DNA from: Streptomyces sp. P9-A2
GTDB taxonomy: Bacteria > Actinomycetota > Actinomycetes > Streptomycetales > Streptomycetaceae
Assembly: GCF_036634175.1 (NCBI RefSeq)
Contig: NZ_JAZIFX010000001.1
Coordinates: 2,170,001-2,234,000 of the forward strand
Length of the DNA stretch: 64,000 nucleotides
Reading direction: 5' to 3'
Part shown: one piece after another, positions 1-64,000 of the stretch
How the letters are laid out: the number at the start of each line of letters is the position of its first letter
Numbering within the stretch: position 1 is the first letter of the stretch
Made by a program: the position numbers and the translations under genes
The notes under the pieces: generated by a model
Database searches by the model: none
Seen by the model: the letters and a program-made list of their open reading frames with translations, nothing else
Told to the model about the DNA's origin: nothing

Positions 1-61
1 GTGGGGGTGAGTGACCATGGCGAACAACGTCATCATGCCGCCAGAACGGCTCGGCACAGTG

Positions 62-358
62 CTACCGCTGAGGGATGCCGAGTTCGCGGCCGCGGTAGAA
101 GCTTTCCCGTTCCTCGACGACGTTCGGGGCCATGGCCGCACGCCGTTGCGCCTCCGCCTCGGAGGACCGCCACGAGTCGCAGGCCTCCTGGGAGTCCCAG
201 AACGACACCCCGGTGATCTCCTGTCCGTCCCCGGACCAGTAGGCGAAGGCGCGGCGAAGCCCCTGCGGGGCGGATTCCGGCCGCCACGCCTTCCCGAAGT
301 CCTCCAGGGTGCCCGGCCGAATGCGCCGCGTCGTCACCCAGACGAAGTGCTCTTCCAT
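62..358 (-). CDS. Small ABM-like (dimeric alpha/beta barrel) protein
   Basis: A 98-residue cytosolic protein with alternating beta-strand and helix segments: VWVTTRRIRPG at the N-terminus and ITGVSFWDSQEACDSW in the middle. The pattern resembles antibiotic-biosynthesis-monooxygenase/YciI-type ferredoxin-like domains, which usually act as dimers. No catalytic residue can be assigned, so an enzymatic role is only a possibility. The ATG at 358 was chosen because GGAGGA lies just upstream on the minus strand; longer in-frame extensions are low-complexity Arg-rich shadow sequence. It stands alone, divergent from the methyltransferase-like gene at 778. Confidence 0.7.
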   Translation of the reverse strand: MEEHFVWVTTRRIRPGTLEDFGKAWRPESAPQGLRRAFAYWSGDGQEITGVSFWDSQEACDSWRSSEAEAQRRAAMAPNVVEERESFYRGRELGIPQR

Positions 359-777
359 CGCAGCCTCCTCCGTAACACCGGTCGGCTCGCCGAGCTCTCT
401 TCGCCCACCGTAGGCCCGTGGCACGATCTCTGCCTGCCTGGAACGCCGGCGCCGCCGATCCCGGCTCGTAGGCGCCCACGGTGGCGAGAGCCGTCCGGGA
501 CAGCTGCGGCAGCCGTTCGAGGATCGCCTTCCTGCCGATCCTGCGGTGGTCGGGGATCGGCAGATCCAGTTCCGGGAGGAGGGCTCCCTCCGGTGCGCCC
601 TGGAGCCGGTCCACTCCCGAGATGCCCTCGCCCGCGTCTTCCCGACGGCTCCTGGTCCGGTTCCGTGTCCGGAGCGATCGTGTGCCCTTGCGGGCCCCGT
701 GTGCGGCAGACATCCTGGGCCGCCGAAGGCGGGACATGATGGAAGTACACACGTGTTCCGTAGGGAGGAAGGACGGC
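359..777. other. Intergenic region between divergent genes
   Basis: About 420 bp between two divergent genes. Several open frames cross it, but their composition is Arg/Pro-rich shadow sequence with no recognisable domain. It presumably carries both promoters. I see no repeat, hairpin or RNA gene that I can support. Confidence 0.5.
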
Positions 778-1620
778 ATGACCGGGTCGGGCTCTGGCAG
801 CACCGAGGGCGCGGGAGACGGCAAGGCACGGTTCGACGACATCTACGACCGGCCGGATCCGCGCGCGTACTTCAGGGGCCTGGCCCCACTGGAGTACGAG
901 ATCCCCCACCACGCCCAGCCGGTCTTCCGGCAGATCGCCGCCGAACGGACCGCGCTCGACGATGGCCGGCCGCACAGGCCGGCGGTGCTGGACGTGTGCT
1001 GCTCGTACGGGATCAATGCCGCGCTGCTCAACCACCAAGTGACGCTGGCGGAGATGTTCGAGCGGTACACCTCCCCTGCTTACCAGACGATGTCGACGGC
1101 GGAACTGGCAGCACGGGACAAGGAGTTCTACGCCGAGCGGCGCCGACCGGACGCAGTGCCGGTCTTCGGCCTGGACGTCTCGGCACCCGCCGTGCACTAC
1201 GCACTCGAGGTGGGGCTCCTGGACGCCGCCTTCACTGACGACCTCGAACAGGGCTCGCCCGGCCCCGGGCTGAACCGAGCGCTCGCCGAAGTCGGCCTCA
1301 TCACGCTGACCGGCGGCGGCAGCTACGTCACCGCCCGAACGTTCACGGCGCTGCTGGACGGCGCCCGGAGACCGGTATGGATCAACGCGTTCGTGCTGCG
1401 GACGGTGTCGTACCAACCGATCGTCCGGACCTTGGCCGCACACGGTCTGAGCACCAGCGTCGATGTCTCCCGCACCTATCCGCAGCGCCTCTTCACAGAC
1501 GAGCGAGAACGGCAGTACGCAATCGCGGCGGTACGGGCGCTGGGCGGCGACCCTGCAGGGCGCGAGGAAGCCGGTCGCTTCCACAGCCTGCACTATGAGT
1601 CCCGGCCCGACACACCATGA
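778..1620 (+). CDS. SAM-dependent methyltransferase-like protein
   Basis: A 280-residue protein. The stretch VLDVCCSYGINAALL (about residues 75-90) looks like the glycine-containing motif I of a Rossmann-fold class I methyltransferase, with Cys-Ser-Tyr in place of the usual Gly-x-Gly. PVFGLDVSAPAVHYA would be the acidic motif II. The second half, with LITLTGGGSYVTARTF and PVWINAFVLRTVSY, fits the later strands of that fold. The substrate is unknown. The ATG at 778 is preceded by AGGGAGGAAGG, so the longer in-frame versions upstream are rejected. No partner gene is evident; the four-gene cassette downstream has its own promoter. Confidence 0.65.
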   Translation: MTGSGSGSTEGAGDGKARFDDIYDRPDPRAYFRGLAPLEYEIPHHAQPVFRQIAAERTALDDGRPHRPAVLDVCCSYGINAALLNHQVTLAEMFERYTSPAYQTMSTAELAARDKEFYAERRRPDAVPVFGLDVSAPAVHYALEVGLLDAAFTDDLEQGSPGPGLNRALAEVGLITLTGGGSYVTARTFTALLDGARRPVWINAFVLRTVSYQPIVRTLAAHGLSTSVDVSRTYPQRLFTDERERQYAIAAVRALGGDPAGREEAGRFHSLHYESRPDTP

Positions 1621-1760
1621 CAGCCGGGCAGCCTGCGCCATGCCATGTCGCGGCTCATTGCCTCCCCTATGTCCGAACAACAGACGGCACCCTTCGGACC
1701 GGCCGGGTGTGCCGCCGCATTCGATCACAGCACAACAACATTGGAACTTCCTGGAAAATC

Positions 1761-1797
1761 TTGGCATAGATTGGCTCCTGCGCTATGCTGCCCCGCA
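1761..1797 (+). promoter_or_regulatory. Sigma-70-like promoter giving a probable leaderless transcript
   Basis: TTGGCA (1761-1766), a 17-bp spacer and TATGCT (1784-1789) form a near-consensus vegetative promoter. The expected start point, seven bases after the -10 box, falls on the A of the ATG at 1797. This predicts a leaderless mRNA, which is common in Streptomyces, and argues for 1797 rather than the ATG at 1785 that overlaps the -10 box. Confidence 0.6.
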
Positions 1798-2672
1798 TGG
1801 CGGCATCACTGGAGGCGCTCGAACAGCGCTTGTCCCACCTGCGCACCGAACTGCGCGGCGCTGTACGCGCACGGGACAAGGCCGAAATCGCGCGCATCCG
1901 CCGCGCGCTGCGCGAGGCCGAGGCGGCATGGGAGCAGGCCCTCGAGTCCGAGGCCGGACCGGACAGCGAGACACTCCTGGCCGAGCCACCGGCCCCACAG
2001 GTGTCGGTGGCCGCAGGAGAACCACGTCGCAGGGAACGCCCTGCGCACGGCTCCATCCCGGTCCGCGAACAGGTTCACCAAGCGCTCACGCTGCTGGGCG
2101 CCCCCGCCTCCCCCAAGCTCATCTCGTCCACGTACGAGGCGTTCTTCACCGAGCCGCTGGTGGCCACCAAACTCGCGTCGCTCCGTCGCGACGAGGAGCG
2201 CTCCTTCACGGCGCAGGGTTATGCCCGCCCGTACTACGTCTGTGCGGCGCTGACCCACGACCGCCTCGTCCCCGCACGCGGGCTCCTGGCCCTGTCCACC
2301 TGGCCCGTGGAGCGGCGGATCATCGGTCCGCTCAGCCCGCGCACCGACTTCCTCACCCACGCGGTGGGAACCGCCGAGCAGATCCAGCGACTCGCCACTG
2401 CGGGGCATCCGGCCCCGGAGGCGGCCGGGCGGCTGCTGCGCCGTTTCGCCCTCCCGATCCCGGGCGCCTACGACGCCGCGGCCCCGGAGCCCGATCCCGC
2501 CCGCGTGATCGCCGCCGCCCGTGCCGAAGCTGCCGTCCACCAGCAGGAGGACGACCAGCAGCGGCAAGCGGCCGCACAGCGTGCCCGTGCCCAACTCGCA
2601 GACGGACAGCAATTGTTCGGTGCCCCGCCGATGCGCGACGCCCTGCGCGACGCGAGCGGAACCCTGCCCTGA
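1797..2672 (+). CDS. Unknown protein, first gene of the putative helicase/nuclease cassette
   Basis: 291 residues, no family recognised. Residues 1-45 are a charged, heptad-like helix (LEALEQRLSHLRTELRGAV, then repeated Arg/Glu/Ala). An acidic Pro-rich linker follows. The centre (about 85-175) contains LLGAPASPKLISSTYEAFF and RDEERSFTAQGYARPYYVC, which could be a winged-helix-like module. The C-terminus is Ala/Gln/Arg-rich helix. No membrane segment or signal peptide is present. It is followed after about 70 bp by the Fe-S RecB-fold gene and then two overlapping genes, so it probably belongs to the same transcript. A DNA-binding or assembly role is inferred from context only. Confidence 0.75.
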   Translation: MAASLEALEQRLSHLRTELRGAVRARDKAEIARIRRALREAEAAWEQALESEAGPDSETLLAEPPAPQVSVAAGEPRRRERPAHGSIPVREQVHQALTLLGAPASPKLISSTYEAFFTEPLVATKLASLRRDEERSFTAQGYARPYYVCAALTHDRLVPARGLLALSTWPVERRIIGPLSPRTDFLTHAVGTAEQIQRLATAGHPAPEAAGRLLRRFALPIPGAYDAAAPEPDPARVIAAARAEAAVHQQEDDQQRQAAAQRARAQLADGQQLFGAPPMRDALRDASGTLP

Positions 2673-2744
2673 CCCTTCCCGGCGGCGATGACGCCGGATG
2701 CCTCGTGCTCCGGCGAGTCCCGAAGACGTTCCGAAGTAGAGACG

Positions 2745-3863
2745 ATGCCCTCGCAGCAGTCCGAACCTCCCGACGACCGATTCGCACGGCTGCGCGGACG
2801 GCAGTCCCCTCAGCCGTACACCGCCCGCAAGATCACCGCCTTGACCGCCAACCCCGCCTGCTCTCGCCGCGCCGTCCTCGACGCCGCCGGAGTGGACAAG
2901 GCGCTTCTCGCCCAACGGGTCGGATATGAGCCGCGCTTCGGCCAGTCGCCCTTCGCCCTCGCCCGCGAGCAGGCGTTCCACGGCCTCGTGAAGTGGGGCG
3001 CGTACGCCGAGCTCATCCGGCTGCTGCGCGAACAGCTCTCCGTCCCCGTGGCGGAGGCCCACGTCACCGACCTCAACGAGGTCGGGGGCAACACGTCCCT
3101 GCACGTACGCGAGCGGGAGACCCGCCGCCTCATCGCGCACGTGTCCTCCGGCCAGGACATACGGCTCATCCTCGACCGCCCCGTGCTCACCCTCGAAGTC
3201 GCCGGCCAGACGGCGTACTTGGAGCCGGACGCGCTCACCCACCGCATCGAGGGGAAGTTCCACGTCGTTCTGATCCGCTCGTTCGCGGCGATCGACGGCC
3301 AGGCCAACCCGACCGCCGTCGCCGAGGCGGCCAAGCAGGCCGCGGTGTACGTCCTCGCCCTGCGCCGCACCTTCGAGACCGCCGGCCTGCCCACCGGGCA
3401 GATCTCCCACGAGTTCCTGCTCGTCTGCCCCAAGGACTTCTCCAACCGGCCCTACGGCCGTCTGCTCGACCTCCGGCAGGAACTCGACGCCCTCCAGTTC
3501 CAGCTCTCCCGGCTGCGGCGCGCCGAGGACCTCGCGGCCCGGCTCCCCGAGACGGCGACCCTGGACACGGACCGGAGCGTGGACGAACTCTCCTCGTCCA
3601 TAGGGGCGTTGGATGCCTCGTACACGCCCGACTGCCTGTCCTTCTGCGAGATGGCGCGCTACTGCCGTGACGAGGCCGACGAGTGCGCCTCGCCGGCCCG
3701 TCTGGGCAGCGGCGTGCGCAACGACCTGCCGGGCATCGACTCCACCCGTATCGCACTCGACTACCTGGACGGCGTCACCGCCCCGGGGGAGGCCGAGGCG
3801 GAAGCCGCCGACCGGCTGCGCGCCGCCGCCCGGCTGCGTCGACTCCGCCGGGGGGCCGCATGA
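2745..3863 (+). CDS. Cas4/AddB-like Fe-S RecB-fold (PD-(D/E)XK) protein
   Basis: 372 residues from the ATG at 2745; an ATG at 2688 would add 19 unlikely residues. One Cys near the N-terminus (C39, NPACSRR) and a C-terminal cluster (C297, C301, C307, C314 in TPDCLSFCEMARYCRDEA) match the one-plus-three arrangement that binds a 4Fe-4S cluster in Cas4, AddB and Dna2 nucleases. LEPDAL followed by FHVVLIRSF and then KQAAVY (a QxxxY motif) fits the RecB-type fold. The usual Glu-x-Lys of the active site reads Leu-Ile-Arg, so catalysis may be lost or use other residues. Its stop overlaps the next start (ATGA). Together with the helicase at 5368 it suggests DNA-end processing. Confidence 0.7.
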   Translation: MPSQQSEPPDDRFARLRGRQSPQPYTARKITALTANPACSRRAVLDAAGVDKALLAQRVGYEPRFGQSPFALAREQAFHGLVKWGAYAELIRLLREQLSVPVAEAHVTDLNEVGGNTSLHVRERETRRLIAHVSSGQDIRLILDRPVLTLEVAGQTAYLEPDALTHRIEGKFHVVLIRSFAAIDGQANPTAVAEAAKQAAVYVLALRRTFETAGLPTGQISHEFLLVCPKDFSNRPYGRLLDLRQELDALQFQLSRLRRAEDLAARLPETATLDTDRSVDELSSSIGALDASYTPDCLSFCEMARYCRDEADECASPARLGSGVRNDLPGIDSTRIALDYLDGVTAPGEAEAEAADRLRAAARLRRLRRGAA

Positions 3864-5371
3864 GCGTCCTGTCCACCGTCGCGGCGCTCACGGCGTCCCG
3901 CACCGGCCGTGCCGAGCCGCTGACCACCGTCCGCCACCAGCACCTGGACGAGAAGCCGTTCGTCCTGGTGCCGCTCACCCTCGCCGGGGAGACGTGCGCG
4001 CCCCTGGCCGCGCTCGCGGGTACGGACCTCGAACACCCGACCCTCCTCACCGTCCGTCAGCCGCGCAACCGAGCCGAACGCTTCCGGTTCGCCGAACGCC
4101 TCGCTGCCCTGCTCCTCGCGCACATCGACGGATGCCGGACGGAGACGGAGCCCTACACCGTCGGCCGCGGCAAGGAGAAGGAGGAACGCCTGCGCTTCCA
4201 GCGGGCCCCGCAGTTCCTCGTGCCGAACGGCGAGGGCATCGCGTACGTGCGCCTGCTCGGCCGTCTGACCCGACTGCGCGCCACCGAAGGACCCTACGCG
4301 GTCGCCCCGTCCGTGCCCGCCCTCGGCAAATGGCTGACCTGGTACGCGGAGCTGGCCGAGTTCCCGGACTCCGGTGTGCTCCTCGCGATGACCCGGCTGC
4401 TCTCCGCACACTGGGCCACGGGCCAGAGCCCGTCGGAGGACTCCCACCTCGCGTCCCTCCTCGCCTGGATCGATCCGCCGGAGGGTGGCGATGGCGCGCA
4501 GGCGGCGCGCGAGGCGGAGGACCCCGCGGTGTGGCCACCGGCCGGCCCGTCCACGGACCCGGTCTTCGACCGGACCCTCCACGAGCTGATGACGCGCTAC
4601 GACGAGGCGTCCGACGACCGCGGACGCGAGGCGGTCGGCCGTCAGATCGACCGTGAGCTGAGCGGCCAGATGCTGCCCACCTGGCGGCTGATGTGGCGCG
4701 GCGTGGAGCTGCTCCGCGATCTGCCCGAGGGCGACCACGTCCCCGGCCGCTGGGCCCTCGACCGGCGCTGGTTCTCCGAGTACGCCGAGTACCTGGACGC
4801 CGACGGCCGCCCGCAGGCCCGCCGCGACCAGGCCGTCAGGGCCGCCCGCCGCCTGGCCCGGCTGGAGGACGCGGTCGCCCGCTACGAGGCGCAGCGCGCG
4901 TACGACGATCCGCTGGTGATGGCGGAGTACGAGCTGGCCGGTGAGGCGTTCACCGGGACGGTGACGGCCAGGGACGAGGACCGCTTCCTCCCCGGTGCCC
5001 GGCCGGGTTCCCAAGTGTGGCGTCCGACGATCACGCTGCGCACCGACACCCGTATCGGCCTCGCGGTCGGCACGGAGGTGAAGTCCCCCGCCCGGCCCGG
5101 CCAGGAGGCGCGGATCCTCGAGGTACGGCAGGAGGACGACGGCGGCCACACCGTGCTGCTCCAGCTCAAGGGCGGCTTCGCGAACAAGCGCAAGCCTCCG
5201 GCACCGGCCGGCACCCTCGCGGACACCGGCGAGGAGCTGACGTACACCACGCTCAACCCCACGGCCATGCCGTCCGCCCTGCCCGGCGAGGAGAACACCC
5301 CCTGGACCCACGGCGGCCCGCCACGGCCCTACGAACCCACCGACGAGGACGCAGAGGAGACCTGGGAGTGA
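3860..5371 (+). CDS. Unknown protein, third gene of the cassette
   Basis: 503 residues, no family recognised. The N-terminal 170 residues are mixed alpha/beta (FVLVPLTLAGETCAPLAAL and a basic/acidic patch GRGKEKEERLRF). The middle is helical and rich in Arg/Glu/Trp (TWRLMWRGVELLRDLP, ARRLARLEDAVARYEAQRA). The last 110 residues look like a small beta barrel (VWRPTITLRTDTRIGL, VLLQLKGGF) followed by an acidic tail. No signal peptide or membrane segment. The start overlaps the upstream stop by 4 bp and the stop overlaps the helicase start by 4 bp, so all three are translationally coupled. This suggests a fixed-ratio complex. Confidence 0.75.
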   Translation: MSVLSTVAALTASRTGRAEPLTTVRHQHLDEKPFVLVPLTLAGETCAPLAALAGTDLEHPTLLTVRQPRNRAERFRFAERLAALLLAHIDGCRTETEPYTVGRGKEKEERLRFQRAPQFLVPNGEGIAYVRLLGRLTRLRATEGPYAVAPSVPALGKWLTWYAELAEFPDSGVLLAMTRLLSAHWATGQSPSEDSHLASLLAWIDPPEGGDGAQAAREAEDPAVWPPAGPSTDPVFDRTLHELMTRYDEASDDRGREAVGRQIDRELSGQMLPTWRLMWRGVELLRDLPEGDHVPGRWALDRRWFSEYAEYLDADGRPQARRDQAVRAARRLARLEDAVARYEAQRAYDDPLVMAEYELAGEAFTGTVTARDEDRFLPGARPGSQVWRPTITLRTDTRIGLAVGTEVKSPARPGQEARILEVRQEDDGGHTVLLQLKGGFANKRKPPAPAGTLADTGEELTYTTLNPTAMPSALPGEENTPWTHGGPPRPYEPTDEDAEETWE

Positions 5372-6732
5372 CCACCCTCCTTCCCGGCACCGAAAACCCC
5401 GACGCCCTCACCCCCGGCGAGCGCGCGGACCTGGCGGTCGCCGGAATCCTGACCAGTCTCGACACGGCGCCCGGCCGGGGCGTCGTCGTGGACTCGCCCC
5501 CTGGGGCCGGAAAGTCCACGCTGGTGGTGAAGGCAACCGGGCACCTGACGTCCGCGGGTCATCAGCTCATGGTCGTCGCGCAGACCAACGAGCAGGTCGA
5601 CGACCTGGTGGACCGCATCGCGCAGACCCATCCCGACCTGGCGCTCGGCCGCCTCCACGCCGGCGGCCACGTCCTCCCGCCCCGTGTCACCCGTCACCCC
5701 AACGTCACCGGGAGCAGCCAGGTGACGGACCTGCGCGACCTGCCCGTCGTGGTGTCCACCGCGAAGAAGTGGTCGTTCGTCAGCCCGGACAAGTGCGCGC
5801 CGTGGCGGTGGGCCATCGTCGACGAGGCGTACCAGATGCGCTCGGACGCGCTCCTGGCGACGGCCCCGCTGTTCGCCCAGGGCGACTCGCAGGTCCTCTT
5901 CGTCGGCGACCCCGGCCAGCTCGACCCCTTCGCCACCGTGGAGACCGACCGCTGGCACGGCCTGACCTGGGACCCCCTGCGCAACGCGGTCGACGTCACC
6001 CTCGCCCACAACCCCGACCTGGTCCGCCACCAGCTCCCCGTCTCCTGGCGCCTCCCGGAGACGGCGGCACCCCTGGTCGAGCAGGCCTTCTACCCCTTCT
6101 ACCGGTTCATCCCCGGCACGACGGCGCCCGAGCGTGTGCTGTCGTACGCCAGCCTGTCCCACGGCTCCGGCCCCCTGGACGACGTCCTCGCCCGGGCCGC
6201 CGACTCCGGCTGGGGCCACCTGGAACTCCCCGCCCGCCACACCCTCGACCAGGACCCGGAGGTGGCGGATGCCCTCGCGGCGACGGCGGCCAGGCTGCTG
6301 GAGCGCGGTGCGCTGGTCAACGGCGAACCCCTGACCGCGGACCGCATCGCGATCGGCACGGCACGCACCGTGCAGGCGGAGGCGGTCCGCTCCCGCCTCA
6401 CCGCCCGCGGCCTGACCGGCATCACCGTGGACACCGCCAACCGCCTCCAGGGCCGTGAGTTCGACGTCACCCTCGTCTGGCACCCGCTCTCCGGCCGCCA
6501 GGACGCCTCCGCCTTCCACCTGGAGACGGGCCGCCTGTGCGTCCTGCTCTCCCGGCACCGCTTCGCCTGCATCGTGGTCGCCCGCGCCGGCATCCGCGAC
6601 CTCCTGGACCGGCACCCGCGCAGCAGCCCCGTGTACCTGGACGTACCGCCGAAGTTCCCGGACGGGTGGCGGGCGCATCAGGTGGTCATGGGGTGGCTGG
6701 AGCGGGGGGAGCACAGGGTGCGGGCTACTTGA
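5368..6732 (+). CDS. Small superfamily 1 DNA/RNA helicase
   Basis: 454 residues starting at GTG (GTGA overlap with the preceding stop). SF1 motifs appear in order: Walker A DSPPGAGKST (about 42-51), Walker B/DExx WAIVDEAYQ (about 149-157), motif III VLFVGDPGQLDPF, the motif IV region PVSWRLP, motif V VDTANRLQGREFDV, and motif VI TGRLCVLLSRHR. The layout is that of the UvrD/UPF1-like AAA_11/12 class. At 454 residues it is near the minimal helicase core, with no nuclease domain or large accessory domains of its own. A RecB-fold protein two genes upstream would supply the missing partner, as in AddAB or Dna2. Confidence 0.85.
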   Translation: MTTLLPGTENPDALTPGERADLAVAGILTSLDTAPGRGVVVDSPPGAGKSTLVVKATGHLTSAGHQLMVVAQTNEQVDDLVDRIAQTHPDLALGRLHAGGHVLPPRVTRHPNVTGSSQVTDLRDLPVVVSTAKKWSFVSPDKCAPWRWAIVDEAYQMRSDALLATAPLFAQGDSQVLFVGDPGQLDPFATVETDRWHGLTWDPLRNAVDVTLAHNPDLVRHQLPVSWRLPETAAPLVEQAFYPFYRFIPGTTAPERVLSYASLSHGSGPLDDVLARAADSGWGHLELPARHTLDQDPEVADALAATAARLLERGALVNGEPLTADRIAIGTARTVQAEAVRSRLTARGLTGITVDTANRLQGREFDVTLVWHPLSGRQDASAFHLETGRLCVLLSRHRFACIVVARAGIRDLLDRHPRSSPVYLDVPPKFPDGWRAHQVVMGWLERGEHRVRAT

Positions 6733-6810
6733 TCTTGGGACGAACGGGGTCATTGCCGGTGGCAGGATGTACGGTCCACGCAGATGTGGCGTGAGGGAGA
6801 TATTTAGAGC

Positions 6811-6966
6811 ATGGCAGCAGTGATCGAAAACTCGATCATCAATTCGCCGTACGCGGAGCCGGCCGAGCTCTGGGAGCTGGATGAGCGGGAACAGCCGACG
6901 GGCCAACGGCTTCCCGGTCGCCGCCCGAGCGAGACCCCATGCCGATCACCGGTACACCTTGTGTGA
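6811..6966 (+). pseudogene. N-terminal remnant of a BPTD_3080-type restriction endonuclease
   Basis: A 51-codon open frame starting ATG and ending TGA. It reads IINSPYAEPAELWELDE and then PTGQRLPGRRPSETP, the characteristic opening of a family of long type III-like restriction endonucleases whose next residues would be a proline-rich segment. After that the frame shifts into unrelated sequence and stops. The full protein should be around a thousand residues, so this is a stump. AT-rich sequence (TATTTAGAG) lies just before the ATG. It marks an earlier restriction gene lost when the present operon was installed. Confidence 0.6.
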
Positions 6967-7011
6967 CCTACGCCAGTGAATCCACGTCCACACCCCGGAG
7001 GTTCCGTTTTT

Positions 7012-10000
7012 ATGGTCCCCAGCGAAGCGGGCCGCACGATCGACCGTTTGGGCAAGCATCTGACCGGCGCTACGCGTCTGGACTCGCTGTCTGAGTCGTT
7101 CTCCGTGTTCGTCTACGAGGCGCTCCAGGACGATTTGGCCGATGTCGACCTGCGCCTGCTCCTGCACGGTCACAGTCTCGACGACTTCGCCCTGAACGGC
7201 CTCGCTGCGGAGAATCTCCACCGCGCCCGGCTGGACCAGCACCGCATTGCCCGGGCGTTTACGGCCTGGGCCGAAGAACATCTCCGGACAAGGGCCCTCA
7301 AGCGGCGCACGCGCGGCACCTGGACGAGCGTCGACGGCCCGTTCCCTTATGTCGTCGACGGCGCGGGCCTTGAGGCCGAAAGCCTCGGTCTGGTGGCGTC
7401 CCAGGACCTGTACTTTCCCCTGGAGACCACGGACGCTGACAAGGTGGCGCAGACCGTGGTCCGCTTCGAGCGCATGTGGCACGACGACGCGACCAGCACT
7501 GCCGTTCAGGAGGAGTTCCTCGACGCGGCCCGGGCCCTCTTCGAGGACAGGGCCCCCGAGTCCGTTTACCTGCGCGTCCTGACGTCTCTGTTCAAGGATT
7601 TCGTCGAGGAGGCCGGCGAGGAAACCGTCGAGCGCGGCAGAACGGGCTTCTACGACTCCGCAGTGTGGAAGAAGCTCTACAAGTTCCAGCGTGACGGTGT
7701 GCTCGGCGCTATCGAGAAGCTCGAGCGCCATAACGGCTGCATCATCGCCGACAGTGTGGGCTTGGGAAAGACCTTCGAAGCACTCGCCGTCATCAAGTAC
7801 TACGAGCTGCGCAACGACCGTGTCCTCGTCCTGGCGCCCAAGCGACTGCGGGAGAACTGGACCATCTACCGCGGCAACGACAGGCGAAACCCGCTGGCAG
7901 CGGACCGCTTCCACTATGACGTCCTGAACCACACCGACCTCAGCCGGACCGGCGGGCTATCGGGGGACATCGACCTGGCGAACGTCAACTGGGGCAACTA
8001 TGACCTCGTCGTGATCGACGAGTCCCACAACTTCCGCAATAACCCGCAGGTCAAGGGGCGGACGACCCGGTACGAGCGCCTCATGGAGGAGGTCTTCAGG
8101 TCCGGTGTGAGGACCAAGGTCCTCATGCTCAGTGCGACGCCCGTGAACACGCGCCTGGCCGACCTGAAAAACCAGGTCCTGTTCGCCACCGAGGGAGACG
8201 ACCGGGCACTGGCTTCAGACGGGATCAGGAGTATCGAGACCACACTGAACAAGGCGCAGAGGCACTTCAAAGAGTGGCAGCGCCTGCCCGCGGCCACCCG
8301 GAGCACGAAGTCCCTGGTCGGTACGCTCGGCATGGATTACATCCGGCTGCTGGACCTGGTCACGATCGCCCGCTCCCGCAAGCACATCGAAAAGTACTAC
8401 GGCACCAAGGACGTCGGGAGATTCCCCACCCGCCTGGCTCCGGTCAACCTCATTCCGCCCATCGACACGACCGACATGATGATCTCGCTGGAGGAGATCA
8501 ACCGGTCGATCCTGCGCCTCAACCTGGCGGCCTACAAACCCACTTCCTACGTCAGCGCGAAGTACGAGAGCAAGTACGCGGCCCTGTACGACCAGAGAGT
8601 GCGCACGGGCGGCCAACGTGTGTGGCGACAGACCGACCGTGAGAACAACGTGGTCCACCTGCTGCGAGTGGGTCTGCTCAAGCGCTTGGAGTCCTCCGTC
8701 AACTCCCTGGGCAAGACTCTCGGCAAAATCCTCGCCACTATGGAGGGCGCGATCGCCAGCATCGACGCCTACGAGGCGACCGGGGCCGAGGGAACGTCCA
8801 TTGACAGTTTCACCGACCTGGAGAAGATCGACCTGGACGACCCCCAGTTCGAGGACACTGTCGGCGGCAGCGTCAAGGTCTTCCTCGCCGACATCGACCG
8901 GGTGCGGTGGCGACAGGAACTCGAGCAGGACCGGGACACCGTGGCCGCTCTGCTCGCAGAGGTGACGGCGGTCGACGCCGACCGCGACGCCAAGCTGGCC
9001 GAGCTCAAGCGGTTCCTGCGCGACAAGGTCGAGCACCCCACCAACGACGACAACCGTAAGGCCCTGGTGTTCACCGCGTTCAGCGACACCGCCGAATACC
9101 TCTACGGGCATGTGGCCCACTGGGCACGTGACGAACTGGGTGTTCACATGGCCCTGATCACGGGGCAGAGCACCCGGACCACCCTCCCGATGAAGCGCGT
9201 CCACATGGTCGACGTCCTCACCGCGTTCTCACCGCGCTCCAAGGACGGTAACCCGGACGACCCGCAGATCGACATCGTGATCGCCACCGACACCATCTCC
9301 GAGGGCCAGAACCTCCAGGACTGCGACACGGTGATCAACTACGACATCCACTGGAACCCGGTGCGCATCGTCCAGCGTTTCGGCCGCGTCGACCGTCTCG
9401 GCACCACCAACACGAGTGTCCAACTCGTCAATTTCTGGCCCAACATGGACCTGGACGCCTACATCAACCTCGAGGCGCGTGTGTCCAGCCGCATGACCCT
9501 GTTGGACGTCTCCGCAACCGGTGAGGAGAACGTCCTGGACGTCACATCCGGTGATATGAACGACCTCGCCTACCGGCGCAAGCAACTGCAGCAGATGCAG
9601 CAGGCCGCTCCCACCATGGAGGACCTCGCCGGCGGTCTGAGCATCACCGACCTGACGCTCTCCGACTTCCGGATGGACGCCGCCGCCCGTGCACGGGGAG
9701 AGCTTCAGGAGATCACCGGGTGGCCCCTGGCTCTCTTCGGCGTCACCCGCTTCGACAAGGCCCTCGCCGACGACGGGCTCGTTCCTGGAGCAGTCTTCCT
9801 CCTGCGCGTGAGGGACGACGCGATCTCCTTCTCCGAGGCGTACCCGCTGGCGCCGTACGTGCTGGCCTACGTGACCGACGACGGCAGCCTCGCGCACGAG
9901 ATCGAGGAACCCAAACTGGCCCTCGACGTCCTGCGCCACCACTGCCTGGGCGACACCGAACCCGACGCCGCCGTCCTCGCGGAGTTCGACCGGGCGACCA

Positions 10001-10188
10001 GGTCGGGCAGGTCCATGAAGCACTACCGCAACCTTCTGGACGTGGCGGTCCGAGCCGCTTCCGGCAAGGCCGAAGAGAGCATGGTGGCCTCACTCTTCTC
10101 GGCGGGCCCCTCACAACTGGGAACGGAGGCCGCCGCGCCCGGTCTGGAAGCCGTGGACGTGATCGCGTGGATGGCGGTGCTCCCGTGA
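7012..10188 (+). CDS. SNF2/RapA-like helicase of the extended type III R-M operon
   Basis: 1058 residues from the ATG at 7012, chosen because GGAGG lies 10 bp upstream; a GTG at 6976 is also in frame. The N-terminal 230 residues carry no recognised domain. The first RecA lobe has IIADSVGLGKTFEAL (Walker A, about 244-258) and LVVIDESHNFRNN (DESH box, about 332-344). The second lobe has IDIVIATDTISEGQNLQ and RIVQRFGRVDRLGT (motifs V and VI). This is the SNF2/HepA class of dsDNA translocase rather than a type I HsdR. The stop overlaps the DUF4391 gene by 4 bp, so the two are coupled. It probably remodels or translocates DNA for the downstream Mod/Res enzymes. Confidence 0.85.
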   Translation: MVPSEAGRTIDRLGKHLTGATRLDSLSESFSVFVYEALQDDLADVDLRLLLHGHSLDDFALNGLAAENLHRARLDQHRIARAFTAWAEEHLRTRALKRRTRGTWTSVDGPFPYVVDGAGLEAESLGLVASQDLYFPLETTDADKVAQTVVRFERMWHDDATSTAVQEEFLDAARALFEDRAPESVYLRVLTSLFKDFVEEAGEETVERGRTGFYDSAVWKKLYKFQRDGVLGAIEKLERHNGCIIADSVGLGKTFEALAVIKYYELRNDRVLVLAPKRLRENWTIYRGNDRRNPLAADRFHYDVLNHTDLSRTGGLSGDIDLANVNWGNYDLVVIDESHNFRNNPQVKGRTTRYERLMEEVFRSGVRTKVLMLSATPVNTRLADLKNQVLFATEGDDRALASDGIRSIETTLNKAQRHFKEWQRLPAATRSTKSLVGTLGMDYIRLLDLVTIARSRKHIEKYYGTKDVGRFPTRLAPVNLIPPIDTTDMMISLEEINRSILRLNLAAYKPTSYVSAKYESKYAALYDQRVRTGGQRVWRQTDRENNVVHLLRVGLLKRLESSVNSLGKTLGKILATMEGAIASIDAYEATGAEGTSIDSFTDLEKIDLDDPQFEDTVGGSVKVFLADIDRVRWRQELEQDRDTVAALLAEVTAVDADRDAKLAELKRFLRDKVEHPTNDDNRKALVFTAFSDTAEYLYGHVAHWARDELGVHMALITGQSTRTTLPMKRVHMVDVLTAFSPRSKDGNPDDPQIDIVIATDTISEGQNLQDCDTVINYDIHWNPVRIVQRFGRVDRLGTTNTSVQLVNFWPNMDLDAYINLEARVSSRMTLLDVSATGEENVLDVTSGDMNDLAYRRKQLQQMQQAAPTMEDLAGGLSITDLTLSDFRMDAAARARGELQEITGWPLALFGVTRFDKALADDGLVPGAVFLLRVRDDAISFSEAYPLAPYVLAYVTDDGSLAHEIEEPKLALDVLRHHCLGDTEPDAAVLAEFDRATRSGRSMKHYRNLLDVAVRAASGKAEESMVASLFSAGPSQLGTEAAAPGLEAVDVIAWMAVLP

Positions 10189-10955
10189 CGGACGTACCCC
10201 GCGATCACGACGGTGCCGCCCTGTTGGCTCTGCCCGACAAGGCACGCCAGCACCATCGCATCACGAAGAAGCTGCTCGCCGCCCAGTTCGAGGATCAGGC
10301 CCCCGCCGACGCCCGTCTGATCACCAAGGCGGTGGCCTCGGCTCAACTGGTCGGCATCCTGCGCCCGGAGACCATCCAGGCACCCATGTACCAGGACAGC
10401 GAGCGTGCTGTCGTCGACATCCCGGTTCTCGAGGCGTTCCTGGCCGACAAGACCTCGGCGTCGGACAGGACCCGCGTGGCCGAACTCATCCACCGCAGCA
10501 TGGCCAAGCCGGTGGTGCTGTTCGCGCACATACACGACGGCACCACCACCCTCTCGCTGGCGCTCAGCCACGTCAGCCGCACGGACCCCACTCAGTCGAC
10601 CTCCGTGATAGACGCACACGTCATGGTGCCGACCGGGGGCATCGAACCGGGCGCCCTGCACCTGGAGCGGCTCGACCGCACGGACATGTGGGCGCTGTAC
10701 CGCGACCTCGTGCGCACCGCCGCCGCCGACGGCCGCCCGGCCGGCACTGCCCTGCGGGCAGCGAACGCGATCACGCTGCGTCGACGGTTGACCGACCTGG
10801 AGAGCGAACTGATCGCGGTTGTACGGGACGCAAAACGTGCGAAGAACCAGCAGCAGCGCATCGATCTGAACACGGCGACACGGACGCTACGTGCACAGAT
10901 CGGACATGTCAGAGGCAACCTATACAGTGCCGACGGCGACCGCGACAACACCTGA
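10185..10955 (+). CDS. DUF4391 domain protein
   Basis: 256 residues starting at GTG inside the helicase stop (GTGA). The pattern ALPDKARQHHRITKKLLAAQF near the N-terminus and a C-terminal helical region (LTDLESELIAVVRDAKRAK) match DUF4391 proteins, which recur beside helicase-plus-methylase defence operons. No catalytic motif is visible. The family's biochemical role is unknown to me; position suggests an adaptor between the SNF2 motor and the modification/restriction pair. About 45 bp of AT-richer sequence separates it from mod. Confidence 0.75.
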   Translation: MTDVPRDHDGAALLALPDKARQHHRITKKLLAAQFEDQAPADARLITKAVASAQLVGILRPETIQAPMYQDSERAVVDIPVLEAFLADKTSASDRTRVAELIHRSMAKPVVLFAHIHDGTTTLSLALSHVSRTDPTQSTSVIDAHVMVPTGGIEPGALHLERLDRTDMWALYRDLVRTAAADGRPAGTALRAANAITLRRRLTDLESELIAVVRDAKRAKNQQQRIDLNTATRTLRAQIGHVRGNLYSADGDRDNT

Positions 10956-11000
10956 GCAGTCCATAAATCCCCACCTATACACACAAGAAAGACATCACTC

Positions 11001-12995
11001 GTGACCCTGGACTTCGAATCAGTCGACGACCTGACCGGCCCCGGCGAGGCCAAGTCGAACCTCGACGCACTGGCCCGTCTCTTCCCCGACGCCGTCGTCA
11101 ACGGCACCGTCGATATCGAGGCCCTCCGGGACCTGCTGGGTGAGAACGCCGCCCCCACAACCGCCGAGGCGTTCGGCCTGCGCTGGCCGGGCATGGCCGA
11201 AGCCCGCCGCCTGTCCACCCTCCCAGCGACGGGCACGCTCCTGCCGAAGCAGGAGGAGTCCGTGGACTGGGACAACACCCGCAACATCGTGGTCGAGGGC
11301 GACAACCTCGAGGTGCTGCGTCTGCTGCGGCGCGGGTATACCAACAAGGTCGACGTGATCTACATCGACCCGCCTTACAACACGGGCAACGACTTCATCT
11401 ACGACGACAAGCGCGTCACCTCGCAGGTCGAGCACGAGATGGTGGCGGGGCAGCGGGACGAAGAGGGGGCGCTTCAGACCGGCACCGGCTCCGACCGGGC
11501 ACAGGATCGCAGGGCCGGAGCATCCAAGCATTCGGCATGGTTGTCGATGATGTATCCGCGATTGCTTGTGGCACACCATCTACTCAAGGAAACGGGCGTC
11601 ATCATAATTGCCATTGATGACACAGAGCATGCACGTCTCAAGCTTCTGATGGATCGGGTGTTCGGGGCGGAAAACTTCGCGGCAAACGTAGTATGGCAAG
11701 GGTCCGGCCGGAATGACGCCCGATTCACTTCCGCAGGAATCGACTACATGGTCATCTATGCGAAGTCGAAGAAAACTTTGATTCAGAAAGATGCGCGTTG
11801 GACCGAGGAGAAGACGGGTGGGGCTGAAGTCGCCGCGGCGGCACACAAATTCTGGGAAGAGAACCGCCATGACCCGGAAGCAGCGACTGAAGCTTTGCAG
11901 AATTGGTGGAAGAACGCCCCGAAAGATATCGCGAAGGGCCTTGGGGGCTCTCGCGGATACAAGGAAATCGACGAGAACGGGCGTGTTTTTGCGCGGGGCG
12001 ACTTGAGCTCCCCCAATCCTCGGGAAAACCTCATGTACGATCTCCCTCACCCCGTGAGTGGGCTTCCCGTCCGCAGGCACTCAAGCGGTTGGCGCTACTC
12101 GCGAGAGACCATGTCACAAAAGATTGCCGAGGGTCGAATTCTTTTCGGCGAGGACGAGACCGTGAGCCCCCGGTACAAGCGCTTCCTGGATGAGCTTGAG
12201 GACCAGCCAATCCGTCCTGTTTTCGAGCGAGATCGGGCAGCCGCAGGGGCGCAGCTTTGCCGCCTTCTGGGTAGCGATGTATTCGAGTATCCGAAGGATC
12301 ATACTGTGCTCGCCAAATGGATCAGCGCAGTGTCCGAATCGGATCCTGATGCAGTAATTCTTGACTTTTTTGCGGGTTCGGGCTCTACGGGCCACGCCGT
12401 CATGGACCTCAACGCCGCTGACGGCGGCAACCGTCGGTACATCCTGGTCCAGCTCGACGAGGCCGTCGACAAGGACGGCTACGACACGATCGCCGACATC
12501 ACCCGCGAGCGCCTCCGCCGTGCGGGCCAGCAGATTACGTCCGAGCAAAACCCCAACACAGCCCTCATCGACACCGGCTTCCGGTCGTACCGCCTCGCGT
12601 CCAGCAATGTGAAAGCCTGGGACGGGACACCCGACCAGCTGGACCTGCTGGAGGCCGTGAACAACCTTGTGGCCGGGCGTACCGCGGACGATCTGCTAGT
12701 CGAGATGATGCTGCGTATGGGCGTGGAGCTGACCACGCCGCTGGAGACGCGCGAGGTTTCCGGTAGCCCGCTGTACAACCTAGCGGGCACGCTATTCGCG
12801 TACTTCGGTACCGACATCACGATCGACCGGGCGAACGAGGTCGCCAAGGCTCTGGCGGCCTGGCGTGACGAGGACCCGAGCGACGCCGACACCACGGTCG
12901 TCGTCCGCGACACCGGCTTCGTCGACTCCGCCACCAAGCTCAACTTCGCCGCCGCGCTCAAGCAGGCCGGCTTCACCACATTGCGGAGCATCTGA
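11001..12995 (+). CDS. Type III restriction-modification methyltransferase subunit (Mod)
   Basis: 664 residues from a GTG start. The catalytic motif IV YIDPPYNTGND (DPPY at 123-126) precedes the SAM-binding motif I DFFAGSGSTGHAV (about 455-467), so this is a beta-class N6-adenine or N4-cytosine methyltransferase as in type III systems. In these enzymes the stretch between the two motifs is the target-recognition domain. Here that stretch (about 11530-12370) is visibly AT-richer, with codons such as AAA, ATT and TTT that are rare in the flanking catalytic parts. The gene abuts res directly (stop TGA, then ATG). The product would methylate one strand of an asymmetric site and guide Res. Confidence 0.92.
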   Translation: MTLDFESVDDLTGPGEAKSNLDALARLFPDAVVNGTVDIEALRDLLGENAAPTTAEAFGLRWPGMAEARRLSTLPATGTLLPKQEESVDWDNTRNIVVEGDNLEVLRLLRRGYTNKVDVIYIDPPYNTGNDFIYDDKRVTSQVEHEMVAGQRDEEGALQTGTGSDRAQDRRAGASKHSAWLSMMYPRLLVAHHLLKETGVIIIAIDDTEHARLKLLMDRVFGAENFAANVVWQGSGRNDARFTSAGIDYMVIYAKSKKTLIQKDARWTEEKTGGAEVAAAAHKFWEENRHDPEAATEALQNWWKNAPKDIAKGLGGSRGYKEIDENGRVFARGDLSSPNPRENLMYDLPHPVSGLPVRRHSSGWRYSRETMSQKIAEGRILFGEDETVSPRYKRFLDELEDQPIRPVFERDRAAAGAQLCRLLGSDVFEYPKDHTVLAKWISAVSESDPDAVILDFFAGSGSTGHAVMDLNAADGGNRRYILVQLDEAVDKDGYDTIADITRERLRRAGQQITSEQNPNTALIDTGFRSYRLASSNVKAWDGTPDQLDLLEAVNNLVAGRTADDLLVEMMLRMGVELTTPLETREVSGSPLYNLAGTLFAYFGTDITIDRANEVAKALAAWRDEDPSDADTTVVVRDTGFVDSATKLNFAAALKQAGFTTLRSI

Positions 12996-15900
12996 ATGAA
13001 GTTCTCCTTCGACGCGGACCTCGAGTACCAGCGTCAGGCCATCGACGCGGTCACGGGCCTGTTTAAGGGACAGGAGGCCATGACCTCCCAGTTCACCGTG
13101 CACGCGCATCCGTCCGCGCACGGTGGGTTCGAGGGGCTCTCCGACCTGGGGTACGGCAACATGCTGCACCTGGACGAAGAGACAATCCTCGCGAACCTGC
13201 GCGAGGTGCAGAACCGCACCGGTCTCGCCCCGGAGCCGTCGCTGGACTCGATGAACTTCACCATCGAAATGGAGACCGGAACCGGCAAGACGTACGTCTA
13301 CCTGCGGACCATTTACGAGCTCAACCAGCTCTACGGATTCACCAAATTCATGGTGGTCGTCCCGTCGGTAGCTATCAAGGAGGGCATCGAGACGTCCATC
13401 CAGATGCTGCGTGAGCACTTCGCGACCCTGTATGGAAATCCGCCGATGAACCCCTTCCAGTTTGACGGCAACAATCCCTCCCGCGTTCGTTCCTTCTCCA
13501 CCTCGCCCAGTATCGAGGTCATGATCGTCACCGTCGGGGCGATCAACAAGAAGACCAACAAGATCTACCAGCCTGCTGAGGACCTCGACTTCGAGGTCCC
13601 CGCCGATCTGATCCGGGCCACGAAGCCGATCATCATCGTCGACGAGCCACAGAGCGTGTACGGGGACACAGGTAACGGCAGGAAGAAAGGCGCGGGGCGC
13701 AGCGCGCTGGAAAACTTCAATGCCCTGGCTACGTTGCGCTATTCAGCCACCCACCCGAAGGACGACAAGGCCAACCTCGTCTACCGCCTCGACGCCATCG
13801 CCGCCTACGAGAACGAGCTGGTCAAGCAGATCGAGGTCGACTCCCTGGTCACCTCTGCCAGCGGGACGACCCCGTACGTCAGGTTCCTCGGGGCGAAGCG
13901 CGGCAAGGCTGGAACGATCACGGCCCGCGTCGAGGTGGATGTCGAGGAGGGCAACGAGATCAAGCGTAAGGCGGTCACCGTCGACACCGGGTCACGCAGC
14001 AACCTCGCGGATGCGACCGGACGTGACTTGTACAAGGACCTCACGGTGGTCGCCATCACCGCGACCCAGGGGCAGGAGAGCATCTCCTTCGACACCGTCG
14101 CACAGCCACTGGGTTCAGGCGACAGTATCGGCGCCGAGGTCAGCGTAGGTGAGCGAGCCCGCCAGATGATCGCCCAGACCATCCGGCAACACCTGTGCAA
14201 GGAGCAGGAGTTCGCGATCCACGAACGCGACATAAAGGTACTCAGCCTGTTCTTCGTCGATTCCGTGGCCAAGTACCGGGAGTACGGCCCCGACGGAGAG
14301 GCCCTGCCGGGCGAGTACCAGCGGATCTTCGAGGAGGAGTACACGCGCATCACCTCCGAGCCAGAGTTCAACACTCTGTTGGGCGGCTCCGCCGCCGACC
14401 AGGTCGCGAAAGAGACCCACCAGGGGTACTTCTCCGTGGACCGCCGCAAAGGCGGCAGCGAGGTGCTGGTGGACACCAAGGAGACCACTGACAAGGGGCG
14501 CCAGCAGGCCGGTCTGGCCTACGAGCAGATCATGCGGGACAAGGTCGGCCTGACCACGCCCGGCACTGCCATCCGGTTCATCTTCAGCCACTCTGCACTG
14601 CAAGAGGGCTGGGACAATCCCAACGTTTTCCAGATCTGTGTTTTGAGGAACATGGGCACAGAGCGGTGGCGACGCCAGTCCATCGGGCGGGGCCTGCGCC
14701 TGTGCGTGGACGGGTCGGGCAACCGGGTGCACGGCTTCGACACCAACCGCCTCACCGTGATCGCGAACGAGTCCTACGAGGAGTTCGCCGAGCGCCTCCA
14801 GCGCGAGATGGCCGACGACCTGGGTATCCGGTTCGGCGTCGTCACCGTGGACGGCATCGCGCGGCTGACTTTCAAGGCAGAGGACGGGAGCGTCGCCCCC
14901 GTGGGCGCGACCGCCGCGCAGCAGCTGTACCAGGCCTTGTTCTTCGAAGGGTATGTCGACGTCAAGGGGAAGGTGCAGGACAACCTGCGCGAGGCCGTAC
15001 AGACCGGTGACGCGAAACTTACGAAGCTTGTCAGCGACGCCGTGGATTCGGAGGCCGCCACCAAGGCTGTACTCGGACACTTCAAGCGCCTGGCCAAACC
15101 AATCGATGTCAAGAAAGCCGGCGAACGCATCGCGGTGCCCGTCGTCCAGGAGCGGCTGGACAGCCCCGAGTTCCAGGAGCTCTGGAACCGCATCCGGCAC
15201 CGCACGGAGTACCGCGTCGAGGTCGACGAAACCGACCTGCGCGCCGCAATGGTGAAGGCGCTGCGCACCATGCTCCCCGTGCCCAAGCGCCGGGGCGAGT
15301 GGTTCACGCGCCGTGTACGGCGCATAGACCAGAGTGGTCTGACTGCCGAAACTACGGCCGCGAGACGCACGGACGTCACCTACGCGGACAGCGAGGACCT
15401 GCCCGACATCCTGTCCGTTCTCGCGGACCGCACGCAGTTGACCCGTGCCACGATCGCCCACGTCCTCACCGAGTCGGGCACCCTCGGCCAGTTCCGGAAC
15501 AATCCGCAGGCGTACATCGACCAGGTAGGCCGCCAGCTCAACATCACCAAGGACCGCTTCCTGGTCGAAGGGGTGCGCTACGAGCTGGTGGACGCTTCTC
15601 GTCCCGAGGGGGACCGCCGGTACGCCCTCAGCCTGTTCCACGAGGCCGACCTCGCCGGCTACACCGGCCCCGGAGGAAACATCATCACGGACGCGGACGG
15701 CAACGCGGTGTCGTTCAAAGAGAAGTCCGTGTACCGCTACCTGATCATCGACTCGAATCCGGAGAAGGAATTCGCGCTCGCGCTCCTGCAGCGCCCCGAG
15801 GTCAAGACCTTCGTCAAGCTCCCGCCCTCGTTCAAGATCCCAACCCCCCTGGGGAGCTACAACCCCGACTGGGCCCTGACCGTAGAACGGACCGACGGCA

Positions 15901-16091
15901 GCCGCTACATCGTCTTCGAGACCAAGGATGTCAACGAGACAGAACTACTGCGCATCGGAGAACAAGACAAGATCACTTCTGCCCGCGCACACTTCGACGC
16001 GGTAACGCGAGATGCCGCAATAGACGATCTTGAGTACGAGGTCGTCAACGGCATCGAGGCGGCGACCGCCGTGATGGAACGGGACGCTTGA
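12996..16091 (+). CDS. Type III restriction endonuclease subunit (Res)
   Basis: 1031 residues. SF2 helicase motifs: EMETGTGKTYV (Walker A, about 91-101), IIIVDEPQSVYG (DEPQ box), and a second lobe with ALQEGWDNPNVFQIC and WRRQSIGRGLRLCVD. The C-terminus has a PD-(D/E)XK nuclease: YNPDWALTVE (about 955-964) followed by RYIVFETKDVNE (ETK about 975-977). All catalytic elements are present and the length fits full Res proteins. It forms a complex with Mod, and the SNF2 and DUF4391 genes upstream enlarge the usual two-gene system to four. Confidence 0.92.
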   Translation: MKFSFDADLEYQRQAIDAVTGLFKGQEAMTSQFTVHAHPSAHGGFEGLSDLGYGNMLHLDEETILANLREVQNRTGLAPEPSLDSMNFTIEMETGTGKTYVYLRTIYELNQLYGFTKFMVVVPSVAIKEGIETSIQMLREHFATLYGNPPMNPFQFDGNNPSRVRSFSTSPSIEVMIVTVGAINKKTNKIYQPAEDLDFEVPADLIRATKPIIIVDEPQSVYGDTGNGRKKGAGRSALENFNALATLRYSATHPKDDKANLVYRLDAIAAYENELVKQIEVDSLVTSASGTTPYVRFLGAKRGKAGTITARVEVDVEEGNEIKRKAVTVDTGSRSNLADATGRDLYKDLTVVAITATQGQESISFDTVAQPLGSGDSIGAEVSVGERARQMIAQTIRQHLCKEQEFAIHERDIKVLSLFFVDSVAKYREYGPDGEALPGEYQRIFEEEYTRITSEPEFNTLLGGSAADQVAKETHQGYFSVDRRKGGSEVLVDTKETTDKGRQQAGLAYEQIMRDKVGLTTPGTAIRFIFSHSALQEGWDNPNVFQICVLRNMGTERWRRQSIGRGLRLCVDGSGNRVHGFDTNRLTVIANESYEEFAERLQREMADDLGIRFGVVTVDGIARLTFKAEDGSVAPVGATAAQQLYQALFFEGYVDVKGKVQDNLREAVQTGDAKLTKLVSDAVDSEAATKAVLGHFKRLAKPIDVKKAGERIAVPVVQERLDSPEFQELWNRIRHRTEYRVEVDETDLRAAMVKALRTMLPVPKRRGEWFTRRVRRIDQSGLTAETTAARRTDVTYADSEDLPDILSVLADRTQLTRATIAHVLTESGTLGQFRNNPQAYIDQVGRQLNITKDRFLVEGVRYELVDASRPEGDRRYALSLFHEADLAGYTGPGGNIITDADGNAVSFKEKSVYRYLIIDSNPEKEFALALLQRPEVKTFVKLPPSFKIPTPLGSYNPDWALTVERTDGSRYIVFETKDVNETELLRIGEQDKITSARAHFDAVTRDAAIDDLEYEVVNGIEAATAVMERDA

Positions 16092-16157
16092 GGCCATAGT
16101 GTGCTGCGGGATCGGGCAACATCGCTCCCGCAGCACACGGCTCGACGTCTGCGCCCC

Positions 16158-16343
16158 TCACGCCTCCGTGACGAACCCCACGAACCGCGTCCACTCCCCA
16201 CGCCCGACGGCGAAGTGGGTGCGCGTCACGTCCTTGGAGTCCCGTACGCACACGGCCTGTTCGGTGACGGCGACCTCGACGCAGCTGTCACCCTGAGTGC
16301 CGCTGTAGCTGGACTTGAACCACGCCAGTTCCGTCGTGTTCAT
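16158..16343 (-). CDS. DUF397 domain protein (whiJ-type partner)
   Basis: 61 residues with the hallmark LAWFKSSYSGTQGDSCVEVA, then VCVRDSKD and a terminal WTRFVGF, which define DUF397. These small acidic proteins are encoded next to HTH-DUF5753 regulators in Streptomyces and are thought to modulate them in development and secondary metabolism. The start overlaps the upstream regulator stop by 4 bp (ATGA). There is no membrane segment or signal peptide. Convergent with res, leaving only about 65 bp between them. Confidence 0.92.
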   Translation of the reverse strand: MNTTELAWFKSSYSGTQGDSCVEVAVTEQAVCVRDSKDVTRTHFAVGRGEWTRFVGFVTEA

Positions 16344-17212
16344 AGCTCTCCTCGGAGTCGCTCCAGCAGGCCACGCGAGTCCTTGGGGTTCAGGGCCTGC
16401 GAGCGCAGTGTGTCATAGCGCTGGCAGAGGAGGCTCACCTCTTTCGGGTCGGAGATCAGCCGGCCGTTCTGCTGTCCCTCCGAGTACGCGAGGCGCCGCT
16501 GTCGCGGCGTCTCCAACAGCTGTACAGGGCCGTCCAGGCAGGCGTGGAACTCAGTGCCCAGCGGCATGATCTGAAGTGTCACGTTACGCGGGGCAGTCAG
16601 CTCCAGTACGTGGGCGATCAGCTCACTCATGACCTCGGGACCGCCCAGTTGACGCCTGAAGACGAACTCCTCAACGATGAAGCTGAACACGGCATTTGGC
16701 CGCTCCCCGAGCAACTTCTGACGCTCAAGACGCGCCCTGACCTGGTCCTCCAACTGCCCATCCGTCAGTGGCGGAATGGCATTGTCGAACACCGCCCGCG
16801 CATACCCCTCCGACTGCAACAACCCCGGTACCAGCCGGGACTCGTATGTACACAGGCTCACCGCCACCCGCTCCAGCCGAGCCCACTGCCGGAACCACGC
16901 CGCGAGTCCCACATCCCCGCGTCCCCGCGTCACGTACTGCGACGACTTCCGCAGCGCCCCCGTGTTCCCCAGCGCTTCCTCGGACCGCTCCACCAACGCC
17001 ACGTCGGGCATCCTTCGCCCCAACTCCACCGACTCCACCGTGTGCTTGGAGAAGCTCACCAGGTTCGCGAACTCGTTTCTGCTGTACCCCGCGTGCTCGC
17101 GCAGTGCCTGCATGACCGCCCCGAACGTCCGCAGGCTGTCCGAGGGATCGGGCTCCCGGTCCGCCTCGCCGCACGGCACGTCCTCGTCGTCCACCACACC
17201 GCCGTCGGTCAT
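16340..17212 (-). CDS. XRE-family HTH regulator with DUF5753 (whiJ-like)
   Basis: 290 residues from the ATG at 17212; a longer frame adds only Arg-rich sequence. An acidic start is followed by the HTH (LREHAGYSRNEFANLVSFSK, then HTVESVELGRRMPD, about residues 30-75). The DUF5753 sensor region includes YESRLVPGLLQSEGYARAVF and NVTLQIMPLGTEFHACLDGP. This is the standard WhiJ-class layout with DUF397 immediately downstream and an anti-sigma-like ATPase gene divergent. Family members repress developmental or antibiotic genes until relieved by their partner; the targets here cannot be read from sequence. Confidence 0.9.
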   Translation of the reverse strand: MTDGGVVDDEDVPCGEADREPDPSDSLRTFGAVMQALREHAGYSRNEFANLVSFSKHTVESVELGRRMPDVALVERSEEALGNTGALRKSSQYVTRGRGDVGLAAWFRQWARLERVAVSLCTYESRLVPGLLQSEGYARAVFDNAIPPLTDGQLEDQVRARLERQKLLGERPNAVFSFIVEEFVFRRQLGGPEVMSELIAHVLELTAPRNVTLQIMPLGTEFHACLDGPVQLLETPRQRRLAYSEGQQNGRLISDPKEVSLLCQRYDTLRSQALNPKDSRGLLERLRGEL

Positions 17213-17380
17213 CCGCGGCCACCTCCGGTTCCGTACCCGCTCTGTTCGTCGTCCCACACCTGACGACACTCAGCGTGACGCATGAACCGTCGTACCGTCC
17301 ACGGAATGTGCTCGTACGCTGACACAGCGTACGGATCGCACCTCTGGAACACGCCCGCGCGCACCCGTCACCGTGGCCTC

Positions 17381-17824
17381 ATGAGCGCAACCACACCCCA
17401 ACTCAATCCCGCCGTACACACGTTCGCCCAGCTCCTGTCGTCCACCCGCCGAGGAGCCCGGCTCGCCCGCCTCCTCGCCGCCGAGCAGCTCCGCGCGTGG
17501 CCGGTGTCACTCGGCGTCACCGAGCGCGCCGAGCAGATCGTGGCCGAACTCGCGGCCAACGCCGCCCTGCACGGTCGCGTCAACAGCCGCGACTTCCGGC
17601 TCGCCCTCACCCTCGACACCACGGCCGGCCTGCTCCGTATCGCCGTCACCGACGCCCGGGGCGAGCACCTCCCGTCACCTCCTGCGGACTGCGGACCACC
17701 CCTGGACGCCGAGTCCGGCCGCGGCCTCCTCCTGATTTCCGCCCTCGCCGACCGCTGGGGCGTCGAGCCGTATCCGCCCGGCGGCAAGACGGTCTGGGCG
17801 CAGATCGGCGGCCCCCACTCATGA
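17381..17824 (+). CDS. ATP-binding (HATPase_c, anti-sigma-like) protein
   Basis: 147 residues with a GHKL-type ATP-binding fold: N-box QIVAELAANAALHG (ELxxN), G1 box IAVTDARGE, and G2 box ESGRGLLLI. These are the motifs of RsbW/SpoIIAB-like serine kinases and of the ATPases that accompany whiJ loci in Streptomyces. The ATG at 17381 begins at a natural boundary; in-frame ATGs from 17282 would add unconserved residues. Divergent from the HTH-DUF5753 gene, with about 170 bp of shared upstream region. It may bind a sigma factor or the DUF397 partner. Confidence 0.85.
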   Translation: MSATTPQLNPAVHTFAQLLSSTRRGARLARLLAAEQLRAWPVSLGVTERAEQIVAELAANAALHGRVNSRDFRLALTLDTTAGLLRIAVTDARGEHLPSPPADCGPPLDAESGRGLLLISALADRWGVEPYPPGGKTVWAQIGGPHS

Positions 17825-17950
17825 GGACCGCACCTGCCGGATGCTCCGGACAGGCAAGCCCACGGCCGGCCTCCGCTCCGCCTCTCGGGTGTTTCTCACC
17901 TCGTACGCAGGCTCGGCGCGGTGCGGCCGAAAAATCTCTGTGACACTGAC

Positions 17951-17976
17951 TGAATCAAAGAGCTATCGTTGATTCA
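17951..17976 (+). promoter_or_regulatory. Palindromic operator upstream of the XRE-ImmA gene
   Basis: TGAATCAA (17951-17958) and TTGATTCA (17969-17976) form a perfect 8-bp inverted repeat with a 10-bp spacer. It sits 20 bp upstream of the ATG at 17997 in an otherwise GC-rich area. The centre-to-centre distance suits an HTH dimer contacting one DNA face, so negative autoregulation by the downstream XRE protein is the simplest reading. Confidence 0.65.
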
Positions 17977-17996
17977 GGACGGGGAGGTGCGGGGGT

Positions 17997-19235
17997 ATGG
18001 ATCTGAGGGAGATCGGCGAAAGGGTCGCGCGGGAGCGGGCGCAGGCGGGGCTGAGTCAGCGGGAGCTGGCTGTGCGTGCGGAGCTGAGCCAGCCGACACT
18101 GGCGAGAATCGAGAGGGGAGAACGGTCGGCGCTGACGCTGGCCGAGCTCGACCGTATCGCTGCGGCGCTGGCGGTTTCGCTCACGCTGCTGACCAAGGGG
18201 AACCCGGTGCGGCGGCGCATGCAGGTGGCGGCGCGGGCCTCGGAAGGCGCCGAGGAGGAGCTGAGACAGGCCGAGGGGCTGGTCGGCGAGATCCTGGCTC
18301 TCGATGATCGCCTCGACCGGTTCGTGCCGGACGGCCACAAAGCCGATCGACAGCGGGCGGCCCGACTGAAGCGGCCCCTCACACAGGTCGTCGATGCCGA
18401 GCGCGAGGGCCGGGACCTGGCGGAAAAGCTTCGTGAGTGCCTCAGGCTGGGTCTCGGCCCCGTCCCGGACCTCGCCGAAATCGTGGAGTCGGCGATCGGC
18501 TTGGACACGGCCGCGCTCACGCTTCCCCAGGACGTATCCGGATTCACCGCGCTCGACTCCGAGCGTGAGGTGACGATCTCGGTCGTCAACGCGTCACACG
18601 TGCCCGAGCGGCAGCGTTTTTCACTGGCGCACGAGCTGGGACACGTACTGCTGTCGGACGGTGTGGCCGCGCACCGGCTGGACGGCCGGCGGACACCGGC
18701 CGAGAAGCGGTGCGACGCCTTCGCCCGGCATCTGCTGGCCCCGGCGGAGGGCGTCCGCCGCTGGATGGAGTGCCTCTCGGTTACCGAGCCGGGACGCAGA
18801 GAGTGCGCCATGGCGGCCCGGCACTACGGCGTGAGCCTTCCCGTGCTGCTCATCCAGTGCAAGGAGCTGGGACTGTTGACCGACGCCCAGGCCAAGAGGG
18901 TGCAGGGTCCGACGGGGCGCGAACTCGCGTGGACCTACGGCTGGGGGCCTCAGTACAGCGTGGAGTGCGAGGCCGCGGCGCGCGTGCGGCCGCCGCGCCG
19001 GATCATGGAACGGGCCGTCGAGGCCTACCGGACAGGACACATCGGGGTGCGGGCCATCGCGTCGCTGAGCGGCGCCGAGCCGCGTACCACCGAGCGGGAA
19101 CTGGACGAAGCCGGTATTCGGCCCCCCCAGGTCGCGTTGTCGGGGCGTGTCGACGTACGAAGCCTCATCGCCCGTCGCGGCCGGCCGGCACACCGGGCCA
19201 CGGAGCCGCCCGAGGACGGACAGGAGCAGCGGTAG
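17997..19235 (+). CDS. XRE HTH regulator fused to ImmA/IrrE metallopeptidase domain
   Basis: 412 residues. The N-terminal HTH (GLSQRELAVRAELSQPTLAR, about 20-39) is followed by a helical linker and the ImmA/IrrE domain with FSLAHELGHVLL. HELGH (212-216) is an intact HExxH zinc site. DAFARHLLAP further on is the usual third-ligand and substrate-binding region. Such proteins cleave a partner regulator or antitoxin on a stress or phage signal. GGGGAGG precedes the ATG. Two bases separate its stop from the PIN-like gene, and a palindrome lies in the promoter, so an autoregulated two-gene module is likely. Confidence 0.88.
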   Translation: MDLREIGERVARERAQAGLSQRELAVRAELSQPTLARIERGERSALTLAELDRIAAALAVSLTLLTKGNPVRRRMQVAARASEGAEEELRQAEGLVGEILALDDRLDRFVPDGHKADRQRAARLKRPLTQVVDAEREGRDLAEKLRECLRLGLGPVPDLAEIVESAIGLDTAALTLPQDVSGFTALDSEREVTISVVNASHVPERQRFSLAHELGHVLLSDGVAAHRLDGRRTPAEKRCDAFARHLLAPAEGVRRWMECLSVTEPGRRECAMAARHYGVSLPVLLIQCKELGLLTDAQAKRVQGPTGRELAWTYGWGPQYSVECEAAARVRPPRRIMERAVEAYRTGHIGVRAIASLSGAEPRTTERELDEAGIRPPQVALSGRVDVRSLIARRGRPAHRATEPPEDGQEQR

Positions 19236-19237
19236 GA

Positions 19238-19900
19238 GTGAGTTTTCCGCAGGAGCCCGTGGCCGAGGAGAACGCGCCAGGGGAAAGAGAGGACACCTGC
19301 GTCCTGGACGCAGTCGTGTGCGTCCACTTCGCGGGCGCCAACCTCAATCGCGTGCTTGTGACTGCCCTCGAGTCCATGGAATGGGTCATCCTGGTCCCTG
19401 CCGAGGTCTGCGACGAGATCGTGCGCAAAGACGCCAAGTACCCCGGGCTCCGCAAACGCTGGCTCGCGCTGGAGCGCAGCGACCGCATCAGAGTGCTGCC
19501 CGCTCTGGAGATCGGTTCCGCACCCGCCCGGGTCGTCGAGGTCCTGGAAGAGATCCGAGACCTCGAGTTCGACCAGGCGCTGAGGCGTTCACGTGACCTC
19601 GGAGAGTGCGTGGTCGTAGCGCATGGCGTGCACCTGTCCGAGCAGGGACATGAGGTCACCCTGATGATGGACGACGCGGAGGGACGGCAGCTCGCCGACG
19701 AGTGGGCCCTGCAGCACCTCACCATCGAGGACGTACTGGTACTCGCCGTCCATGCGGGATGCTTCGACACGCTGGATGCCCTCAAGCAGGCCTATCACCG
19801 GCTTCAGCAGTTCGGTTCCGGCCTGCCGGACTTCCCCCGGACGGCTCTCACGGAGTACTACCGTGAGTGGAGTGCGGCGTCGGGAGGCACCCCCGCATGA
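19238..19900 (+). CDS. PIN-like RNase domain protein, partner of the ImmA/IrrE gene
   Basis: 220 residues from the GTG at 19238, with AGGAG 11 bp upstream inside the preceding gene's end. Acidic residues are spaced as in PIN nucleases: CVLDAVVCVHFAG (D24), SRDLGECVVVAHG (D120, E123) and LMMDDAEGRQLADEW (D145, D146), predicted to bind Mg/Mn for RNA cleavage. ECVVVAHG and DDAEGRQLA are typical of the second and third acidic motifs. As the downstream member of the XRE-ImmA pair it would be the toxin or effector. The last 60 residues (EDVLVLAVHAGCFDTLDAL) form a helical C-terminus. Confidence 0.7.
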   Translation: MSFPQEPVAEENAPGEREDTCVLDAVVCVHFAGANLNRVLVTALESMEWVILVPAEVCDEIVRKDAKYPGLRKRWLALERSDRIRVLPALEIGSAPARVVEVLEEIRDLEFDQALRRSRDLGECVVVAHGVHLSEQGHEVTLMMDDAEGRQLADEWALQHLTIEDVLVLAVHAGCFDTLDALKQAYHRLQQFGSGLPDFPRTALTEYYREWSAASGGTPA

Positions 19901-19911
19901 GGTCACCGTGC

Positions 19912-20229
19912 TCACCCGGCGTGTCCCGGAAGGCGGCTGTGCCGTTCCCGGCCGTGGGCGAGCTCCAGAGCCTCCTCGACTTCACGACGTTCCTGTTCCT
20001 TCAGTTCCGGGGCGGGTTCGGCAGACAGCCGGTCCGCCGCCCGTTCCGCCCGGGCGATGAGCGCGTCCACCTCGGCGAACTGTTCCTCTATGGCATCGCT
20101 CTCGGTCATCTGGCGCGTCGTGGCGTGCACCAGGTAGGCCGAGACGTCCATGCCCGCCCGCTCCGCGTGCTGCCTGATGCGTTCGGCCTGGTCTCGCTCC
20201 AGGCTGATATTGATCCGCGTCTTCGCCAC
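19912..20229 (-). CDS. Ribbon-helix-helix (CopG/Arc-like) protein
   Basis: 105 residues from the GTG at 20229. It begins AKTRINISLERDQAERIRQH, a beta-strand then helix, followed by AGMDVSAYLVHATTRQM, the second helix of an RHH DNA-binding domain. The rest (FAEVDALIARAERAADRL and beyond) is a charged helix, possibly for dimerisation. RHH proteins of this size often serve as antitoxins, but no toxin is adjacent in operon orientation; the PIN-like gene converges on it with an 11-bp gap. No clear ribosome-binding site; the start was set by where the RHH domain begins. Confidence 0.7.
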   Translation of the reverse strand: MAKTRINISLERDQAERIRQHAERAGMDVSAYLVHATTRQMTESDAIEEQFAEVDALIARAERAADRLSAEPAPELKEQERREVEEALELAHGRERHSRLPGHAG

Positions 20230-20392
20230 GGAGGCATCGTAAGTACGCGTATGACGACGGTGCGCGTGCGATCGGATGTGGGCGACCCGGCCCCCGGTGC
20301 CTCGCTCCATGGCTCCCCGGTCCGTACCACGCTCGCCGACCGGTGACCGCCGCCCGCCCCGCGCGGCGGACCTGCGGTCCGGTGGCGATCCG

Positions 20393-20842
20393 TCACCTCA
20401 TCCGGGGCGCCAAGGCTCCGATCACCCGCTCGACGTCATCCCGCCACGCACGCAACTCCCCCTGTGTGGGAGCCAGCTCGTACCCGTGGTAGTGGCAGGC
20501 CCGGCTCAGGCCGGCCCAGGTCGCCGACCAGCGGCGGGCCGTGTCGGGGTCGGCGTAGGACTCCAGGCACAGGGCCTGGGCGTGCGGCGGGCAGTGGGCC
20601 AGCTGCGGTTTACGGGCGTGCCAGTAGCGGCGCAGGGCCTCTTCGAGGGCGTGGCGCAGCAGCAGTGCGACGGCGCGCGGCCAGACGCCCGTGGTGGAGG
20701 CGGTGGCCGTGCCGAGCAGTCGGTCCGCTCCCGCGAGCAGTTCCTCCGGTGCCGGGACGGACGACGGCGAAGGCGGGAGGGCCGCAGCGGGCCGGGGCGG
20801 GCGCGGGGACGGAACAGGGGCCGCCGGGCGGGTCGCGGTCAC
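20393..20842 (-). CDS. Unknown helical protein, companion of the truncated ATPase
   Basis: 149 residues from a GTG that overlaps the upstream stop (GTGA). The first 40 residues are Pro/Ala-rich. The remainder is all-helical (PEELLAGADRLLGTATAS, AVALLLRHALEEALRRYWHA, RWSATWAGLSRACHYHGYEL). The HALEEALRRYW and CHYHGYEL segments suggest a HEPN-like or MNS-like helical bundle, but I cannot see a canonical RxxxxH catalytic site. Translational coupling ties it to the upstream ATPase, which is broken, so this gene may be an orphan that is still expressible. Confidence 0.65.
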   Translation of the reverse strand: MTATRPAAPVPSPRPPRPAAALPPSPSSVPAPEELLAGADRLLGTATASTTGVWPRAVALLLRHALEEALRRYWHARKPQLAHCPPHAQALCLESYADPDTARRWSATWAGLSRACHYHGYELAPTQGELRAWRDDVERVIGALAPRMR

Positions 20843-21430
20843 AGGGCCCGCACCGCCTTCGCGAGGTCCGCGGTGCGGCGGATGATGTCCTCCACGTCGC
20901 CGACGGGCACCGCTTCGTGGGTGCCCTTGTTGCACCACCGGATGTGGTCGGTGGCCTGGGAGCCGTAGGCCCGGGTGAGGTCGGTCATGGCCTCGCCCGC
21001 CCGGTCTGCTTCGCCGTAGAGGGCGAGGGAGGCCAGTTCGGTGAGCTTGCGGGCCTTGGCGATGTGCTGCTCGATCTCGGCGTGCGGCAGGCCCGTGCCG
21101 AGGAGCCGGCGTCGGGCCGGTTCGAGGAGTGCGGCCTCCAGGGCGGTGCGGCACAGGCCGGGCAGGACCCGGGCGACGACGTCGCCGGGCAGGTCGCGGG
21201 TCTTGGCGAGCGCCTTCGCGTCGTACAGGGCCTGCTTGACGGGGTCGTCGCCGGAGCGGACCCGTACGGCGGAGCCTTCGCGGCGGTCGACGGTGAGGAC
21301 GGTGGCGGGCAGCCGCAGGTACTTCAGGGCCTGCGGCAGGCGGGTGTCGTGTGTGAAGACGACGACCTGGCGGTGCTCGGCGAGGAGGGCGAGGACGCGG
21401 GCGAGGGGCCGGGCAGGCCGGCGGCAACTG
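20839..21430 (-). pseudogene. C-terminal remnant of an AAA/ABC-type ATPase
   Basis: The last ~195 residues of an ATPase: LAEHRQVVVFTHDTRLPQAL contains the switch-His (H-loop) that follows Walker B in RecF/SMC-type ATPases, then VDRREGSAVRVRSGDDPVK and helical sequence to LAKAVRAL. Walker A, signature and Walker B are missing. Upstream of about 21430 the reading frame continues only as low-quality sequence unrelated to an ATPase. The gene has therefore lost its 5' two-thirds or more. The intact stop still overlaps the companion gene start at 20842. It is probably the relic of an ATPase-plus-effector defence pair. Confidence 0.6.
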
Positions 21431-21525
21431 AGCGGCAGAGGGACACACGGGACCAGCGGCGTGATGCGAGGGCCGTGAGCCGTGAGATGCGAGGTGTGAA
21501 CGACCATAGCCCACACGAGCTCAAT

Positions 21526-21565
21526 CATGGAACTCTTTGGAATTACATGGAGAGTTTTGGTATTC
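21526..21565 (+). repeat. Two direct 20-bp repeats at the truncation scar
   Basis: Two tandem 20-bp units beginning CATGGA (21526-21545 and 21546-21565) match at about 14 of 20 positions, sharing CATGGA, TTTGG and ATT. The block is AT-rich compared with its surroundings and lies between the broken ATPase and the 3' end of the DUF262 gene. A similar TTGGAA...TGGAAAATCTTGG arrangement occurs at 1740-1765, upstream of the four-gene cassette. Confidence 0.4.
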
Positions 21566-21597
21566 AGGGTCGGGGTGCGCCATCCCGGCCCTCGCAC

Positions 21598-23271
21598 TCA
21601 GAAACGCCACTCCTCGAAGAGCACGCCCAGCAGCTCCTCCTGCCTGGCCTTCAGCAGCTCGGGGGTCCACTCGGTGTGCTGAAGCACCTGACTGGTCAGC
21701 GCGAAGGGGACCACTCCCCCGCGGCCGGTGAAGTACTTGGCCTTCTTGGTGGCGAAGTCGTAGTTCTGGGCCGCCGAGTTCTTGGCGCGGTTCAGCAGCA
21801 CCAGGTTCCCCAGGCGGTGCGTCCACTGCATGCGCTGCTCGTCGTCGAACAGCTCCACCCACTCCGAGTCTGCCTTCGGGTTCTGCGGCAGGACGTGCTC
21901 CACGGTGATGAGCGAGTGGTTGTACGTCACCCCCTGGCTGCGGGCCAGCAGCTCATCGAGCCGGAGCAGCACATACTTGCGGATCTTGCCGACGAGATAG
22001 AGATCGCCGTCGAGCCTGGCCCGGGTCTCGGTCTTCTCGTCGTCCCTCAGTTCGAGGGCCGGGGAGTCGAGACCCTGCCCTTCGTCGAGCTGCCGAAGCA
22101 GCTCGGTGTAGCGGGTGACACGAGGTGTCGTGTAGACACGGCGGATGAACATGCTGGCCGAGAGCCGCTCCAGCGCCTGCATGAACATGTCGAGCCAGGC
22201 AGGATCGTTCTCGTGGTGTCGCAGCGCCCACAGGGCGGCCGGCCGCCAGTCGTAGTTGTCGACCTGCTGGAGTCGCCTGAACCAGGCGTTGACCGTCTCC
22301 GCGCCGGTGGCCGATTCGTACCGGGCCTCCCTGATCTGCGCGTACGCTTCCGCGTACGGCCGGACGACGTCGTGGACGAAGCTCTCGGCCCGGCCGGGGA
22401 GATAGCGGCTGAGCACCTGCTCCGGGAACTCTTTGAGCAGCTCCTGCTCCGCCCTCTTCTTGGCGAAGATCATACGAAGGTGCTGGAAGAGTTCCGCGAA
22501 GTCGTCACGCCCCAGCATCTCCTCTGCGTCCTCCCAAGTGGTGGAGCACGCCTCGGAGGCTTCCGCACCGAGATCACCGATTATCTGCGACTTGAAGATG
22601 TCGGTGGGCGACAGATCCAGGCCGCGGGAGTTCATGACGCTGAAGATCCGGTGCGCGCTGTCGAGGTCGGGAGTGCTGACGACGACCAGGAACGTCCGCT
22701 CCGCGAGCATCTGGGCCAGTTCCAGCCGACGCTCCTCGGTCTGCTCGGTGAGGCTGCGGTGCAGGGCCGTCGCATTGCGGAGGACGGCCTTCTGCGCGTC
22801 GGTCCGCAGTGCGTCTTCCTTGAACGACAGCAGCGTGTCCACCGCGCCCTTCGTCTGGACGTACTTCTCGAAGAAGTCCGTGTCGCGGCTGCGCAGGGTG
22901 AGCCGCGGCCTCGGTGCGAGCCCACGGATCTTGGCGCCCGGCTCCATCACCAACCGGTCGAGGTCGCCGCGCAGTTCCGAGTCCTCAGTGAGGTCACGCA
23001 GGACCGACAGGAGGATGGTCAGAGTCGTGAGACGCTGCTGGCCGTCGATGACGTGCGCCTTCGGCGCCCCGCCGTCCTTGACGAGCACGATGGAGCCGAG
23101 GAAGTAGGGTTCGTCCGTTCCGCGGTCCAGGGCCTCCTGCAAGTCCATCAGCAGCTGTGACGCCTGCTCCTCCTGCCAGGCGTAGGGGCGCTGGTAGTCG
23201 GGGATCTGAAAGTCGTAGTCACTGCTGAACACCTTGTGCAGGGGCATCTCGTGCGCCTCGAGTTTTTGCAT
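21598..23271 (-). CDS. GmrSD-like type IV restriction enzyme (DUF262-DUF1524)
   Basis: 557 residues. The N-terminal DUF262 has FQIPDYQRPYAWQ and the NTPase signature HVIDGQQRLTTL (DGQQR at 76-80). The C-terminal DUF1524 HNH nuclease has ITVEHVLPQNP (His about 459) and HRLGNLVLLNRAKNSAAQN. This is a single-chain GmrS-GmrD fusion. Characterised members use NTP to cut DNA carrying modified cytosines, such as glucosylated hydroxymethylcytosine, so it targets phages that evade ordinary restriction. Both active sites are intact. The ATG at 23271 lacks a strong ribosome-binding site. The next gene upstream on the same strand (23387-24886) is about 115 bp away and could be co-transcribed. Confidence 0.9.
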   Translation of the reverse strand: MQKLEAHEMPLHKVFSSDYDFQIPDYQRPYAWQEEQASQLLMDLQEALDRGTDEPYFLGSIVLVKDGGAPKAHVIDGQQRLTTLTILLSVLRDLTEDSELRGDLDRLVMEPGAKIRGLAPRPRLTLRSRDTDFFEKYVQTKGAVDTLLSFKEDALRTDAQKAVLRNATALHRSLTEQTEERRLELAQMLAERTFLVVVSTPDLDSAHRIFSVMNSRGLDLSPTDIFKSQIIGDLGAEASEACSTTWEDAEEMLGRDDFAELFQHLRMIFAKKRAEQELLKEFPEQVLSRYLPGRAESFVHDVVRPYAEAYAQIREARYESATGAETVNAWFRRLQQVDNYDWRPAALWALRHHENDPAWLDMFMQALERLSASMFIRRVYTTPRVTRYTELLRQLDEGQGLDSPALELRDDEKTETRARLDGDLYLVGKIRKYVLLRLDELLARSQGVTYNHSLITVEHVLPQNPKADSEWVELFDDEQRMQWTHRLGNLVLLNRAKNSAAQNYDFATKKAKYFTGRGGVVPFALTSQVLQHTEWTPELLKARQEELLGVLFEEWRF

Positions 23272-23386
23272 GCCCCGATGATGGCGAAGAATGAAGTTTC
23301 ACGGCACTCGATCGGCTCATCTTCCACCCGAAGCAGTTCCGTGGGAGTCATCAGCGCCTGCGCCGGCCGATCGGCGCTTCGTCGCC

Positions 23387-24886
23387 TCAGCCAAGAAGAT
23401 CGGCAGCCGCGCTGCGGAGCAGGCGGACGAGTTCCGGGGCGTCGGCCGAGGGGCTGTGTGCGTACAGAAGGTTGCTGGCGAGTGCGGCGCGCTCTGCGGT
23501 CGTGCCGCTTCGGAAGTCCTCCGAAGCGGCCAGTCGCGCCGCCCAGTCCGGGAGTGCGGTCTGCCACTGCGCCCGCTGCCGCTCAAGGACGATGTCGGCC
23601 CGCTCGGTCCGCGCTCTGCCGAGAGCGCGCCGGATGTAGTGCGACTCCACTGGGCAGTCGGGGCCGAACATGCTGCGAGCGAGATCCCTGCCCCGACTGT
23701 CTTGGGCCGAGGGTGTTTCGGCCGCCATGAACTGATCGTCGTCGACCAAGGCCCGGTGCAGCTGCTTCCCCCACTGTTTGAGGTGGGGGAAGCCGGCCTG
23801 CTCCTCCCGCACGGCCCTCACGCGCCTCTGCCAGTCGTCCATGTGCTCTTCCAGGCCCTCGACCCAGTCGGCTTGGACCTGGTAGCGGTGCACCGCGTCA
23901 CCGGAGCGGAACACCGCGATGAAGCCGCTCAGTTCGCCATCGCGCTGCGCCGCTTCGGCCCGCACCCCCTTCAGGCCTCGCAGACCGGGATGCTTGAGGC
24001 CTTCTGTTCCGTGCAGGCGCTGTGACCAGCCGCCTCGGTACTGCTCGATGTAGACGCTGCCCGGCTGTTCGGCAGCAACCGTGCGCAAGAAGGCTTCCCG
24101 ATCTCCCCAGTCGACGACAGAGGTTCGGGCGCCGCCTTCCGAAACCGTGTCCGGTCGTTCCGGATACGGGTGCGGGACGGTATCGATACGGAGGTGGTCA
24201 CGGCCGGTGTGGCCAGTCTCCAGATCATCCAGCAGTCCGTGCAATGCGGCGAGCAACAGGTCGAGTTTTTCTACCGGTGGCCGTTGGTCCTCCAACCACT
24301 CCAGGGCGTGCACGCTTGTACGGACCTGCACCCTGAAGCTGTCGCCGCTGCCGTGGAAGCCGGAGCCGAGGATGCATCCGTGGTCAACGAGCGCTTCGGT
24401 GGCCGCCTTGATGACTTGGGCGTCCCGGTCGCCCGACAAGACGGCAGGGATCGCGGCAGGCAGGGAGAAGGTCAGCGTGCCCACGTAGGTGGCGTTGCCG
24501 GGCAGGCCCAGATCGTCGTACAGCTCGATGGAGTACTCCCCCGGGCCGACGCCGGTGATGTAGGCGCTCATCCATCCATGGAAATCGCCGGCCTCCTCCA
24601 TCTCGTTGTCCAGCTCGTCAGACCCTTCGTCCAAGGAACTTTCCGCGGAATCCTCGGCCCACTGCCTCCACGCCTCGTCCGGGTCACCGCCCGCGATCCG
24701 CAGATAGCAGTTGGGGTCGCCCAGATCGTGAGAAGCGACGGCGGAGGCGAAACCCACGGCGTCGCGGGCGTTGGTACCGACGACGGCAGGATCGATGCCC
24801 GCTCTCACCAGGGTGTCGGCGTCATCGGAGCTGCACCCCAGTTCCAGGAATTGCGCCCTGGCCGCTTCCTTGTCGTACACGTGCAC
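23387..24886 (-). CDS. Unknown 499-residue protein beside the type IV restriction gene
   Basis: Starts at GTG with AGGGAGA upstream on the minus strand. The N-terminus (AARAQFLELGCSSDDADTLV) is a short helical segment. A central alpha/beta region contains SAYITGVGPGEYSIELYDDL and LVDHGCILGSGFHGSGDSF. The C-terminal half is helical and rich in Trp/Arg/Glu (VEGLEEHMDDWQRRVRAVRE, QRAQWQTALPDWAARLA). No signal peptide, membrane segment or catalytic motif is recognisable. It is acidic overall. Its place in a run of restriction genes makes a defence or anti-mobile-element role possible, but the sequence itself does not prove it. Confidence 0.7.
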   Translation of the reverse strand: MHVYDKEAARAQFLELGCSSDDADTLVRAGIDPAVVGTNARDAVGFASAVASHDLGDPNCYLRIAGGDPDEAWRQWAEDSAESSLDEGSDELDNEMEEAGDFHGWMSAYITGVGPGEYSIELYDDLGLPGNATYVGTLTFSLPAAIPAVLSGDRDAQVIKAATEALVDHGCILGSGFHGSGDSFRVQVRTSVHALEWLEDQRPPVEKLDLLLAALHGLLDDLETGHTGRDHLRIDTVPHPYPERPDTVSEGGARTSVVDWGDREAFLRTVAAEQPGSVYIEQYRGGWSQRLHGTEGLKHPGLRGLKGVRAEAAQRDGELSGFIAVFRSGDAVHRYQVQADWVEGLEEHMDDWQRRVRAVREEQAGFPHLKQWGKQLHRALVDDDQFMAAETPSAQDSRGRDLARSMFGPDCPVESHYIRRALGRARTERADIVLERQRAQWQTALPDWAARLAASEDFRSGTTAERAALASNLLYAHSPSADAPELVRLLRSAAADLLG

Positions 24887-25336
24887 GGTCTCCCTACCTC
24901 GTGCGCGCCTTTTTCCGGTGGCTTCTCGGACCGGATTGCGCACGGCAGGCCAGGCTGCCCCACGGGGCAGCCGCCTGTCGATGGCTTCACGACACGCCAC
25001 CCATGGCACTTCTCAGGGATTTCAAGGTCATGTCCCACGACGTGGTGTAGGGGATCAAGCGCTTCGCGTTCCGGTACGAGCCCGTGGCGATCTCTGTGGA
25101 GGCGGCAGCCCGCGAAGCGTCCTGCTGAGGCGGGTTGAACACCCAATCCGGCGGGACCACCGCCCCTGACCTGCGGATTCCGGCTCCTTGATCCCCTACA
25201 CCACCTGGCGGGACGCTATCGATTTCAACGCTTGCTGAGAGAAGTCCAGCGGTTCCTCGGCAAGCCCGCCAGGGACGGTCGTAAAGAGAATGCGACGAAG
25301 GCCGGAAGCCTGCTTCGAGAAGAACCCGTGGACAGC
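24887..25336. other. Non-coding stretch between the defence island and rnpB
   Basis: About 450 bp without a convincing gene. It contains the inverted repeat described at 25033-25213. The remainder up to 25336 is the region downstream of the 3' end of rnpB, where I see no clear terminator hairpin. Confidence 0.5.
25033..25213. repeat. MITE-like element or pair of inverted ends
   Basis: GTGGTGTAGGGGATCAAG (25042-25059) and its exact reverse complement CTTGATCCCCTACACCAC (25187-25204) form an 18-bp perfect inverted repeat. Imperfect matches extend it about nine more bases outward on both sides (TCCC near each outer edge). The internal ~127 bp has no gene. Read outward, each arm encodes LIPYTT, so it could also be two inverted copies of one gene tail. 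No flanking target-site duplication was found by eye. Confidence 0.5.
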
Positions 25337-25337
25337 G

Positions 25338-25745
25338 GCAGACGAGTCGGGCTGTACGCCGGGTTCTGTCGCCCGGTCGCCTCGCGGCGGCCGGGGAGAC
25401 GGCCATCCATCTAGGACCGGCGTTGCCGCCGGCCTCGTGCGGTCTACCCGCGGACTCGGGCGGGCAGCCCTCGAACGTCCGCGCAGAAACACCGGGGTGT
25501 TTCCTTTTGACCTTGCTCCGGGTGGGGTTTACCTAGCCGCCTGAGTCGCCTCAGGCGCTGGTGGTCTCTTACACCACCGTTTCACCCTTACCGGGGGCCG
25601 GAGCCCTCGGCGGTCTGTTTTCTGTGGCACTGTCCCGCGGGTCACCCCGGGTGGCCGTTAGCCATCACCCTGCCCTGTGGAGCCCGGACGTTCCTCGGGA
25701 AGTCCCGCAAGGGACTCCACGCGGCCGTCCGCCCGGCTCGTCTGC
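25338..25745 (-). ncRNA. rnpB: RNase P RNA, bacterial class A
   Basis: Reading the minus strand, the RNA opens with GACGAGCCGGGCGGAC and closes with CCCGACTCGTC, which pair as helix P1. Conserved core elements are in order: GGAACGTCCGGGCTCC, CAGGGTGATGGCTAACGGCC, GGGTGAAACGGTGGTGTAAG, GGTAAACCCCACC, and near the 3' end CTAGATGGATGGCC and GACAGAACCCGGC. These are the universally conserved blocks of class A RNase P RNA, which processes tRNA 5' ends. Ends are placed to within a few bases by the P1 pairing. The first ~90 bases coincide with the 3' end of the EamA gene on the same strand. Confidence 0.95.
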
Positions 25746-26635
25746 CGTGTCGACCATGGTACCGGGCGGGAGCGGGGCTTCGGCGCCGCGGCGGTCGCCA
25801 GGACCGAGCCGGTGAGGATCAGGGCGAAGGCGGCCAGGACCGTCGCGGTCAGGGACTCGCCGAGGAGGAGCACGCCGGCCGTGACCGCGACCGCCGGGTT
25901 GACGTAGGTGATGACGGTGGCCCGGGTCGGCCCCGCTTCCCTGATCAGTTCCAGGAAGGCGACGAACGCGACCGCCGTGCAGACGGCGCCCAGGGCCGCG
26001 AGGGAGATCAGGGCCCCGGCCGAGGGCAGCTCGGCCGGTCGCGTGATCACCGCGGCCGGGGCGTAGACCAGTGCTGCCAGGGTCAGGCAGACGGCCGTGA
26101 GCTGGAGGGACGGGACCTGCTTCAGATGGCGTGCGGCGATCAGCGGGGCGATGGCGTAGCCCAGGACCGTCACCAGCACCTCGGCCAGTGAGCGGGCGTT
26201 GCCGCCGGTCAGGTGCGGGACGGTGAGGACGCCCACGCCCACCAGGCCGAGCCCCAGGCCGGTGAGGCGGCGGGCGCCGAGGCGTTCCGTGTCGCCGAAG
26301 AACCGGGCGAGCGTCACACCGACGATGGGAACGCCCGCGATCAGCAGACCGGCGGTGGAGCTGGAGAGGTGGCGTTCCGCGGAGGTCAGGGTGTACCAGG
26401 GGCCGATGATCTCGATGAGGGCGAAGGCGAGCAGGGGGCGCCAGTGGGCGCGGACGGTCCCGGCCAGGCCTCCTTGCCGTAGGGCGAAGGGCAGCAGGAG
26501 CAGGGCGCCGAGGGCGCAGCGGGCGAAGACGACCCCGGACGGGGACACCTCCTCCACCGCCACCTTGATCATCAGATAGGGGACGCCCCAGACGACTCCC
26601 ATCAGGGAGAACAGGAACCAGCCGCGTGCAGTCAT
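25658..26635 (-). CDS. EamA (DMT superfamily) transporter
   Basis: 325 residues with about ten hydrophobic segments in two homologous halves: GWFLFSLMGVVWGVPYLMIK opens the first EamA repeat, and AALGAVCTAVAFVAFLELI and VNPAVAVTAGVLLLGES mark the second. Such drug/metabolite transporters export small metabolites or amino acids. The last 30 residues are hydrophilic and lie inside rnpB: the stop TAA is the TAA of the conserved GGCTAACGG block. The gene is 19 bp downstream of the AraC gene on the same strand, so AraC and the transporter may be co-transcribed. Confidence 0.88.
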   Translation of the reverse strand: MTARGWFLFSLMGVVWGVPYLMIKVAVEEVSPSGVVFARCALGALLLLPFALRQGGLAGTVRAHWRPLLAFALIEIIGPWYTLTSAERHLSSSTAGLLIAGVPIVGVTLARFFGDTERLGARRLTGLGLGLVGVGVLTVPHLTGGNARSLAEVLVTVLGYAIAPLIAARHLKQVPSLQLTAVCLTLAALVYAPAAVITRPAELPSAGALISLAALGAVCTAVAFVAFLELIREAGPTRATVITYVNPAVAVTAGVLLLGESLTATVLAAFALILTGSVLATAAAPKPRSRPVPWSTRQTSRADGRVESLAGLPEERPGSTGQGDG

Positions 26636-26654
26636 GCGGCGAGTCTCGGCCGGG

Positions 26655-27488
26655 TCAGCGCCCGGCGTCTTGAACGCTGTTGCGGTACGCCGCCGGGGTC
26701 ACCCCGAGGACGCGGCGGAACCAGCGGGTCAGATGGGCCTGGTCGGCGAAGCCCACGAGTGCGGCCACTTCGGCGGGGCGCAGCCCGGCTTCCAGCAGGC
26801 CGCGGGCCCTGGTGACCCGGTACTGGGCGAGCCAGGCGTACGGCGGTATCCCCATCGTCGTACGGAACGCGCGCAGGAGCTGGTAGCGGGACAGGCCCAG
26901 GTCGGTGGCGAGGGAGGCGAGGGAGGGCGGGGCGAGCAACTCGTCGGCGAGGCGGTCGCGGACGGCCAGGGCGATGTGCCCGGCACCGGGGACCGCGCAG
27001 GCGTCCGCCCGGGCGGTGGAGTGGCGATGCGCGAGGGCGGTGAGCAGCCAGGGCAGCCGGGACTCCGCCTCCAGGGGGTCGGGGCAGGCGCTGACCTCGG
27101 TGTGCGCGCGGCGCAGGGCGCCGGCCAGTTCGGGGTCGTCGAGGACCGGCTCACGGAAGTACGGGAGGCCGGTGCCGTGGGTGCCGTCGGTGAGCAGGGC
27201 GGGGGCGGCGTACAGAGCGCGGTAGGAGTAGCCGTCGGAGGCGGCCGGACCGCCGGTGTGCACCTCGCCGGGTTCGAGGACGACGATGGTCCCGGGGCCG
27301 GAGACGATGCGCCCGCCGCGGTACGCGATGGCCTCCAGGCCGCCGACGGTCACGCCGACCGTGAACTCGTCGTGGGCGTGCGGGGCGTACTCGTGCCGGT
27401 CGAAGCAGGCGGTGAGCAGGTCGAGCGGCGGCCCGCAGCGTCCGAGCCGCGTTCTGGTCCAGCTGGCCTGTTCCCGTGCGTTCGTCAC
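26655..27488 (-). CDS. AraC-family transcriptional regulator
   Basis: 277 residues. The N-terminal cupin sensor (HEYAPHAHDEFTVGV and IVVLEPGEVHTGG) is followed by two C-terminal HTHs: LASLATDLGLSRYQLLRAFR and PAEVAALVGFADQAHLTRWF, ending in VLGVTPAAYRNS. This AraC sub-type commonly sits next to EamA or LysE-type exporters and controls them in response to the exported compound, which fits the transporter gene 19 bp downstream. The IS607-type transposon ends about 13 bp upstream of the start codon and has probably displaced the native promoter. Confidence 0.9.
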   Translation of the reverse strand: MTNAREQASWTRTRLGRCGPPLDLLTACFDRHEYAPHAHDEFTVGVTVGGLEAIAYRGGRIVSGPGTIVVLEPGEVHTGGPAASDGYSYRALYAAPALLTDGTHGTGLPYFREPVLDDPELAGALRRAHTEVSACPDPLEAESRLPWLLTALAHRHSTARADACAVPGAGHIALAVRDRLADELLAPPSLASLATDLGLSRYQLLRAFRTTMGIPPYAWLAQYRVTRARGLLEAGLRPAEVAALVGFADQAHLTRWFRRVLGVTPAAYRNSVQDAGR

Positions 27489-27489
27489 C

Positions 27490-27680
27490 TCACACCGTTC
27501 CTAAACAGTGTCCAGGAGTGGGTCTTGGACCCACGTCCCGGAACTGCGCGCATCCCGAACGGTGTTGGATGTGCTGGTCTCCCGCGTTCTGGTTGTCCCT
27601 GTCCGGCGGCGTGCATCCTGTGCACGTTCCGTGACGGGGTGGCGGGTTTCCTCACGTCCTCGGTCACCACGATCGGCCTG
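27490..27680 (-). ncRNA. Possible TnpB guide (omega/re) RNA
   Basis: In IS605/IS607 elements the guide RNA is transcribed through the 3' end of tnpB to the right end, with the guide taken from flanking DNA. Here that region overlaps the non-conserved tnpB tail and contains a stem GTGGGTC/GACCCAC (27518-27534, 3-base loop) just inside the end. The guide would be read from the sequence at the araC start. The 5' boundary is a guess. Confidence 0.35.
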
Positions 27681-29138
27681 GACGGTCCGATGCCCGGCAC
27701 CATCGCTCTGGTGATGCCGGGGCGGTGCCGTCCGTCGCCGGATCGGGTGCCCGAGGGCGCGTCTGCCGATCGCCACCGAGGCGGCGTCATGGCGGGTCAT
27801 GTGACGGGTCTTGCCGGTGAGGGGCTTGCGCCAGTGCTGGTCGCCCCACATGGAGGTGTACGCCGGGTCGACGGCGACGATGGCAATGCCGTGTTCGGCG
27901 GCCATGGACACGATGCGGGCCTTGAGCTTGCCGGTGGGCATGCCGGAGATGAGCTGCCGGAACCGCTTCTTGCGGCCGTGTTTCTCACGGGTCTTCTCGG
28001 CGGCGAAGTCCAGGTTCTCGATCCCGACCGCCTGCGCGCCGGTCTGCCTGGTCCAGTGCAGGAGCCGGGTGAGGGCGTGCCGGATCTGGGCGTCGCGGTG
28101 CTCTGCGGTGCCGGACAGGTCGTAGGCGAAGCGGCGCGGAGAGCCGATCGGGTTGCCGTGCCGGTCGAGCCGGTAGGCGGCGAAGTGGTCGGCGTTGGTG
28201 TCCACACCGACCATGCCCCGGGCGCGGGCGGTCTCCAGCGGAACCGTCTTGACGACGGGCTTGGTCCACGAGGCGGTGAGGTACCAGCGGCCGCGCCGCA
28301 CGTCGAGGTGGACGCGGTAGGCGACGGCCCGGTTCTGCTCGATGCGGTCGCGCCACTCGCCGCCCCGGTGGACGAAGGCGACCTTCGAGGCGAGCACGTA
28401 CCGGCCATGCTTGCTGTTGGCCAGGTGGGCGAGCGGTGCCGGCAGCCTGATGGACACCTCGCCGTCCGGGGTGACGCGGATCGTCTCGTTCCCGAACCGC
28501 TTCCCGGATTCGCCGTCGGCGGCGAAAAACCAGCGCTCGGCCTCCCAACGCTCGTGCCACCGATCCTCGGTGAGCCCGGCCTTTTCCAGGTTGTGCCGGG
28601 TGTTGAGCATCCGCCTGCCGCCGCGAACGACGTGCACGACGCCGGCCTCACGCTCAGCGCGAGCCACGTCGAGACGGTGCTCCAGGACCGCCAGGCGTCG
28701 GGACTTGTAAAACCACTCTCCCTTCGACCGGTAGCCGCCCGGAGCCCGCTTGGTTCCCTTCTCCCCGATGGGCTGCGACAGGCGGTGCATCAGCGTCCGC
28801 GCACCGGCCTCAAGGCCCTGGAGGTGCGCAAGCTGACAACGCCGGGAGAGCGCCCACTGATCGTGGGTCGCCTTCGTGATGCTCCCGGCCCAGCGTGAGG
28901 ACGACTCGGCCGTCAGTGCCTGCTTACGGGCCGCCCACATGTCACTGTTGTGCTCCAGGCCGTCGGAGCACCGCTGCTTGAGGTCCAGCGATGCCAGGCG
29001 CCCCAGGTGTCCGCCGACCAGGCGCAACACCTTCTCGTCTTCTGGAGTGAGCTGCTTGAGGCGGTCACGTATCGCCACCCCGGACGGGCCGGGGGCGACG
29101 AACGGATCGTCGAGGGTACGGATCTGCTTCTTACTCAT
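27501..29138 (-). CDS. tnpB: TnpB, RNA-guided RuvC-type nuclease
   Basis: 545 residues from the ATG at 29138. RuvC-like catalytic acids are in place: MVGVDTNADHF (D313), QAVGIENLDFA (E374) and TRHDAASVAIGRRAL (D451). The zinc finger that most TnpB proteins carry between the second and third acids is absent: VDPAYTSMWGDQHW runs straight to the last motif with no Cys pair. About 90 residues of Arg/Thr-rich tail follow RuvC III and overlap the region expected to encode the guide RNA. TnpB cuts DNA at sites matching its RNA guide and helps the transposon persist. The start overlaps tnpA by 8 bp. Confidence 0.88.
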   Translation of the reverse strand: MSKKQIRTLDDPFVAPGPSGVAIRDRLKQLTPEDEKVLRLVGGHLGRLASLDLKQRCSDGLEHNSDMWAARKQALTAESSSRWAGSITKATHDQWALSRRCQLAHLQGLEAGARTLMHRLSQPIGEKGTKRAPGGYRSKGEWFYKSRRLAVLEHRLDVARAEREAGVVHVVRGGRRMLNTRHNLEKAGLTEDRWHERWEAERWFFAADGESGKRFGNETIRVTPDGEVSIRLPAPLAHLANSKHGRYVLASKVAFVHRGGEWRDRIEQNRAVAYRVHLDVRRGRWYLTASWTKPVVKTVPLETARARGMVGVDTNADHFAAYRLDRHGNPIGSPRRFAYDLSGTAEHRDAQIRHALTRLLHWTRQTGAQAVGIENLDFAAEKTREKHGRKKRFRQLISGMPTGKLKARIVSMAAEHGIAIVAVDPAYTSMWGDQHWRKPLTGKTRHMTRHDAASVAIGRRALGHPIRRRTAPPRHHQSDGAGHRTVQADRGDRGREETRHPVTERAQDARRRTGTTRTRETSTSNTVRDARSSGTWVQDPLLDTV

Positions 29139-29709
29139 CGGCGGCAGCCGCTTCCAGGGCCTTCTCGGCACGGTTCTTCGCACTGCGGCGGCCGTACAAG
29201 CGGGCGCAGAACGAGGTCAGTACCTCCACCATGTCGCGTACCAGGTCGTCTTCGACTTCGCCGTCACCGAGGACAACGAGTCGGCGGCCAGTGGCGGACA
29301 GTGCGGCTTCGACGAGTTCGACGTTCATGCGGCCGAGGCGGTCCTTGTGTTCCACCACCACGGTGGTCACCTTCGGGTCGGCCAGCAGGCGACGCGCCTT
29401 GGTACGGGCGCCGTTCATGCCCGAGGCGATCTCGGATTCGACACGGACGACCTGGTGTCCGGCCTTTGCGGCCCACGCCGACAAGCGGGCGGTCTGCCGC
29501 TCCAGGTCGGCCTTCTGATCGTGAGAGGAGACGCGGGCATACAGGCCCACACCACCTGTCGCCGAGGGTGAGGTGTTCGCGTCGATGTTGACCAGGATCG
29601 TGCGCGGCCCCACTCGCTCCGCAGGGACCGGCAACGTGCCCTCACGGAACCAGCGATACGCGGTACGCGGGGCGATTCCCTGTGCGCGCGCCCATTCCGT
29701 CAGGTTCAT
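29131..29709 (-). CDS. tnpA: IS607-family serine transposase (TnpA)
   Basis: 192 residues from the ATG at 29709. A MerR-like HTH comes first (MNLTEWARAQGIAPRTAYRW), then the serine resolvase domain: VGLYARVSSHDQKADLERQ with catalytic Ser at about 61, VVVEHKDRLGR with the conserved Arg pair, and GRRLVVLGDG. The HTH-before-resolvase order is characteristic of IS607. TnpA excises and inserts the element through a covalent phosphoserine intermediate. An upstream extension to 29748 is Cys-rich and unlikely. The 3' end overlaps tnpB. Confidence 0.9.
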   Translation of the reverse strand: MNLTEWARAQGIAPRTAYRWFREGTLPVPAERVGPRTILVNIDANTSPSATGGVGLYARVSSHDQKADLERQTARLSAWAAKAGHQVVRVESEIASGMNGARTKARRLLADPKVTTVVVEHKDRLGRMNVELVEAALSATGRRLVVLGDGEVEDDLVRDMVEVLTSFCARLYGRRSAKNRAEKALEAAAADE

Positions 29710-29809
29710 ACACGAGACCATACAGCACTCATAACACCTAAAAGACACTTATGAACACTCATTCGAGAGCAGTTACAACCCCCCTCCCGATCCCGGGGGA
29801 TCAAGGGGA

Positions 29810-29896
29810 TCAGAGGAAGCCGGTGGTGTCCAGGTCGAAGTCGAAGGGTGCGGGGAGGCGCAGGGATTTGCCCAGGGGGCGGGTGCAGACCTCGCT
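29810..29896 (-). pseudogene. C-terminal remnant of an Uma2-family gene
   Basis: The minus strand encodes EVCTRPLGKSLRLPAPFDFD and then LDTTGFL and a stop, nearly identical to the C-terminus of the intact Uma2 gene at 41639-42217 (EVCTRPLGKPLPLPAPFDID, LDTADFL). By eye the DNA copies differ at about 10 of 85 positions. Similarity ends abruptly at about 29896, leaving no more than 28 codons. Confidence 0.75.
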
Positions 29897-30233
29897 GCTC
29901 CGGGTGCCGATCCACCAGGTGGACCGACCGCTGCGGGCCGCGCACCTTGCCCGCGGCCCGCGGGTGCGCTGTCCGAGGCCGGCCGGGAAGCGGCATGTCG
30001 CACACGCGGCCCGGAGCGGGACGTGCGCGGCCCGACAACGGTACCTAGGGTGGGGGGTGCGGGAGTGCAGGTCTGTGACACGGCCTGGAACGAGTGACGC
30101 AGAAGGAAGACCAAGAAGTAGGACGCGCGACGCAGTGCCCGGTCCGCTGCAGGCCCGGCCGCGACGGACGGCGACCGGCGCGGGCCGTGCACGCCGTCGG
30201 GAGTCGGGGAGGGACCAAGGGCGGTTCTGAACC
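29897..30233. other. Upstream region of the GAF-LytTR regulator
   Basis: About 340 bp between the Uma2 remnant and the regulator start. The overlapping open frames are Arg/Pro-rich shadows with no family resemblance. It is GC-rich throughout and I see no strong palindrome or hairpin. It should hold the regulator promoter. Confidence 0.45.
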
Positions 30234-31628
30234 ATGAGGGATGCACATCGGCTCGAGCCCATCTCGGCGAACCTGGGCGGCGGCACCGTGCTCGCGGCGT
30301 GGGAACGGTTCGTGCAGGGCGAGGACCAGGTCCCGGGTGTCCGGCCCCTGGTGGCGATCTCCTGGCATCGCTGCCGGGAGCAGTACCGGGTCGATCCTCA
30401 CCTCACAGAGGCTCCGATGGCCGTCGCGGCGCCCGACCGTACGCCCGAGCACGATGTCGTATTCGCTGAGCTGGGTTTTCGTGCCGCCTCCGTGGCACAC
30501 GAAGTGGGCAACCTCGGTGGCATCGTCACCGTCGCCGATGCCACCGGCCGGATCCTGGCCGAGTGGGGTGACCAGGCCACGCTCGCCAGAGCCGGCGACT
30601 CCCATCTGGCGCCCTGGTTCTGCTGGTCCGAGTGTGCGGTCGGCACGAACGGCATGGGCACGGCGCTCGAGGCGCACGGCCCGGTACCGATCAGGGGCGC
30701 GGAGCACTGGTGCCAGGCGTTCCACGACTGGGTCTGCGCGGGCATCGCGGTGCGCGACGTGGTGACCAGGGAACCGATCGCGGTCCTGAACATCTGCTGC
30801 TGGCGCAGCCCGCTTCCCGCGTCCGCGGAAAGCTGGCTGGCGAACGCGGTCACCATGACCCAGCACCCGCTGAAGAGGCGCGCCCGGGACAGCGGCGCCG
30901 AGTTGGTGGCGGCCTACACCCGGGCCAGGACACGCTCCGGTGCGGCGCTCGCCGCGGTGGACACCGCGGGCAAGGTGGTGATAGCCGACGACACGGCAAG
31001 CATGCTCCTGGGCGTCCCGGCATCGACCCCGGCGGTCGATCCCACGCTGCGATGGAACGCCGGACTGCCGGAATTGATAGCGGCCGCCCGGTATGCGACC
31101 AGGCAGGCGGCCCGCGACCCCGACTGGGTCGGCTCGACGCAGATCTTCGCCCACCTCGCGGACGAACCGACACCGATCAGCATCCGACCCGTCTTCTCGT
31201 CAGGACACCTGATCGGGAACCTGGTCTCGTTCGGTGCCTCCGACGGGGCGCAGTTGCCCCGGGCGGAGGGGCCCACGCCCCCTCGGGCGCAGCCCCGCCG
31301 ACTGGTCGCGACGCGCGACAACCGGATGGTGCTGCTGCGGCTGCCGGAAGTCTCCTTCGCGAAATCGCAGGGAAACGACGTGTGGCTCTCCACCGATCAG
31401 GGGCGATTGCGAGCCGCTTCTCCGAGCCTGGACAAGCTCGACGGTGAGCTGGCGGATGTCGGCTTCCTGCGGGTGCACCGCCGGTATGTGGTCAACCTCA
31501 GCCGCATCCGGGAGATCGAGCGCGGCCCCAAGGGCGAGCTGTCTCTGGTCATGGATGACCGGACGAACGAGATGGTGCCGGTTTCCCGGCGAAACGCGCC
31601 GGCCGTGCGTCGCGCGCTGGACCTCTGA
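30234..31628 (+). CDS. GAF-LytTR transcriptional regulator of the PQQ/katG locus
   Basis: 464 residues. The N-terminal half (about 20-220) resembles the sensor region of AcoR-type regulators: PLVAISWHRCREQYRVDP, then a GAF domain with GIVTVADATGRILAEWGD, SECAVGTNGMGTALEAHGPV and NICCWRSPLP. Instead of an AAA domain and Fis HTH, the C-terminus (about 360-464) is LytTR: LRLPEVSFAKSQGNDVWL, ELADVGFLRVHRRYVVNLS, IREIERGPKGELSL, PVSRRNAPAVRRAL. It is followed after 21 bp by katG and then the PQQ genes, so it is likely their regulator, perhaps sensing an alcohol or aldehyde. Confidence 0.85.
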   Translation: MRDAHRLEPISANLGGGTVLAAWERFVQGEDQVPGVRPLVAISWHRCREQYRVDPHLTEAPMAVAAPDRTPEHDVVFAELGFRAASVAHEVGNLGGIVTVADATGRILAEWGDQATLARAGDSHLAPWFCWSECAVGTNGMGTALEAHGPVPIRGAEHWCQAFHDWVCAGIAVRDVVTREPIAVLNICCWRSPLPASAESWLANAVTMTQHPLKRRARDSGAELVAAYTRARTRSGAALAAVDTAGKVVIADDTASMLLGVPASTPAVDPTLRWNAGLPELIAAARYATRQAARDPDWVGSTQIFAHLADEPTPISIRPVFSSGHLIGNLVSFGASDGAQLPRAEGPTPPRAQPRRLVATRDNRMVLLRLPEVSFAKSQGNDVWLSTDQGRLRAASPSLDKLDGELADVGFLRVHRRYVVNLSRIREIERGPKGELSLVMDDRTNEMVPVSRRNAPAVRRALDL

Positions 31629-33890
<2,262 letters not shown>

Positions 33891-34348
33891 TCCTCCGTCG
33901 GAGCCCGGATGTCGGGAGAGGCGTCGTGACCGGTCAGCCGGTGTCGATCGGCGACGATCGATCGGAGCTGCTGCCGGCCCCGGCGCGACGCGGTGCAGTG
34001 CGGCCCCGCTCCTCCCAACGGTGGCACAACCGGTACGAACGGTGGCTGGTCGCGGACGAACGGCATGGGCCGGTCCGAACCGGTGCTCACCCTTGTTGCT
34101 GTGATTCGCCCAGCGTAGCGTGCTTCTTGAATACCGATTCTTCGCCCTTTCCGGTGTGATTCGTCTGAGGTGGCGCACTCTTTGACCACCGATTACAACC
34201 GGACAGCGAACGACACAAAAGAAGCGATTCCGAGGTCAATTCGGAGAACATTTTCCGGGCGGAGGTGGAACCGGCCGCGGCGTGCCGCCATCAGCGCGGC
34301 CGATGCGAAGTGGACACAGCGATTCGGGACAAGGAGAGTGAAGCCCCG
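33891..34348 (+). promoter_or_regulatory. Regulatory region of the PQQ dehydrogenase operon with 55-bp direct repeat
   Basis: About 460 bp upstream of the PQQ-associated gene, AT-richer than neighbouring DNA toward its 3' half. Two imperfect copies offset by 55 bp share TGTGATTCG (34100-34108 and 34155-34163) and TTGAnnACCGATT (34127-34139 and 34182-34194); about two thirds of the 38 positions between the marks agree. Spaced direct repeats suit a LytTR-class regulator. The segment near 33890-34000 has no distinct features. Confidence 0.5.
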
Positions 34349-34810
34349 ATGACGACCGCGCAGGAGCGAGTCGACCTGCTGAACAAGATCGGGTTGGCCG
34401 CACAGAACAAAGCAGCACTGGGTCAAGTGCTGGGAACCGGAAGCATTGGGCAGGCCACCGAGGGATCGGACGGCCGCATGCAAGCCACCATTCGCATCAA
34501 TCCGGATGAGCTGACCTGGGATCCCTCCATTCTGGTCATGCCCCATGGAGGCGATATCGAGCTCGAGCTCGTCAATGACGACCTGAACACGCACTGCGCG
34601 CTCCTGCCGAGCAATGGCGACCGGAAGTTCATCTGGTTGGTGAACCATTCGCGAGGACGGGCGACCCTCAACCTCGACGGGCCGGGCTACTACTGGTTCA
34701 GCTCGCCCACGGGCAACGACGAGGGCCGGGGGCTGACCGGGGCCATCGTCGTCATGGGGGACGCTCCGCCGGAGGCTCGCCTCGACCGCCCCGAACAGCC
34801 TCGGCCGTAG
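34349..34810 (+). CDS. PQQ-associated cupredoxin-like protein (MSMEG_3727-like)
   Basis: 153 residues from the ATG at 34349, preceded by AAGGAG; longer frames lack a ribosome site. The N-terminus is helical (RVDLLNKIGLAAQNKAALGQ). The body is a beta sandwich resembling a cupredoxin: DIELELVNDDLNTHCALLPS, GRATLNLDGPGYYWFSSPTG and LTGAIVVMGD. The complete Cys-His-Met copper set of true cupredoxins is not present. It matches what I recall of a small family found directly upstream of PQQ dehydrogenases in actinobacteria. No signal peptide. It lies 13 bp before the dehydrogenase, so the two are co-translated and it may hand on electrons or stabilise the enzyme. Confidence 0.7.
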   Translation: MTTAQERVDLLNKIGLAAQNKAALGQVLGTGSIGQATEGSDGRMQATIRINPDELTWDPSILVMPHGGDIELELVNDDLNTHCALLPSNGDRKFIWLVNHSRGRATLNLDGPGYYWFSSPTGNDEGRGLTGAIVVMGDAPPEARLDRPEQPRP

Positions 34811-34823
34811 AAAGGAAGAGGCA

Positions 34824-36524
34824 ATGACTGTTGCATACGTGGACGCGGGTGAGGCTGTCGACCAGGGAAACCTGAGCGGCAAGGTCGCGGGCGGGGAGGT
34901 CGCGCCGCCGGTAGTGGCCGGCGTCGACTACGAGCGCATACTCAATGCCCGCGAGGAACCCCAGAACTGGCTCACCTACTACGGCGCCTACGACGGGCAG
35001 CGGTACAGCCCGCTGGACCAGATCAACACGGAGAACGTCAAGCGCATCGGCCCCGCCTGGGTCTTCCAGGCCGGCACGACCGGCCTGATCGCGGGCGCGT
35101 CGACCTACTCGTTCGAGGCCGCCCCGATCGTCGTCGACGGGGTCATGTTCCTCTCCGGCTGGGACGGCTGGGTCTGGGCCCTTGACGCGAAGACGGGTGT
35201 GGAGATCTGGCGGTACAAGCATGCGGTCCCCTTCGACGTGTCCTTGTGCTGCGGGAACGTGAACCGTGGGGTCGCCGTGGCTCAGGGGAAGGTCTTCTTC
35301 GTCACGGCGAATGCTCGTGTGCTCGCGCTCGACGCCACCACCGGCAAGCGGATCTGGGACAGGACCTACGGAGACGTCCGGGCCGCGGAGAGCGCCACGG
35401 TCGCCCCGCTGGTCGTGAAGAACATGCTCATCGTCGGGAGTTCCGGCGGCGAGTTCGGCGTACGCGGTCACCTCGACGCGTTCGACCTCGAGACCGGCGA
35501 GCACCAGTGGCGCTGCTACACGGTGCCGAAGCCCGGGGAGCCCGGTTCGGAGACCTGGCCCGCCGAGGGCGAGGCCTGGGCACGGGGCGGGGCGAACTGC
35601 TGGGTCACCGGCACCTTCGACCCGGAGACGAACCTGCTGTACGTCGGCACCGGCAACCCGGCGCCCGACTTCGACGGAGGTGTCCGCGAGGGCGACAACC
35701 TCTTCACCGACAGCGTCATCGCCGTCGACGTGGACAGCGGCCAGATCCGCTGGCACTACCAGTGCACCCCGCACGACCTGTGGGACTACGACAGCATCGC
35801 CGAGTGCATCCTGTTCGAGCAGGGCGGGCGCAAACTGCTCGGGCACTTCGACAAGAACGGCTACTTCTTCGTCCTCGATCGCACGAACGGCGAGAGGGTC
35901 CGGATCACCCCCTTCGTGGACCGCATCACCTGGGGGGCGATCACGAGGGACGGCCAGGTGACGGCCAAGGTGTACCCGGACAAGGAGGGAGAACCGGTCC
36001 ACTTCTACCCGGGTCCGGCCGGCGCCAAGGAATGGACCCATGCGGCCTACAGCCCGAAGACCGAGCTCTTCTACGTCCCCGTCCAGGACACCGGCGCCAC
36101 GGCCACCCGGCGGCGCCGGGAGTTCAAGGAGAGCATTCCGTACTGGGGCGCGGGCGTTCAGGTGGACATCGAGGACATGGCGGGGTCCATCAGCGCGTTC
36201 GACGCCGACGGCGAGGAGAAGTGGCGCTGGCGCAACGAACTCCCGATGTGCGCCTCGGTGCTGGCCACCGGCGGTGACCTGGTGTTCGCCGGGGAGCCCT
36301 CCGGGGAGTTCAACGCGCTCGACGCCCGCACCGGGGAGCTGCTGTGGCAGTTCCAGTGCGGAAGCGGCCACCACAGCAACCCGACCACCTACGTGGTCGA
36401 CGGCAGGCAGTACATCGCCGTGCCGGTCGGTTGGGGCGGATGGGCCGAGGGGTTCCTCCCCGGCATGCTCGGCGCGGGGCACGGAAGCGCCCTGATGGTC
36501 TTCGCCCTCCCTGAGTCGTCGTAG
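34824..36524 (+). CDS. PQQ-dependent alcohol dehydrogenase with lanthanide-type active site
   Basis: 566 residues, the full eight-bladed propeller with tryptophan-docking repeats such as GVEIWRYK and GELLWQFQC. Active-site features: vicinal disulfide C142-C143 (SLCCGNVNRG), metal ligands E210 (GSSGGEFGVRG) and N278 (VGTGNPAPDFD), and catalytic D321 in TPHDLWDYDS. D323, two residues on, is the extra Asp that in XoxF and PedH binds a lanthanide; calcium enzymes have Ala, Ser or Thr there. There is no N-terminal signal peptide and no cytochrome c domain, unlike most relatives, which are periplasmic. It likely oxidises alcohols or aldehydes using PQQ made by the downstream genes. Confidence 0.92.
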   Translation: MTVAYVDAGEAVDQGNLSGKVAGGEVAPPVVAGVDYERILNAREEPQNWLTYYGAYDGQRYSPLDQINTENVKRIGPAWVFQAGTTGLIAGASTYSFEAAPIVVDGVMFLSGWDGWVWALDAKTGVEIWRYKHAVPFDVSLCCGNVNRGVAVAQGKVFFVTANARVLALDATTGKRIWDRTYGDVRAAESATVAPLVVKNMLIVGSSGGEFGVRGHLDAFDLETGEHQWRCYTVPKPGEPGSETWPAEGEAWARGGANCWVTGTFDPETNLLYVGTGNPAPDFDGGVREGDNLFTDSVIAVDVDSGQIRWHYQCTPHDLWDYDSIAECILFEQGGRKLLGHFDKNGYFFVLDRTNGERVRITPFVDRITWGAITRDGQVTAKVYPDKEGEPVHFYPGPAGAKEWTHAAYSPKTELFYVPVQDTGATATRRRREFKESIPYWGAGVQVDIEDMAGSISAFDADGEEKWRWRNELPMCASVLATGGDLVFAGEPSGEFNALDARTGELLWQFQCGSGHHSNPTTYVVDGRQYIAVPVGWGGWAEGFLPGMLGAGHGSALMVFALPESS

Positions 36525-36571
36525 CGCGTGACCGGAGCCTGCCGCAATGCGGACCGTGAGGAGGTGAATCC

Positions 36572-36670
36572 ATGGAGTCCCAGCTCGCTGTGTGGGAGAC
36601 CCCCGAGTTCGACGAGATCGGAGTCGCGGCCGAGGTGACCATGTACGTGGCTCGGTTGGAGGACGAGTGA
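36572..36670 (+). CDS. pqqA: PQQ precursor peptide PqqA
   Basis: 32 residues, MESQLAVWETPEFDEIGV then AAEVTMYVARLEDE. The E21-V-T-M-Y25 motif supplies the Glu and Tyr that PqqE cross-links and that become the PQQ ring system. The N-terminal leader (WETPEFDEI) is the recognition part bound by PqqD. GGAGGTG lies 5 bp upstream of the ATG. It sits 47 bp after the dehydrogenase and is followed by a strong hairpin, consistent with the need for far more substrate peptide than enzyme. Confidence 0.95.
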   Translation: MESQLAVWETPEFDEIGVAAEVTMYVARLEDE

Positions 36671-36674
36671 CGTG

Positions 36675-36705
36675 GGGCGGCGCCGGACCAGGTCCGGCGC
36701 CGCCC
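36675..36705 (+). promoter_or_regulatory. Intercistronic hairpin between pqqA and pqqB
   Basis: GGGCGGCGCCGGAC (36675-36688), loop CAG, GTCCGGCGCCGCCC (36692-36705): a perfect 14-bp GC stem starting 4 bp after the pqqA stop. No T-run follows. It would act as a partial terminator or a 3' stabiliser for pqqA mRNA, lowering expression of pqqB-E relative to the peptide. Confidence 0.7.
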
Positions 36706-36775
36706 GAGGACTCGGGACGGCCACGGACGGCCGGGCCGGTGACGGACCCGGATCTTCAATGAACGGAGTGCCGGC

Positions 36776-37663
36776 GTGTTGCTGCGGGTGCTGGGCTCGG
36801 CGGCGGGGGGCGGCTCCCCGCAGTGGAACTGCGGGTGCCCGGTGTGCGCCGCGGTCCGCTCCCGGGCCGGCCTCGCGCGCACCCAGTCGTCGGTCGCGGT
36901 CAGCGCCGAGGGCCGCCGGTGGTTCCTCATCAACGCCTCGCCCGACGTCCGTACCCAGATCGAGGCCTTCCCCGGCCTGCACCCGCACGCCGACCGGACG
37001 ACGCCGCTGGAGGCGGTGCTGCTCACCGACGCCGAGCTGGACCACACGCTGGGCCTGCTTCTGCTGCGCGAGGCCCGCGCCCTGCGGCTGTACGCCACAC
37101 CGGCGGTGCGCGAGACCCTGTGTACCGGCTCGGGGATTCTGCGCACCCTCGAGCGCTACTGTCCGGTCGAGTGGCGGGCGGTGAGCCCCGGCACCGACCT
37201 CGCCCTGGCGGACGGGCTGTCCTGCCGAGCGTTCGACGTTCCCACCGTCAAGCGCGATCGGTTCGGAGCCGGGGTGGACCACGGCCGCGTCGTGGGCTAC
37301 CGGCTGACCGACGAGCGCAGCGGGGGGACGCTGGTGTACCTGCCAGGGGTGCAATCGCTGACGCCGGCGCTGCGCGTGGAGATCAAGGGCTGTGCATGCC
37401 TGCTGATCGACGGGACCTGCTGGCGCGACGACGAGCTCGTACGGCTCGGCCTGGCCGGCAGGACGTCCCGGGAGATGGGCCACCTGCCCATCGACGGCCC
37501 GGACGGCAGCCTGGCGCAGCTCCCGTCGCTGGGCGTGGGGCGGACGGTCTTCGTGCACATGAACAACACCAACCCGATCCTCCTGGAGGACACGCCCGAG
37601 CGACGTACCGTGGAGGAGAGCGGCATGGAAGTGGCCATGGACGGCCTTGAGATCCAGGTGTAG
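36776..37663 (+). CDS. pqqB: PQQ biosynthesis hydroxylase PqqB
   Basis: 295 residues from GTG. It begins [20 protein letters not shown], the diagnostic PqqB start with the Cys residues that hold a structural zinc. [18 protein letters not shown] and [19 protein letters not shown] follow the metallo-beta-lactamase fold, with the active-site Asp/His of the DAELDHT motif. [13 protein letters not shown] and [12 protein letters not shown] complete the family pattern. PqqB is an iron-dependent hydroxylase acting on a tyrosine-derived intermediate. The stop is 4 bp before pqqC. Confidence 0.96.
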
Positions 37664-37667
37664 AGCC

Positions 37668-38366
37668 ATGACGACAACCACCACGGGAACCAGTGCCGAC
37701 GGCTTCGTCGAGACGTTGCGGTCCCACTCGCGCCAGTACCACGACCAGCACCCGTTCCACGTCCGGATGAACGCCGGCCGGCTGAGCCGCCGGCAGATCC
37801 GGGGCTGGGTGGCCAACCGCTTCTACTACCAGGAGAACATCCCCCGCAAGGACGCCGCGATCCTTTCCAACTGCCCCGACCTCGAGGTCCGCCGCCGCTG
37901 GATCCGACGGATCGTCGACCACGACGGTACCGCCGCCGGCGAGGGTGGTATCGAGGCGTGGCTGCGCCTCGGCGAGGCCGCCGGGCTGACCCGCGAGGAG
38001 GTCCAAGGCCACCGGCGCCTGGTACCCGGGGCGCGGTTCGCCGTCGACGCCTACGTGAACTTCGCCCGGACCCGCCCGTGGGTGGAGGCGGTGGCGTCCT
38101 CGCTCACCGAGCTGTTCGCGCCCGACCTGATGGCGGCGCGGCTGGCCGCGTTCGAGCGGTGGTACCCGTGGATCGACCCCGAGGGCCTCGCCTACTTCCG
38201 CGCCCGCCTGGAACAGGCCCCCCGCGACTGCGAGCACGCCCTCGAGGTGGTCACCGCGCACTGCCTCTCCGCCGAGTCCCAGGCGCGCGCCGTCGACGCG
38301 CTGTCGTTCAAGTGCGACGTCCTGTGGAGCCTGATGGACGCCGTCGACCAGGCCTACCCGGAGTGA
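37668..38366 (+). CDS. pqqC: PQQ synthase PqqC
   Basis: 232 residues from the ATG at 37668. The haem-oxygenase-like all-helical fold shows family signatures: [64 protein letters not shown] and [17 protein letters not shown]. PqqC carries out the final eight-electron oxidation and ring closure that yields PQQ, without a cofactor. Conserved His, Arg and Tyr residues of the active site (HPFH, FYYQ, VDAYVNF) are present. Length equals the family norm. Confidence 0.96.
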
Positions 38367-38371
38367 CCACC

Positions 38372-38701
38372 ATGGACCCGACCCCTACCGGAACGCCCCA
38401 GACCGGGACCATCACCCGACCCGGCGTCGGGGTGTCCGGCTCAGACCGGCCCCGGTTGGCGCGCCATGTCCGGCTGACCTTCTGCCGGACCAGGCAGCGT
38501 CAGATCCTGCAGCTCCCCGAGACGGTGGTGGTTCTGAACGGCAGCGGCGCGGACATCCTCGAGCTGTGCGACGGGCGGCACACCGTGGCCGAGATCGTGG
38601 CCGAGCTGGGCGCGCGCTACCGGACCGTCCCCGACGACGAGGTGCGGCAGTTCCTGACCCGGCTCGTCGCCCGGCGCTGGGTGGAGCTCTCCGATGGATA
38701 G
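38372..38701 (+). CDS. pqqD: PqqA-binding chaperone PqqD
   Basis: 109 residues from the ATG at 38372, which has GGAG 8 bp upstream; a GTG at 38363 overlapping the pqqC stop is the alternative. After about 25 unconserved residues it reads RPRLARHVRLTFCRTRQRQI, LQLPETVVVLNGSGADIL, ELCDGRHTVAEIVAEL, the winged-helix RiPP recognition element. It presents PqqA to the radical SAM enzyme PqqE. Its 3' end overlaps pqqE by 8 bp, so translation is coupled. Confidence 0.94.
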   Translation: MDPTPTGTPQTGTITRPGVGVSGSDRPRLARHVRLTFCRTRQRQILQLPETVVVLNGSGADILELCDGRHTVAEIVAELGARYRTVPDDEVRQFLTRLVARRWVELSDG

Positions 38702-39830
38702 CCCGTTCGGGTTGCTCGCCGAGCTCACCTACCGCTGCCCGCTGGCCTGCCCGTACTGCTCCAACCCGCTGAACCTGGCCGGCTACCAGGACGAGCTGGC
38801 CACCGACGAGTGGCGGCGGGTGCTGGTCGAGGCCGGTGAGCTGGGGGTTCTGCAGTGCCACCTGTCCGGCGGGGAACCGCTGCTGCGGCGCGATCTGGTG
38901 GAGATCGTGGCGGCCGCCCACGACCTGGGCCTCTACACCAACCTCATCACCAGCGCCCTCGGGCTCTCGCGTCCGAGGGCCGAGCAGCTGCGGGCCGCCG
39001 GCCTGGACCATGTACAGATCAGCATCCAGTCCGACGATCCGACCCTGTCCGACCGGATCGCCGGGACCCCGTCCTTCCAACGCAAGATCGAGGCGATGGG
39101 CGTGGTCAAGGAGCTGGGCTGGCCGCTCACCATGAACGTGGTGCTGCACCGGCTCAACATCGACCGCGTCGCCGACGTGCTCGGGCTGGCCGAGGAGGTG
39201 GGCGCCGACCGGGTGGAGCTGGCCAACACCCAGTACTACGGCTGGGCCTGGCGAAACCGTGACGCGCTGCTGCCGAGCCGGGCCCAACTCGAGGCGGCCG
39301 AGGCCGTGGTGCGGGCCGCCCGCGAGCGGTTGCGGGACCGCATGGACGTCATCTACGTCCTCCCCGACTACTACAGCCGCTATCCGAAGCCCTGCATGGG
39401 CGGCTGGGCCTCCCGGCAGCTGACCGTGACGCCGAACGGCGACGTCCTGCCCTGCCCCGCCGCTCATTCCCTGCCGTTGCCGCGGGCCAGCGTGCGGGAG
39501 GACTCGCTGGAGCGGATCTGGGCCGAGTCCCCGGTGATGACCGCGTTCCGGGGGACGGACTGGATGCCGGAACCCTGTCGGAGCTGCCCCCGGCGGGAGC
39601 TGGACTTCGGAGGGTGCCGCTGCCAGGCGTTCCTGCTCACCGGCGACGCCGCCCGCACCGACCCGGTCTGCCACCTGTCCCCCGACCACGACCTGGTCGC
39701 CCGGGCGGTCGAGGCCGCCAACGCCGACTCGCGGGCCGACGATCTTCCGCTGATCCCCCGCCCGCACCGGGTTCGCCGGCCGGCCCTCCACCCGGGTGGA
39801 GAGGGCCGACCCGCTCCCAGGGTTGAGTGA
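38694..39830 (+). CDS. pqqE: Radical SAM PqqA cross-linking enzyme PqqE
   Basis: 378 residues. The radical SAM cluster motif is TYRCPLACPYCSNP (C15, C19, C22). HLSGGEPLLRRDLVEIV is the SAM-binding GGE motif. The SPASM domain contributes further cluster ligands: KPCMGGW, GDVLPCPAAHS, EPCRSCPRRELDFGGCRCQA and DPVCHLS. PqqE forms the first carbon-carbon bond between the Glu and Tyr of PqqA. The last ~30 residues (IPRPHRVRRPALHPGG) are a basic extension. It completes an A-B-C-D-E order on one strand; no pqqF protease is nearby. Confidence 0.96.
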   Translation: MDSPFGLLAELTYRCPLACPYCSNPLNLAGYQDELATDEWRRVLVEAGELGVLQCHLSGGEPLLRRDLVEIVAAAHDLGLYTNLITSALGLSRPRAEQLRAAGLDHVQISIQSDDPTLSDRIAGTPSFQRKIEAMGVVKELGWPLTMNVVLHRLNIDRVADVLGLAEEVGADRVELANTQYYGWAWRNRDALLPSRAQLEAAEAVVRAARERLRDRMDVIYVLPDYYSRYPKPCMGGWASRQLTVTPNGDVLPCPAAHSLPLPRASVREDSLERIWAESPVMTAFRGTDWMPEPCRSCPRRELDFGGCRCQAFLLTGDAARTDPVCHLSPDHDLVARAVEAANADSRADDLPLIPRPHRVRRPALHPGGEGRPAPRVE

Positions 39831-39835
39831 GCGGG

Positions 39836-40372
39836 CTAGCCGAACACGAACGGCAGCGCCACAGCAGCGATGATCAAGGTGATCCCGCTCAGCAGGTCCG
39901 AGCGGATCCGGATGAGGCGCGCCGCGGCCCGCCCGAGCCTCAGCCCGATCAGCGACATCACCGCCGTCATGACACCGAAGACGGCGGCCGAGAACCACGG
40001 CGAGAGCCCGAGGATCCCCAGGCTCGCTCCGGCGACCAGATTGTCCAGGCTCAGCGTCAACGGGATGCCGAACAGCGCCCACGGGTGGTCCAACTCGTCC
40101 GGCTCGGGGTTGCGAAGGGCCGAGATGACGAGGTACAGACCGTACCCGCCGAGCGCGGCCGCGCCCACCAGCTCGGCGACGCCCCCGACGGACTCCCCGA
40201 TCCGGCGACCGATCAACAGCCCGGCCAGGGGCATGATCGCGTCCCACAGCCCGAAGGTCAGTGCGACCTGCATCGCGCGCTTCAGACCGAACGGGACGGT
40301 GCCGAGCGCGATCGATACCCGGAAATTGTCAAGACTGAGTACGAAACCCAGGACCAGTATTTCCCAGATCAT
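39836..40372 (-). CDS. MntP-like divalent metal exporter
   Basis: 178 residues, six hydrophobic segments in two related halves: FVLSLDNFRVSIALGTVPFG in helix 1 and GIPLTLSLDNLVAGASLGIL in helix 4. The repeated SLDN motif with a membrane-embedded Asp is the hallmark of MntP-type Mn(II) exporters. It converges on pqqE with a 5-bp gap. Placing a metal exporter against a PQQ dehydrogenase with a lanthanide-type site suggests it may handle a metal used by that enzyme, but manganese homeostasis is the default reading. I see no yybP-ykoY-type manganese riboswitch core upstream. Confidence 0.8.
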   Translation of the reverse strand: MIWEILVLGFVLSLDNFRVSIALGTVPFGLKRAMQVALTFGLWDAIMPLAGLLIGRRIGESVGGVAELVGAAALGGYGLYLVISALRNPEPDELDHPWALFGIPLTLSLDNLVAGASLGILGLSPWFSAAVFGVMTAVMSLIGLRLGRAAARLIRIRSDLLSGITLIIAAVALPFVFG

Positions 40373-40943
40373 GGCGACGTCGCTGCCCGATGACGCCCGA
40401 CGCGGGCAGGAATGATTCTGCCTCGGCTAGCATTCGCCATACTAAAGATGCTATCTCGGATGGTCCGCGAAATAAACCCGGTCAGCCGAGTTCCGGAAGT
40501 TTCTCGACACTACTCGCCCAACGTTGGCCCACAGGCTTGCCAGGGCGCCTGACGAGCATATTCGCGGTGGTCCGTCCGCTGCACCGCGCGGGGCTCGCCA
40601 CCTCGCCATGGTCCGCTCCCGCACACACTCCCGCATCAACGGAAATCCGCCGGAGCCAGGAGCCGCTCTCTGACGAGCCGACGGTCCCGGACAATGGAAT
40701 CGTAGGATCCCACCATTGCCGTTCATCGTTTCAGCATTCAACAATACGTCGCGAACTCCATCCCGGACAGTTGTTCAGAACAGTTCATGATGTTGCTTAC
40801 TGATGTGTTTCCCAGGAGAAGCGTCAGCAATTCCGTACCCACACGGAAGGACCCATGCCACTTGCTTACTGACTTTCAAAGCGTGGTGCCGGAGGGCTGA
40901 CGGCCCGTGATCACTGCGGTATGCCGAGTTCCGCGCGTGGGTG
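40373..40943. other. AT-richer intergenic region with short direct repeats
   Basis: About 570 bp upstream of the MntP-like gene with no supportable gene. It is AT-richer than the genes around it. An 11-bp direct repeat TTGCTTACTGA occurs at 40793-40803 and 40862-40872, and a small palindrome TGTTCAGAACA lies near 40772. It probably contains the MntP promoter at its left end and decayed mobile DNA toward the right. Confidence 0.45.
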
Positions 40944-41163
40944 TCAGGGGCGTCGTGCGGGCGGCTGCCGGCGCAGGACGCGGGCGAGCCAGTCGGTGCG
41001 GGTGCGGCGGGCTGTGGCAGAGATACGCGCCTGCGGGTACAGGGCGTCGAAGCCGTGGAAGCCACCTGCCCAGACGTGGAGTTCCGCCTGGCCACCCGCC
41101 GTCCAGATGCCGCCGGCATAGGCGATGCCCTCGTCGCGGAAGACCTCGGCGGAGCCGGTGTCG
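40944..41163 (-). pseudogene. C-terminal remnant of an alpha/beta hydrolase
   Basis: The minus strand encodes EVFRDEGIAYAGGIWTAGGQ then AELHVWAGGFHGFDALYPQA and a basic tail ending in a stop. GGFHGFD carries the catalytic His of esterases of the HSL/acetyl-hydrolase family. Only about 73 codons remain; the nucleophile and oxyanion-hole regions are gone. It is cut at about 41163 exactly where IS3-type sequence begins. Confidence 0.65.
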
Positions 41164-41166
41164 ATA

Positions 41167-41332
41167 TTAGGTGGTCGGCAGGCCTGAAAGATCGTCCGAC
41201 AGTGCGGGTGAGACGTACGTGTGATCTTGTTCCACTTTGACGGACACCGTTGGTGTGGTGGTCAGGCTGCGCGCGGTCTCGTACTCGGCGGGACCGAGGT
41301 AGCCGAGGCTGCTGTGCAGTCGGCGCAAGTTT
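41167..41332 (-). pseudogene. C-terminal remnant of an IS3-family transposase
   Basis: The minus strand reads RRLHSSLGYLGPAEYETARS, LTTTPTVSVKVEQDHTYVSP and ends in a stop at 41167. The segment LHSSLGYLGPAEYE is the highly conserved end of IS3-family DDE transposases (OrfB). About 54 codons survive. It interrupts the hydrolase remnant on one side and abuts a long hairpin on the other. Confidence 0.7.
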
Positions 41333-41340
41333 TCCTCCGC

Positions 41341-41394
41341 CGGCAACCCCTATGGCCGCCCCGGAATCCTGAAGGGCGGCCATAGGGGTTGCCG
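41341..41394. repeat. Perfect 21-bp inverted repeat (long hairpin)
   Basis: A 21-bp arm at 41341-41361, beginning CGGCAACCCCTATGGCC, is repeated exactly in reverse complement at 41374-41394 with a 12-base loop. There is no T-run on either strand. It lies just upstream, in transposase orientation, of the IS3 remnant. It could be a bidirectional terminator or cruciform, or two abutting transposon ends. Confidence 0.75.
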
Positions 41395-41638
41395 CGCTGG
41401 GCGCAGCCTTGTTTTGATGCTGAACCCAGCTCATGACGCCTCCCCGCACGCACGAAACTACGGAACGTCATTGCGCTGCTGCCTGGCGGCCTCCCTCCGG
41501 GCATGGGCGAAGTGCTCGGCGGCGCACACGGCCGACCGGCTCACCGCCGACGTGGCACCGGGCCCGGGCGGGGCTTCCGTGTCGAGGCCAGGACCACCGC
41601 GGTCACCCTGCGTACCACGCCCGGCCACAGGGGATCGA

Positions 41639-42217
41639 TCAGAGGAAGTCGGCGGTGTCCAGATCGATATCGAAGGGGGCCGGGAGGGGCAGGGGCTTGC
41701 CCAGGGGGCGGGTGCAGACCTCGCGGTAGTCGTCCCGCTCGGGGGCGCTGAACAGCGTGATCGAGGAGGCCTCTCGGTCGACGAGGAGGCAGAGGGGGAT
41801 GCCACCTCGGGCGTAGCAGCGGCGTTTGGTCTCGCGGTCGGCCCGGGGCCTGGTGGACGTCACCTCCAGCACCATCGCTACCCCCTCGCAGGGCATCCAT
41901 GAGTCGGCTTCCAGGTAGAGCTTCAGTTCGGCAGGAGCGAAGGTGCCGTCCGGGATCACGCGGTCCTTCGGGCAGGCACCACCGCTCTTCAGTCGGAGGC
42001 CCTTGTTCCCGGAGTAGTCCATGTCGATTCGGGAGTTCCTGATCACCTGCTTCATCAGCAGGTTGATGTAGTGCTCGTGCTCCCCGTCCGGTGGCGGTGT
42101 CACGACGATCTCCCCCTCGATCAGCTCCGCCCGGAAACCTTCCGGGGTGTCCAGGGCGAGAAAACCCTCCAGCAGGACGTCTTCCTGCGTGAGCGGCTCG
42201 TGGGCCATGGCAGTCAT
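41639..42217 (-). CDS. Uma2-family (DUF820) restriction-endonuclease-like protein
   Basis: 192 residues from the ATG at 42217, with AAGGAGG upstream on the minus strand; the longer frame to 42340 has no ribosome site. Family signatures: PEGFRAELIEGEIVVTPPPD, RVIPDGTFAP (the PD of a PD-(D/E)XK-like fold) and VAMVLEVTSTRPRADRETK (Glu-Val-Thr-Ser in the ExK position), then KRRCYARGGIPLCLLVD. The family is abundant in Streptomyces and cyanobacteria; function is unproven despite the nuclease-like fold. Its 3' end is duplicated at 29810-29896. Confidence 0.85.
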   Translation of the reverse strand: MTAMAHEPLTQEDVLLEGFLALDTPEGFRAELIEGEIVVTPPPDGEHEHYINLLMKQVIRNSRIDMDYSGNKGLRLKSGGACPKDRVIPDGTFAPAELKLYLEADSWMPCEGVAMVLEVTSTRPRADRETKRRCYARGGIPLCLLVDREASSITLFSAPERDDYREVCTRPLGKPLPLPAPFDIDLDTADFL

Positions 42218-42381
42218 GTCACGCCCCTCCTTCTGTCGCCCGTCAGACTGGGACATCGGCTGATCACCTGTCCGTGGTGTCGGGAATCGTCCACTCGATC
42301 GTGGCACAGGAGCACGGTCCTCGTCAGATGCCACGGCCACTCGCTTGACCCTGCCGCGACGTCAACGTCTCTACTGGGGGC

Positions 42382-43140
42382 ATGCGGATCGGAGAACTCG
42401 CCACGGCCGTCGGTGTCACCACGCGGGCCGTACGGCACTACCACCATCTGGGGCTGCTGCCGGAGCCGGAGCGGCGGGCCAACGGGTACCGGGACTACAC
42501 GCTGCGGCACGCCGTCGTGCTGGCTCGGATCAGGCGGCTGACCGAGCTGGGGCTCGGGCTGGCCGAGGTGCGGGACGTGCTCGCGGACGACGCCGGCAAG
42601 GACCTCGTCGAGGTGCTGACCGAGCTGGACGAGGACCTGGCGCGGCAGGAGGCGGCGGTCCGGGAGCGTCGGGCGCGGCTGCGGGCGCTGCTGGAGACGG
42701 AGGGCGGGCTGACCGACGTAGGGCCGGTCTCCCCCGAACTGGCCGCATTGTTCCGGGAGATGCCGGATGTGTCCGGCTCCCCTATGGCCGCCAAGGATCG
42801 GGAGATGCTCGCGCTGATCGAGACGACGGCGACCCCGGAGGAGCGGGAACGGTTCATGGGTGCGTTCAGCGGGGCGATGGGCGCCCCGGGCGGGATGGAG
42901 CAGGCGCTCGCCGCCTACGCGCTGCTCGACGAACTCGCCGACGCCGCACCGGACGACCCCCGCGTGGACGAGGCCGCCCGCGCCCTCGCCGAGTGCCTGC
43001 CCGCCGGCCTGCTTCCGGAGGGGGCGTCGCTCGACCAGGACGACAGCTTCCTGCGCGCCATGTACGCGGACTTTCCCCCGGCCCAGGCGGAGGCGGTCCG
43101 CCGGACCCTGCGGATCGTCATGGAGGGCGGGCGGTCATGA
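42382..43140 (+). CDS. MerR-family transcriptional regulator
   Basis: 252 residues. The N-terminal winged HTH is typical: MRIGELATAVGVTTRAVRHY, HHLGLLPEPERRANGYRDYT, LARIRRLTELGLGLAEVRDV. A coiled-coil dimerisation helix follows (ELDEDLARQEAAVRERRARL). The C-terminal ~140 residues are a helical effector domain with no obvious metal-binding Cys, so an organic ligand is more likely than a metal. Its stop overlaps the start of the membrane protein gene (ATGA), which may be its target. Confidence 0.9.
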   Translation: MRIGELATAVGVTTRAVRHYHHLGLLPEPERRANGYRDYTLRHAVVLARIRRLTELGLGLAEVRDVLADDAGKDLVEVLTELDEDLARQEAAVRERRARLRALLETEGGLTDVGPVSPELAALFREMPDVSGSPMAAKDREMLALIETTATPEERERFMGAFSGAMGAPGGMEQALAAYALLDELADAAPDDPRVDEAARALAECLPAGLLPEGASLDQDDSFLRAMYADFPPAQAEAVRRTLRIVMEGGRS

Positions 43141-43751
43141 GGGTTGTCAGAGGCGGCCGGGTTCTCGCCCGGCACGAGCTGCGGCTGATGGTGAGCCTGG
43201 CGCTGTGGCTGGCGCGGCGGACGCACGGCGTCGGGGGCGGGACGGCCTTCGGGTACGCGCGGGGACACGGCGCGATCATGTTCGGGTTCGCCTTCGTGTG
43301 CGTGGTCGAGACGGTGGTGATGTCCGTGCTGCTGCTGGCCTGGCCGACCGTCCACGCGGTGGTGCTGTTCCTGGACGTGTACACCGTCGTGTTCGTCGTC
43401 GCGCTGCATGCCGCGAACGTCGTACGGCCCCACGTCCTGGACCCGGACTCCGGCACGCTGCGGATTCGCGGGGCCGTCCACGTCGATCTGCGGATACCGC
43501 TGGAGCGGATCGCCTCCGTACGGCGTGAGCTGCGGATGAGCCATGAGCGGGCCGAGGGGGAGCTGAACGTCGAGGTCGGTTCGCAGACCACCGTCACGCT
43601 GGAACTCACGGAGCCGGTCACCCACGTCACCTTCTTCGGGCGGCGCCGGGAGGTCCGCGTCGTACGGTTCCACGCCGACGCGTCCGACGCCCTGGTCCGG
43701 GCACTGGCGACGGGGCGCCGGGAGGCGGAACAACGGGCCGCTCAGGCGTAG
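43137..43751 (+). CDS. Two-TM membrane protein coupled to the MerR gene
   Basis: 204 residues. A short basic N-terminus is followed by two hydrophobic segments, GAIMFGFAFVCVVETVVMSV and TVHAVVLFLDVYTVVFVVAL. A C-terminal cytosolic beta-rich domain (DLRIPLERIASVRRELRMSH, TTVTLELTEPVTHVTFFGRR) resembles the bacterial-PH-like region seen in other small actinobacterial membrane proteins. The function is unknown. The 4-bp overlap with the regulator suggests co-expression. Confidence 0.75.
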   Translation: MRVVRGGRVLARHELRLMVSLALWLARRTHGVGGGTAFGYARGHGAIMFGFAFVCVVETVVMSVLLLAWPTVHAVVLFLDVYTVVFVVALHAANVVRPHVLDPDSGTLRIRGAVHVDLRIPLERIASVRRELRMSHERAEGELNVEVGSQTTVTLELTEPVTHVTFFGRRREVRVVRFHADASDALVRALATGRREAEQRAAQA

Positions 43752-43801
43752 GGGCCCGGCACCGTACCCTGACGGCTGAGTTCTACCGTGAGGAGCAACG
43801 C

Positions 43802-44584
43802 GTGCTTGTCCTGCTGCCGCCGTCCGAAGGCAAGGCCGCTTCCGGCCGCGGCGCCCCGCTGAAGCCTCAGTCCCTGTCGCTGCCGGGGCTGGCCGGCGCC
43901 CGGGAGGCCGTGCTCGCCGAGCTGGTGGACCTGTGCGCCGCCGACGAGGAGAAGGCGCGCGAGGTGCTGGGGCTGAGCGAGGGGCTGCGGGGCGAGGTCG
44001 CGAAGAACCTGGAGCTGCGGACCGCCGGGGCCCGGCCCGCCGGGGAGATCTACACCGGGGTGCTGTACGACGCCCTGGACCTCGCCTCCCTCGACCCGGC
44101 CGCCCGGCGCAGGGCCGCCCGCTCGCTGCTGGTGTTCTCGGGGCTGTGGGGCGCGGTCGCGGTCACCGACCGGATTCCCTCCTACCGCTGCTCGATGGGC
44201 GTACGGCTGCCGGGGCTCGGGGCGCTGGGCGCGTACTGGCGTACGCCGATGGCCTCGGCGCTGCCGGAGGCGGCCGGTGACGGCCTGGTGCTGGACCTGC
44301 GGTCGGCCGCGTACGCGACGGCGTGGAAGCCGAAGGGGGAGGTGGCCGCCCGTACGGCGACCGTGCGGGTGCTGCACGCGCCGACCCGGAAGGTGGTCAG
44401 CCACTTCAACAAGGCGACCAAGGGGCGGATCGTCCGCGGTCTGCTGACGGACGGGGCCGCGCCGGAGGATCCCGCCGCGCTGGTCGAGGCGCTGCGGGAC
44501 CTCGGGTACGTGGTGGAGGCGCGGGCGCCGGGCCGTGCGGGGACGCCGTGGGCGCTGGACGTGCTGGTGGACGAGGTGCGCTGA
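43802..44584 (+). CDS. yaaA: Peroxide stress protein YaaA (DUF328)
   Basis: 260 residues from GTG with GTGAGGAGCAAC upstream. Family signatures: LVLLPPSEGKAASGRG, IYTGVLYDALDL, LVFSGLWGAVAVTDRIPSYR, VLDLRSAAYATAWKP and VVSHFNKATKGRIVRGLL. E. coli YaaA lowers free iron during hydrogen peroxide stress, and the fold has a DNA-binding helix-hairpin-helix. Lengths agree. Single gene; the KDPG aldolase gene follows with about 80 bp between. Confidence 0.9.
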   Translation: MLVLLPPSEGKAASGRGAPLKPQSLSLPGLAGAREAVLAELVDLCAADEEKAREVLGLSEGLRGEVAKNLELRTAGARPAGEIYTGVLYDALDLASLDPAARRRAARSLLVFSGLWGAVAVTDRIPSYRCSMGVRLPGLGALGAYWRTPMASALPEAAGDGLVLDLRSAAYATAWKPKGEVAARTATVRVLHAPTRKVVSHFNKATKGRIVRGLLTDGAAPEDPAALVEALRDLGYVVEARAPGRAGTPWALDVLVDEVR

Positions 44585-44605
44585 CGGCCACCGAAAACCC
44601 TGCGC

Positions 44606-44640
44606 GTTGCATCCTCCGCAACACCCTTTGCGCAGGATGC
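44606..44640 (+). promoter_or_regulatory. Palindromic operator-like site upstream of KDPG aldolase
   Basis: Nested inverted repeats: GTTGC (44606-44610) with GCAAC (44618-44622), and GCATCCT (44609-44615) with AGGATGC (44634-44640). TTGC...GCAA half-sites of this kind occur in AsnC/Lrp-type operators. They lie 24-58 bp upstream of the start at 44664. The binding protein is not identifiable. Confidence 0.4.
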
Positions 44641-44663
44641 TTCGCCGGGGGCAGGATGACGCC

Positions 44664-45395
44664 ATGAGCTCACCCCTGCCCTCCGCTCCCCTGCCCCCGT
44701 CGGCCCCCGCCCCCGTTGCCACCGCCACTGCCGCTGCTGCCTCTGCCTCTGCCTCTGCTGCGACCGCATCCGTGCTGGATCTCGCGCCCGTCATACCGGT
44801 GGTCGTGGTCGAGGACGCCGCCGACGCCGTGCCGCTGGCGCGGGCGCTGGTCGCCGGTGGGCTGCCCGCGATCGAGGTGACCCTGCGGACGCCCGCCGCC
44901 GTGGACGCCCTCCGCGCGATCGCCGCCGAGGTGCCGGACGCGGTGGTCGGGGCCGGCACGGTGATCACACCGGGGCAGGTGCGCGAGGTGGTGGCGGCCG
45001 GGGCACGGTTCCTGGTCAGTCCGGGCTGGACGGACGTCCTGCTGGAGTCGATGCGGGCGTCCGGGGTGCCTTTCCTGCCGGGGGTGTCGACGGTCTCGGA
45101 GGTCGTGGCGCTGCTGGAGCGCGGGGTGCGGGAGATGAAGTTCTTCCCGGCGCAGGCAGCGGGCGGCACCGCGTATCTGAAGGCGATCGCCGGGCCGCTT
45201 CCCCAGGCCCGCTTCTGTCCGACCGGAGGGATCGGCCCGGACTCCGCGCCGGACTACCTCGCGCTGAAGAACGTCGCATGTGTCGGCGGGAGCTGGATGC
45301 TCCCGGCGGACGCGGTGGCGGCGCGCGACTGGGCGCAGATCGAGCGGCTGGCCCGCGCGGCGGCGGGGCTCAGCGCAGGTGGGACGTCTCGTTGA
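44664..45395 (+). CDS. eda: 2-dehydro-3-deoxy-phosphogluconate (KDPG/KHG) aldolase
   Basis: 243 residues from the ATG at 44664. After a low-complexity Pro/Ala/Ser start (1-36) the TIM barrel begins LDLAPVIPVVVVEDAADAVP. ALVAGGLPAIEVTLRT holds catalytic Glu71, VVGAGTVITPGQVREVV the next strand, REMKFFPAQAAGGTAYLKAI the Schiff-base Lys159, and RFCPTGGIGPDSAPDYLAL the phosphate site. It cleaves KDPG to pyruvate and glyceraldehyde 3-phosphate, or 4-hydroxy-2-oxoglutarate to pyruvate and glyoxylate. The 3' end overlaps the convergent RNase H/phosphatase gene by 26 bp. Confidence 0.92.
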   Translation: MSSPLPSAPLPPSAPAPVATATAAAASASASAATASVLDLAPVIPVVVVEDAADAVPLARALVAGGLPAIEVTLRTPAAVDALRAIAAEVPDAVVGAGTVITPGQVREVVAAGARFLVSPGWTDVLLESMRASGVPFLPGVSTVSEVVALLERGVREMKFFPAQAAGGTAYLKAIAGPLPQARFCPTGGIGPDSAPDYLALKNVACVGGSWMLPADAVAARDWAQIERLARAAAGLSAGGTSR

Positions 45396-46818
45396 ACAGC
45401 CGGACGCTGGCGTTGCCGTCGGCGTAGTACGCCACCGCCGAGAGCGAGGCCGCCGACAGTTCCATCCGGAACAGGGCCTCGGGCGGGGCGCCCAGGGCCA
45501 GCCGTATCAAGGTTTTGATCGGTGTCACGTGGGTGACGAGCAGGACCGTGCGGCCGGCGTACGCGGCGGTGAGCTTGTCCCGGGTGGCGGCGACCCTGGT
45601 CGCGGTGTCCGCGAAGCTCTCGCCGCCGCCGGTGGGCTCGGCGTCCGGTGAGGAGAGCCAGGCGTTCAGGTCGTCGGGGTGGCGTTCGCGCACCTCGGCG
45701 AAGGTGAGGCCCTCCCACGCGCCGAAGTCGGTCTCGCGCAGCCCCTCCTCCACGCTGACCTCCAGGCCGAGCCGGGCGGCGACGATGCCGGCGGTCTCGC
45801 GGGTACGGGCGAGGGGGGAGGCGACGACGGCCTGGACGGTGCCGCGCCGGGCGAGCGCCTCGGCGGTCCTCTCCGCCTGCTCGCGGCCGACGTCGGAGAG
45901 GGAGGGGTCGCTGCCGCCGCTGCCGGAGAACCGTTTCTGGGGTGTCAGCGGGGTCTCGCCGTGCCGGAGGAGCACGAAGGTGGCCGGCGGGCCCATGTCG
46001 GCGGGCGCCCAGCCCGAGGAAGGGGTGGCGGCCGGTGCCGACCCGGTACGGGGGGCGGCGTCCGTCTCCGTGCCGGGGGCGGCCACGGCCTGCGCAGCCC
46101 GTACATCAGCGGCGGTTTTTCCCGCGGGGGCGTTGCTCACACCGGCACCGGTGCCACCGGTTCCCCGCACGCCCGACTCCGTAGCGCCCGACTCCACGGC
46201 GGAGGCGGAGGCAGCGGATGCAGAAGCCGAGGCCAGCGCCGCGCGGGCTCGTGCCGCACCGGCGGCCGCGTCCCCGGGCGGCCCGGACGACTGGGACGGA
46301 TCGGGTGCCATCGGCCGTGCGACCGGTGTGTCCGGCGCGGCACGCGAGGCCGACGCGCTCCTTCCCCGATCTCTCAACTCCGTTCGAGCAGGGGAGACCC
46401 CAAGTTCACCCCGCTGCCCCGCGTCCATCGCCTCGTTCGCCAGGCGGTCCGCGTGCTTGTTCCGCTCCCGCGGAATCCACTCGTACGTGACCCGGCCCGG
46501 CGGAAAGACGCGTGCCGCCTCGGCCGCCAGCGGTTTCATGGCGGGGTGCTTGATCTTCCAGCGGCCCGACATCTGCTCGACGACGAGTTTGGAGTCCATC
46601 CGGACGTGGACCGCGGCCTGCGGGTCCAGCTCGCGGGCGGCCCGCAGGCCGGCCAGCAGACCCGAGTACTCGGCGACGTTGTTCGTGGTGGTGCCGAGGT
46701 ACTCGGCCGCCTCCGCCAGGGTCTCCCCCGTCGCCGCGTCACTGACCACGGCCCCGTAGCCGGCGGGTCCCGGATTGCCCCGCGATCCGCCGTCCGCCTC
46801 GATGATGAACTCCCGCAC
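45370..46818 (-). CDS. Bifunctional RNase H / histidine (acid) phosphatase
   Basis: 482 residues. The N-terminal RNase HI domain has all four metal ligands: D9 (IIEADGGSRGNPG), E50 (TTTNNVAEYSGL), D75 (HVRMDSKLVVEQ) and D124 (RERNKHADRLANEA). A linker of about 140 residues is Ala/Ser/Gly/Pro-rich. The C-terminal histidine phosphatase has TFVLLRHGETPLTPQ (His about 286), VVASPLARTRETAGI and LLVTHVTPIKTLI. This two-domain arrangement is conserved in actinobacteria; the phosphatase half relates to CobC-type alpha-ribazole phosphatases. The downstream end overlaps the KDPG aldolase gene tail-to-tail. Confidence 0.95.
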   Translation of the reverse strand: MREFIIEADGGSRGNPGPAGYGAVVSDAATGETLAEAAEYLGTTTNNVAEYSGLLAGLRAARELDPQAAVHVRMDSKLVVEQMSGRWKIKHPAMKPLAAEAARVFPPGRVTYEWIPRERNKHADRLANEAMDAGQRGELGVSPARTELRDRGRSASASRAAPDTPVARPMAPDPSQSSGPPGDAAAGAARARAALASASASAASASAVESGATESGVRGTGGTGAGVSNAPAGKTAADVRAAQAVAAPGTETDAAPRTGSAPAATPSSGWAPADMGPPATFVLLRHGETPLTPQKRFSGSGGSDPSLSDVGREQAERTAEALARRGTVQAVVASPLARTRETAGIVAARLGLEVSVEEGLRETDFGAWEGLTFAEVRERHPDDLNAWLSSPDAEPTGGGESFADTATRVAATRDKLTAAYAGRTVLLVTHVTPIKTLIRLALGAPPEALFRMELSAASLSAVAYYADGNASVRLFNETSHLR

Positions 46819-46906
46819 CGGGAAAACCTCTCAGATCTCCTTGTAACCCGTCGGACCCCTGGGGCCCGTCGGACCCCCTCGGATCCCCTCGGATCCCTGG
46901 GACCCC
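46819..46906. repeat. Short imperfect tandem repeat between genes
   Basis: The gap between the two minus-strand genes carries repeated CCCGTCGGACCCC and CCCCTCGGATCCC units (about 46848-46905). It is GC-rich simple sequence with no coding or terminator signal that I can support. Confidence 0.45.
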
Positions 46907-47650
46907 CTACAGCCCCGAATCCGACGTGCGGACCAGGATGCGGCGGCAGTTCTCGCAGCGCACCACGGTGTCGGGCGCGGCGTGGCGGATCTCGTTCAGC
47001 TCGGTGATGGCGAGTTCCTGGCGGCAGCCCTGGCAGGTGCGGGCGTACAGCTTCGCCGCGCCGACGCCGCCCTGCTGCGCGCGCAGCTTCTCGTACAGCT
47101 TGAGCAGGTCCGCGGGGACGGATACGGCGACGACTCCGCGCTCCTTGGTGACCGTGGCGATCTCGCCGTCGATCTCCGCGCAGGCCGCGTCCCGGCGGGC
47201 GGTCGCGTCGTCCATCCGCGACTGGACGGAGGTGACCCGCTCGGCCAGTTCACCGGCCCGCTCCTGCGCGGACTCGCGGCGCTCCATGACCTCCAGGACG
47301 ACGTCCTCGAGGTTGCCCTGGCGCTTGGCGAGGGAGGCGATCTCGCGCTGGAGGTTCTCCAGGTCCTTGGGCGAGGAGACGGCGCCGGAGTCGAGGCGCT
47401 TTTGGTCGCGGGCGGCGCGCTGGCGCACCTGGTCCACGTCCTGTTCGGCCTTGGTCTGCTCGCGGGCGCAGTCGCTCTCCTCGGTCTGCGCGGCCACGTG
47501 CAGGTCACGCAGCTGGGCGAGGTCCCGGGTCAGCGACTCGATCTCGGCGTGCTCGGGGAGCGACTTCCGCTTGTGCGCGAGCTGCTGGAGACGGACGTCG
47601 AGATCCTGGAGGTCGAGGAGTCGGATCTGGTCGGCGGGCTCGGCGTTCAG
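46907..47650 (-). CDS. C4-type zinc-ribbon coiled-coil protein (DUF164-like)
   Basis: 247 residues. The N-terminal two thirds form a long coiled coil (QLAHKRKSLPEHAEIESLTR, LENLQREIASLAKRQGNLED). A C-terminal zinc ribbon has CQGCRQEL and VRCENCRRIL. This architecture is widespread in actinobacteria and is thought to assist RNA or chaperone functions. The reading frame has no ATG, GTG or TTG where the conserved start (NAEPADQIRLLDLQ) lies; instead CTG at 47650 overlaps the Nif3-like gene stop as CTGA. Initiation at CTG is therefore proposed. Translation would be coupled to the upstream gene. Confidence 0.85.
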   Translation of the reverse strand: MNAEPADQIRLLDLQDLDVRLQQLAHKRKSLPEHAEIESLTRDLAQLRDLHVAAQTEESDCAREQTKAEQDVDQVRQRAARDQKRLDSGAVSSPKDLENLQREIASLAKRQGNLEDVVLEVMERRESAQERAGELAERVTSVQSRMDDATARRDAACAEIDGEIATVTKERGVVAVSVPADLLKLYEKLRAQQGGVGAAKLYARTCQGCRQELAITELNEIRHAAPDTVVRCENCRRILVRTSDSGL

Positions 47651-48513
47651 TTGGGGGCTCCAGAGGTATCGGTGTCGGAGGAGGCCGCGTGGGCGGTCCA
47701 GGGGTCGGTGACCGTGGCGGAGACATGGACCCGCAGGCCCCATCCGTGACGGTCGGAGATCGTGTCGAGCTGGGCCGCGGCCAGTTCGCACCACGGCCAC
47801 TCGGTGGCCCAGTGTGCCGCGTCGAGCAGCGCGGGAGGCCGGCCGGCGGCATGCTCCGCCGCGAACTCCGACGCCGGGTGGTGGCGCAGGTCCGCGGTGA
47901 GGTAGGCGTCCACGCCGGCCGCCCTGACGTGGGCGAAGAGGCTGTCGCCGGAGCCGCCGCTGACGGCGACCGTCCGCACGAGCGCTTCGGGGTCGCCGGC
48001 GACGCGGATGCCCTGGGCGGTGCGGGGCAGGCGCTCGGCGGCGCGGGCGGCGAGCTCGCGGACGGTCAGCGGGTGGTCCAGTTCGCAGACGCGGCCGAGC
48101 CCGCGGCGGCCCTCGGGGTCCGTGGTGTCCGGCACCAGCGGCCGGACGACGCGCAGGTCCAGGGCGCCGGCCAGGGCGTCGCTCACACCGGGGTCGGCCG
48201 TGTCGGCGTTGGTGTGGGCGACGTGCAGCGCGATGTCGTTCCTGATGAGCGTGTGCACCACACGGCCCTTGGAGGTCGTGGCCGCGACGGTGGTCGTGCC
48301 GCGCAGATAGAGCGGGTGGTGGGTGACGAGCAGGTCGGCGCCCAGCTCCACCGCCTCGTCGACGATCTCCTGGACGGGGTCCACCGCGAACAGGACCCGG
48401 CCGACCTCCTGGTCGGGGTCGCCCGTGACGGTACCGACCGCGTCCCAGGACTCGGCCCGCTCGGCGGGCCACAGGGTCTCCAGCGCGGTGATGACTTCAG
48501 ACAGACGGGGCAC
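47647..48513 (-). CDS. Nif3-like dinuclear metal-centre protein
   Basis: 288 residues from GTG. Family signatures: MPRLSEVITALETLWPAERA, SWDAVGTVTGDP (the usual WDN/WDA motif), GADLLVTHHPLYLRGTTT with metal-binding His pair, IALHVAHTNADTADPGVSDA, and AVSGGSGDSLFAHVRAAGVD, AYLTADLRHHPASEF near the C-terminus. NIF3/YbgI proteins form hexameric toroids with a two-metal site and act as putative GTP cyclohydrolase-like or RNA-related hydrolases. The stop overlaps the zinc-ribbon gene start, an arrangement conserved in many actinobacteria. Confidence 0.9.
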   Translation of the reverse strand: MPRLSEVITALETLWPAERAESWDAVGTVTGDPDQEVGRVLFAVDPVQEIVDEAVELGADLLVTHHPLYLRGTTTVAATTSKGRVVHTLIRNDIALHVAHTNADTADPGVSDALAGALDLRVVRPLVPDTTDPEGRRGLGRVCELDHPLTVRELAARAAERLPRTAQGIRVAGDPEALVRTVAVSGGSGDSLFAHVRAAGVDAYLTADLRHHPASEFAAEHAAGRPPALLDAAHWATEWPWCELAAAQLDTISDRHGWGLRVHVSATVTDPWTAHAASSDTDTSGAPN

Positions 48514-48709
48514 AACGCAAGGCTACCTGCCCGTATGGCGCGGCAGTACCGGAGCGGGTACGGGAACCGTGCCCGCTCACGGCCTGCACATACGCCTCCG
48601 CCTCCTCAGGCGAATCGTTCCTGGAACACCCTTATGTGTGAAGCGGGGTCCAGTGGGTCTCCCGTCCGCGCGTACGAAAACTACGTTCGTCGCCGGAGGT
48701 GACCGAACG

Positions 48710-50026
48710 ATGACGACGATGACGATGCGTGCGATCGAGCCTTCCACGGGCCGGGAGGTTCCGGATCGCGGGGTCTCGGATCGCGGGGTCTCGAGTCACG
48801 AGGGCACCGGGCACGAGGGCACCGGGCACGAGGAGAGGATGGCGGCGGTGGCGGTGGCGGCGGCGCCGTCACCGGGTTGTGTCCTCAGCGCCGACGGTTC
48901 CTACGGCGCGCGCCTCGCCCGCGAGGGCGAGTCCCCGTTCCCGGAGCGCTGGACCCTGAACGGCCCCGAGCCCTACGCGGTGCCGCTGCGCACCGATCAG
49001 CCCGAGGAGCCCGGCACCGAGGTACAGCCCATGGGCGACGGGCGGGTCCTCATCCACCGACTGGCGGCCGGGAGGCACGCGTTCTCCCTGCTGTACCCGA
49101 CCGGTTCCGGCACCGGCGAGGTGGCACTCGGTGCGGTCGCGTGCCCGGACGGGGGAACCCGGCTGAGGCTCCTGCCGCCCGCGCCGTGCGGGCGGCGGGC
49201 GTACGCCGTCGCCCTGGGCCCGCGGTCGACGGCCCTGTGGCTGGTGGCGGGCGGCGCCTTCGGGCCCGAGCGCGTCGCCGAGATCCCGGGCCGCTGCTCG
49301 GGCGGGACGTGGCTGGACCGCGCCGGCCGGATGCTCTCCCTGGACCGGGAGACCGGCGGGCGCACCAAGGCGGTCGTCGTGGACCTGGAGCGTGGGGGCG
49401 AGGTGTCGCCGTTGCTGCAGCTCACCGAGGAGAGCGACGACCGGGTCCTGCTCGCCGACCCGGACAGCGGCCTGCTGCTGATCCGCTCGGACGCGTCCTC
49501 GCCGGGGCAGGGCCGGCTGGGCTGGGGGGTGCTGGGCAGCATGCTGCCGGTGCGCTTCCCCGCGTGCCTGCGGCTGCCGGACTGCGCGGTCACACCGTTC
49601 GCGATCCAGCCCGGCCAGGCGCTGACGCCGGAGGGGTGCGCGGTGGCGCTGCGCGTCGACGGGCCACTGGGCAGTTGGGTCGGGGTGTGGCGGCCGGCCC
49701 AGCGGCAACTGCACCATCTCCCGGCGCCCGAGGGGTGGTTGGCCGGCAGTGGGCTGTGGACGGCGGACGGGGTGCTGCGCCTGCCGTGCGCCACCCCGGT
49801 GATGCCGTGCGGGGTGGCCGTACTGAACCCGCCGGGGCCGAACCCGCCGGGGCCGAAACGGCAGTCGGAGCAAGACCGGAAGGAGGACCGGGAGGGCTCC
49901 TCCAGGAAGCCTGAACAGCCCTCCCTCGAAGGGGAGTCCACGACTCCGGCCGAACCGCCCGCACCGGCCGCACCCCGTCCCGTCCCCCTGCAACAGGCGC
50001 CCCTGGGACGGCTTGTAACGAAGTAG
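48710..50026 (+). CDS. Hypothetical protein, beta-rich
   Basis: 438 residues from the ATG at 48710, which follows GGAGGTGACC; the longer frame lacks a ribosome site. The first 60 residues contain short repeats (SDRGVS, GTGHEGTGHEE). The centre consists of beta-strand repeats with turns (YAVALGPRSTALWLVAGGAF, GTWLDRAGRMLSLDRETG, VLLADPDSGLLLIRSDAS) suggestive of a beta propeller. The C-terminal 70 residues are Pro/Glu-rich (NPPGPNPPGP). No signal peptide or transmembrane segment. I do not recognise a family with confidence; it looks like a conserved Streptomyces protein of unknown role. Confidence 0.7.
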   Translation: MTTMTMRAIEPSTGREVPDRGVSDRGVSSHEGTGHEGTGHEERMAAVAVAAAPSPGCVLSADGSYGARLAREGESPFPERWTLNGPEPYAVPLRTDQPEEPGTEVQPMGDGRVLIHRLAAGRHAFSLLYPTGSGTGEVALGAVACPDGGTRLRLLPPAPCGRRAYAVALGPRSTALWLVAGGAFGPERVAEIPGRCSGGTWLDRAGRMLSLDRETGGRTKAVVVDLERGGEVSPLLQLTEESDDRVLLADPDSGLLLIRSDASSPGQGRLGWGVLGSMLPVRFPACLRLPDCAVTPFAIQPGQALTPEGCAVALRVDGPLGSWVGVWRPAQRQLHHLPAPEGWLAGSGLWTADGVLRLPCATPVMPCGVAVLNPPGPNPPGPKRQSEQDRKEDREGSSRKPEQPSLEGESTTPAEPPAPAAPRPVPLQQAPLGRLVTK

Positions 50027-50121
50027 TGGCAGTCTGCGTGGTCGCCTGGATCCACCCCCCAACCCCCCGGTTAAAATCGCCCGGTTGCAAGAAAGATCAT
50101 GTTTACGGGGTGAGTTTTCCG

Positions 50122-50289
50122 ATGAACGATGCGAGCACCGACCAGCCGCAGACCGTCGACGGCGGGCAGACCGCCGTCGGGCACGGCAAGCACCGCGGAC
50201 CGGTGTCCCGGCAGGACGCCACGACGGCCCCTCGCGGCCGCCATCGGAGGCCTGTCGGCGAGAACGAGCGCGTGGAGTCGGCTGCCTGA
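50122..50289 (+). CDS. Small hypothetical protein
   Basis: 55 residues from the ATG at 50122; a GTG at 50110 would add four residues. The sequence is polar and basic (HGKHRGPVSRQDATTAPRGR), with no hydrophobic segment and no recognised domain. The upstream sequence TTAAAATCGCCCGG and TGCAAGAAAGATCATGTTTA is notably AT-rich for this genome, so a promoter is plausible. A weak call; length and composition do not exclude a chance frame. Confidence 0.4.
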   Translation: MNDASTDQPQTVDGGQTAVGHGKHRGPVSRQDATTAPRGRHRRPVGENERVESAA

Positions 50290-50661
<372 letters not shown>

Positions 50662-51303
50662 GTGAACGAGATGCCCGTGGACCACCGGCCCGCCAAGTCC
50701 GTACGGGTTCTGCTGGCGGAGGACGGCGGGACGGCGCACGGGGCGCTGGCCTTACTACTCCGGATAGAGCCGGACCTCGAGGTCGTCGCCCAGGTGGCGG
50801 CGGGGGACGCGGTCCTGGACGCGGTGCTCGCCCACCGCCCCGACGTCGCCCTCCTGGACATCGAACTGCCCGGCATGAGCGGCCTGGACGCCGCCGCCGT
50901 GCTGCGCGACCAGGTACCGGACTGCCGGGTGCTGATCCTCGCCACGTCCGGCCGTCCCGGCCATCTGCAGCGGGCCATGGCCGCGGGAGCCGCCGGTTTC
51001 CTGGTCAGGGACGGTTCGGTGGGCGAGCTGGCCTCGGCGATCCGCCGGGTGCTGACCGGGGAGACGGTGATCGACCCCGTCCTGGCCGCCGCGGCCCGGA
51101 GCGCGGAACCCCCTCCCCTCACCCCCGTCGAGTGCGCCGCCCTCGACGCCGCGGCGCACGGCACACCGCTCGCCGACCTGGCCGCCCGGCTCCACCTCTC
51201 CGAGGCCGCCGTCACCGCCCACCTCGCCGGCGCCCTCGCCAAGACCGGCACCCCCACCCCCACCGAGGCACTGCGCGAGGCCCGCAGACTGGGCTGGGTC
51301 TGA
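50662..51303 (+). CDS. NarL/LuxR-type response regulator
   Basis: 213 residues from GTG. Receiver domain: RVLLAEDGGTAHGALALLLR with the acidic pocket (usually two acids; Glu-Asp here), phosphoacceptor in PDVALLDIELPGMSGLDAA, then RVLILATSGRPGHLQRAMAA and AAGFLVRDGS with Arg where Lys is usual. The C-terminal HTH reads LTPVECAALDAAAHGTPLAD, LAARLHLSEAAVTAHLAGAL, AKTGTPTPTEALREARRLGW. There is no sensor kinase gene adjacent, so it is an orphan here. The Lys-to-Arg change in the switch region may alter phosphorylation. Confidence 0.85.
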   Translation: MNEMPVDHRPAKSVRVLLAEDGGTAHGALALLLRIEPDLEVVAQVAAGDAVLDAVLAHRPDVALLDIELPGMSGLDAAAVLRDQVPDCRVLILATSGRPGHLQRAMAAGAAGFLVRDGSVGELASAIRRVLTGETVIDPVLAAAARSAEPPPLTPVECAALDAAAHGTPLADLAARLHLSEAAVTAHLAGALAKTGTPTPTEALREARRLGWV

Positions 51304-51360
51304 GCGCCGGTCGATCAGCCCGGCCGGCCGCCGATCGCCGGTCACCGGCTGGTCGGTCGA

Positions 51361-51463
51361 TCCGCCCCTCCACCCGCTCATCCATCCATCCACCCGCTTG
51401 TCCACCCGTCCGTCCACCCGTCCGTCCACCCGCCCGTCCGCCCGTCCGCCCGTCCGCCCGTCC
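51361..51463. repeat. CCGTCC-type simple tandem repeat
   Basis: Repeats built from CCATCCATCC, CCGTCCGTCCAC and CCGCCCGT units fill most of the gap between two convergent genes. No inverted repeat able to form a terminator stands out. The repeat ends 7 bp before the MFS stop codon. Confidence 0.65.
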
Positions 51464-51469
51464 AGGAAC

Positions 51470-52909
51470 TCAGTGGGCCGCCGCGGCCTTTCGGGGCAGC
51501 CACAGCCACATCAGGACCAGGCCGACGGCCAGGATCGCCGTTCCGGTGCGGAAGGCCAGGGCGTAGCCCTCGGTCAGGGCCTCCGGAGTGGTGCTGCCTC
51601 CCGTACGGGCCGCCGCGAGGGTCGACAGGACGGCCAGACCGAGCGAACCGCCCATCGTGCGCGAGGTGTTGATCAGGCCGGAGACCAGGCCGGCCTCCTC
51701 CGGCGCGGTGCCGGAGGTGGCGAGTGCGGCAAGGGGGGTTCCGGCGAGGCCCCCGCCCAGCATCATCAGGATGCCGGGGAACATGATCGCCGTCAGGTAC
51801 GCGCCGTCGGCCGTCATCGTCGACTGCCAGACGAACCCGGCCAGCGCGACGAGCGTGCCGAGCACGGCCACGGCACGTGCTCCGGCGGCGCGCATCAGCC
51901 GGGGCGCGGCCTTGGAGCCGACGACCACGGCGAGCGAGCTGGGCACCAGGGCGAATCCGGCCTCGAGCGGGGTGTAGCCGAGCACGTTCTGGGCGTAGAG
52001 GGTCATGAAGAACCACATGCAGAACATGGCGGCGCCGTTCAGGAACATCGCCGCGTTCGCCGACGACACCGACCGCACCCGGAGCAGTCCCAGCGGCATC
52101 AGCGGGGCCTTGGTCCGCGCCTCTACGAGGAGGAACAGGGCGATGAGGGCGAGTCCGGCGCACAGCGGCACCAGGGTGGGCGGCGCCGTCCATCCCTCGG
52201 CCTCGGTCTGGGAGATGCCGAAGGCCAGGGTGGCGAGGCCGGCCGTCACCAGCAGCGCGCCGGGCAGGTCGAGCCGCCGTCCGTCCCCGGCCCGGCCCTC
52301 TGCCAGCCACCAGGCCGCCCCGGCCAGGACCAGCACCCCGATCGGCACGTTGATCAGCAGCACCCAGCGCCACGACAGGGTGTCCGTGAGCACTCCGCCG
52401 ACGAAGCCGCCGGCCGCGCCGCCGCCCGCGCCGACGGCGGTCCAGGTCGCGATGGCGCGGGCCCGCGCGGGGCCCTCCAGGACCGCCGAGGTGACTATGG
52501 TGAGGGTGGACGGCGCCAGGACCGCGGCCCCGAGTCCTTGTACCGCCCGCGCCAGCAGCAGCTGCCAGTCCTCCTGGGCCAGCCCGCCCGCCAGGCTGGC
52601 CAGGGTGAACAGGCCGAGGCCGACGAGGAACATCCGCTTGCGCCCGTAGAGGTCACCGGCGCGTCCGCCGAGCAGCATGAACCCGGCGAAGGCGATGGCG
52701 TACGCGTTCACCACCCACTGCAGGCCCTGCTCGCTGAGCCCGAGGCCGGTACGCATCGACGGCAGCGCGACGTTGACCACGGAGACGTCGAGCACGACGA
52801 GGAACTGCCCCAGACACGCGAGCGCCACCGCCAGCCAGGGGGGCGGGGTGCGGCGACGGGGTGGGCGGGCGGTGAGGGCGGCGTCCGGGGCTCCGAGCAT
52901 GGGTGCCAT
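51470..52909 (-). CDS. MFS drug exporter, EmrB/QacA (DHA2) type
   Basis: 479 residues with about 14 hydrophobic segments. Signatures: LGQFLVVLDVSVVNVALPSM (helix 1 with the conserved Asp), GGRAGDLYGRKRMFLVGLG (motif A between helices 2 and 3), LARAVQGLGAAVLAPS (motif B) and GGFVGGVLTDTLSWRWVLLI (motif C of antiporters). It is predicted to export hydrophobic drugs or metabolites by proton antiport. The divergent MFS gene starts about 290 bp away; no TetR or MarR regulator lies in between. Confidence 0.92.
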   Translation of the reverse strand: MAPMLGAPDAALTARPPRRRTPPPWLAVALACLGQFLVVLDVSVVNVALPSMRTGLGLSEQGLQWVVNAYAIAFAGFMLLGGRAGDLYGRKRMFLVGLGLFTLASLAGGLAQEDWQLLLARAVQGLGAAVLAPSTLTIVTSAVLEGPARARAIATWTAVGAGGGAAGGFVGGVLTDTLSWRWVLLINVPIGVLVLAGAAWWLAEGRAGDGRRLDLPGALLVTAGLATLAFGISQTEAEGWTAPPTLVPLCAGLALIALFLLVEARTKAPLMPLGLLRVRSVSSANAAMFLNGAAMFCMWFFMTLYAQNVLGYTPLEAGFALVPSSLAVVVGSKAAPRLMRAAGARAVAVLGTLVALAGFVWQSTMTADGAYLTAIMFPGILMMLGGGLAGTPLAALATSGTAPEEAGLVSGLINTSRTMGGSLGLAVLSTLAAARTGGSTTPEALTEGYALAFRTGTAILAVGLVLMWLWLPRKAAAAH

Positions 52910-53198
52910 GGTCTCAACCGTCCGGTGCTCCTTGCATCGGGATTTCGCCGGGCGGGTCCTCCGTCTTCCGTCCTAGGGCGATCAGGAAGGAGCCCGCACC
53001 CGCCGGCGTCCCGCAGGATGGTCCGGCGGCCCTCGACGGCCCGCGACGGCCCAAGGGTTGGTCAAGAAATCGTTAGTGTGCCGAAGCATCGGAATAGTTG
53101 CCCCGGCACACAGGTTTCGTACGCACGTATCCGGCACCCCATGTCCCGTACGGACTGTCCCGTACCGACCTCACGCTTCGGCCTGGAGGCCCTTTTCC

Positions 53199-54707
53199 AT
53201 GACCCAGTCGACGAACGGCCGTCCCGCGGGCGGAGCGGACGGAGCCGACGTAGCGGGCAGAGCCGTGGTCCCGGTGCTCGCCTTCGCGGGCATCGTCGTC
53301 GCGGTGATGCAGACCCTGCTCGTCCCGGTGATCAAGGATCTGCCCCGCCTGCTGGACACCACGCCCGGCGACGCCACATGGGTCCTGACGTCGACGCTGC
53401 TGTCCGGTGCCGTCGCCACGCCCATCATGGGCCGCCTCGGCGACCTCTACGGCAAGCGGCGCATGCTGGTCGCCAGCCTCTCGGTCATGGTGGCCGGCGC
53501 CCTCGTCAGCGCGCTCACCAGCGACCTGCTGCTGATGATCGCCGGCCGTACCCTCCAGGGCGTCGCGATGGGTGCGATCCCGCTCGGCATCGGGCTGATG
53601 CGCGACATGCTGCCGCCGGAGCGGCTGGGCTCCGCGATGGCGCTGATGAGTTCCTCGATAGGCGTCGGCGGGGGTCTCGCGCTGCCCGCCGCCGCGCTGG
53701 TGGCCCAGAACTCCGACTGGCACGTCCTCTACTTCGGCGCCGCCGGCCTCGGTGTCCTCGCCATCGCCCTCACCCTGACCCTCGTACCGGAGTCACCGGC
53801 ACGGGCGCCCGGCACCTTCGATCTGCCGGGCGCGCTGGGGCTGTCCGCCGGCCTCGTCCTCTTCCTCCTGCCGCTCACCAAGGGCGGCGACTGGGGCTGG
53901 ACGTCCGGGACCACGCTCGGCCTGTTCGGGGCGGCGGTCGTGGTGCTCCTGCTCTGGGGTGTGATGGAACTGCGGGTGCCCGCACCCCTGGTGGACCTGC
54001 GCACCACCGCCCGCCGCGAGGTCCTCCTCACCAACCTCGCGTCGATCATGATCGGCGTCTCCTTCTTCGTCATCTCCCTGGTGCTGCCCCAGCTGCTCCA
54101 GCTCCCCGCCTCCACCGGGTACGGCCTCGGCCGGTCGATGGTGGTGGCGGGTCTGTGCGTGGCGCCGCTGGGCGTGACGATGATGTTCACGGCGCCCGTC
54201 TACGCCCGGTTGTCCGCCCGCTACGGCCCCAAGGTCACCCTCGTCCTGGGCCTGTCGGTCATCGGGGCCGGTTACGCCGGCGGTCTGGGTCTGCTGGACG
54301 CGGTCTGGGGAGCCGTCGTCATCTCGGTCGTCATCGGCGCGGGCATCGGTCTGGCCTACGCCTCCCTGCCCGCCCTGATCGTCGGCGCGGTCCCGGCCTC
54401 GGACACGGGCGCGGCCAACGGCCTCAACACCCTGATGCGCTCGATCGGTACGTCGATGTCGAGCGCGGTCGTCGGGATGGTGCTGGCCAGTACGGCGAAC
54501 ACGGTGGGCGGGGTGGAGATCCCGAGCATGCACGGCTTCCGCCTCTCCTTCATGATCGCGACGGCGGCGGTGACCGTGGGCCTGGTCCTGGCCCTGTTCA
54601 TCCCCGGCCGACGTCCCTCGGACACCCTGCGGCTGCGCGCGAGCAGCGAGGAGGACGCCAACCTGGAGCGCGCGGAGCAGGCCCTGCGCGAGCCGGTCCC
54701 GGCCTGA
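53199..54707 (+). CDS. MFS transporter (drug/metabolite exporter)
   Basis: 502 residues from the ATG at 53199, with GGAGG 9 bp upstream. About 14 hydrophobic segments. The cytoplasmic loop between helices 2 and 3 is GRLGDLYGKRRMLVASLSV. Helix 5 contains GVGGGLALPAAALVAQ, and helix 1 LAFAGIVVAVMQTLLVPVI lacks the Asp that DHA2 exporters such as the gene at 51470 carry. The C-terminal 30 residues are charged. It belongs to MFS_1 and is divergent from the other exporter, sharing a ~290-bp intergenic region. Substrate unknown. Confidence 0.9.
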   Translation: MTQSTNGRPAGGADGADVAGRAVVPVLAFAGIVVAVMQTLLVPVIKDLPRLLDTTPGDATWVLTSTLLSGAVATPIMGRLGDLYGKRRMLVASLSVMVAGALVSALTSDLLLMIAGRTLQGVAMGAIPLGIGLMRDMLPPERLGSAMALMSSSIGVGGGLALPAAALVAQNSDWHVLYFGAAGLGVLAIALTLTLVPESPARAPGTFDLPGALGLSAGLVLFLLPLTKGGDWGWTSGTTLGLFGAAVVVLLLWGVMELRVPAPLVDLRTTARREVLLTNLASIMIGVSFFVISLVLPQLLQLPASTGYGLGRSMVVAGLCVAPLGVTMMFTAPVYARLSARYGPKVTLVLGLSVIGAGYAGGLGLLDAVWGAVVISVVIGAGIGLAYASLPALIVGAVPASDTGAANGLNTLMRSIGTSMSSAVVGMVLASTANTVGGVEIPSMHGFRLSFMIATAAVTVGLVLALFIPGRRPSDTLRLRASSEEDANLERAEQALREPVPA

Positions 54708-54837
54708 CCGCCGGACCGGCGTCGCCCTCCTTCCCCGGTACTCCTTCGCGTCGCTCCTCGCCGCGCCCATGCCGTCCCCCTGGCAGTACCCCTGCCGTAC
54801 CGCACGGCGGGCGGTACGGCAGCATGGGCACCCCAAG

Positions 54838-54897
54838 ACATGCGTCCAGGACATGCGCTCAGGACATGCGCCCCAGGCCATGCATCCAGGACACACG
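54838..54897. repeat. Imperfect ~14-bp tandem repeat before the methyltransferase
   Basis: Four degenerate copies of a unit like CAGGACATGCGCYC run from 54838 to about 54897. They lie 20-80 bp upstream of the methyltransferase start. They add in-frame ATG codons, but these are explained by the repeat and not by initiation. Confidence 0.5.
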
Positions 54898-54917
54898 ACC
54901 GAGAGGACGCCGGACCG

Positions 54918-55598
54918 ATGCCCGCTCCGACTCCGACGCCGCCGCCGAACCCCCCGGCACCGGGGCCCGAGATCCTGGCCGCGTTCGAGGCGGCGAAGGG
55001 CTTCATGCCCGTCGGCGAGGGGCTGGCCCTGTACGCGGCGGCGGCCGAGGCGGGACGGCTGGGCCTCCCCCTGCTGGAGGTCGGCACCTACTGCGGCCGC
55101 TCCACGATCCTGCTCGCCGGTGCCGCCCGCGAGGCCGGGGTCACCGCGCTCACCGTGGACCACCACCGGGGCAGCGAGGAGCAGCAGCCGGGCTGGGACT
55201 ACCACGATCCGGAGACGGTCGACCCCGAACTGGGCGTGATGGACACCCTCCCCGCCTTCCGCCGCACGCTCCACCGGGCGGGCCTGGAGGACCACGTGGT
55301 CGCCCTGGTCGGCCGCTCCCCCGAGGTCGCGGCCCTGTGGAACTCCCCCCTCGCCCTGGTCTTCATCGACGGCGGCCACACGGACGAGCACGCCACGGCC
55401 GACTACGAGGGCTGGGCCCCGCACGTCGCCGAGGGCGGTCTCCTCGTCATCCACGACGTCTTCCCCGACCCCGTCGACGAGTTCACCGGCCAGGCCCCGT
55501 ACCGCGTCTACCTCCGTGCCCTGGCTTCCGGCGCCTTCACGGAACTCCCGGCGACGGACTCGCTGCGCGTCCTGCGCCGTACCGGAGACGGGATCTGA
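54918..55598 (+). CDS. Class I SAM-dependent methyltransferase
   Basis: 226 residues from the ATG at 54918 with GAGAGGA upstream; the frame extends back through a tandem repeat that is unlikely to be coding. After a Pro-rich start, motif I is LPLLEVGTYCGRSTILLAGA, motif II VTALTVDHHRGSEE, then LALVFIDGGHTDEHATADYE and EGGLLVIHDVFPDP. This is the Methyltransf_24 type, close to O-methyltransferase-like proteins in which GGH and HDV bind metal and substrate. Substrate unknown. The amidase gene starts 65 bp downstream. Confidence 0.87.
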   Translation: MPAPTPTPPPNPPAPGPEILAAFEAAKGFMPVGEGLALYAAAAEAGRLGLPLLEVGTYCGRSTILLAGAAREAGVTALTVDHHRGSEEQQPGWDYHDPETVDPELGVMDTLPAFRRTLHRAGLEDHVVALVGRSPEVAALWNSPLALVFIDGGHTDEHATADYEGWAPHVAEGGLLVIHDVFPDPVDEFTGQAPYRVYLRALASGAFTELPATDSLRVLRRTGDGI

Positions 55599-55663
55599 GG
55601 CGGAGGCCACCCGTCCGGACGATCAGGGCGATGGCGGGTGCGGACGGCCGTTAGGGTGACTGC

Positions 55664-56662
55664 GTGTCGTACACAGGACCCGACTTCGATCCGCCGCCGT
55701 CCCGCCGCTTCCGGCGTGGACCGCTGACCGTGGCGCTCGCCGCGCTCGTGCCGGGCGCGCTGCTCGGCTGGGCCGTCTACGCGGCCGTGGGCGGGTCGGG
55801 GGACGACGGGGGCGACGCGAGCACGTCCGCCGGAGCGTCCGCCTCGGCTCCGGCCTCCTCCCTGCCACCGTCCTCCCCAGGCACCCCGTCGCCCAGCGGG
55901 TCCGACGAGCCGGACGAGTCGGACGGCAAGAAGCCGAGCACCTCCCCCGGCTCCACATCCCCCTCCGCGTCCGTGCCCGCCGGGACCGGGCCACTCAAGG
56001 GGAAGGTCGTGGTCATCGACCCCGGGCACAACCCGGGCAACTTCCAGCACACCGCCGAGATCAACCGCCAGGTGAACATCGGGACGAACTCCAAGGAGTG
56101 CGACACCACCGGCACGTCCACCGACGACGGTTTCAGCGAGGCGAAGTTCACCCTGGACGTCGCCCACCGGATGCGCGCGCTCCTCGAGGGGCAGGGCGCC
56201 ACGGTGAAGCTGACGCAGGACGACGACCGGCCGTTCGGGCCGTGCATCGACGAACGGGCGCGGATCGGCAACGAGGCGAAGGCGGACGCCGTCGTGTCGA
56301 TCCACGCGGACGGTTCGGGCACCGGGAACCGCGGTTTCCACGTGATCCTTCCCGGGCCCGTGAACTCCGGCGCCGCCGACACCCGGGCCATCGTCGAGCC
56401 GTCCCGCGAACTCGGTGAGCGCGTCGCGGGCAACTTCGTACGCGCCACCGGCAACGGGCCGTCCAACTACGTGGGCGGCGGCACCGGTCTCGTCACGCGT
56501 AAGGACCTGGGCGGTCTCAATCTGTCAACGGTTCCCAAGGTGTTCATCGAGTGCGGCAATATGCGCGATAGCAAGGACGCGGCACTTCTGACCAGCGGTG
56601 CCTGGCGGCAGAAGGCGGCGCAGGGAATCTCCGAGGGAATTGTGAGTTTCCTGCGCGGGTAG
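55664..56662 (+). CDS. N-acetylmuramoyl-L-alanine amidase (Amidase_3), membrane-anchored
   Basis: 332 residues from GTG. The cytoplasmic start is followed by one transmembrane helix (GPLTVALAALVPGALLGWAV), then a ~70-residue Ser/Pro/Gly-rich linker crossing the cell wall. The catalytic domain has zinc ligands VVVIDPGHNPG (His), DDGFSEAKFTLDVAHR (Glu) and AVVSIHADGSGTG (His), with catalytic Glu in VFIECGNMRDSKD. It cleaves the amide between muramic acid and the stem peptide. The family often acts in division or remodelling. It stands alone, followed by a DUF5336-like gene. Confidence 0.92.
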   Translation: MSYTGPDFDPPPSRRFRRGPLTVALAALVPGALLGWAVYAAVGGSGDDGGDASTSAGASASAPASSLPPSSPGTPSPSGSDEPDESDGKKPSTSPGSTSPSASVPAGTGPLKGKVVVIDPGHNPGNFQHTAEINRQVNIGTNSKECDTTGTSTDDGFSEAKFTLDVAHRMRALLEGQGATVKLTQDDDRPFGPCIDERARIGNEAKADAVVSIHADGSGTGNRGFHVILPGPVNSGAADTRAIVEPSRELGERVAGNFVRATGNGPSNYVGGGTGLVTRKDLGGLNLSTVPKVFIECGNMRDSKDAALLTSGAWRQKAAQGISEGIVSFLRG

Positions 56663-56819
56663 GGGTAGACGGGCTGATCCGGGCGAACAGCCCGATCGTG
56701 CGGACGATAGTGTCGTCCGCACGATGAGGGGTCACCCCCGCGCTTCACACCGGGCCCCGAGGGCGACGGGGTGACAGCGACGCCTCTGCCGACGACGAGA
56801 CGACCGAGAAGGACCTGAA

Positions 56820-57641
56820 GTGAATATCCGCTCCCTCACTCGAGGCGACGGCGTGGTGATCGGAGCAGCGGTACTGCTGTTCATCGCGTCGTTCCTCGAC
56901 CTCTACTCGATCGACGGCGCCCCCGACGACATCATCCCCAGCCTGTGGAGCAGCGGCCCGGTCGTGCTCGGTGTCGTACTGGCGGGCATCATCGGCGCGG
57001 CGCTCGTCGTCGTGTCCCGCGGGCTGCCGCAGCCGCCGAAGGTCGCGGGGCTCGACCTCGGCCAGTTCGGCGTCGCGTTCACGGTCTTCGCGGCCTGGAG
57101 CGCACTCGGCAACATCTTCGACCCGGCCGGCGGCGCCAACAACGTCACCACCGGTTCCTCCTCGGACGGACCCGACTCCGGTATCGGTCTGATCCTGGCC
57201 CTCGTCGCGACGCTGGTCATGGCCGCCGCCGCCGTCGCCACCCCGCTGGTTCCGGCCCTCAAGGGCTCGCTCGTACCGGCCGCCCGTCCCGCCGCCCCGC
57301 AGCCCTACGGCGCCCAGCCGCCCGGTGCTTACGGTTACCCGGGTGCGCAGCAGGCCGGCTTCGGCGGCCAGCCGCAGCCGGGCCAGCCCGGTCAGTCGTA
57401 CCCCGGCCAGCAGCCCGGTCAGCCGGCCGCGCCGCCCTCGGCCGACTTCTCGCCGTTCTGGTTCGCCGTGCCGGTGCCCCGGCCGCTGTTCCCGGAGGAC
57501 GGTTCGCAGACCCCGATCGCCGAACTGGCCCCCGGCACCTGGTACCTGGCCGTCGAGCAGCGCGGTCCGGCCCTCGTCGCCCAGACGCAGGACGGCCGTC
57601 GCGGTGTCCTCCAGGACACCTCGGGCATCCAGCGCGGCTGA
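56820..57641 (+). CDS. DUF5336-like membrane protein with Gln/Pro/Gly-rich region
   Basis: 273 residues from GTG. Four hydrophobic segments (VIGAAVLLFIASFLDLYSID, GPVVLGVVLAGIIGAALVVV, GVAFTVFAAWSALGNIF, ILALVATLVMAAAAVATPLV) are followed by a cytosolic Gln/Pro/Gly/Tyr-rich stretch with repeats of the PGQ(P/S) type (about 155-205). A small globular C-terminus follows (FWFAVPVPRPLF, TWYLAVEQRGPALVAQTQD). This matches a conserved actinobacterial membrane family of unknown function. A perfect terminator hairpin lies 16 bp after the stop. Confidence 0.8.
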   Translation: MNIRSLTRGDGVVIGAAVLLFIASFLDLYSIDGAPDDIIPSLWSSGPVVLGVVLAGIIGAALVVVSRGLPQPPKVAGLDLGQFGVAFTVFAAWSALGNIFDPAGGANNVTTGSSSDGPDSGIGLILALVATLVMAAAAVATPLVPALKGSLVPAARPAAPQPYGAQPPGAYGYPGAQQAGFGGQPQPGQPGQSYPGQQPGQPAAPPSADFSPFWFAVPVPRPLFPEDGSQTPIAELAPGTWYLAVEQRGPALVAQTQDGRRGVLQDTSGIQRG

Positions 57642-57656
57642 CCCGCTCCACAGCGC

Positions 57657-57688
57657 ACGGCCCCTCGCCCTTGTGGGCGAGGGGCCGT
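57657..57688 (+). terminator. Intrinsic-type terminator hairpin
   Basis: ACGGCCCCTCGCCC (57657-57670), loop TTGT, GGGCGAGGGGCCGT (57675-57688): a 14-bp perfect stem 16 bp after the stop codon. Only a short T-containing tail (TGTCGT) follows, as is usual for Streptomyces terminators. Confidence 0.85.
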
Positions 57689-57763
57689 TGTCGTAGGGGC
57701 GACACCCGTGCGGACGACCCACCGGCCGGGTTTCAATCGCGGTTTCGGGGCCAGACGGACACC

Positions 57764-58057
57764 ATGTCCCCACGAACTCGCAGTGGTTCCAGCTCCGCAG
57801 GGACGGCCGTCGCGGTGATCGCGGACATCATGGCCGCCATTCTCGGACTCTGGATTCTGATGTACCTGTTGGACGCCAACCGGGCCAATGAACTGGTCCA
57901 GTTCGTCCATGACGCGGCCAACTGGCTGGCCGGCTGGTCGCGTGATCTGTTCACCTTCGACGAGGACTGGGCCCGGGTGGTCGCCGGATACGGTCTGGCC
58001 GCCGTGGTCTACCTCTTCATCGGCCACGCCCTCGCCAACAGCCTCCACCGACGCTGA
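57764..58057 (+). CDS. Small membrane protein
   Basis: 97 residues from the ATG at 57764. Two hydrophobic helices: AVAVIADIMAAILGLWILMY and WARVVAGYGLAAVVYLFIGH, separated by an amphipathic segment (VQFVHDAANWLAGWSRDLF). The pattern is that of a conserved Streptomyces small membrane protein of unknown function. No clear ribosome site precedes the ATG. The last 105 bp are duplicated downstream at 58161-58265. Confidence 0.75.
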   Translation: MSPRTRSGSSSAGTAVAVIADIMAAILGLWILMYLLDANRANELVQFVHDAANWLAGWSRDLFTFDEDWARVVAGYGLAAVVYLFIGHALANSLHRR

Positions 58058-58160
58058 CCCACACCCCGCACGGGCCCCCGCCCCTCCACCCACAACCCGA
58101 CCGACCGAACGCCTGATCGCGTGATCAGGGGGTCCGGGGGCACCCCCCGGAGAACACAGC

Positions 58161-58265
58161 ACCTTCGACGAGGACCGGGCCCGGGTGGTCGCCGGATACG
58201 GTCTGGCCGCCGTGGTCCACCTCTTCATCGGCCACGCCCTCGCCAACAGCCTCCACCGACGCTGA
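58161..58265 (+). pseudogene. Duplicated 3' fragment of the small membrane protein gene
   Basis: A direct copy of 57953-58057 offset by 208 bp. I count two substitutions (GACTGGG to GACCGGG, GTCTAC to GTCCAC). It encodes the second transmembrane helix and the same stop but has no start of its own. The intervening ~100 bp is not duplicated. Confidence 0.8.
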
Positions 58266-58434
58266 GGGCGAGGGCCTTCGCCCGCGTCCGCCGGGGACGC
58301 GGCCACCGGACCGGGCGCAACCACCGGACCGCCGGGGCGGCCCCTTGTGGCGCGCGGGCCGGTGACCGGCACATCGGTGCGCACGCCCGGCCCGTACCGG
58401 CTTCGGGTGCTTGCCGCTCTCAGCGCCCGGGGAC

Positions 58435-59202
58435 TCAGCGGAAGATGGCCACCGGGTCCAGCAGCAGTTCACTCGTCTCCGATTCCCACCTGCGTACCCT
58501 GCCCAGGCAGCGGGCTGGGAACTCCCCCGTGTAGTACTCCTCGTCGCGAAGTTCTTCCTGCTCCTCCTCCGACACACAGGTGACCCGCACACACGCGTCG
58601 CCGTCCCCGTACCGTGCCCTCAGCTCCACGTCGCCGTTGTCCTTGCGACGGGCGGTGAACCGGCCGGTGACGGAGACCCACTCCGAGACGAAGGCGCTGA
58701 GCGGGACCTGGCCGTCGTCCAGGTCCCGCAGGCTCTCGGAGAGGGACCGGTTGAGGACCAGCCGGCCGGTGATGAGGTCGGCGTCGACGACGACGTCCTC
58801 CTTGCGCATGGTGTCCATGAGCACCCCGATCACGTTCATCGGCGTGCTCTCCCGCAGGTAGGTGGTGACCCGCTCCTTGGTGATGCCCTGGTCCGCATGC
58901 GCGTTCCAGAAGAAGAGCTTGCCGAGCAGGCCGATGTTGCGGGTGACATTGATCCGGTCGGCGACCTCCTCCGCCAGGGACTCCGAGAAACCGCCCACCT
59001 CGTAGATGTCCATGACCCGCTTTTTGTGCAGGTAGAGACATATGCCGAGGACGGTGCGACCGCCGCGCCGGCGTCGCCTGCGCGACGGGAGCAGGCGCAG
59101 CAGCGCGTACCGGAGCAGGACGGCGAAGCAGACCGCCGTCAGGATCCAGACGACCAGCCACGGCCACCACAGGCCCCACCACTGACTGTCAGTGACACCC
59201 AC
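58435..59202 (-). CDS. Membrane-anchored hypothetical protein, third gene of the SBP-VWA operon
   Basis: 255 residues from GTG. A single N-terminal transmembrane helix (LWWPWLVVWILTAVCFAVLL) is followed by Arg-rich SRRRRRRGGR and a cytosolic domain: LYLHKKRVMDIYEVGGFSES, FWNAHADQGITKERVTTYLR, RYGDGDACVRVTC. No catalytic motif is recognised. The start overlaps the VWA gene by 14 bp, so the two are translationally coupled. The set looks like a membrane complex in which this is the cytosolic-facing component. Confidence 0.75.
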   Translation of the reverse strand: MGVTDSQWWGLWWPWLVVWILTAVCFAVLLRYALLRLLPSRRRRRRGGRTVLGICLYLHKKRVMDIYEVGGFSESLAEEVADRINVTRNIGLLGKLFFWNAHADQGITKERVTTYLRESTPMNVIGVLMDTMRKEDVVVDADLITGRLVLNRSLSESLRDLDDGQVPLSAFVSEWVSVTGRFTARRKDNGDVELRARYGDGDACVRVTCVSEEEQEELRDEEYYTGEFPARCLGRVRRWESETSELLLDPVAIFR

Positions 59203-60769
59203 GGATCTCCTTGAAAGCGCCGGTGAGGGAGGAGAGGTTCGCGTCGACCATGCGCCCGCCGGTCTCGTCGGCGGCGCGTTCCAGGGCTGCCGCGTCGGCC
59301 TCTCCGAAATGGACGGGGAAGGTGGGCACCGCCTTCGCGTCCGCGCCGAGGGCGCGGTGGCGGTCGAGGAACTCCTCGTACGTGGTGCCGGCGTTGTTCT
59401 CGCCGTCGGTCATCAGCACGATCGACACCGGCCGTTCGGGCTCGTCGCGTACGGCGTCGGCGGCGATACGGTAGCCGCGGTCCAGGGCGGACCACACGGC
59501 TGTGGCGTCGTCGTAGCCGCCCTCGGTGACGAACCGGTCGAGGGTGCGCAGCTCGTCGTCGCCCTGCACGGTCACCGTGAGCTCCTCGAGCATCCGGCCG
59601 CCGAACCGGACGACGGTGAGGCGCTCGCCACGGTAGAAGCGGGCGAACTTGCCGGTGGAGGTCTCGTCGGCGCCGCTGAGCCCGGCGAACGCGGCCCGCA
59701 GCTCGGCCATCCGCTCGCCGCGCATCGAGGTCGAGAAGTCCAGCAGGAAGACGACCTGGTCGGCGGTGGGGTCGGCCGGATCGCCATAGTAGGCGACCAG
59801 CCGTTGCACGATGGACAGGAGGTCGGGGAAGGAAAGCGCGTTGCCGACGGGTGTCGTCAGCGGCTTCAAGGGCTCGACGTCCTGGTTGACGGGGCGGCGG
59901 AAGGTCTGCTCCATCAGCCGGCGCTGGGTGTCGTCGCTGAGCAGCCAGTCCACCACCTTGCGGTACGCGGACCGCTGCTCCGGGTCGAGCAGCAGCAGCG
60001 GGAAGTCGGAGAGCACCATGCCGTCGTCGGGGTGGATGATCTCCAGTGGCTCGGGCAGCCTGCCGGAGGAGTTCAGGGACAACAGCTCGGACTCGTGGGC
60101 TATCAGTGCGTTGGTGCCGCCGGAGGCGCCGGGGTAGTCGTCGATCAGGTCGCGGGAGCTGGGCGCGGTGAGGGTCTGGCCGGAGCGGAAGCCGCGCAGC
60201 CGGTCGCAGGAGACGTCCTGCGACCGCAGGGCGCTGCCGGTGCCGGCGGCCGCGGTGGCGACACCGACGAGCGCGGCCCGACCGGTGTCGCTGCGCCGCG
60301 GGTCGGCCATCCCGAAGCGCACGGTGCCCTCGGCGGCGGCGTCCGCGACGTCCGCCCAGGAGATCCGGCCGCCCGGGGCGGTGTTCCTGAGCCGCCGCGC
60401 AATGCCGGCTTCCAGACCGACGACCACCGGCGAGTGCATGATCGGGGTGGACTCGGGCCGGTCCAGGCGTCCGCCGGAGTCCTGTACGCGCAGCAGGAAG
60501 GAGCGGTCGGAGGCGAGCCAGGCCAGGTCGGGGGCGGCGCGGCCGGATGCGGGGAACTGGCCGTCGAGGTCGGCGTTCGCCTCGTACTCCATCTTCAGCT
60601 TGATCCCGGTGTCCTTTTCCAGCTTGCCCAGCAGCGGCTCCACGTCGGCCAGTTCCGGGCCGGCGAGGACGCGGAGGGTGACGTGCTCCTCGTCCCGGGT
60701 GCAGGAGGTCAGGCCGAGGAGGAGAGTGAGCGTGAGCGCGCCGGCCAGGACGCGTACCAGACCGGTCAC
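59189..60769 (-). CDS. Lipoprotein with solute-binding and VWA domains
   Basis: 526 residues. The signal peptide ends in lipobox LLLGLTSC (Cys23). Residues 30-300 resemble an extracellular solute-binding protein (VTLRVLAGPELADVEPLLGK, DGQFPASGRAAPDLAWLA, GGRISWADVADAA). The C-terminal third is a von Willebrand A domain with an intact MIDAS: VVFLLDFSTSMRGERM (D344, S346, S348) and SIVLMTDGENNAG. The fusion suggests a surface protein that captures a ligand and engages a partner in a metal-dependent way. It overlaps both neighbours by a few bases. Confidence 0.88.
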   Translation of the reverse strand: MTGLVRVLAGALTLTLLLGLTSCTRDEEHVTLRVLAGPELADVEPLLGKLEKDTGIKLKMEYEANADLDGQFPASGRAAPDLAWLASDRSFLLRVQDSGGRLDRPESTPIMHSPVVVGLEAGIARRLRNTAPGGRISWADVADAAAEGTVRFGMADPRRSDTGRAALVGVATAAAGTGSALRSQDVSCDRLRGFRSGQTLTAPSSRDLIDDYPGASGGTNALIAHESELLSLNSSGRLPEPLEIIHPDDGMVLSDFPLLLLDPEQRSAYRKVVDWLLSDDTQRRLMEQTFRRPVNQDVEPLKPLTTPVGNALSFPDLLSIVQRLVAYYGDPADPTADQVVFLLDFSTSMRGERMAELRAAFAGLSGADETSTGKFARFYRGERLTVVRFGGRMLEELTVTVQGDDELRTLDRFVTEGGYDDATAVWSALDRGYRIAADAVRDEPERPVSIVLMTDGENNAGTTYEEFLDRHRALGADAKAVPTFPVHFGEADAAALERAADETGGRMVDANLSSLTGAFKEIRGCH

Positions 60770-62037
60770 GGGGCGTCCTCCGCAGGCGGCGGGCAGTTGC
60801 CGACATGGTTGATGATGTCCTGCAGGACGTCCTGCTCGGGCTCGTACGCCTTGGTCTGGTCGGAGTTGGGCACCGGGGCCTGTATCCCGTGCTCCCGCAG
60901 ATAGGCGTTCAGTTGCTCGCTGCTGCCGTCGTCGCCGGAGAACCGGACCCTGAAGCCCAGCTCCAGGGCTCGCTGGCGCAGTTGCTCATCGTCTTCGATC
61001 ACTTTCACCAGGCGGTCGCCCTCGTCGCTGAAGGAGATGAGTTGCGGTTCGGTGAGCGCGTACGGCTTGGGGTAGAGCAGTACGCGGCTGGTGTCCTGCT
61101 CGCCGTGCCTGTCGTGGCGGGCCGTCTGGTGGGCCAGGTACTGGTGCTCGTAGATCAGAGAGATGGGCGCCATGGACTCGCCGAGGTCGGAGAAGTAGCT
61201 GTCCGCCTGCTCGTCGGCCCACATGCCCTGGAGGTTGATGAGAGGTTTGATCTCCTGGGCGAGGCGGCGTACGGCCGCCTCGGCGGCCTTGGGGTCGTTG
61301 GTCCTGGTGGTGCCCGGCGCCTTGTTCCCGTTGGCGACGAAAGCGAGCAGGCTGAGGTAGGTGCCGGCGCTGTTGGATCCGCAGACACTGGACGTGCGCA
61401 CCAGGACGTTGCCGCTGTTGCTGCGATTGCCCTCGGTGACGTCGTTGTAGCCGATGCCGTTCCAGGTGTCCGCGGTCTTCCCGGCGCCGTCCGCGGGCTC
61501 GTGCGGGGCGTCCTCGCCGTCGAGCAGGATCATGAACTTCGCCATGTCGAGGTCGTAGTAGAGCGTAGGAGTGTCGCCGGTCGACTGCTGCCGGGTGGCC
61601 ACTCGCGCCTTCACCAGGGTCTCGGCGTAGTCATGGAAGGTACCCAGCACCAGGGGTGTGGCGAAGGGACGCACCGATCTCAGGGCGTGCTTCTGCCGGC
61701 TGAGCACCTGCTTCGCGGCGGGCTGACCGGACGGGAAGACCACGTCCAGGTCTTTCAGGGACTGCGTGGCGATATCGCGGGAGCCTAGGCGGCGGATGTC
61801 CACACGTATGCCGTGCTTCAGTAACAGCCGCTGCACTTCCGGGTCTTTGAAGTAGTCGGACTTGGAGCCCATCTTGGCCTCGATGACCGTGACCTGATCG
61901 AACGGCCGGAGCATGTTGCCCGAGGAGAACAGTGAGAACAACCCGGCGAGGGCGAGCGGCAGCGCGACGAGGACGTGTCGTGGGACGCGTCTTCGGGAAG
62001 TGATCCGACGGGTGATGAATTTCGGTTCCTGGGACAA
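60766..62037 (-). CDS. Membrane-anchored solute-binding-like protein, first gene of the operon
   Basis: 423 residues starting at TTG, supported by AGGAGGGG 5-10 bp upstream on the minus strand; there is no ATG or GTG nearby. A basic N-terminus and one transmembrane segment (HVLVALPLALAGLFSLF) are followed by a periplasmic-binding-like domain: VTVIEAKMGSKSDYFKDPEV, DLDVVFPSGQPAAKQVL, TPLVLGTFHDYAETL. The last residues are Pro/Cys-containing (HVGNCPPPAED). It parallels the solute-binding half of the next gene, so both may recognise related ligands. The stop overlaps the lipoprotein start. Confidence 0.8.
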   Translation of the reverse strand: MSQEPKFITRRITSRRRVPRHVLVALPLALAGLFSLFSSGNMLRPFDQVTVIEAKMGSKSDYFKDPEVQRLLLKHGIRVDIRRLGSRDIATQSLKDLDVVFPSGQPAAKQVLSRQKHALRSVRPFATPLVLGTFHDYAETLVKARVATRQQSTGDTPTLYYDLDMAKFMILLDGEDAPHEPADGAGKTADTWNGIGYNDVTEGNRSNSGNVLVRTSSVCGSNSAGTYLSLLAFVANGNKAPGTTRTNDPKAAEAAVRRLAQEIKPLINLQGMWADEQADSYFSDLGESMAPISLIYEHQYLAHQTARHDRHGEQDTSRVLLYPKPYALTEPQLISFSDEGDRLVKVIEDDEQLRQRALELGFRVRFSGDDGSSEQLNAYLREHGIQAPVPNSDQTKAYEPEQDVLQDIINHVGNCPPPAEDAP

Positions 62038-62327
62038 CGCCCCTCCTGCCGCTCAAGAGGGCAGCATCATCAAGCATCCCGGGGGACAGGGTCCCCCAGG
62101 AATGGCCAATTCCGTCCGAATGTGAGGCGACGGGCCGGTGGTGTCGGTGGCGCGGTCCTCAGGTGCCCGCCAGGTGAGCGGCAACCGCCCGGCCGCACGA
62201 CCTGTTCACCTTCGGCACGACATGAAGCGCGGAGCGCGGGCGGCTGCGGACTCGCCGCGATCGCCCGTCTCTCCCCCGGACCACGTGTTCCGGGGCCGCC
62301 CGCAACGCCGTTGATGTCCCGCCGGGT

Positions 62328-63401
62328 TCAGGTACCGCAGCAGTCCGGGTCGAGGCCTCGGGGCAGGCGGTCGCCGCTGAAGACCGCGCAGGTGGCTTCG
62401 TGGCCGCCGAGCGCGGCGACGGCCAGCAGCAGCGAGCCGGCCGTCCAGGCGGTCAGTTCGACCGGCCAGATCGCCTCGTCGTCGAAGACGTACCCCGTCC
62501 AGTACAGGCCGGTCTGCGGATCGCGCAGGTGCTGGATGGACTGGAGCACCTCCAGCGCGCGGTCGGATTCGCCCATCACCCAGAGGGCCAGGGCGAGTTC
62601 GGCCGACTCGCCGCCGGTCACCCACGGGTTGGGGGACACGCAGCGCACTCCGAGGCCGGGGACGACGAAGCGGTCCCAGTCCTCCTCGATCCGCTCCTTG
62701 GCCTCGGCGTCGGTGAGGGCGCCGCCCAGCACGGGGTAGTACCAGTCCATGGAGTAGCGGTTCTTGTCGAGGAACCGCTCCGGGTGGTGCCGGATCGCGT
62801 GCCGGAGCGCGCCGGCCGCCAGCTCCCAGTCCGGCTGCGGCTCCTCCCGCTGCTCGGCGATGGCGAGGGCGCAGCGCAGCGCGTGGTGGACGGAGGAGCA
62901 GCCGGTGAGCAGCGCGTCCGCGGTGGGCGTGCCGTCGTCGTCGCGCCGCCAGCCGATCTGCCCGCCGGGCTGCTGGAGCCGCAGCACCCATTCCACGGCC
63001 GCGTACACGGTGGGCCACAGACGGTCCAGGAAGGTGTCGTCGCCGGTGGAGAGGTAGTGGTGCCAGACGCCGACGGCGACGTAGGCGACGAAGTTGGTCT
63101 CCCGCCCCCGGTCGGTGACGTCGTCGGGGTCGCCGTCGGCGTACGCGGCGTACCAGGAGCCGTCCGTGAGCTGGTGCCTGGCCAGCCACAGGTAGGCCTG
63201 TTCGGCGGCCTCGTGGGCGCCCGCGGCGTCCAGGGCCATGGCGGCCTCGACGTGGTCCCACGGGTCGAGGTGGTGGCCCCTGAACCAGGGGATCGCCCCG
63301 TCCTCACGCTGTACGGCGAGGATGCCGGCGACGGTCTCGACGGCCTGCTCTGCGGTGAGGACCCCGGGCAGGACGAGGTGTTCCGTACGGGAGGCCGTCA
63401 C
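62328..63401 (-). CDS. Prenyltransferase/squalene-cyclase-like alpha-toroid protein
   Basis: 357 residues from a GTG that overlaps the methyltransferase stop (GTGA). Tandem helical repeats rich in Gln-Trp-type motifs (AVQREDGAIPWFRGHHLDPW, RHQLTDGSWYAAYADGDPDD, LQQPGGQIGWRRDDDGT) and DPWDHVEAAMALDAAG are typical of the alpha/alpha toroid shared by squalene cyclases, prenyltransferases and some glycosidases. NRYSMDWYYPVLGG and SPNPWVTGGESAEL are conserved parts. No DxDD cyclase motif is visible, so terpene cyclisation is unlikely. A role in modifying a cell-surface glycan or lipid is inferred from its coupling to a methyltransferase. Confidence 0.8.
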   Translation of the reverse strand: MTASRTEHLVLPGVLTAEQAVETVAGILAVQREDGAIPWFRGHHLDPWDHVEAAMALDAAGAHEAAEQAYLWLARHQLTDGSWYAAYADGDPDDVTDRGRETNFVAYVAVGVWHHYLSTGDDTFLDRLWPTVYAAVEWVLRLQQPGGQIGWRRDDDGTPTADALLTGCSSVHHALRCALAIAEQREEPQPDWELAAGALRHAIRHHPERFLDKNRYSMDWYYPVLGGALTDAEAKERIEEDWDRFVVPGLGVRCVSPNPWVTGGESAELALALWVMGESDRALEVLQSIQHLRDPQTGLYWTGYVFDDEAIWPVELTAWTAGSLLLAVAALGGHEATCAVFSGDRLPRGLDPDCCGT

Positions 63402-64000
63402 TGGGTGACCGCCCCGGCCTCGGCGGCCGCCGAGGCGTCCGCGCCCGCACCGGCCCCCGCACCGGCCTCGACCTCGGCTCCGGTCTCGGCGCGGGGCAGG
63501 TGCGGCTTGGTCGCGTACGCCACGAAGCTCTTGCCCATCACCGGGTTCAGGGTCCGCTCCGCGAGGCGGGTCGCCAGCGGCTTCTTCATGATGTCCCAGA
63601 CCAGCAGCTTGTGGTACGCCCGTACCGGCAGCGCCTTGTCGTTGTCCACGCCGAAGGCGCACTTCAGCCACCAGTACGGCGAGTGCAGCGCGTGCGCGTG
63701 GTGGGTGCCGTAGGGGCGCAGACCGGCCTCGCGCATCCTGGCCAGCAGTTGGTCGGCCTTGTAGATGCGGATGTGGCCGCCCTCGACCTCGTGGTAGGCG
63801 TCGGACAGGGTCCAGCACACCTTCTCGGGGCCGTAGCGCGGCACGGTGACCGCGATACGGCCGCCGGGCCTGAGCACGCGGACCATCTCGGCGAGGACGC
63901 CCTTGTCGTCGGGGATGTGCTCCATGACCTCGGAGATGATCACGACGTCGAAGGACTCGTCGGGGAAGGGCAGGGCGAGGGCGTTGCCCTCCATGGCCGT
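63398..64000 (-). CDS. Class I SAM methyltransferase, 5' end beyond the window
   Basis: The C-terminal ~200 residues. The frame is open to the window edge and an internal Met at 63994 is unlikely to be the start, because motif I is not yet reached. Visible: EGNALALPFPDESFDVVIIS, EVMEHIPDDKGVLAEMVRVL, RPGGRIAVTVPRYGPEKVCW (motifs II-III of the Methyltransf_11 type), then EVEGGHIRIYKADQLLARM. The last ~35 residues are Ala/Gly/Glu low complexity. It is coupled to the toroid gene by a 4-bp overlap. Confidence 0.88.
   Translation of the reverse strand, partial: TAMEGNALALPFPDESFDVVIISEVMEHIPDDKGVLAEMVRVLRPGGRIAVTVPRYGPEKVCWTLSDAYHEVEGGHIRIYKADQLLARMREAGLRPYGTHHAHALHSPYWWLKCAFGVDNDKALPVRAYHKLLVWDIMKKPLATRLAERTLNPVMGKSFVAYATKPHLPRAETGAEVEAGAGAGAGADASAAAEAGAVTQ

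Follow-up and report, generated by a model that had tools for sequence, protein, structure and literature searches.

Enzymes of the TM0106 family (NCBIfam TIGR03491) carry a RecB-like nuclease, an RNase_H_2 domain and an SF1 helicase in a single chain, and the eukaryotic helicase/nuclease Dna2 has a plan (Fe-S nuclease, barrel and helicase) that we take to parallel that of the three genes B, C and D described below. To our knowledge, genes A to D form no part of the definition of Wadjet (JetABCD). The pPIWI-RE islands are described as having three genes, and the accessible text of that description (Burroughs et al. 2013, PMC3702460) includes neither this cassette nor an extra Fe-S nuclease gene; the terms 'RecB' and 'Superfamily-I' are absent from it. 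Among the matches listed for pPIWI-RE, Streptomyces defence/Wadjet, TM0106/YprB and PafBC, a scope outside subscription journals and preprints, none describes the four-gene cassette.

The window, that is, the whole 64-kb stretch of Streptomyces sp. P9-A2 DNA analysed here, has the following features in and around the cassette.

1621..1760, no strand: probable remnant of a lost pPIWI-RE arm; intergenic DNA plus about 40 bp of the arm's first gene, with homology to relatives from 1621
1761..1789, + strand: cassette promoter, TTGGCA-17-TATGCT; the ATG at 1797 starts 7 bp further on
1797..2672, + strand: gene A, helical protein of about 291 aa, function not assigned by any model
2745..3863, + strand: gene B, putative Fe-S, PD-(D/E)XK-like protein of 372 aa; active site lost, four cysteines kept
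3860..5371, + strand: gene C, 503 aa; predicted PolB-exonuclease-like (RNase H) fold and Sen1-like beta-barrel
5368..6732, + strand: gene D, Dna2/SMUBP2-like SF1 helicase of 454 aa, motor motifs intact
6976..16091, + strand: neighbouring module; SNF2 helicase (6976-10188), DUF4391 (10284-10955), type III Mod (11001-12995) and Res (12996-16091)

Genes A-B-C-D are real and form a compact operon (1797-6732) behind a conserved promoter. B overlaps C, and C overlaps D, by 4 bp, while A and B are spaced 72 bp apart in the window sequence. The promoter scan returned a single site (shuffles average 0.1), and the arrangement TTGGNN-17-TANNNT with an ATG 6-7 bp downstream recurs in all 20 loci of the window's clade. 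Because an alternative in-frame ATG for A, at 1785, falls within the -10 hexamer, and because the spacing between promoter and ATG is conserved in 20/20 loci, the start at 1797 is supported. The spacing would fit a leaderless transcript. Chance open reading frames are ruled out, since the four-gene order recurs in relatives and dN/dS between the window and six relatives is 0.13-0.29. The layout, the promoter and the position at the edge of restriction genes are thus as the initial annotation had them.

The Streptomyces sp. P9-A2 genome has three copies: the window cassette, one on a plasmid and a chromosomal version with B-C-D. A simple script served for gene calling in relatives; core, SbcCD-linked and window clades were defined by gene neighbourhood and set against a single FastTree tree (no support values); in other families, the loci fetched come from 20 of the matches. 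Of the 295 Streptomyces genomes sampled, 281 have a homologue of C, and close copies of the window cassette occur sporadically, in 11 of the 295. The chromosomal copy was syntenic in 11/11 loci fetched, and none of its identified neighbours is a defence gene. A RecA-NDp (PafBC-type) damage promoter motif lies in all 11 core loci and in none of 57 others, the window included; judged from this motif, the chromosomal operon would be damage-inducible. Gene A as a member of the chromosomal copy was rejected, with no match in the 11 core loci at E 1e-5. The slot of A in those loci holds an ORF (coreUpA) that differs between loci and looks membrane-protein-like by eye. The clade to which the window copy belongs is an accessory side branch.

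At E 0.1, no Pfam, NCBIfam or PADLOC model matched protein A, B or C, in keeping with the earlier remark that two of the proteins and the gene order fit no defence system that could be named. The predicted structure of A was poor (pLDDT 63.8), too low for a structure search. D had been called an SF1 helicase, and so it proved: its profile matches DNA2 and SMUBP2 (Dna2, E 3.2e-13), Walker A/B and the other motor motifs are invariant in 23 aligned sequences, and hhalign to the helicase part of TIGR03491 gave E 9.7e-31 over 357 columns. PADLOC 2.0 returned four weak helicase matches to D, the best at E 5.7e-5. In its structure model, C looks like a PolB-type exonuclease domain joined to a Sen1-like barrel, a predicted resemblance to the RNase H part of the TM0106 family that lies in the fold only; Pfam RNase_H_2 had 0 matches in the 41-member alignment of C at E 1, and a PDB search at the same threshold gave no relative of C by sequence. 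A search of viral contigs by sequence patterns for relatives of C gave two pattern matches, neither confirmed.

The earlier reading of B as an Fe-S RecB-fold protein is plausible from the cysteine and PD...ExK pattern; profile matches are weak, and the window copy has a broken nuclease site. Pfam PDDEXK_1 matched 1 of 12 members of the B family (E 0.007) and not the window's B. The K of E-x-K is replaced, reading I-R in the window copy, and the four cysteines are retained; the catalytic lysine is an arginine in the window and in 19/19 other clade members, and is kept in 48/48 other copies. On these residues, the nuclease site of B is broken throughout the window's clade. Two PDB profile matches of B to designed proteins (E 2.6e-13 and 7.8e-9) covered profile positions 21-95 only and were judged compositional, and the PDB profile search gave no sequence match between B and Dna2. 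Sequence kinship of B with the pPIWI-RE-linked nuclease was rejected as support (hhalign E 0.18).

TIGR03491 gave no match to A-D at E 0.1, and none of the four scores over the NCBIfam cut-off. B aligned colinearly with its nuclease part over 271 columns (hhalign E 0.02, probability 2.3%), and hmmsearch for this part gave a best E of 1.7e-4 among 16 sequences. As yardsticks for alignment to the single chain, the pPIWI-RE-linked nuclease, which matches PDDEXK_1, aligned over only 24 columns at E 0.011, and A, for which no relation is expected, gave E 0.15; given these values, the E values of B and C against the single chain carry little weight alone. The layout is like that of the single-chain TM0106 enzyme, because B is Fe-S nuclease-like, C is predicted to be a PolB-type exonuclease fold with a Sen1-like barrel, and D is a Dna2/SMUBP2-like helicase. 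The resemblance to RecB/Dna2-like helicase-nucleases proposed in the initial annotation is upheld.

Our preferred reading, to which we tentatively give a probability of about 45%, is that defence islands have taken over a repair helicase as a partner that does not cut, with B-C-D the split counterpart of TM0106. B, C and D would be three subunits of one DNA-unwinding and -processing complex. Its chromosomal form would process damaged DNA or DNA ends and be switched on by DNA damage; the window copy, with A, would be an accessory version from a lineage living beside pPIWI-RE restriction islands. In that lineage D would still move along DNA, whereas B may have turned into a subunit that no longer cuts and probably binds DNA. 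The complex could then open or clamp DNA ends or single strands and hand the opened DNA to a neighbouring nuclease: those of pPIWI-RE in relatives, the SNF2/type III module here.

Neighbourhoods bear on this reading and on its rivals. A pPIWI-RE island divergently adjoins the cassette in 17 of the 20 loci of the window's clade and brings its own motif-intact nuclease; a restriction-like or Wadjet module adjoins it in 15/20, and the SNF2/DUF4391/Mod/Res module lies downstream of D in 6/20. Wadjet type I follows D in L011, L012 and L146 and lies one gene further in L164, and Wadjet type II follows D in L060 and L160. Recurrence beside defence genes, which the initial annotation had named as a check, is borne out, and together with the sporadic occurrence of close copies it would suit a self-contained anti-phage or anti-plasmid system whose adjacency to pPIWI-RE, Wadjet and restriction genes is ordinary defence-island clustering. 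We think that unlikely, and the cassette is probably not the lone new anti-phage system first proposed: its closest family is the chromosomal operon of nearly all sampled Streptomyces, with its damage-type promoter motif and neighbours free of identified defence genes, the presumed effector nuclease B is dead in the clade, and PADLOC has no model for the system. The initial annotation had named a housekeeping operon as the finding that would count against its proposal, and the conserved chromosomal copy comes close to being one.

An accessory role in repairing or protecting DNA ends, for a mobile replicon or the host, with defence genes merely sharing the variable chromosome arms and plasmids, also seems improbable. 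In its favour, 18 of the fetched loci have SbcD/SbcC upstream of A in divergent orientation (in fragments in L012, part of SbcD only in L145), the G049 and G129 copies lie ~24 kb from both chromosome ends, L011 is near the end of a linear plasmid, and Wadjet is itself reported to be enriched at the ends of Streptomyces chromosomes (PMC10482375); against it, the window's clade is tied to pPIWI-RE and restriction modules rather than SbcCD, and its B is not expected to trim ends. That the window copy is a remnant with little or no function after losing its pPIWI-RE partner is distinctly unlikely. The partner itself was probably lost, leaving the type III restriction module: the edge of homology, which falls ~40 bp into the arm's first gene, is at exactly 1621 for 10 of the 19 relatives, and pPIWI-RE, DinG-like helicase and REase genes are absent from the 64-kb window and 20 kb upstream. 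Yet four frames remain open behind a conserved promoter, the dN/dS values are low (though much of the divergence may predate the loss), and L050, also without the arm next to A, retains the same four genes and downstream module.

A broader form of the reuse reading, which we regard as doubtful, makes the damage-inducible, three-subunit Dna2/TM0106-like complex of actinobacteria an interchangeable DNA-unwinding adaptor, recruited time and again by defence systems unrelated to one another (pPIWI-RE, two Wadjet types, type III and other restriction modules) and disarmed in the pPIWI-RE lineage, since an Fe-S nuclease comes with the partner there. What emerges is a DNA-processing operon without a name, present in nearly all Streptomyces sampled and preceded by a predicted damage promoter, together with a copy in defence islands that is nuclease-dead and under purifying selection. 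Around the pPIWI-RE islands of actinobacteria two elements are added: a fourth gene, encoding an Fe-S RecB-type nuclease, and a helicase operon in divergent orientation. If the proposed connection of a repair complex with several defence systems is true, gene deletion in laboratory Streptomyces can test it directly.

Compared with known systems, the cassette is a frequent neighbour of the three-gene pPIWI-RE islands, which are absent here. Wadjet adjoins D in some relatives; JetA-D queries, all type I and from L011, had no tblastn match in the window or 20 kb upstream. The TM0106 family has the parts of B-C-D in the same order and a largely complementary distribution; B-C-D differs in being three genes rather than one, and the D-x-E found in the RNase H domain is missing from C; B and C are related to it at the level of fold or pattern only, with B dead in the window's clade. 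With Dna2 the cassette shares, through D, a Dna2-like SF1 motor; unlike Dna2, B-C-D is split into subunits and has an additional RNase H-like part.

The A-B-C-D cassette is a real, recurring operon, and the reading we favour for the window's copy is an offshoot, with a dead nuclease, of a conserved DNA-processing complex that is probably linked to DNA damage and turns up repeatedly in defence islands. The gene positions of the initial annotation held, as did its spacing, with 4 bp shared by B/C and by C/D and 72 bp between the end of A and B:

1797-2672, A, helical protein
2745-3863, B, Fe-S PD-(D/E)XK-like protein
3860-5371, C, predicted PolB-exonuclease-like fold with a Sen1-like barrel
5368-6732, D, Dna2/SMUBP2-like SF1 helicase

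D matched Pfam AAA_11 and AAA_12; for A, B and C, no Pfam, NCBIfam or PADLOC match was found at E 0.1. A promoter, TTGGNN-17-TANNNT, followed after 6-7 bp by an ATG, was present in 20/20 loci of the window's clade (20 loci, window counted), which supports the A start at 1797; the alternative ATG at 1785 falls within the -10 hexamer. The short promoter-to-ATG distance suggests that the transcript is leaderless. By eye, seven upstream sequences carry TTGG/TGGAA words at ~10-bp spacing (window 1740-1779), possibly an operator.

DNA search of the genome and tblastn identified three copies in this strain: the window's A-B-C-D; a second A-B-C-D (L010, 38-50% identity) on a probable plasmid, the 102-kb contig C2; and, on the chromosome at 2.92 Mb, a B-C-D version (L009, 40-57% identity) without an A match. 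Among 295 sampled Streptomyces genomes, 281 had a C homologue, 25 an A match (one weak, with stops) and 11, the window's own counted, a copy at least 69% identical. A 1769-aa protein with matches of AAA_16/NACHT type adjoins the C2 copy (L010:4631-9940); it also adjoins the copy in genome G129, with 84% identity over the part seen.

The relatives occupy three settings. In 11/11 fetched chromosomal loci a TPR-protein gene precedes B-C-D, and A was not found; the TPR protein of L009 scores over the NsdA family cut-off. A class-level search gave 20 further loci (L164 and L165 being Streptomyces), some with A (e.g., L147-L149, L151, L154) and others in which A was not found (L153, L155-L158). One family is represented by two genomes, in which D is 36 and 49 kb away from B-C. 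Upstream of B, TTGTCRGTG-N8-NANNNT occurred in 11/11 chromosomal loci (exact in 6, with a single mismatch in 4 and two mismatches in 1), counts from orthologous loci that are not independent; it was absent from 57 other loci, the window among them, allowing two mismatches (0/57), and its background at ≤1 mismatch was 0.024 per kb and strand. We read this motif as RecA-NDp-type by comparison with the consensus of that DNA-damage promoter, from which it differs in that its first -10 base is not T. The strain's own genome (contig G000:C1) has 61 exact matches, one of them the site upstream of chromosomal B, whereas a reversed control gave 0; this points to a regulon of PafBC type in Streptomyces sp. 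P9-A2. In S. coelicolor, recA and the UV-inducible SCO6735 are reported to have RecA-NDp promoters (PMC5087735), and PafBC is described as acting via this promoter (PMC6789036, PMC8223512); as a counterpoint, an initial search in S. venezuelae failed to find the M. smegmatis motif conserved (PMC9380542).

In the second setting, 18 of the loci fetched have divergent SbcD and SbcC genes upstream of A; for L145 among them, part of SbcD was all that was seen, and in L012 SbcCD (170-2185) is in fragments, seemingly split into frames. Directly after D, L011, L012 and L146 have Wadjet type I genes, as does L164 one gene further on; L160 has type II genes after D. In two genomes, G049 and G129, each end of the chromosome has a copy ~24 kb in, arranged as in terminal inverted repeats, and the L164 and L011 copies also lie near linear-replicon ends. 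Enrichment of Wadjet at the ends of Streptomyces chromosomes has been reported (PMC10482375), so the position of these copies may follow from that of Wadjet.

The window's clade is linked to pPIWI-RE. By tblastn, 17/20 loci carry a divergent upstream arm encoding, from a Pfam scan of L048, a PDDEXK_1 protein, pPIWI_RE_Y/REase, pPIWI_RE_Z and pPIWI_RE_X (in L062 this last gene is outside the stretch that was fetched, and in some other loci it is cut off); the window, L050 and L060 gave no match to the arm. The Fe-S PDDEXK_1 nuclease gene is a fourth gene adjoining the pPIWI-RE island (L048:6160-7800, counterparts in 17 loci); its D...E-x-K and cysteines are intact in 6/6 aligned. Downstream of D are SNF2-DUF4391-Mod-Res in six loci (window, L047, L048, L050, L058, L077), a ResIII-like gene with a distant Mod in five (L052, L054, L055, L057, L059), SNF2-NOV_C with a DUF1156 gene in two (L049, L053), a DUF499 gene in one (L056), and Wadjet type II in one (L060, whose D, 11515-12869, seems split into frames); for the ResIII-like, SNF2-NOV_C/DUF1156 and DUF499 groups, the domain names are those of a single member scanned per group. 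With the markers used, no module was recognised in five (L051, L061-L064), the L051 contig ending soon after D.

Homology between the window and its relatives begins at exactly 1621 in 10/19 comparisons and within 16 bp of there in four more, ~40 bp into the first gene of the arm. No arm gene was found in the window's 64 kb or 20 kb upstream, and deletion or replacement of the arm in this lineage is the simplest reading. An ORF at 481-1620, with a methyltransferase-like stretch by eye, occupies its place.

The assignment of B to a nuclease family draws on weak matches, to PDDEXK_1 (1/12 members, E 0.007) and to a single-chain profile, and on a residue pattern. Four cysteines in an Fe-S arrangement occur in 68/68 aligned copies, and the E-x-K of B is the counterpart of a D-x-K in the single-chain nuclease (16/16). 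Its lysine is K in 48/48 copies outside the window's clade and R in 20/20 inside. The preceding acid is also lost in 17 clade members; in the other three (L062-L064), Q replaces the D of the P-D pair. L162, which the tree places beside the clade but outside it, retains K although its acid is lost. Against six relatives, dN/dS was 0.16-0.28 for A, 0.22-0.29 for B, 0.13-0.25 for C and 0.14-0.23 for D; B is under purifying selection despite its lost catalytic residues.

Beyond these observed motifs, neighbourhoods and selection, we infer a mechanism. D would most likely pull on DNA, C join and shape the complex, and B hold DNA strands or ends. Chromosomal B should cut and B of the window's clade should not; the non-cutting complex may serve, or clean up after, neighbouring nucleases.

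Plasmids of Rhodococcus, Mycobacterium and Xylanimonas carry consecutive genes for a MoxR-type AAA protein, a VWA protein, a protein possibly related at a distance to C, and a relative of D (L014:4056-9137, L015:3680-9140, L016:3991-9131).

Profile comparison linked D to SMUBP2 (E 2.8e-14) and to DNA2 (E 3.2e-13), and its motor motifs are invariant across 23 sequences. A close comparison is the single-chain TM0106 family (TIGR03491), three scanned members of which showed RNase_H_2 then AAA_11/AAA_12; two of the three also matched PDDEXK_1 weakly at the N terminus. In profile comparison against 16 single chains, D aligned to 765-1138 (E 9.7e-31); weak alignments placed B at 28-308 (E 0.02, probability 2.3%), the C barrel at 647-700 (E 0.034, 1.5%) and the barrel of C's plasmid relative at 640-712 (E 0.079, 0.7%). 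B, the C barrel and D are colinear with parts of the single chain, the sequence match being secure for D only. Across 394 genomes of the class, C occurred in 70 and TIGR03491 over cut-off in 134; both occurred in 3 (G324, G527, G586), or 7 with below-cut-off hits, versus 23.8 expected if independent (nominal P 1.7e-10, inflated by relatedness of the genomes). Family f17 had 12 C and 18 TIGR03491 genomes (8 and 8 genera) with zero overlap, and family f18 had 15 and 17 (one of the 17 below cut-off) with one in common. TIGR03491 was over cut-off in 0/21 genomes of the relatives search, the window's own counted. The likeness to RecB/Dna2-like helicase-nucleases that the initial annotation drew is supported, whereas its candidate new anti-phage system, as a stand-alone one, is not: the cassette reads as a new form within that kind rather than something categorically new.
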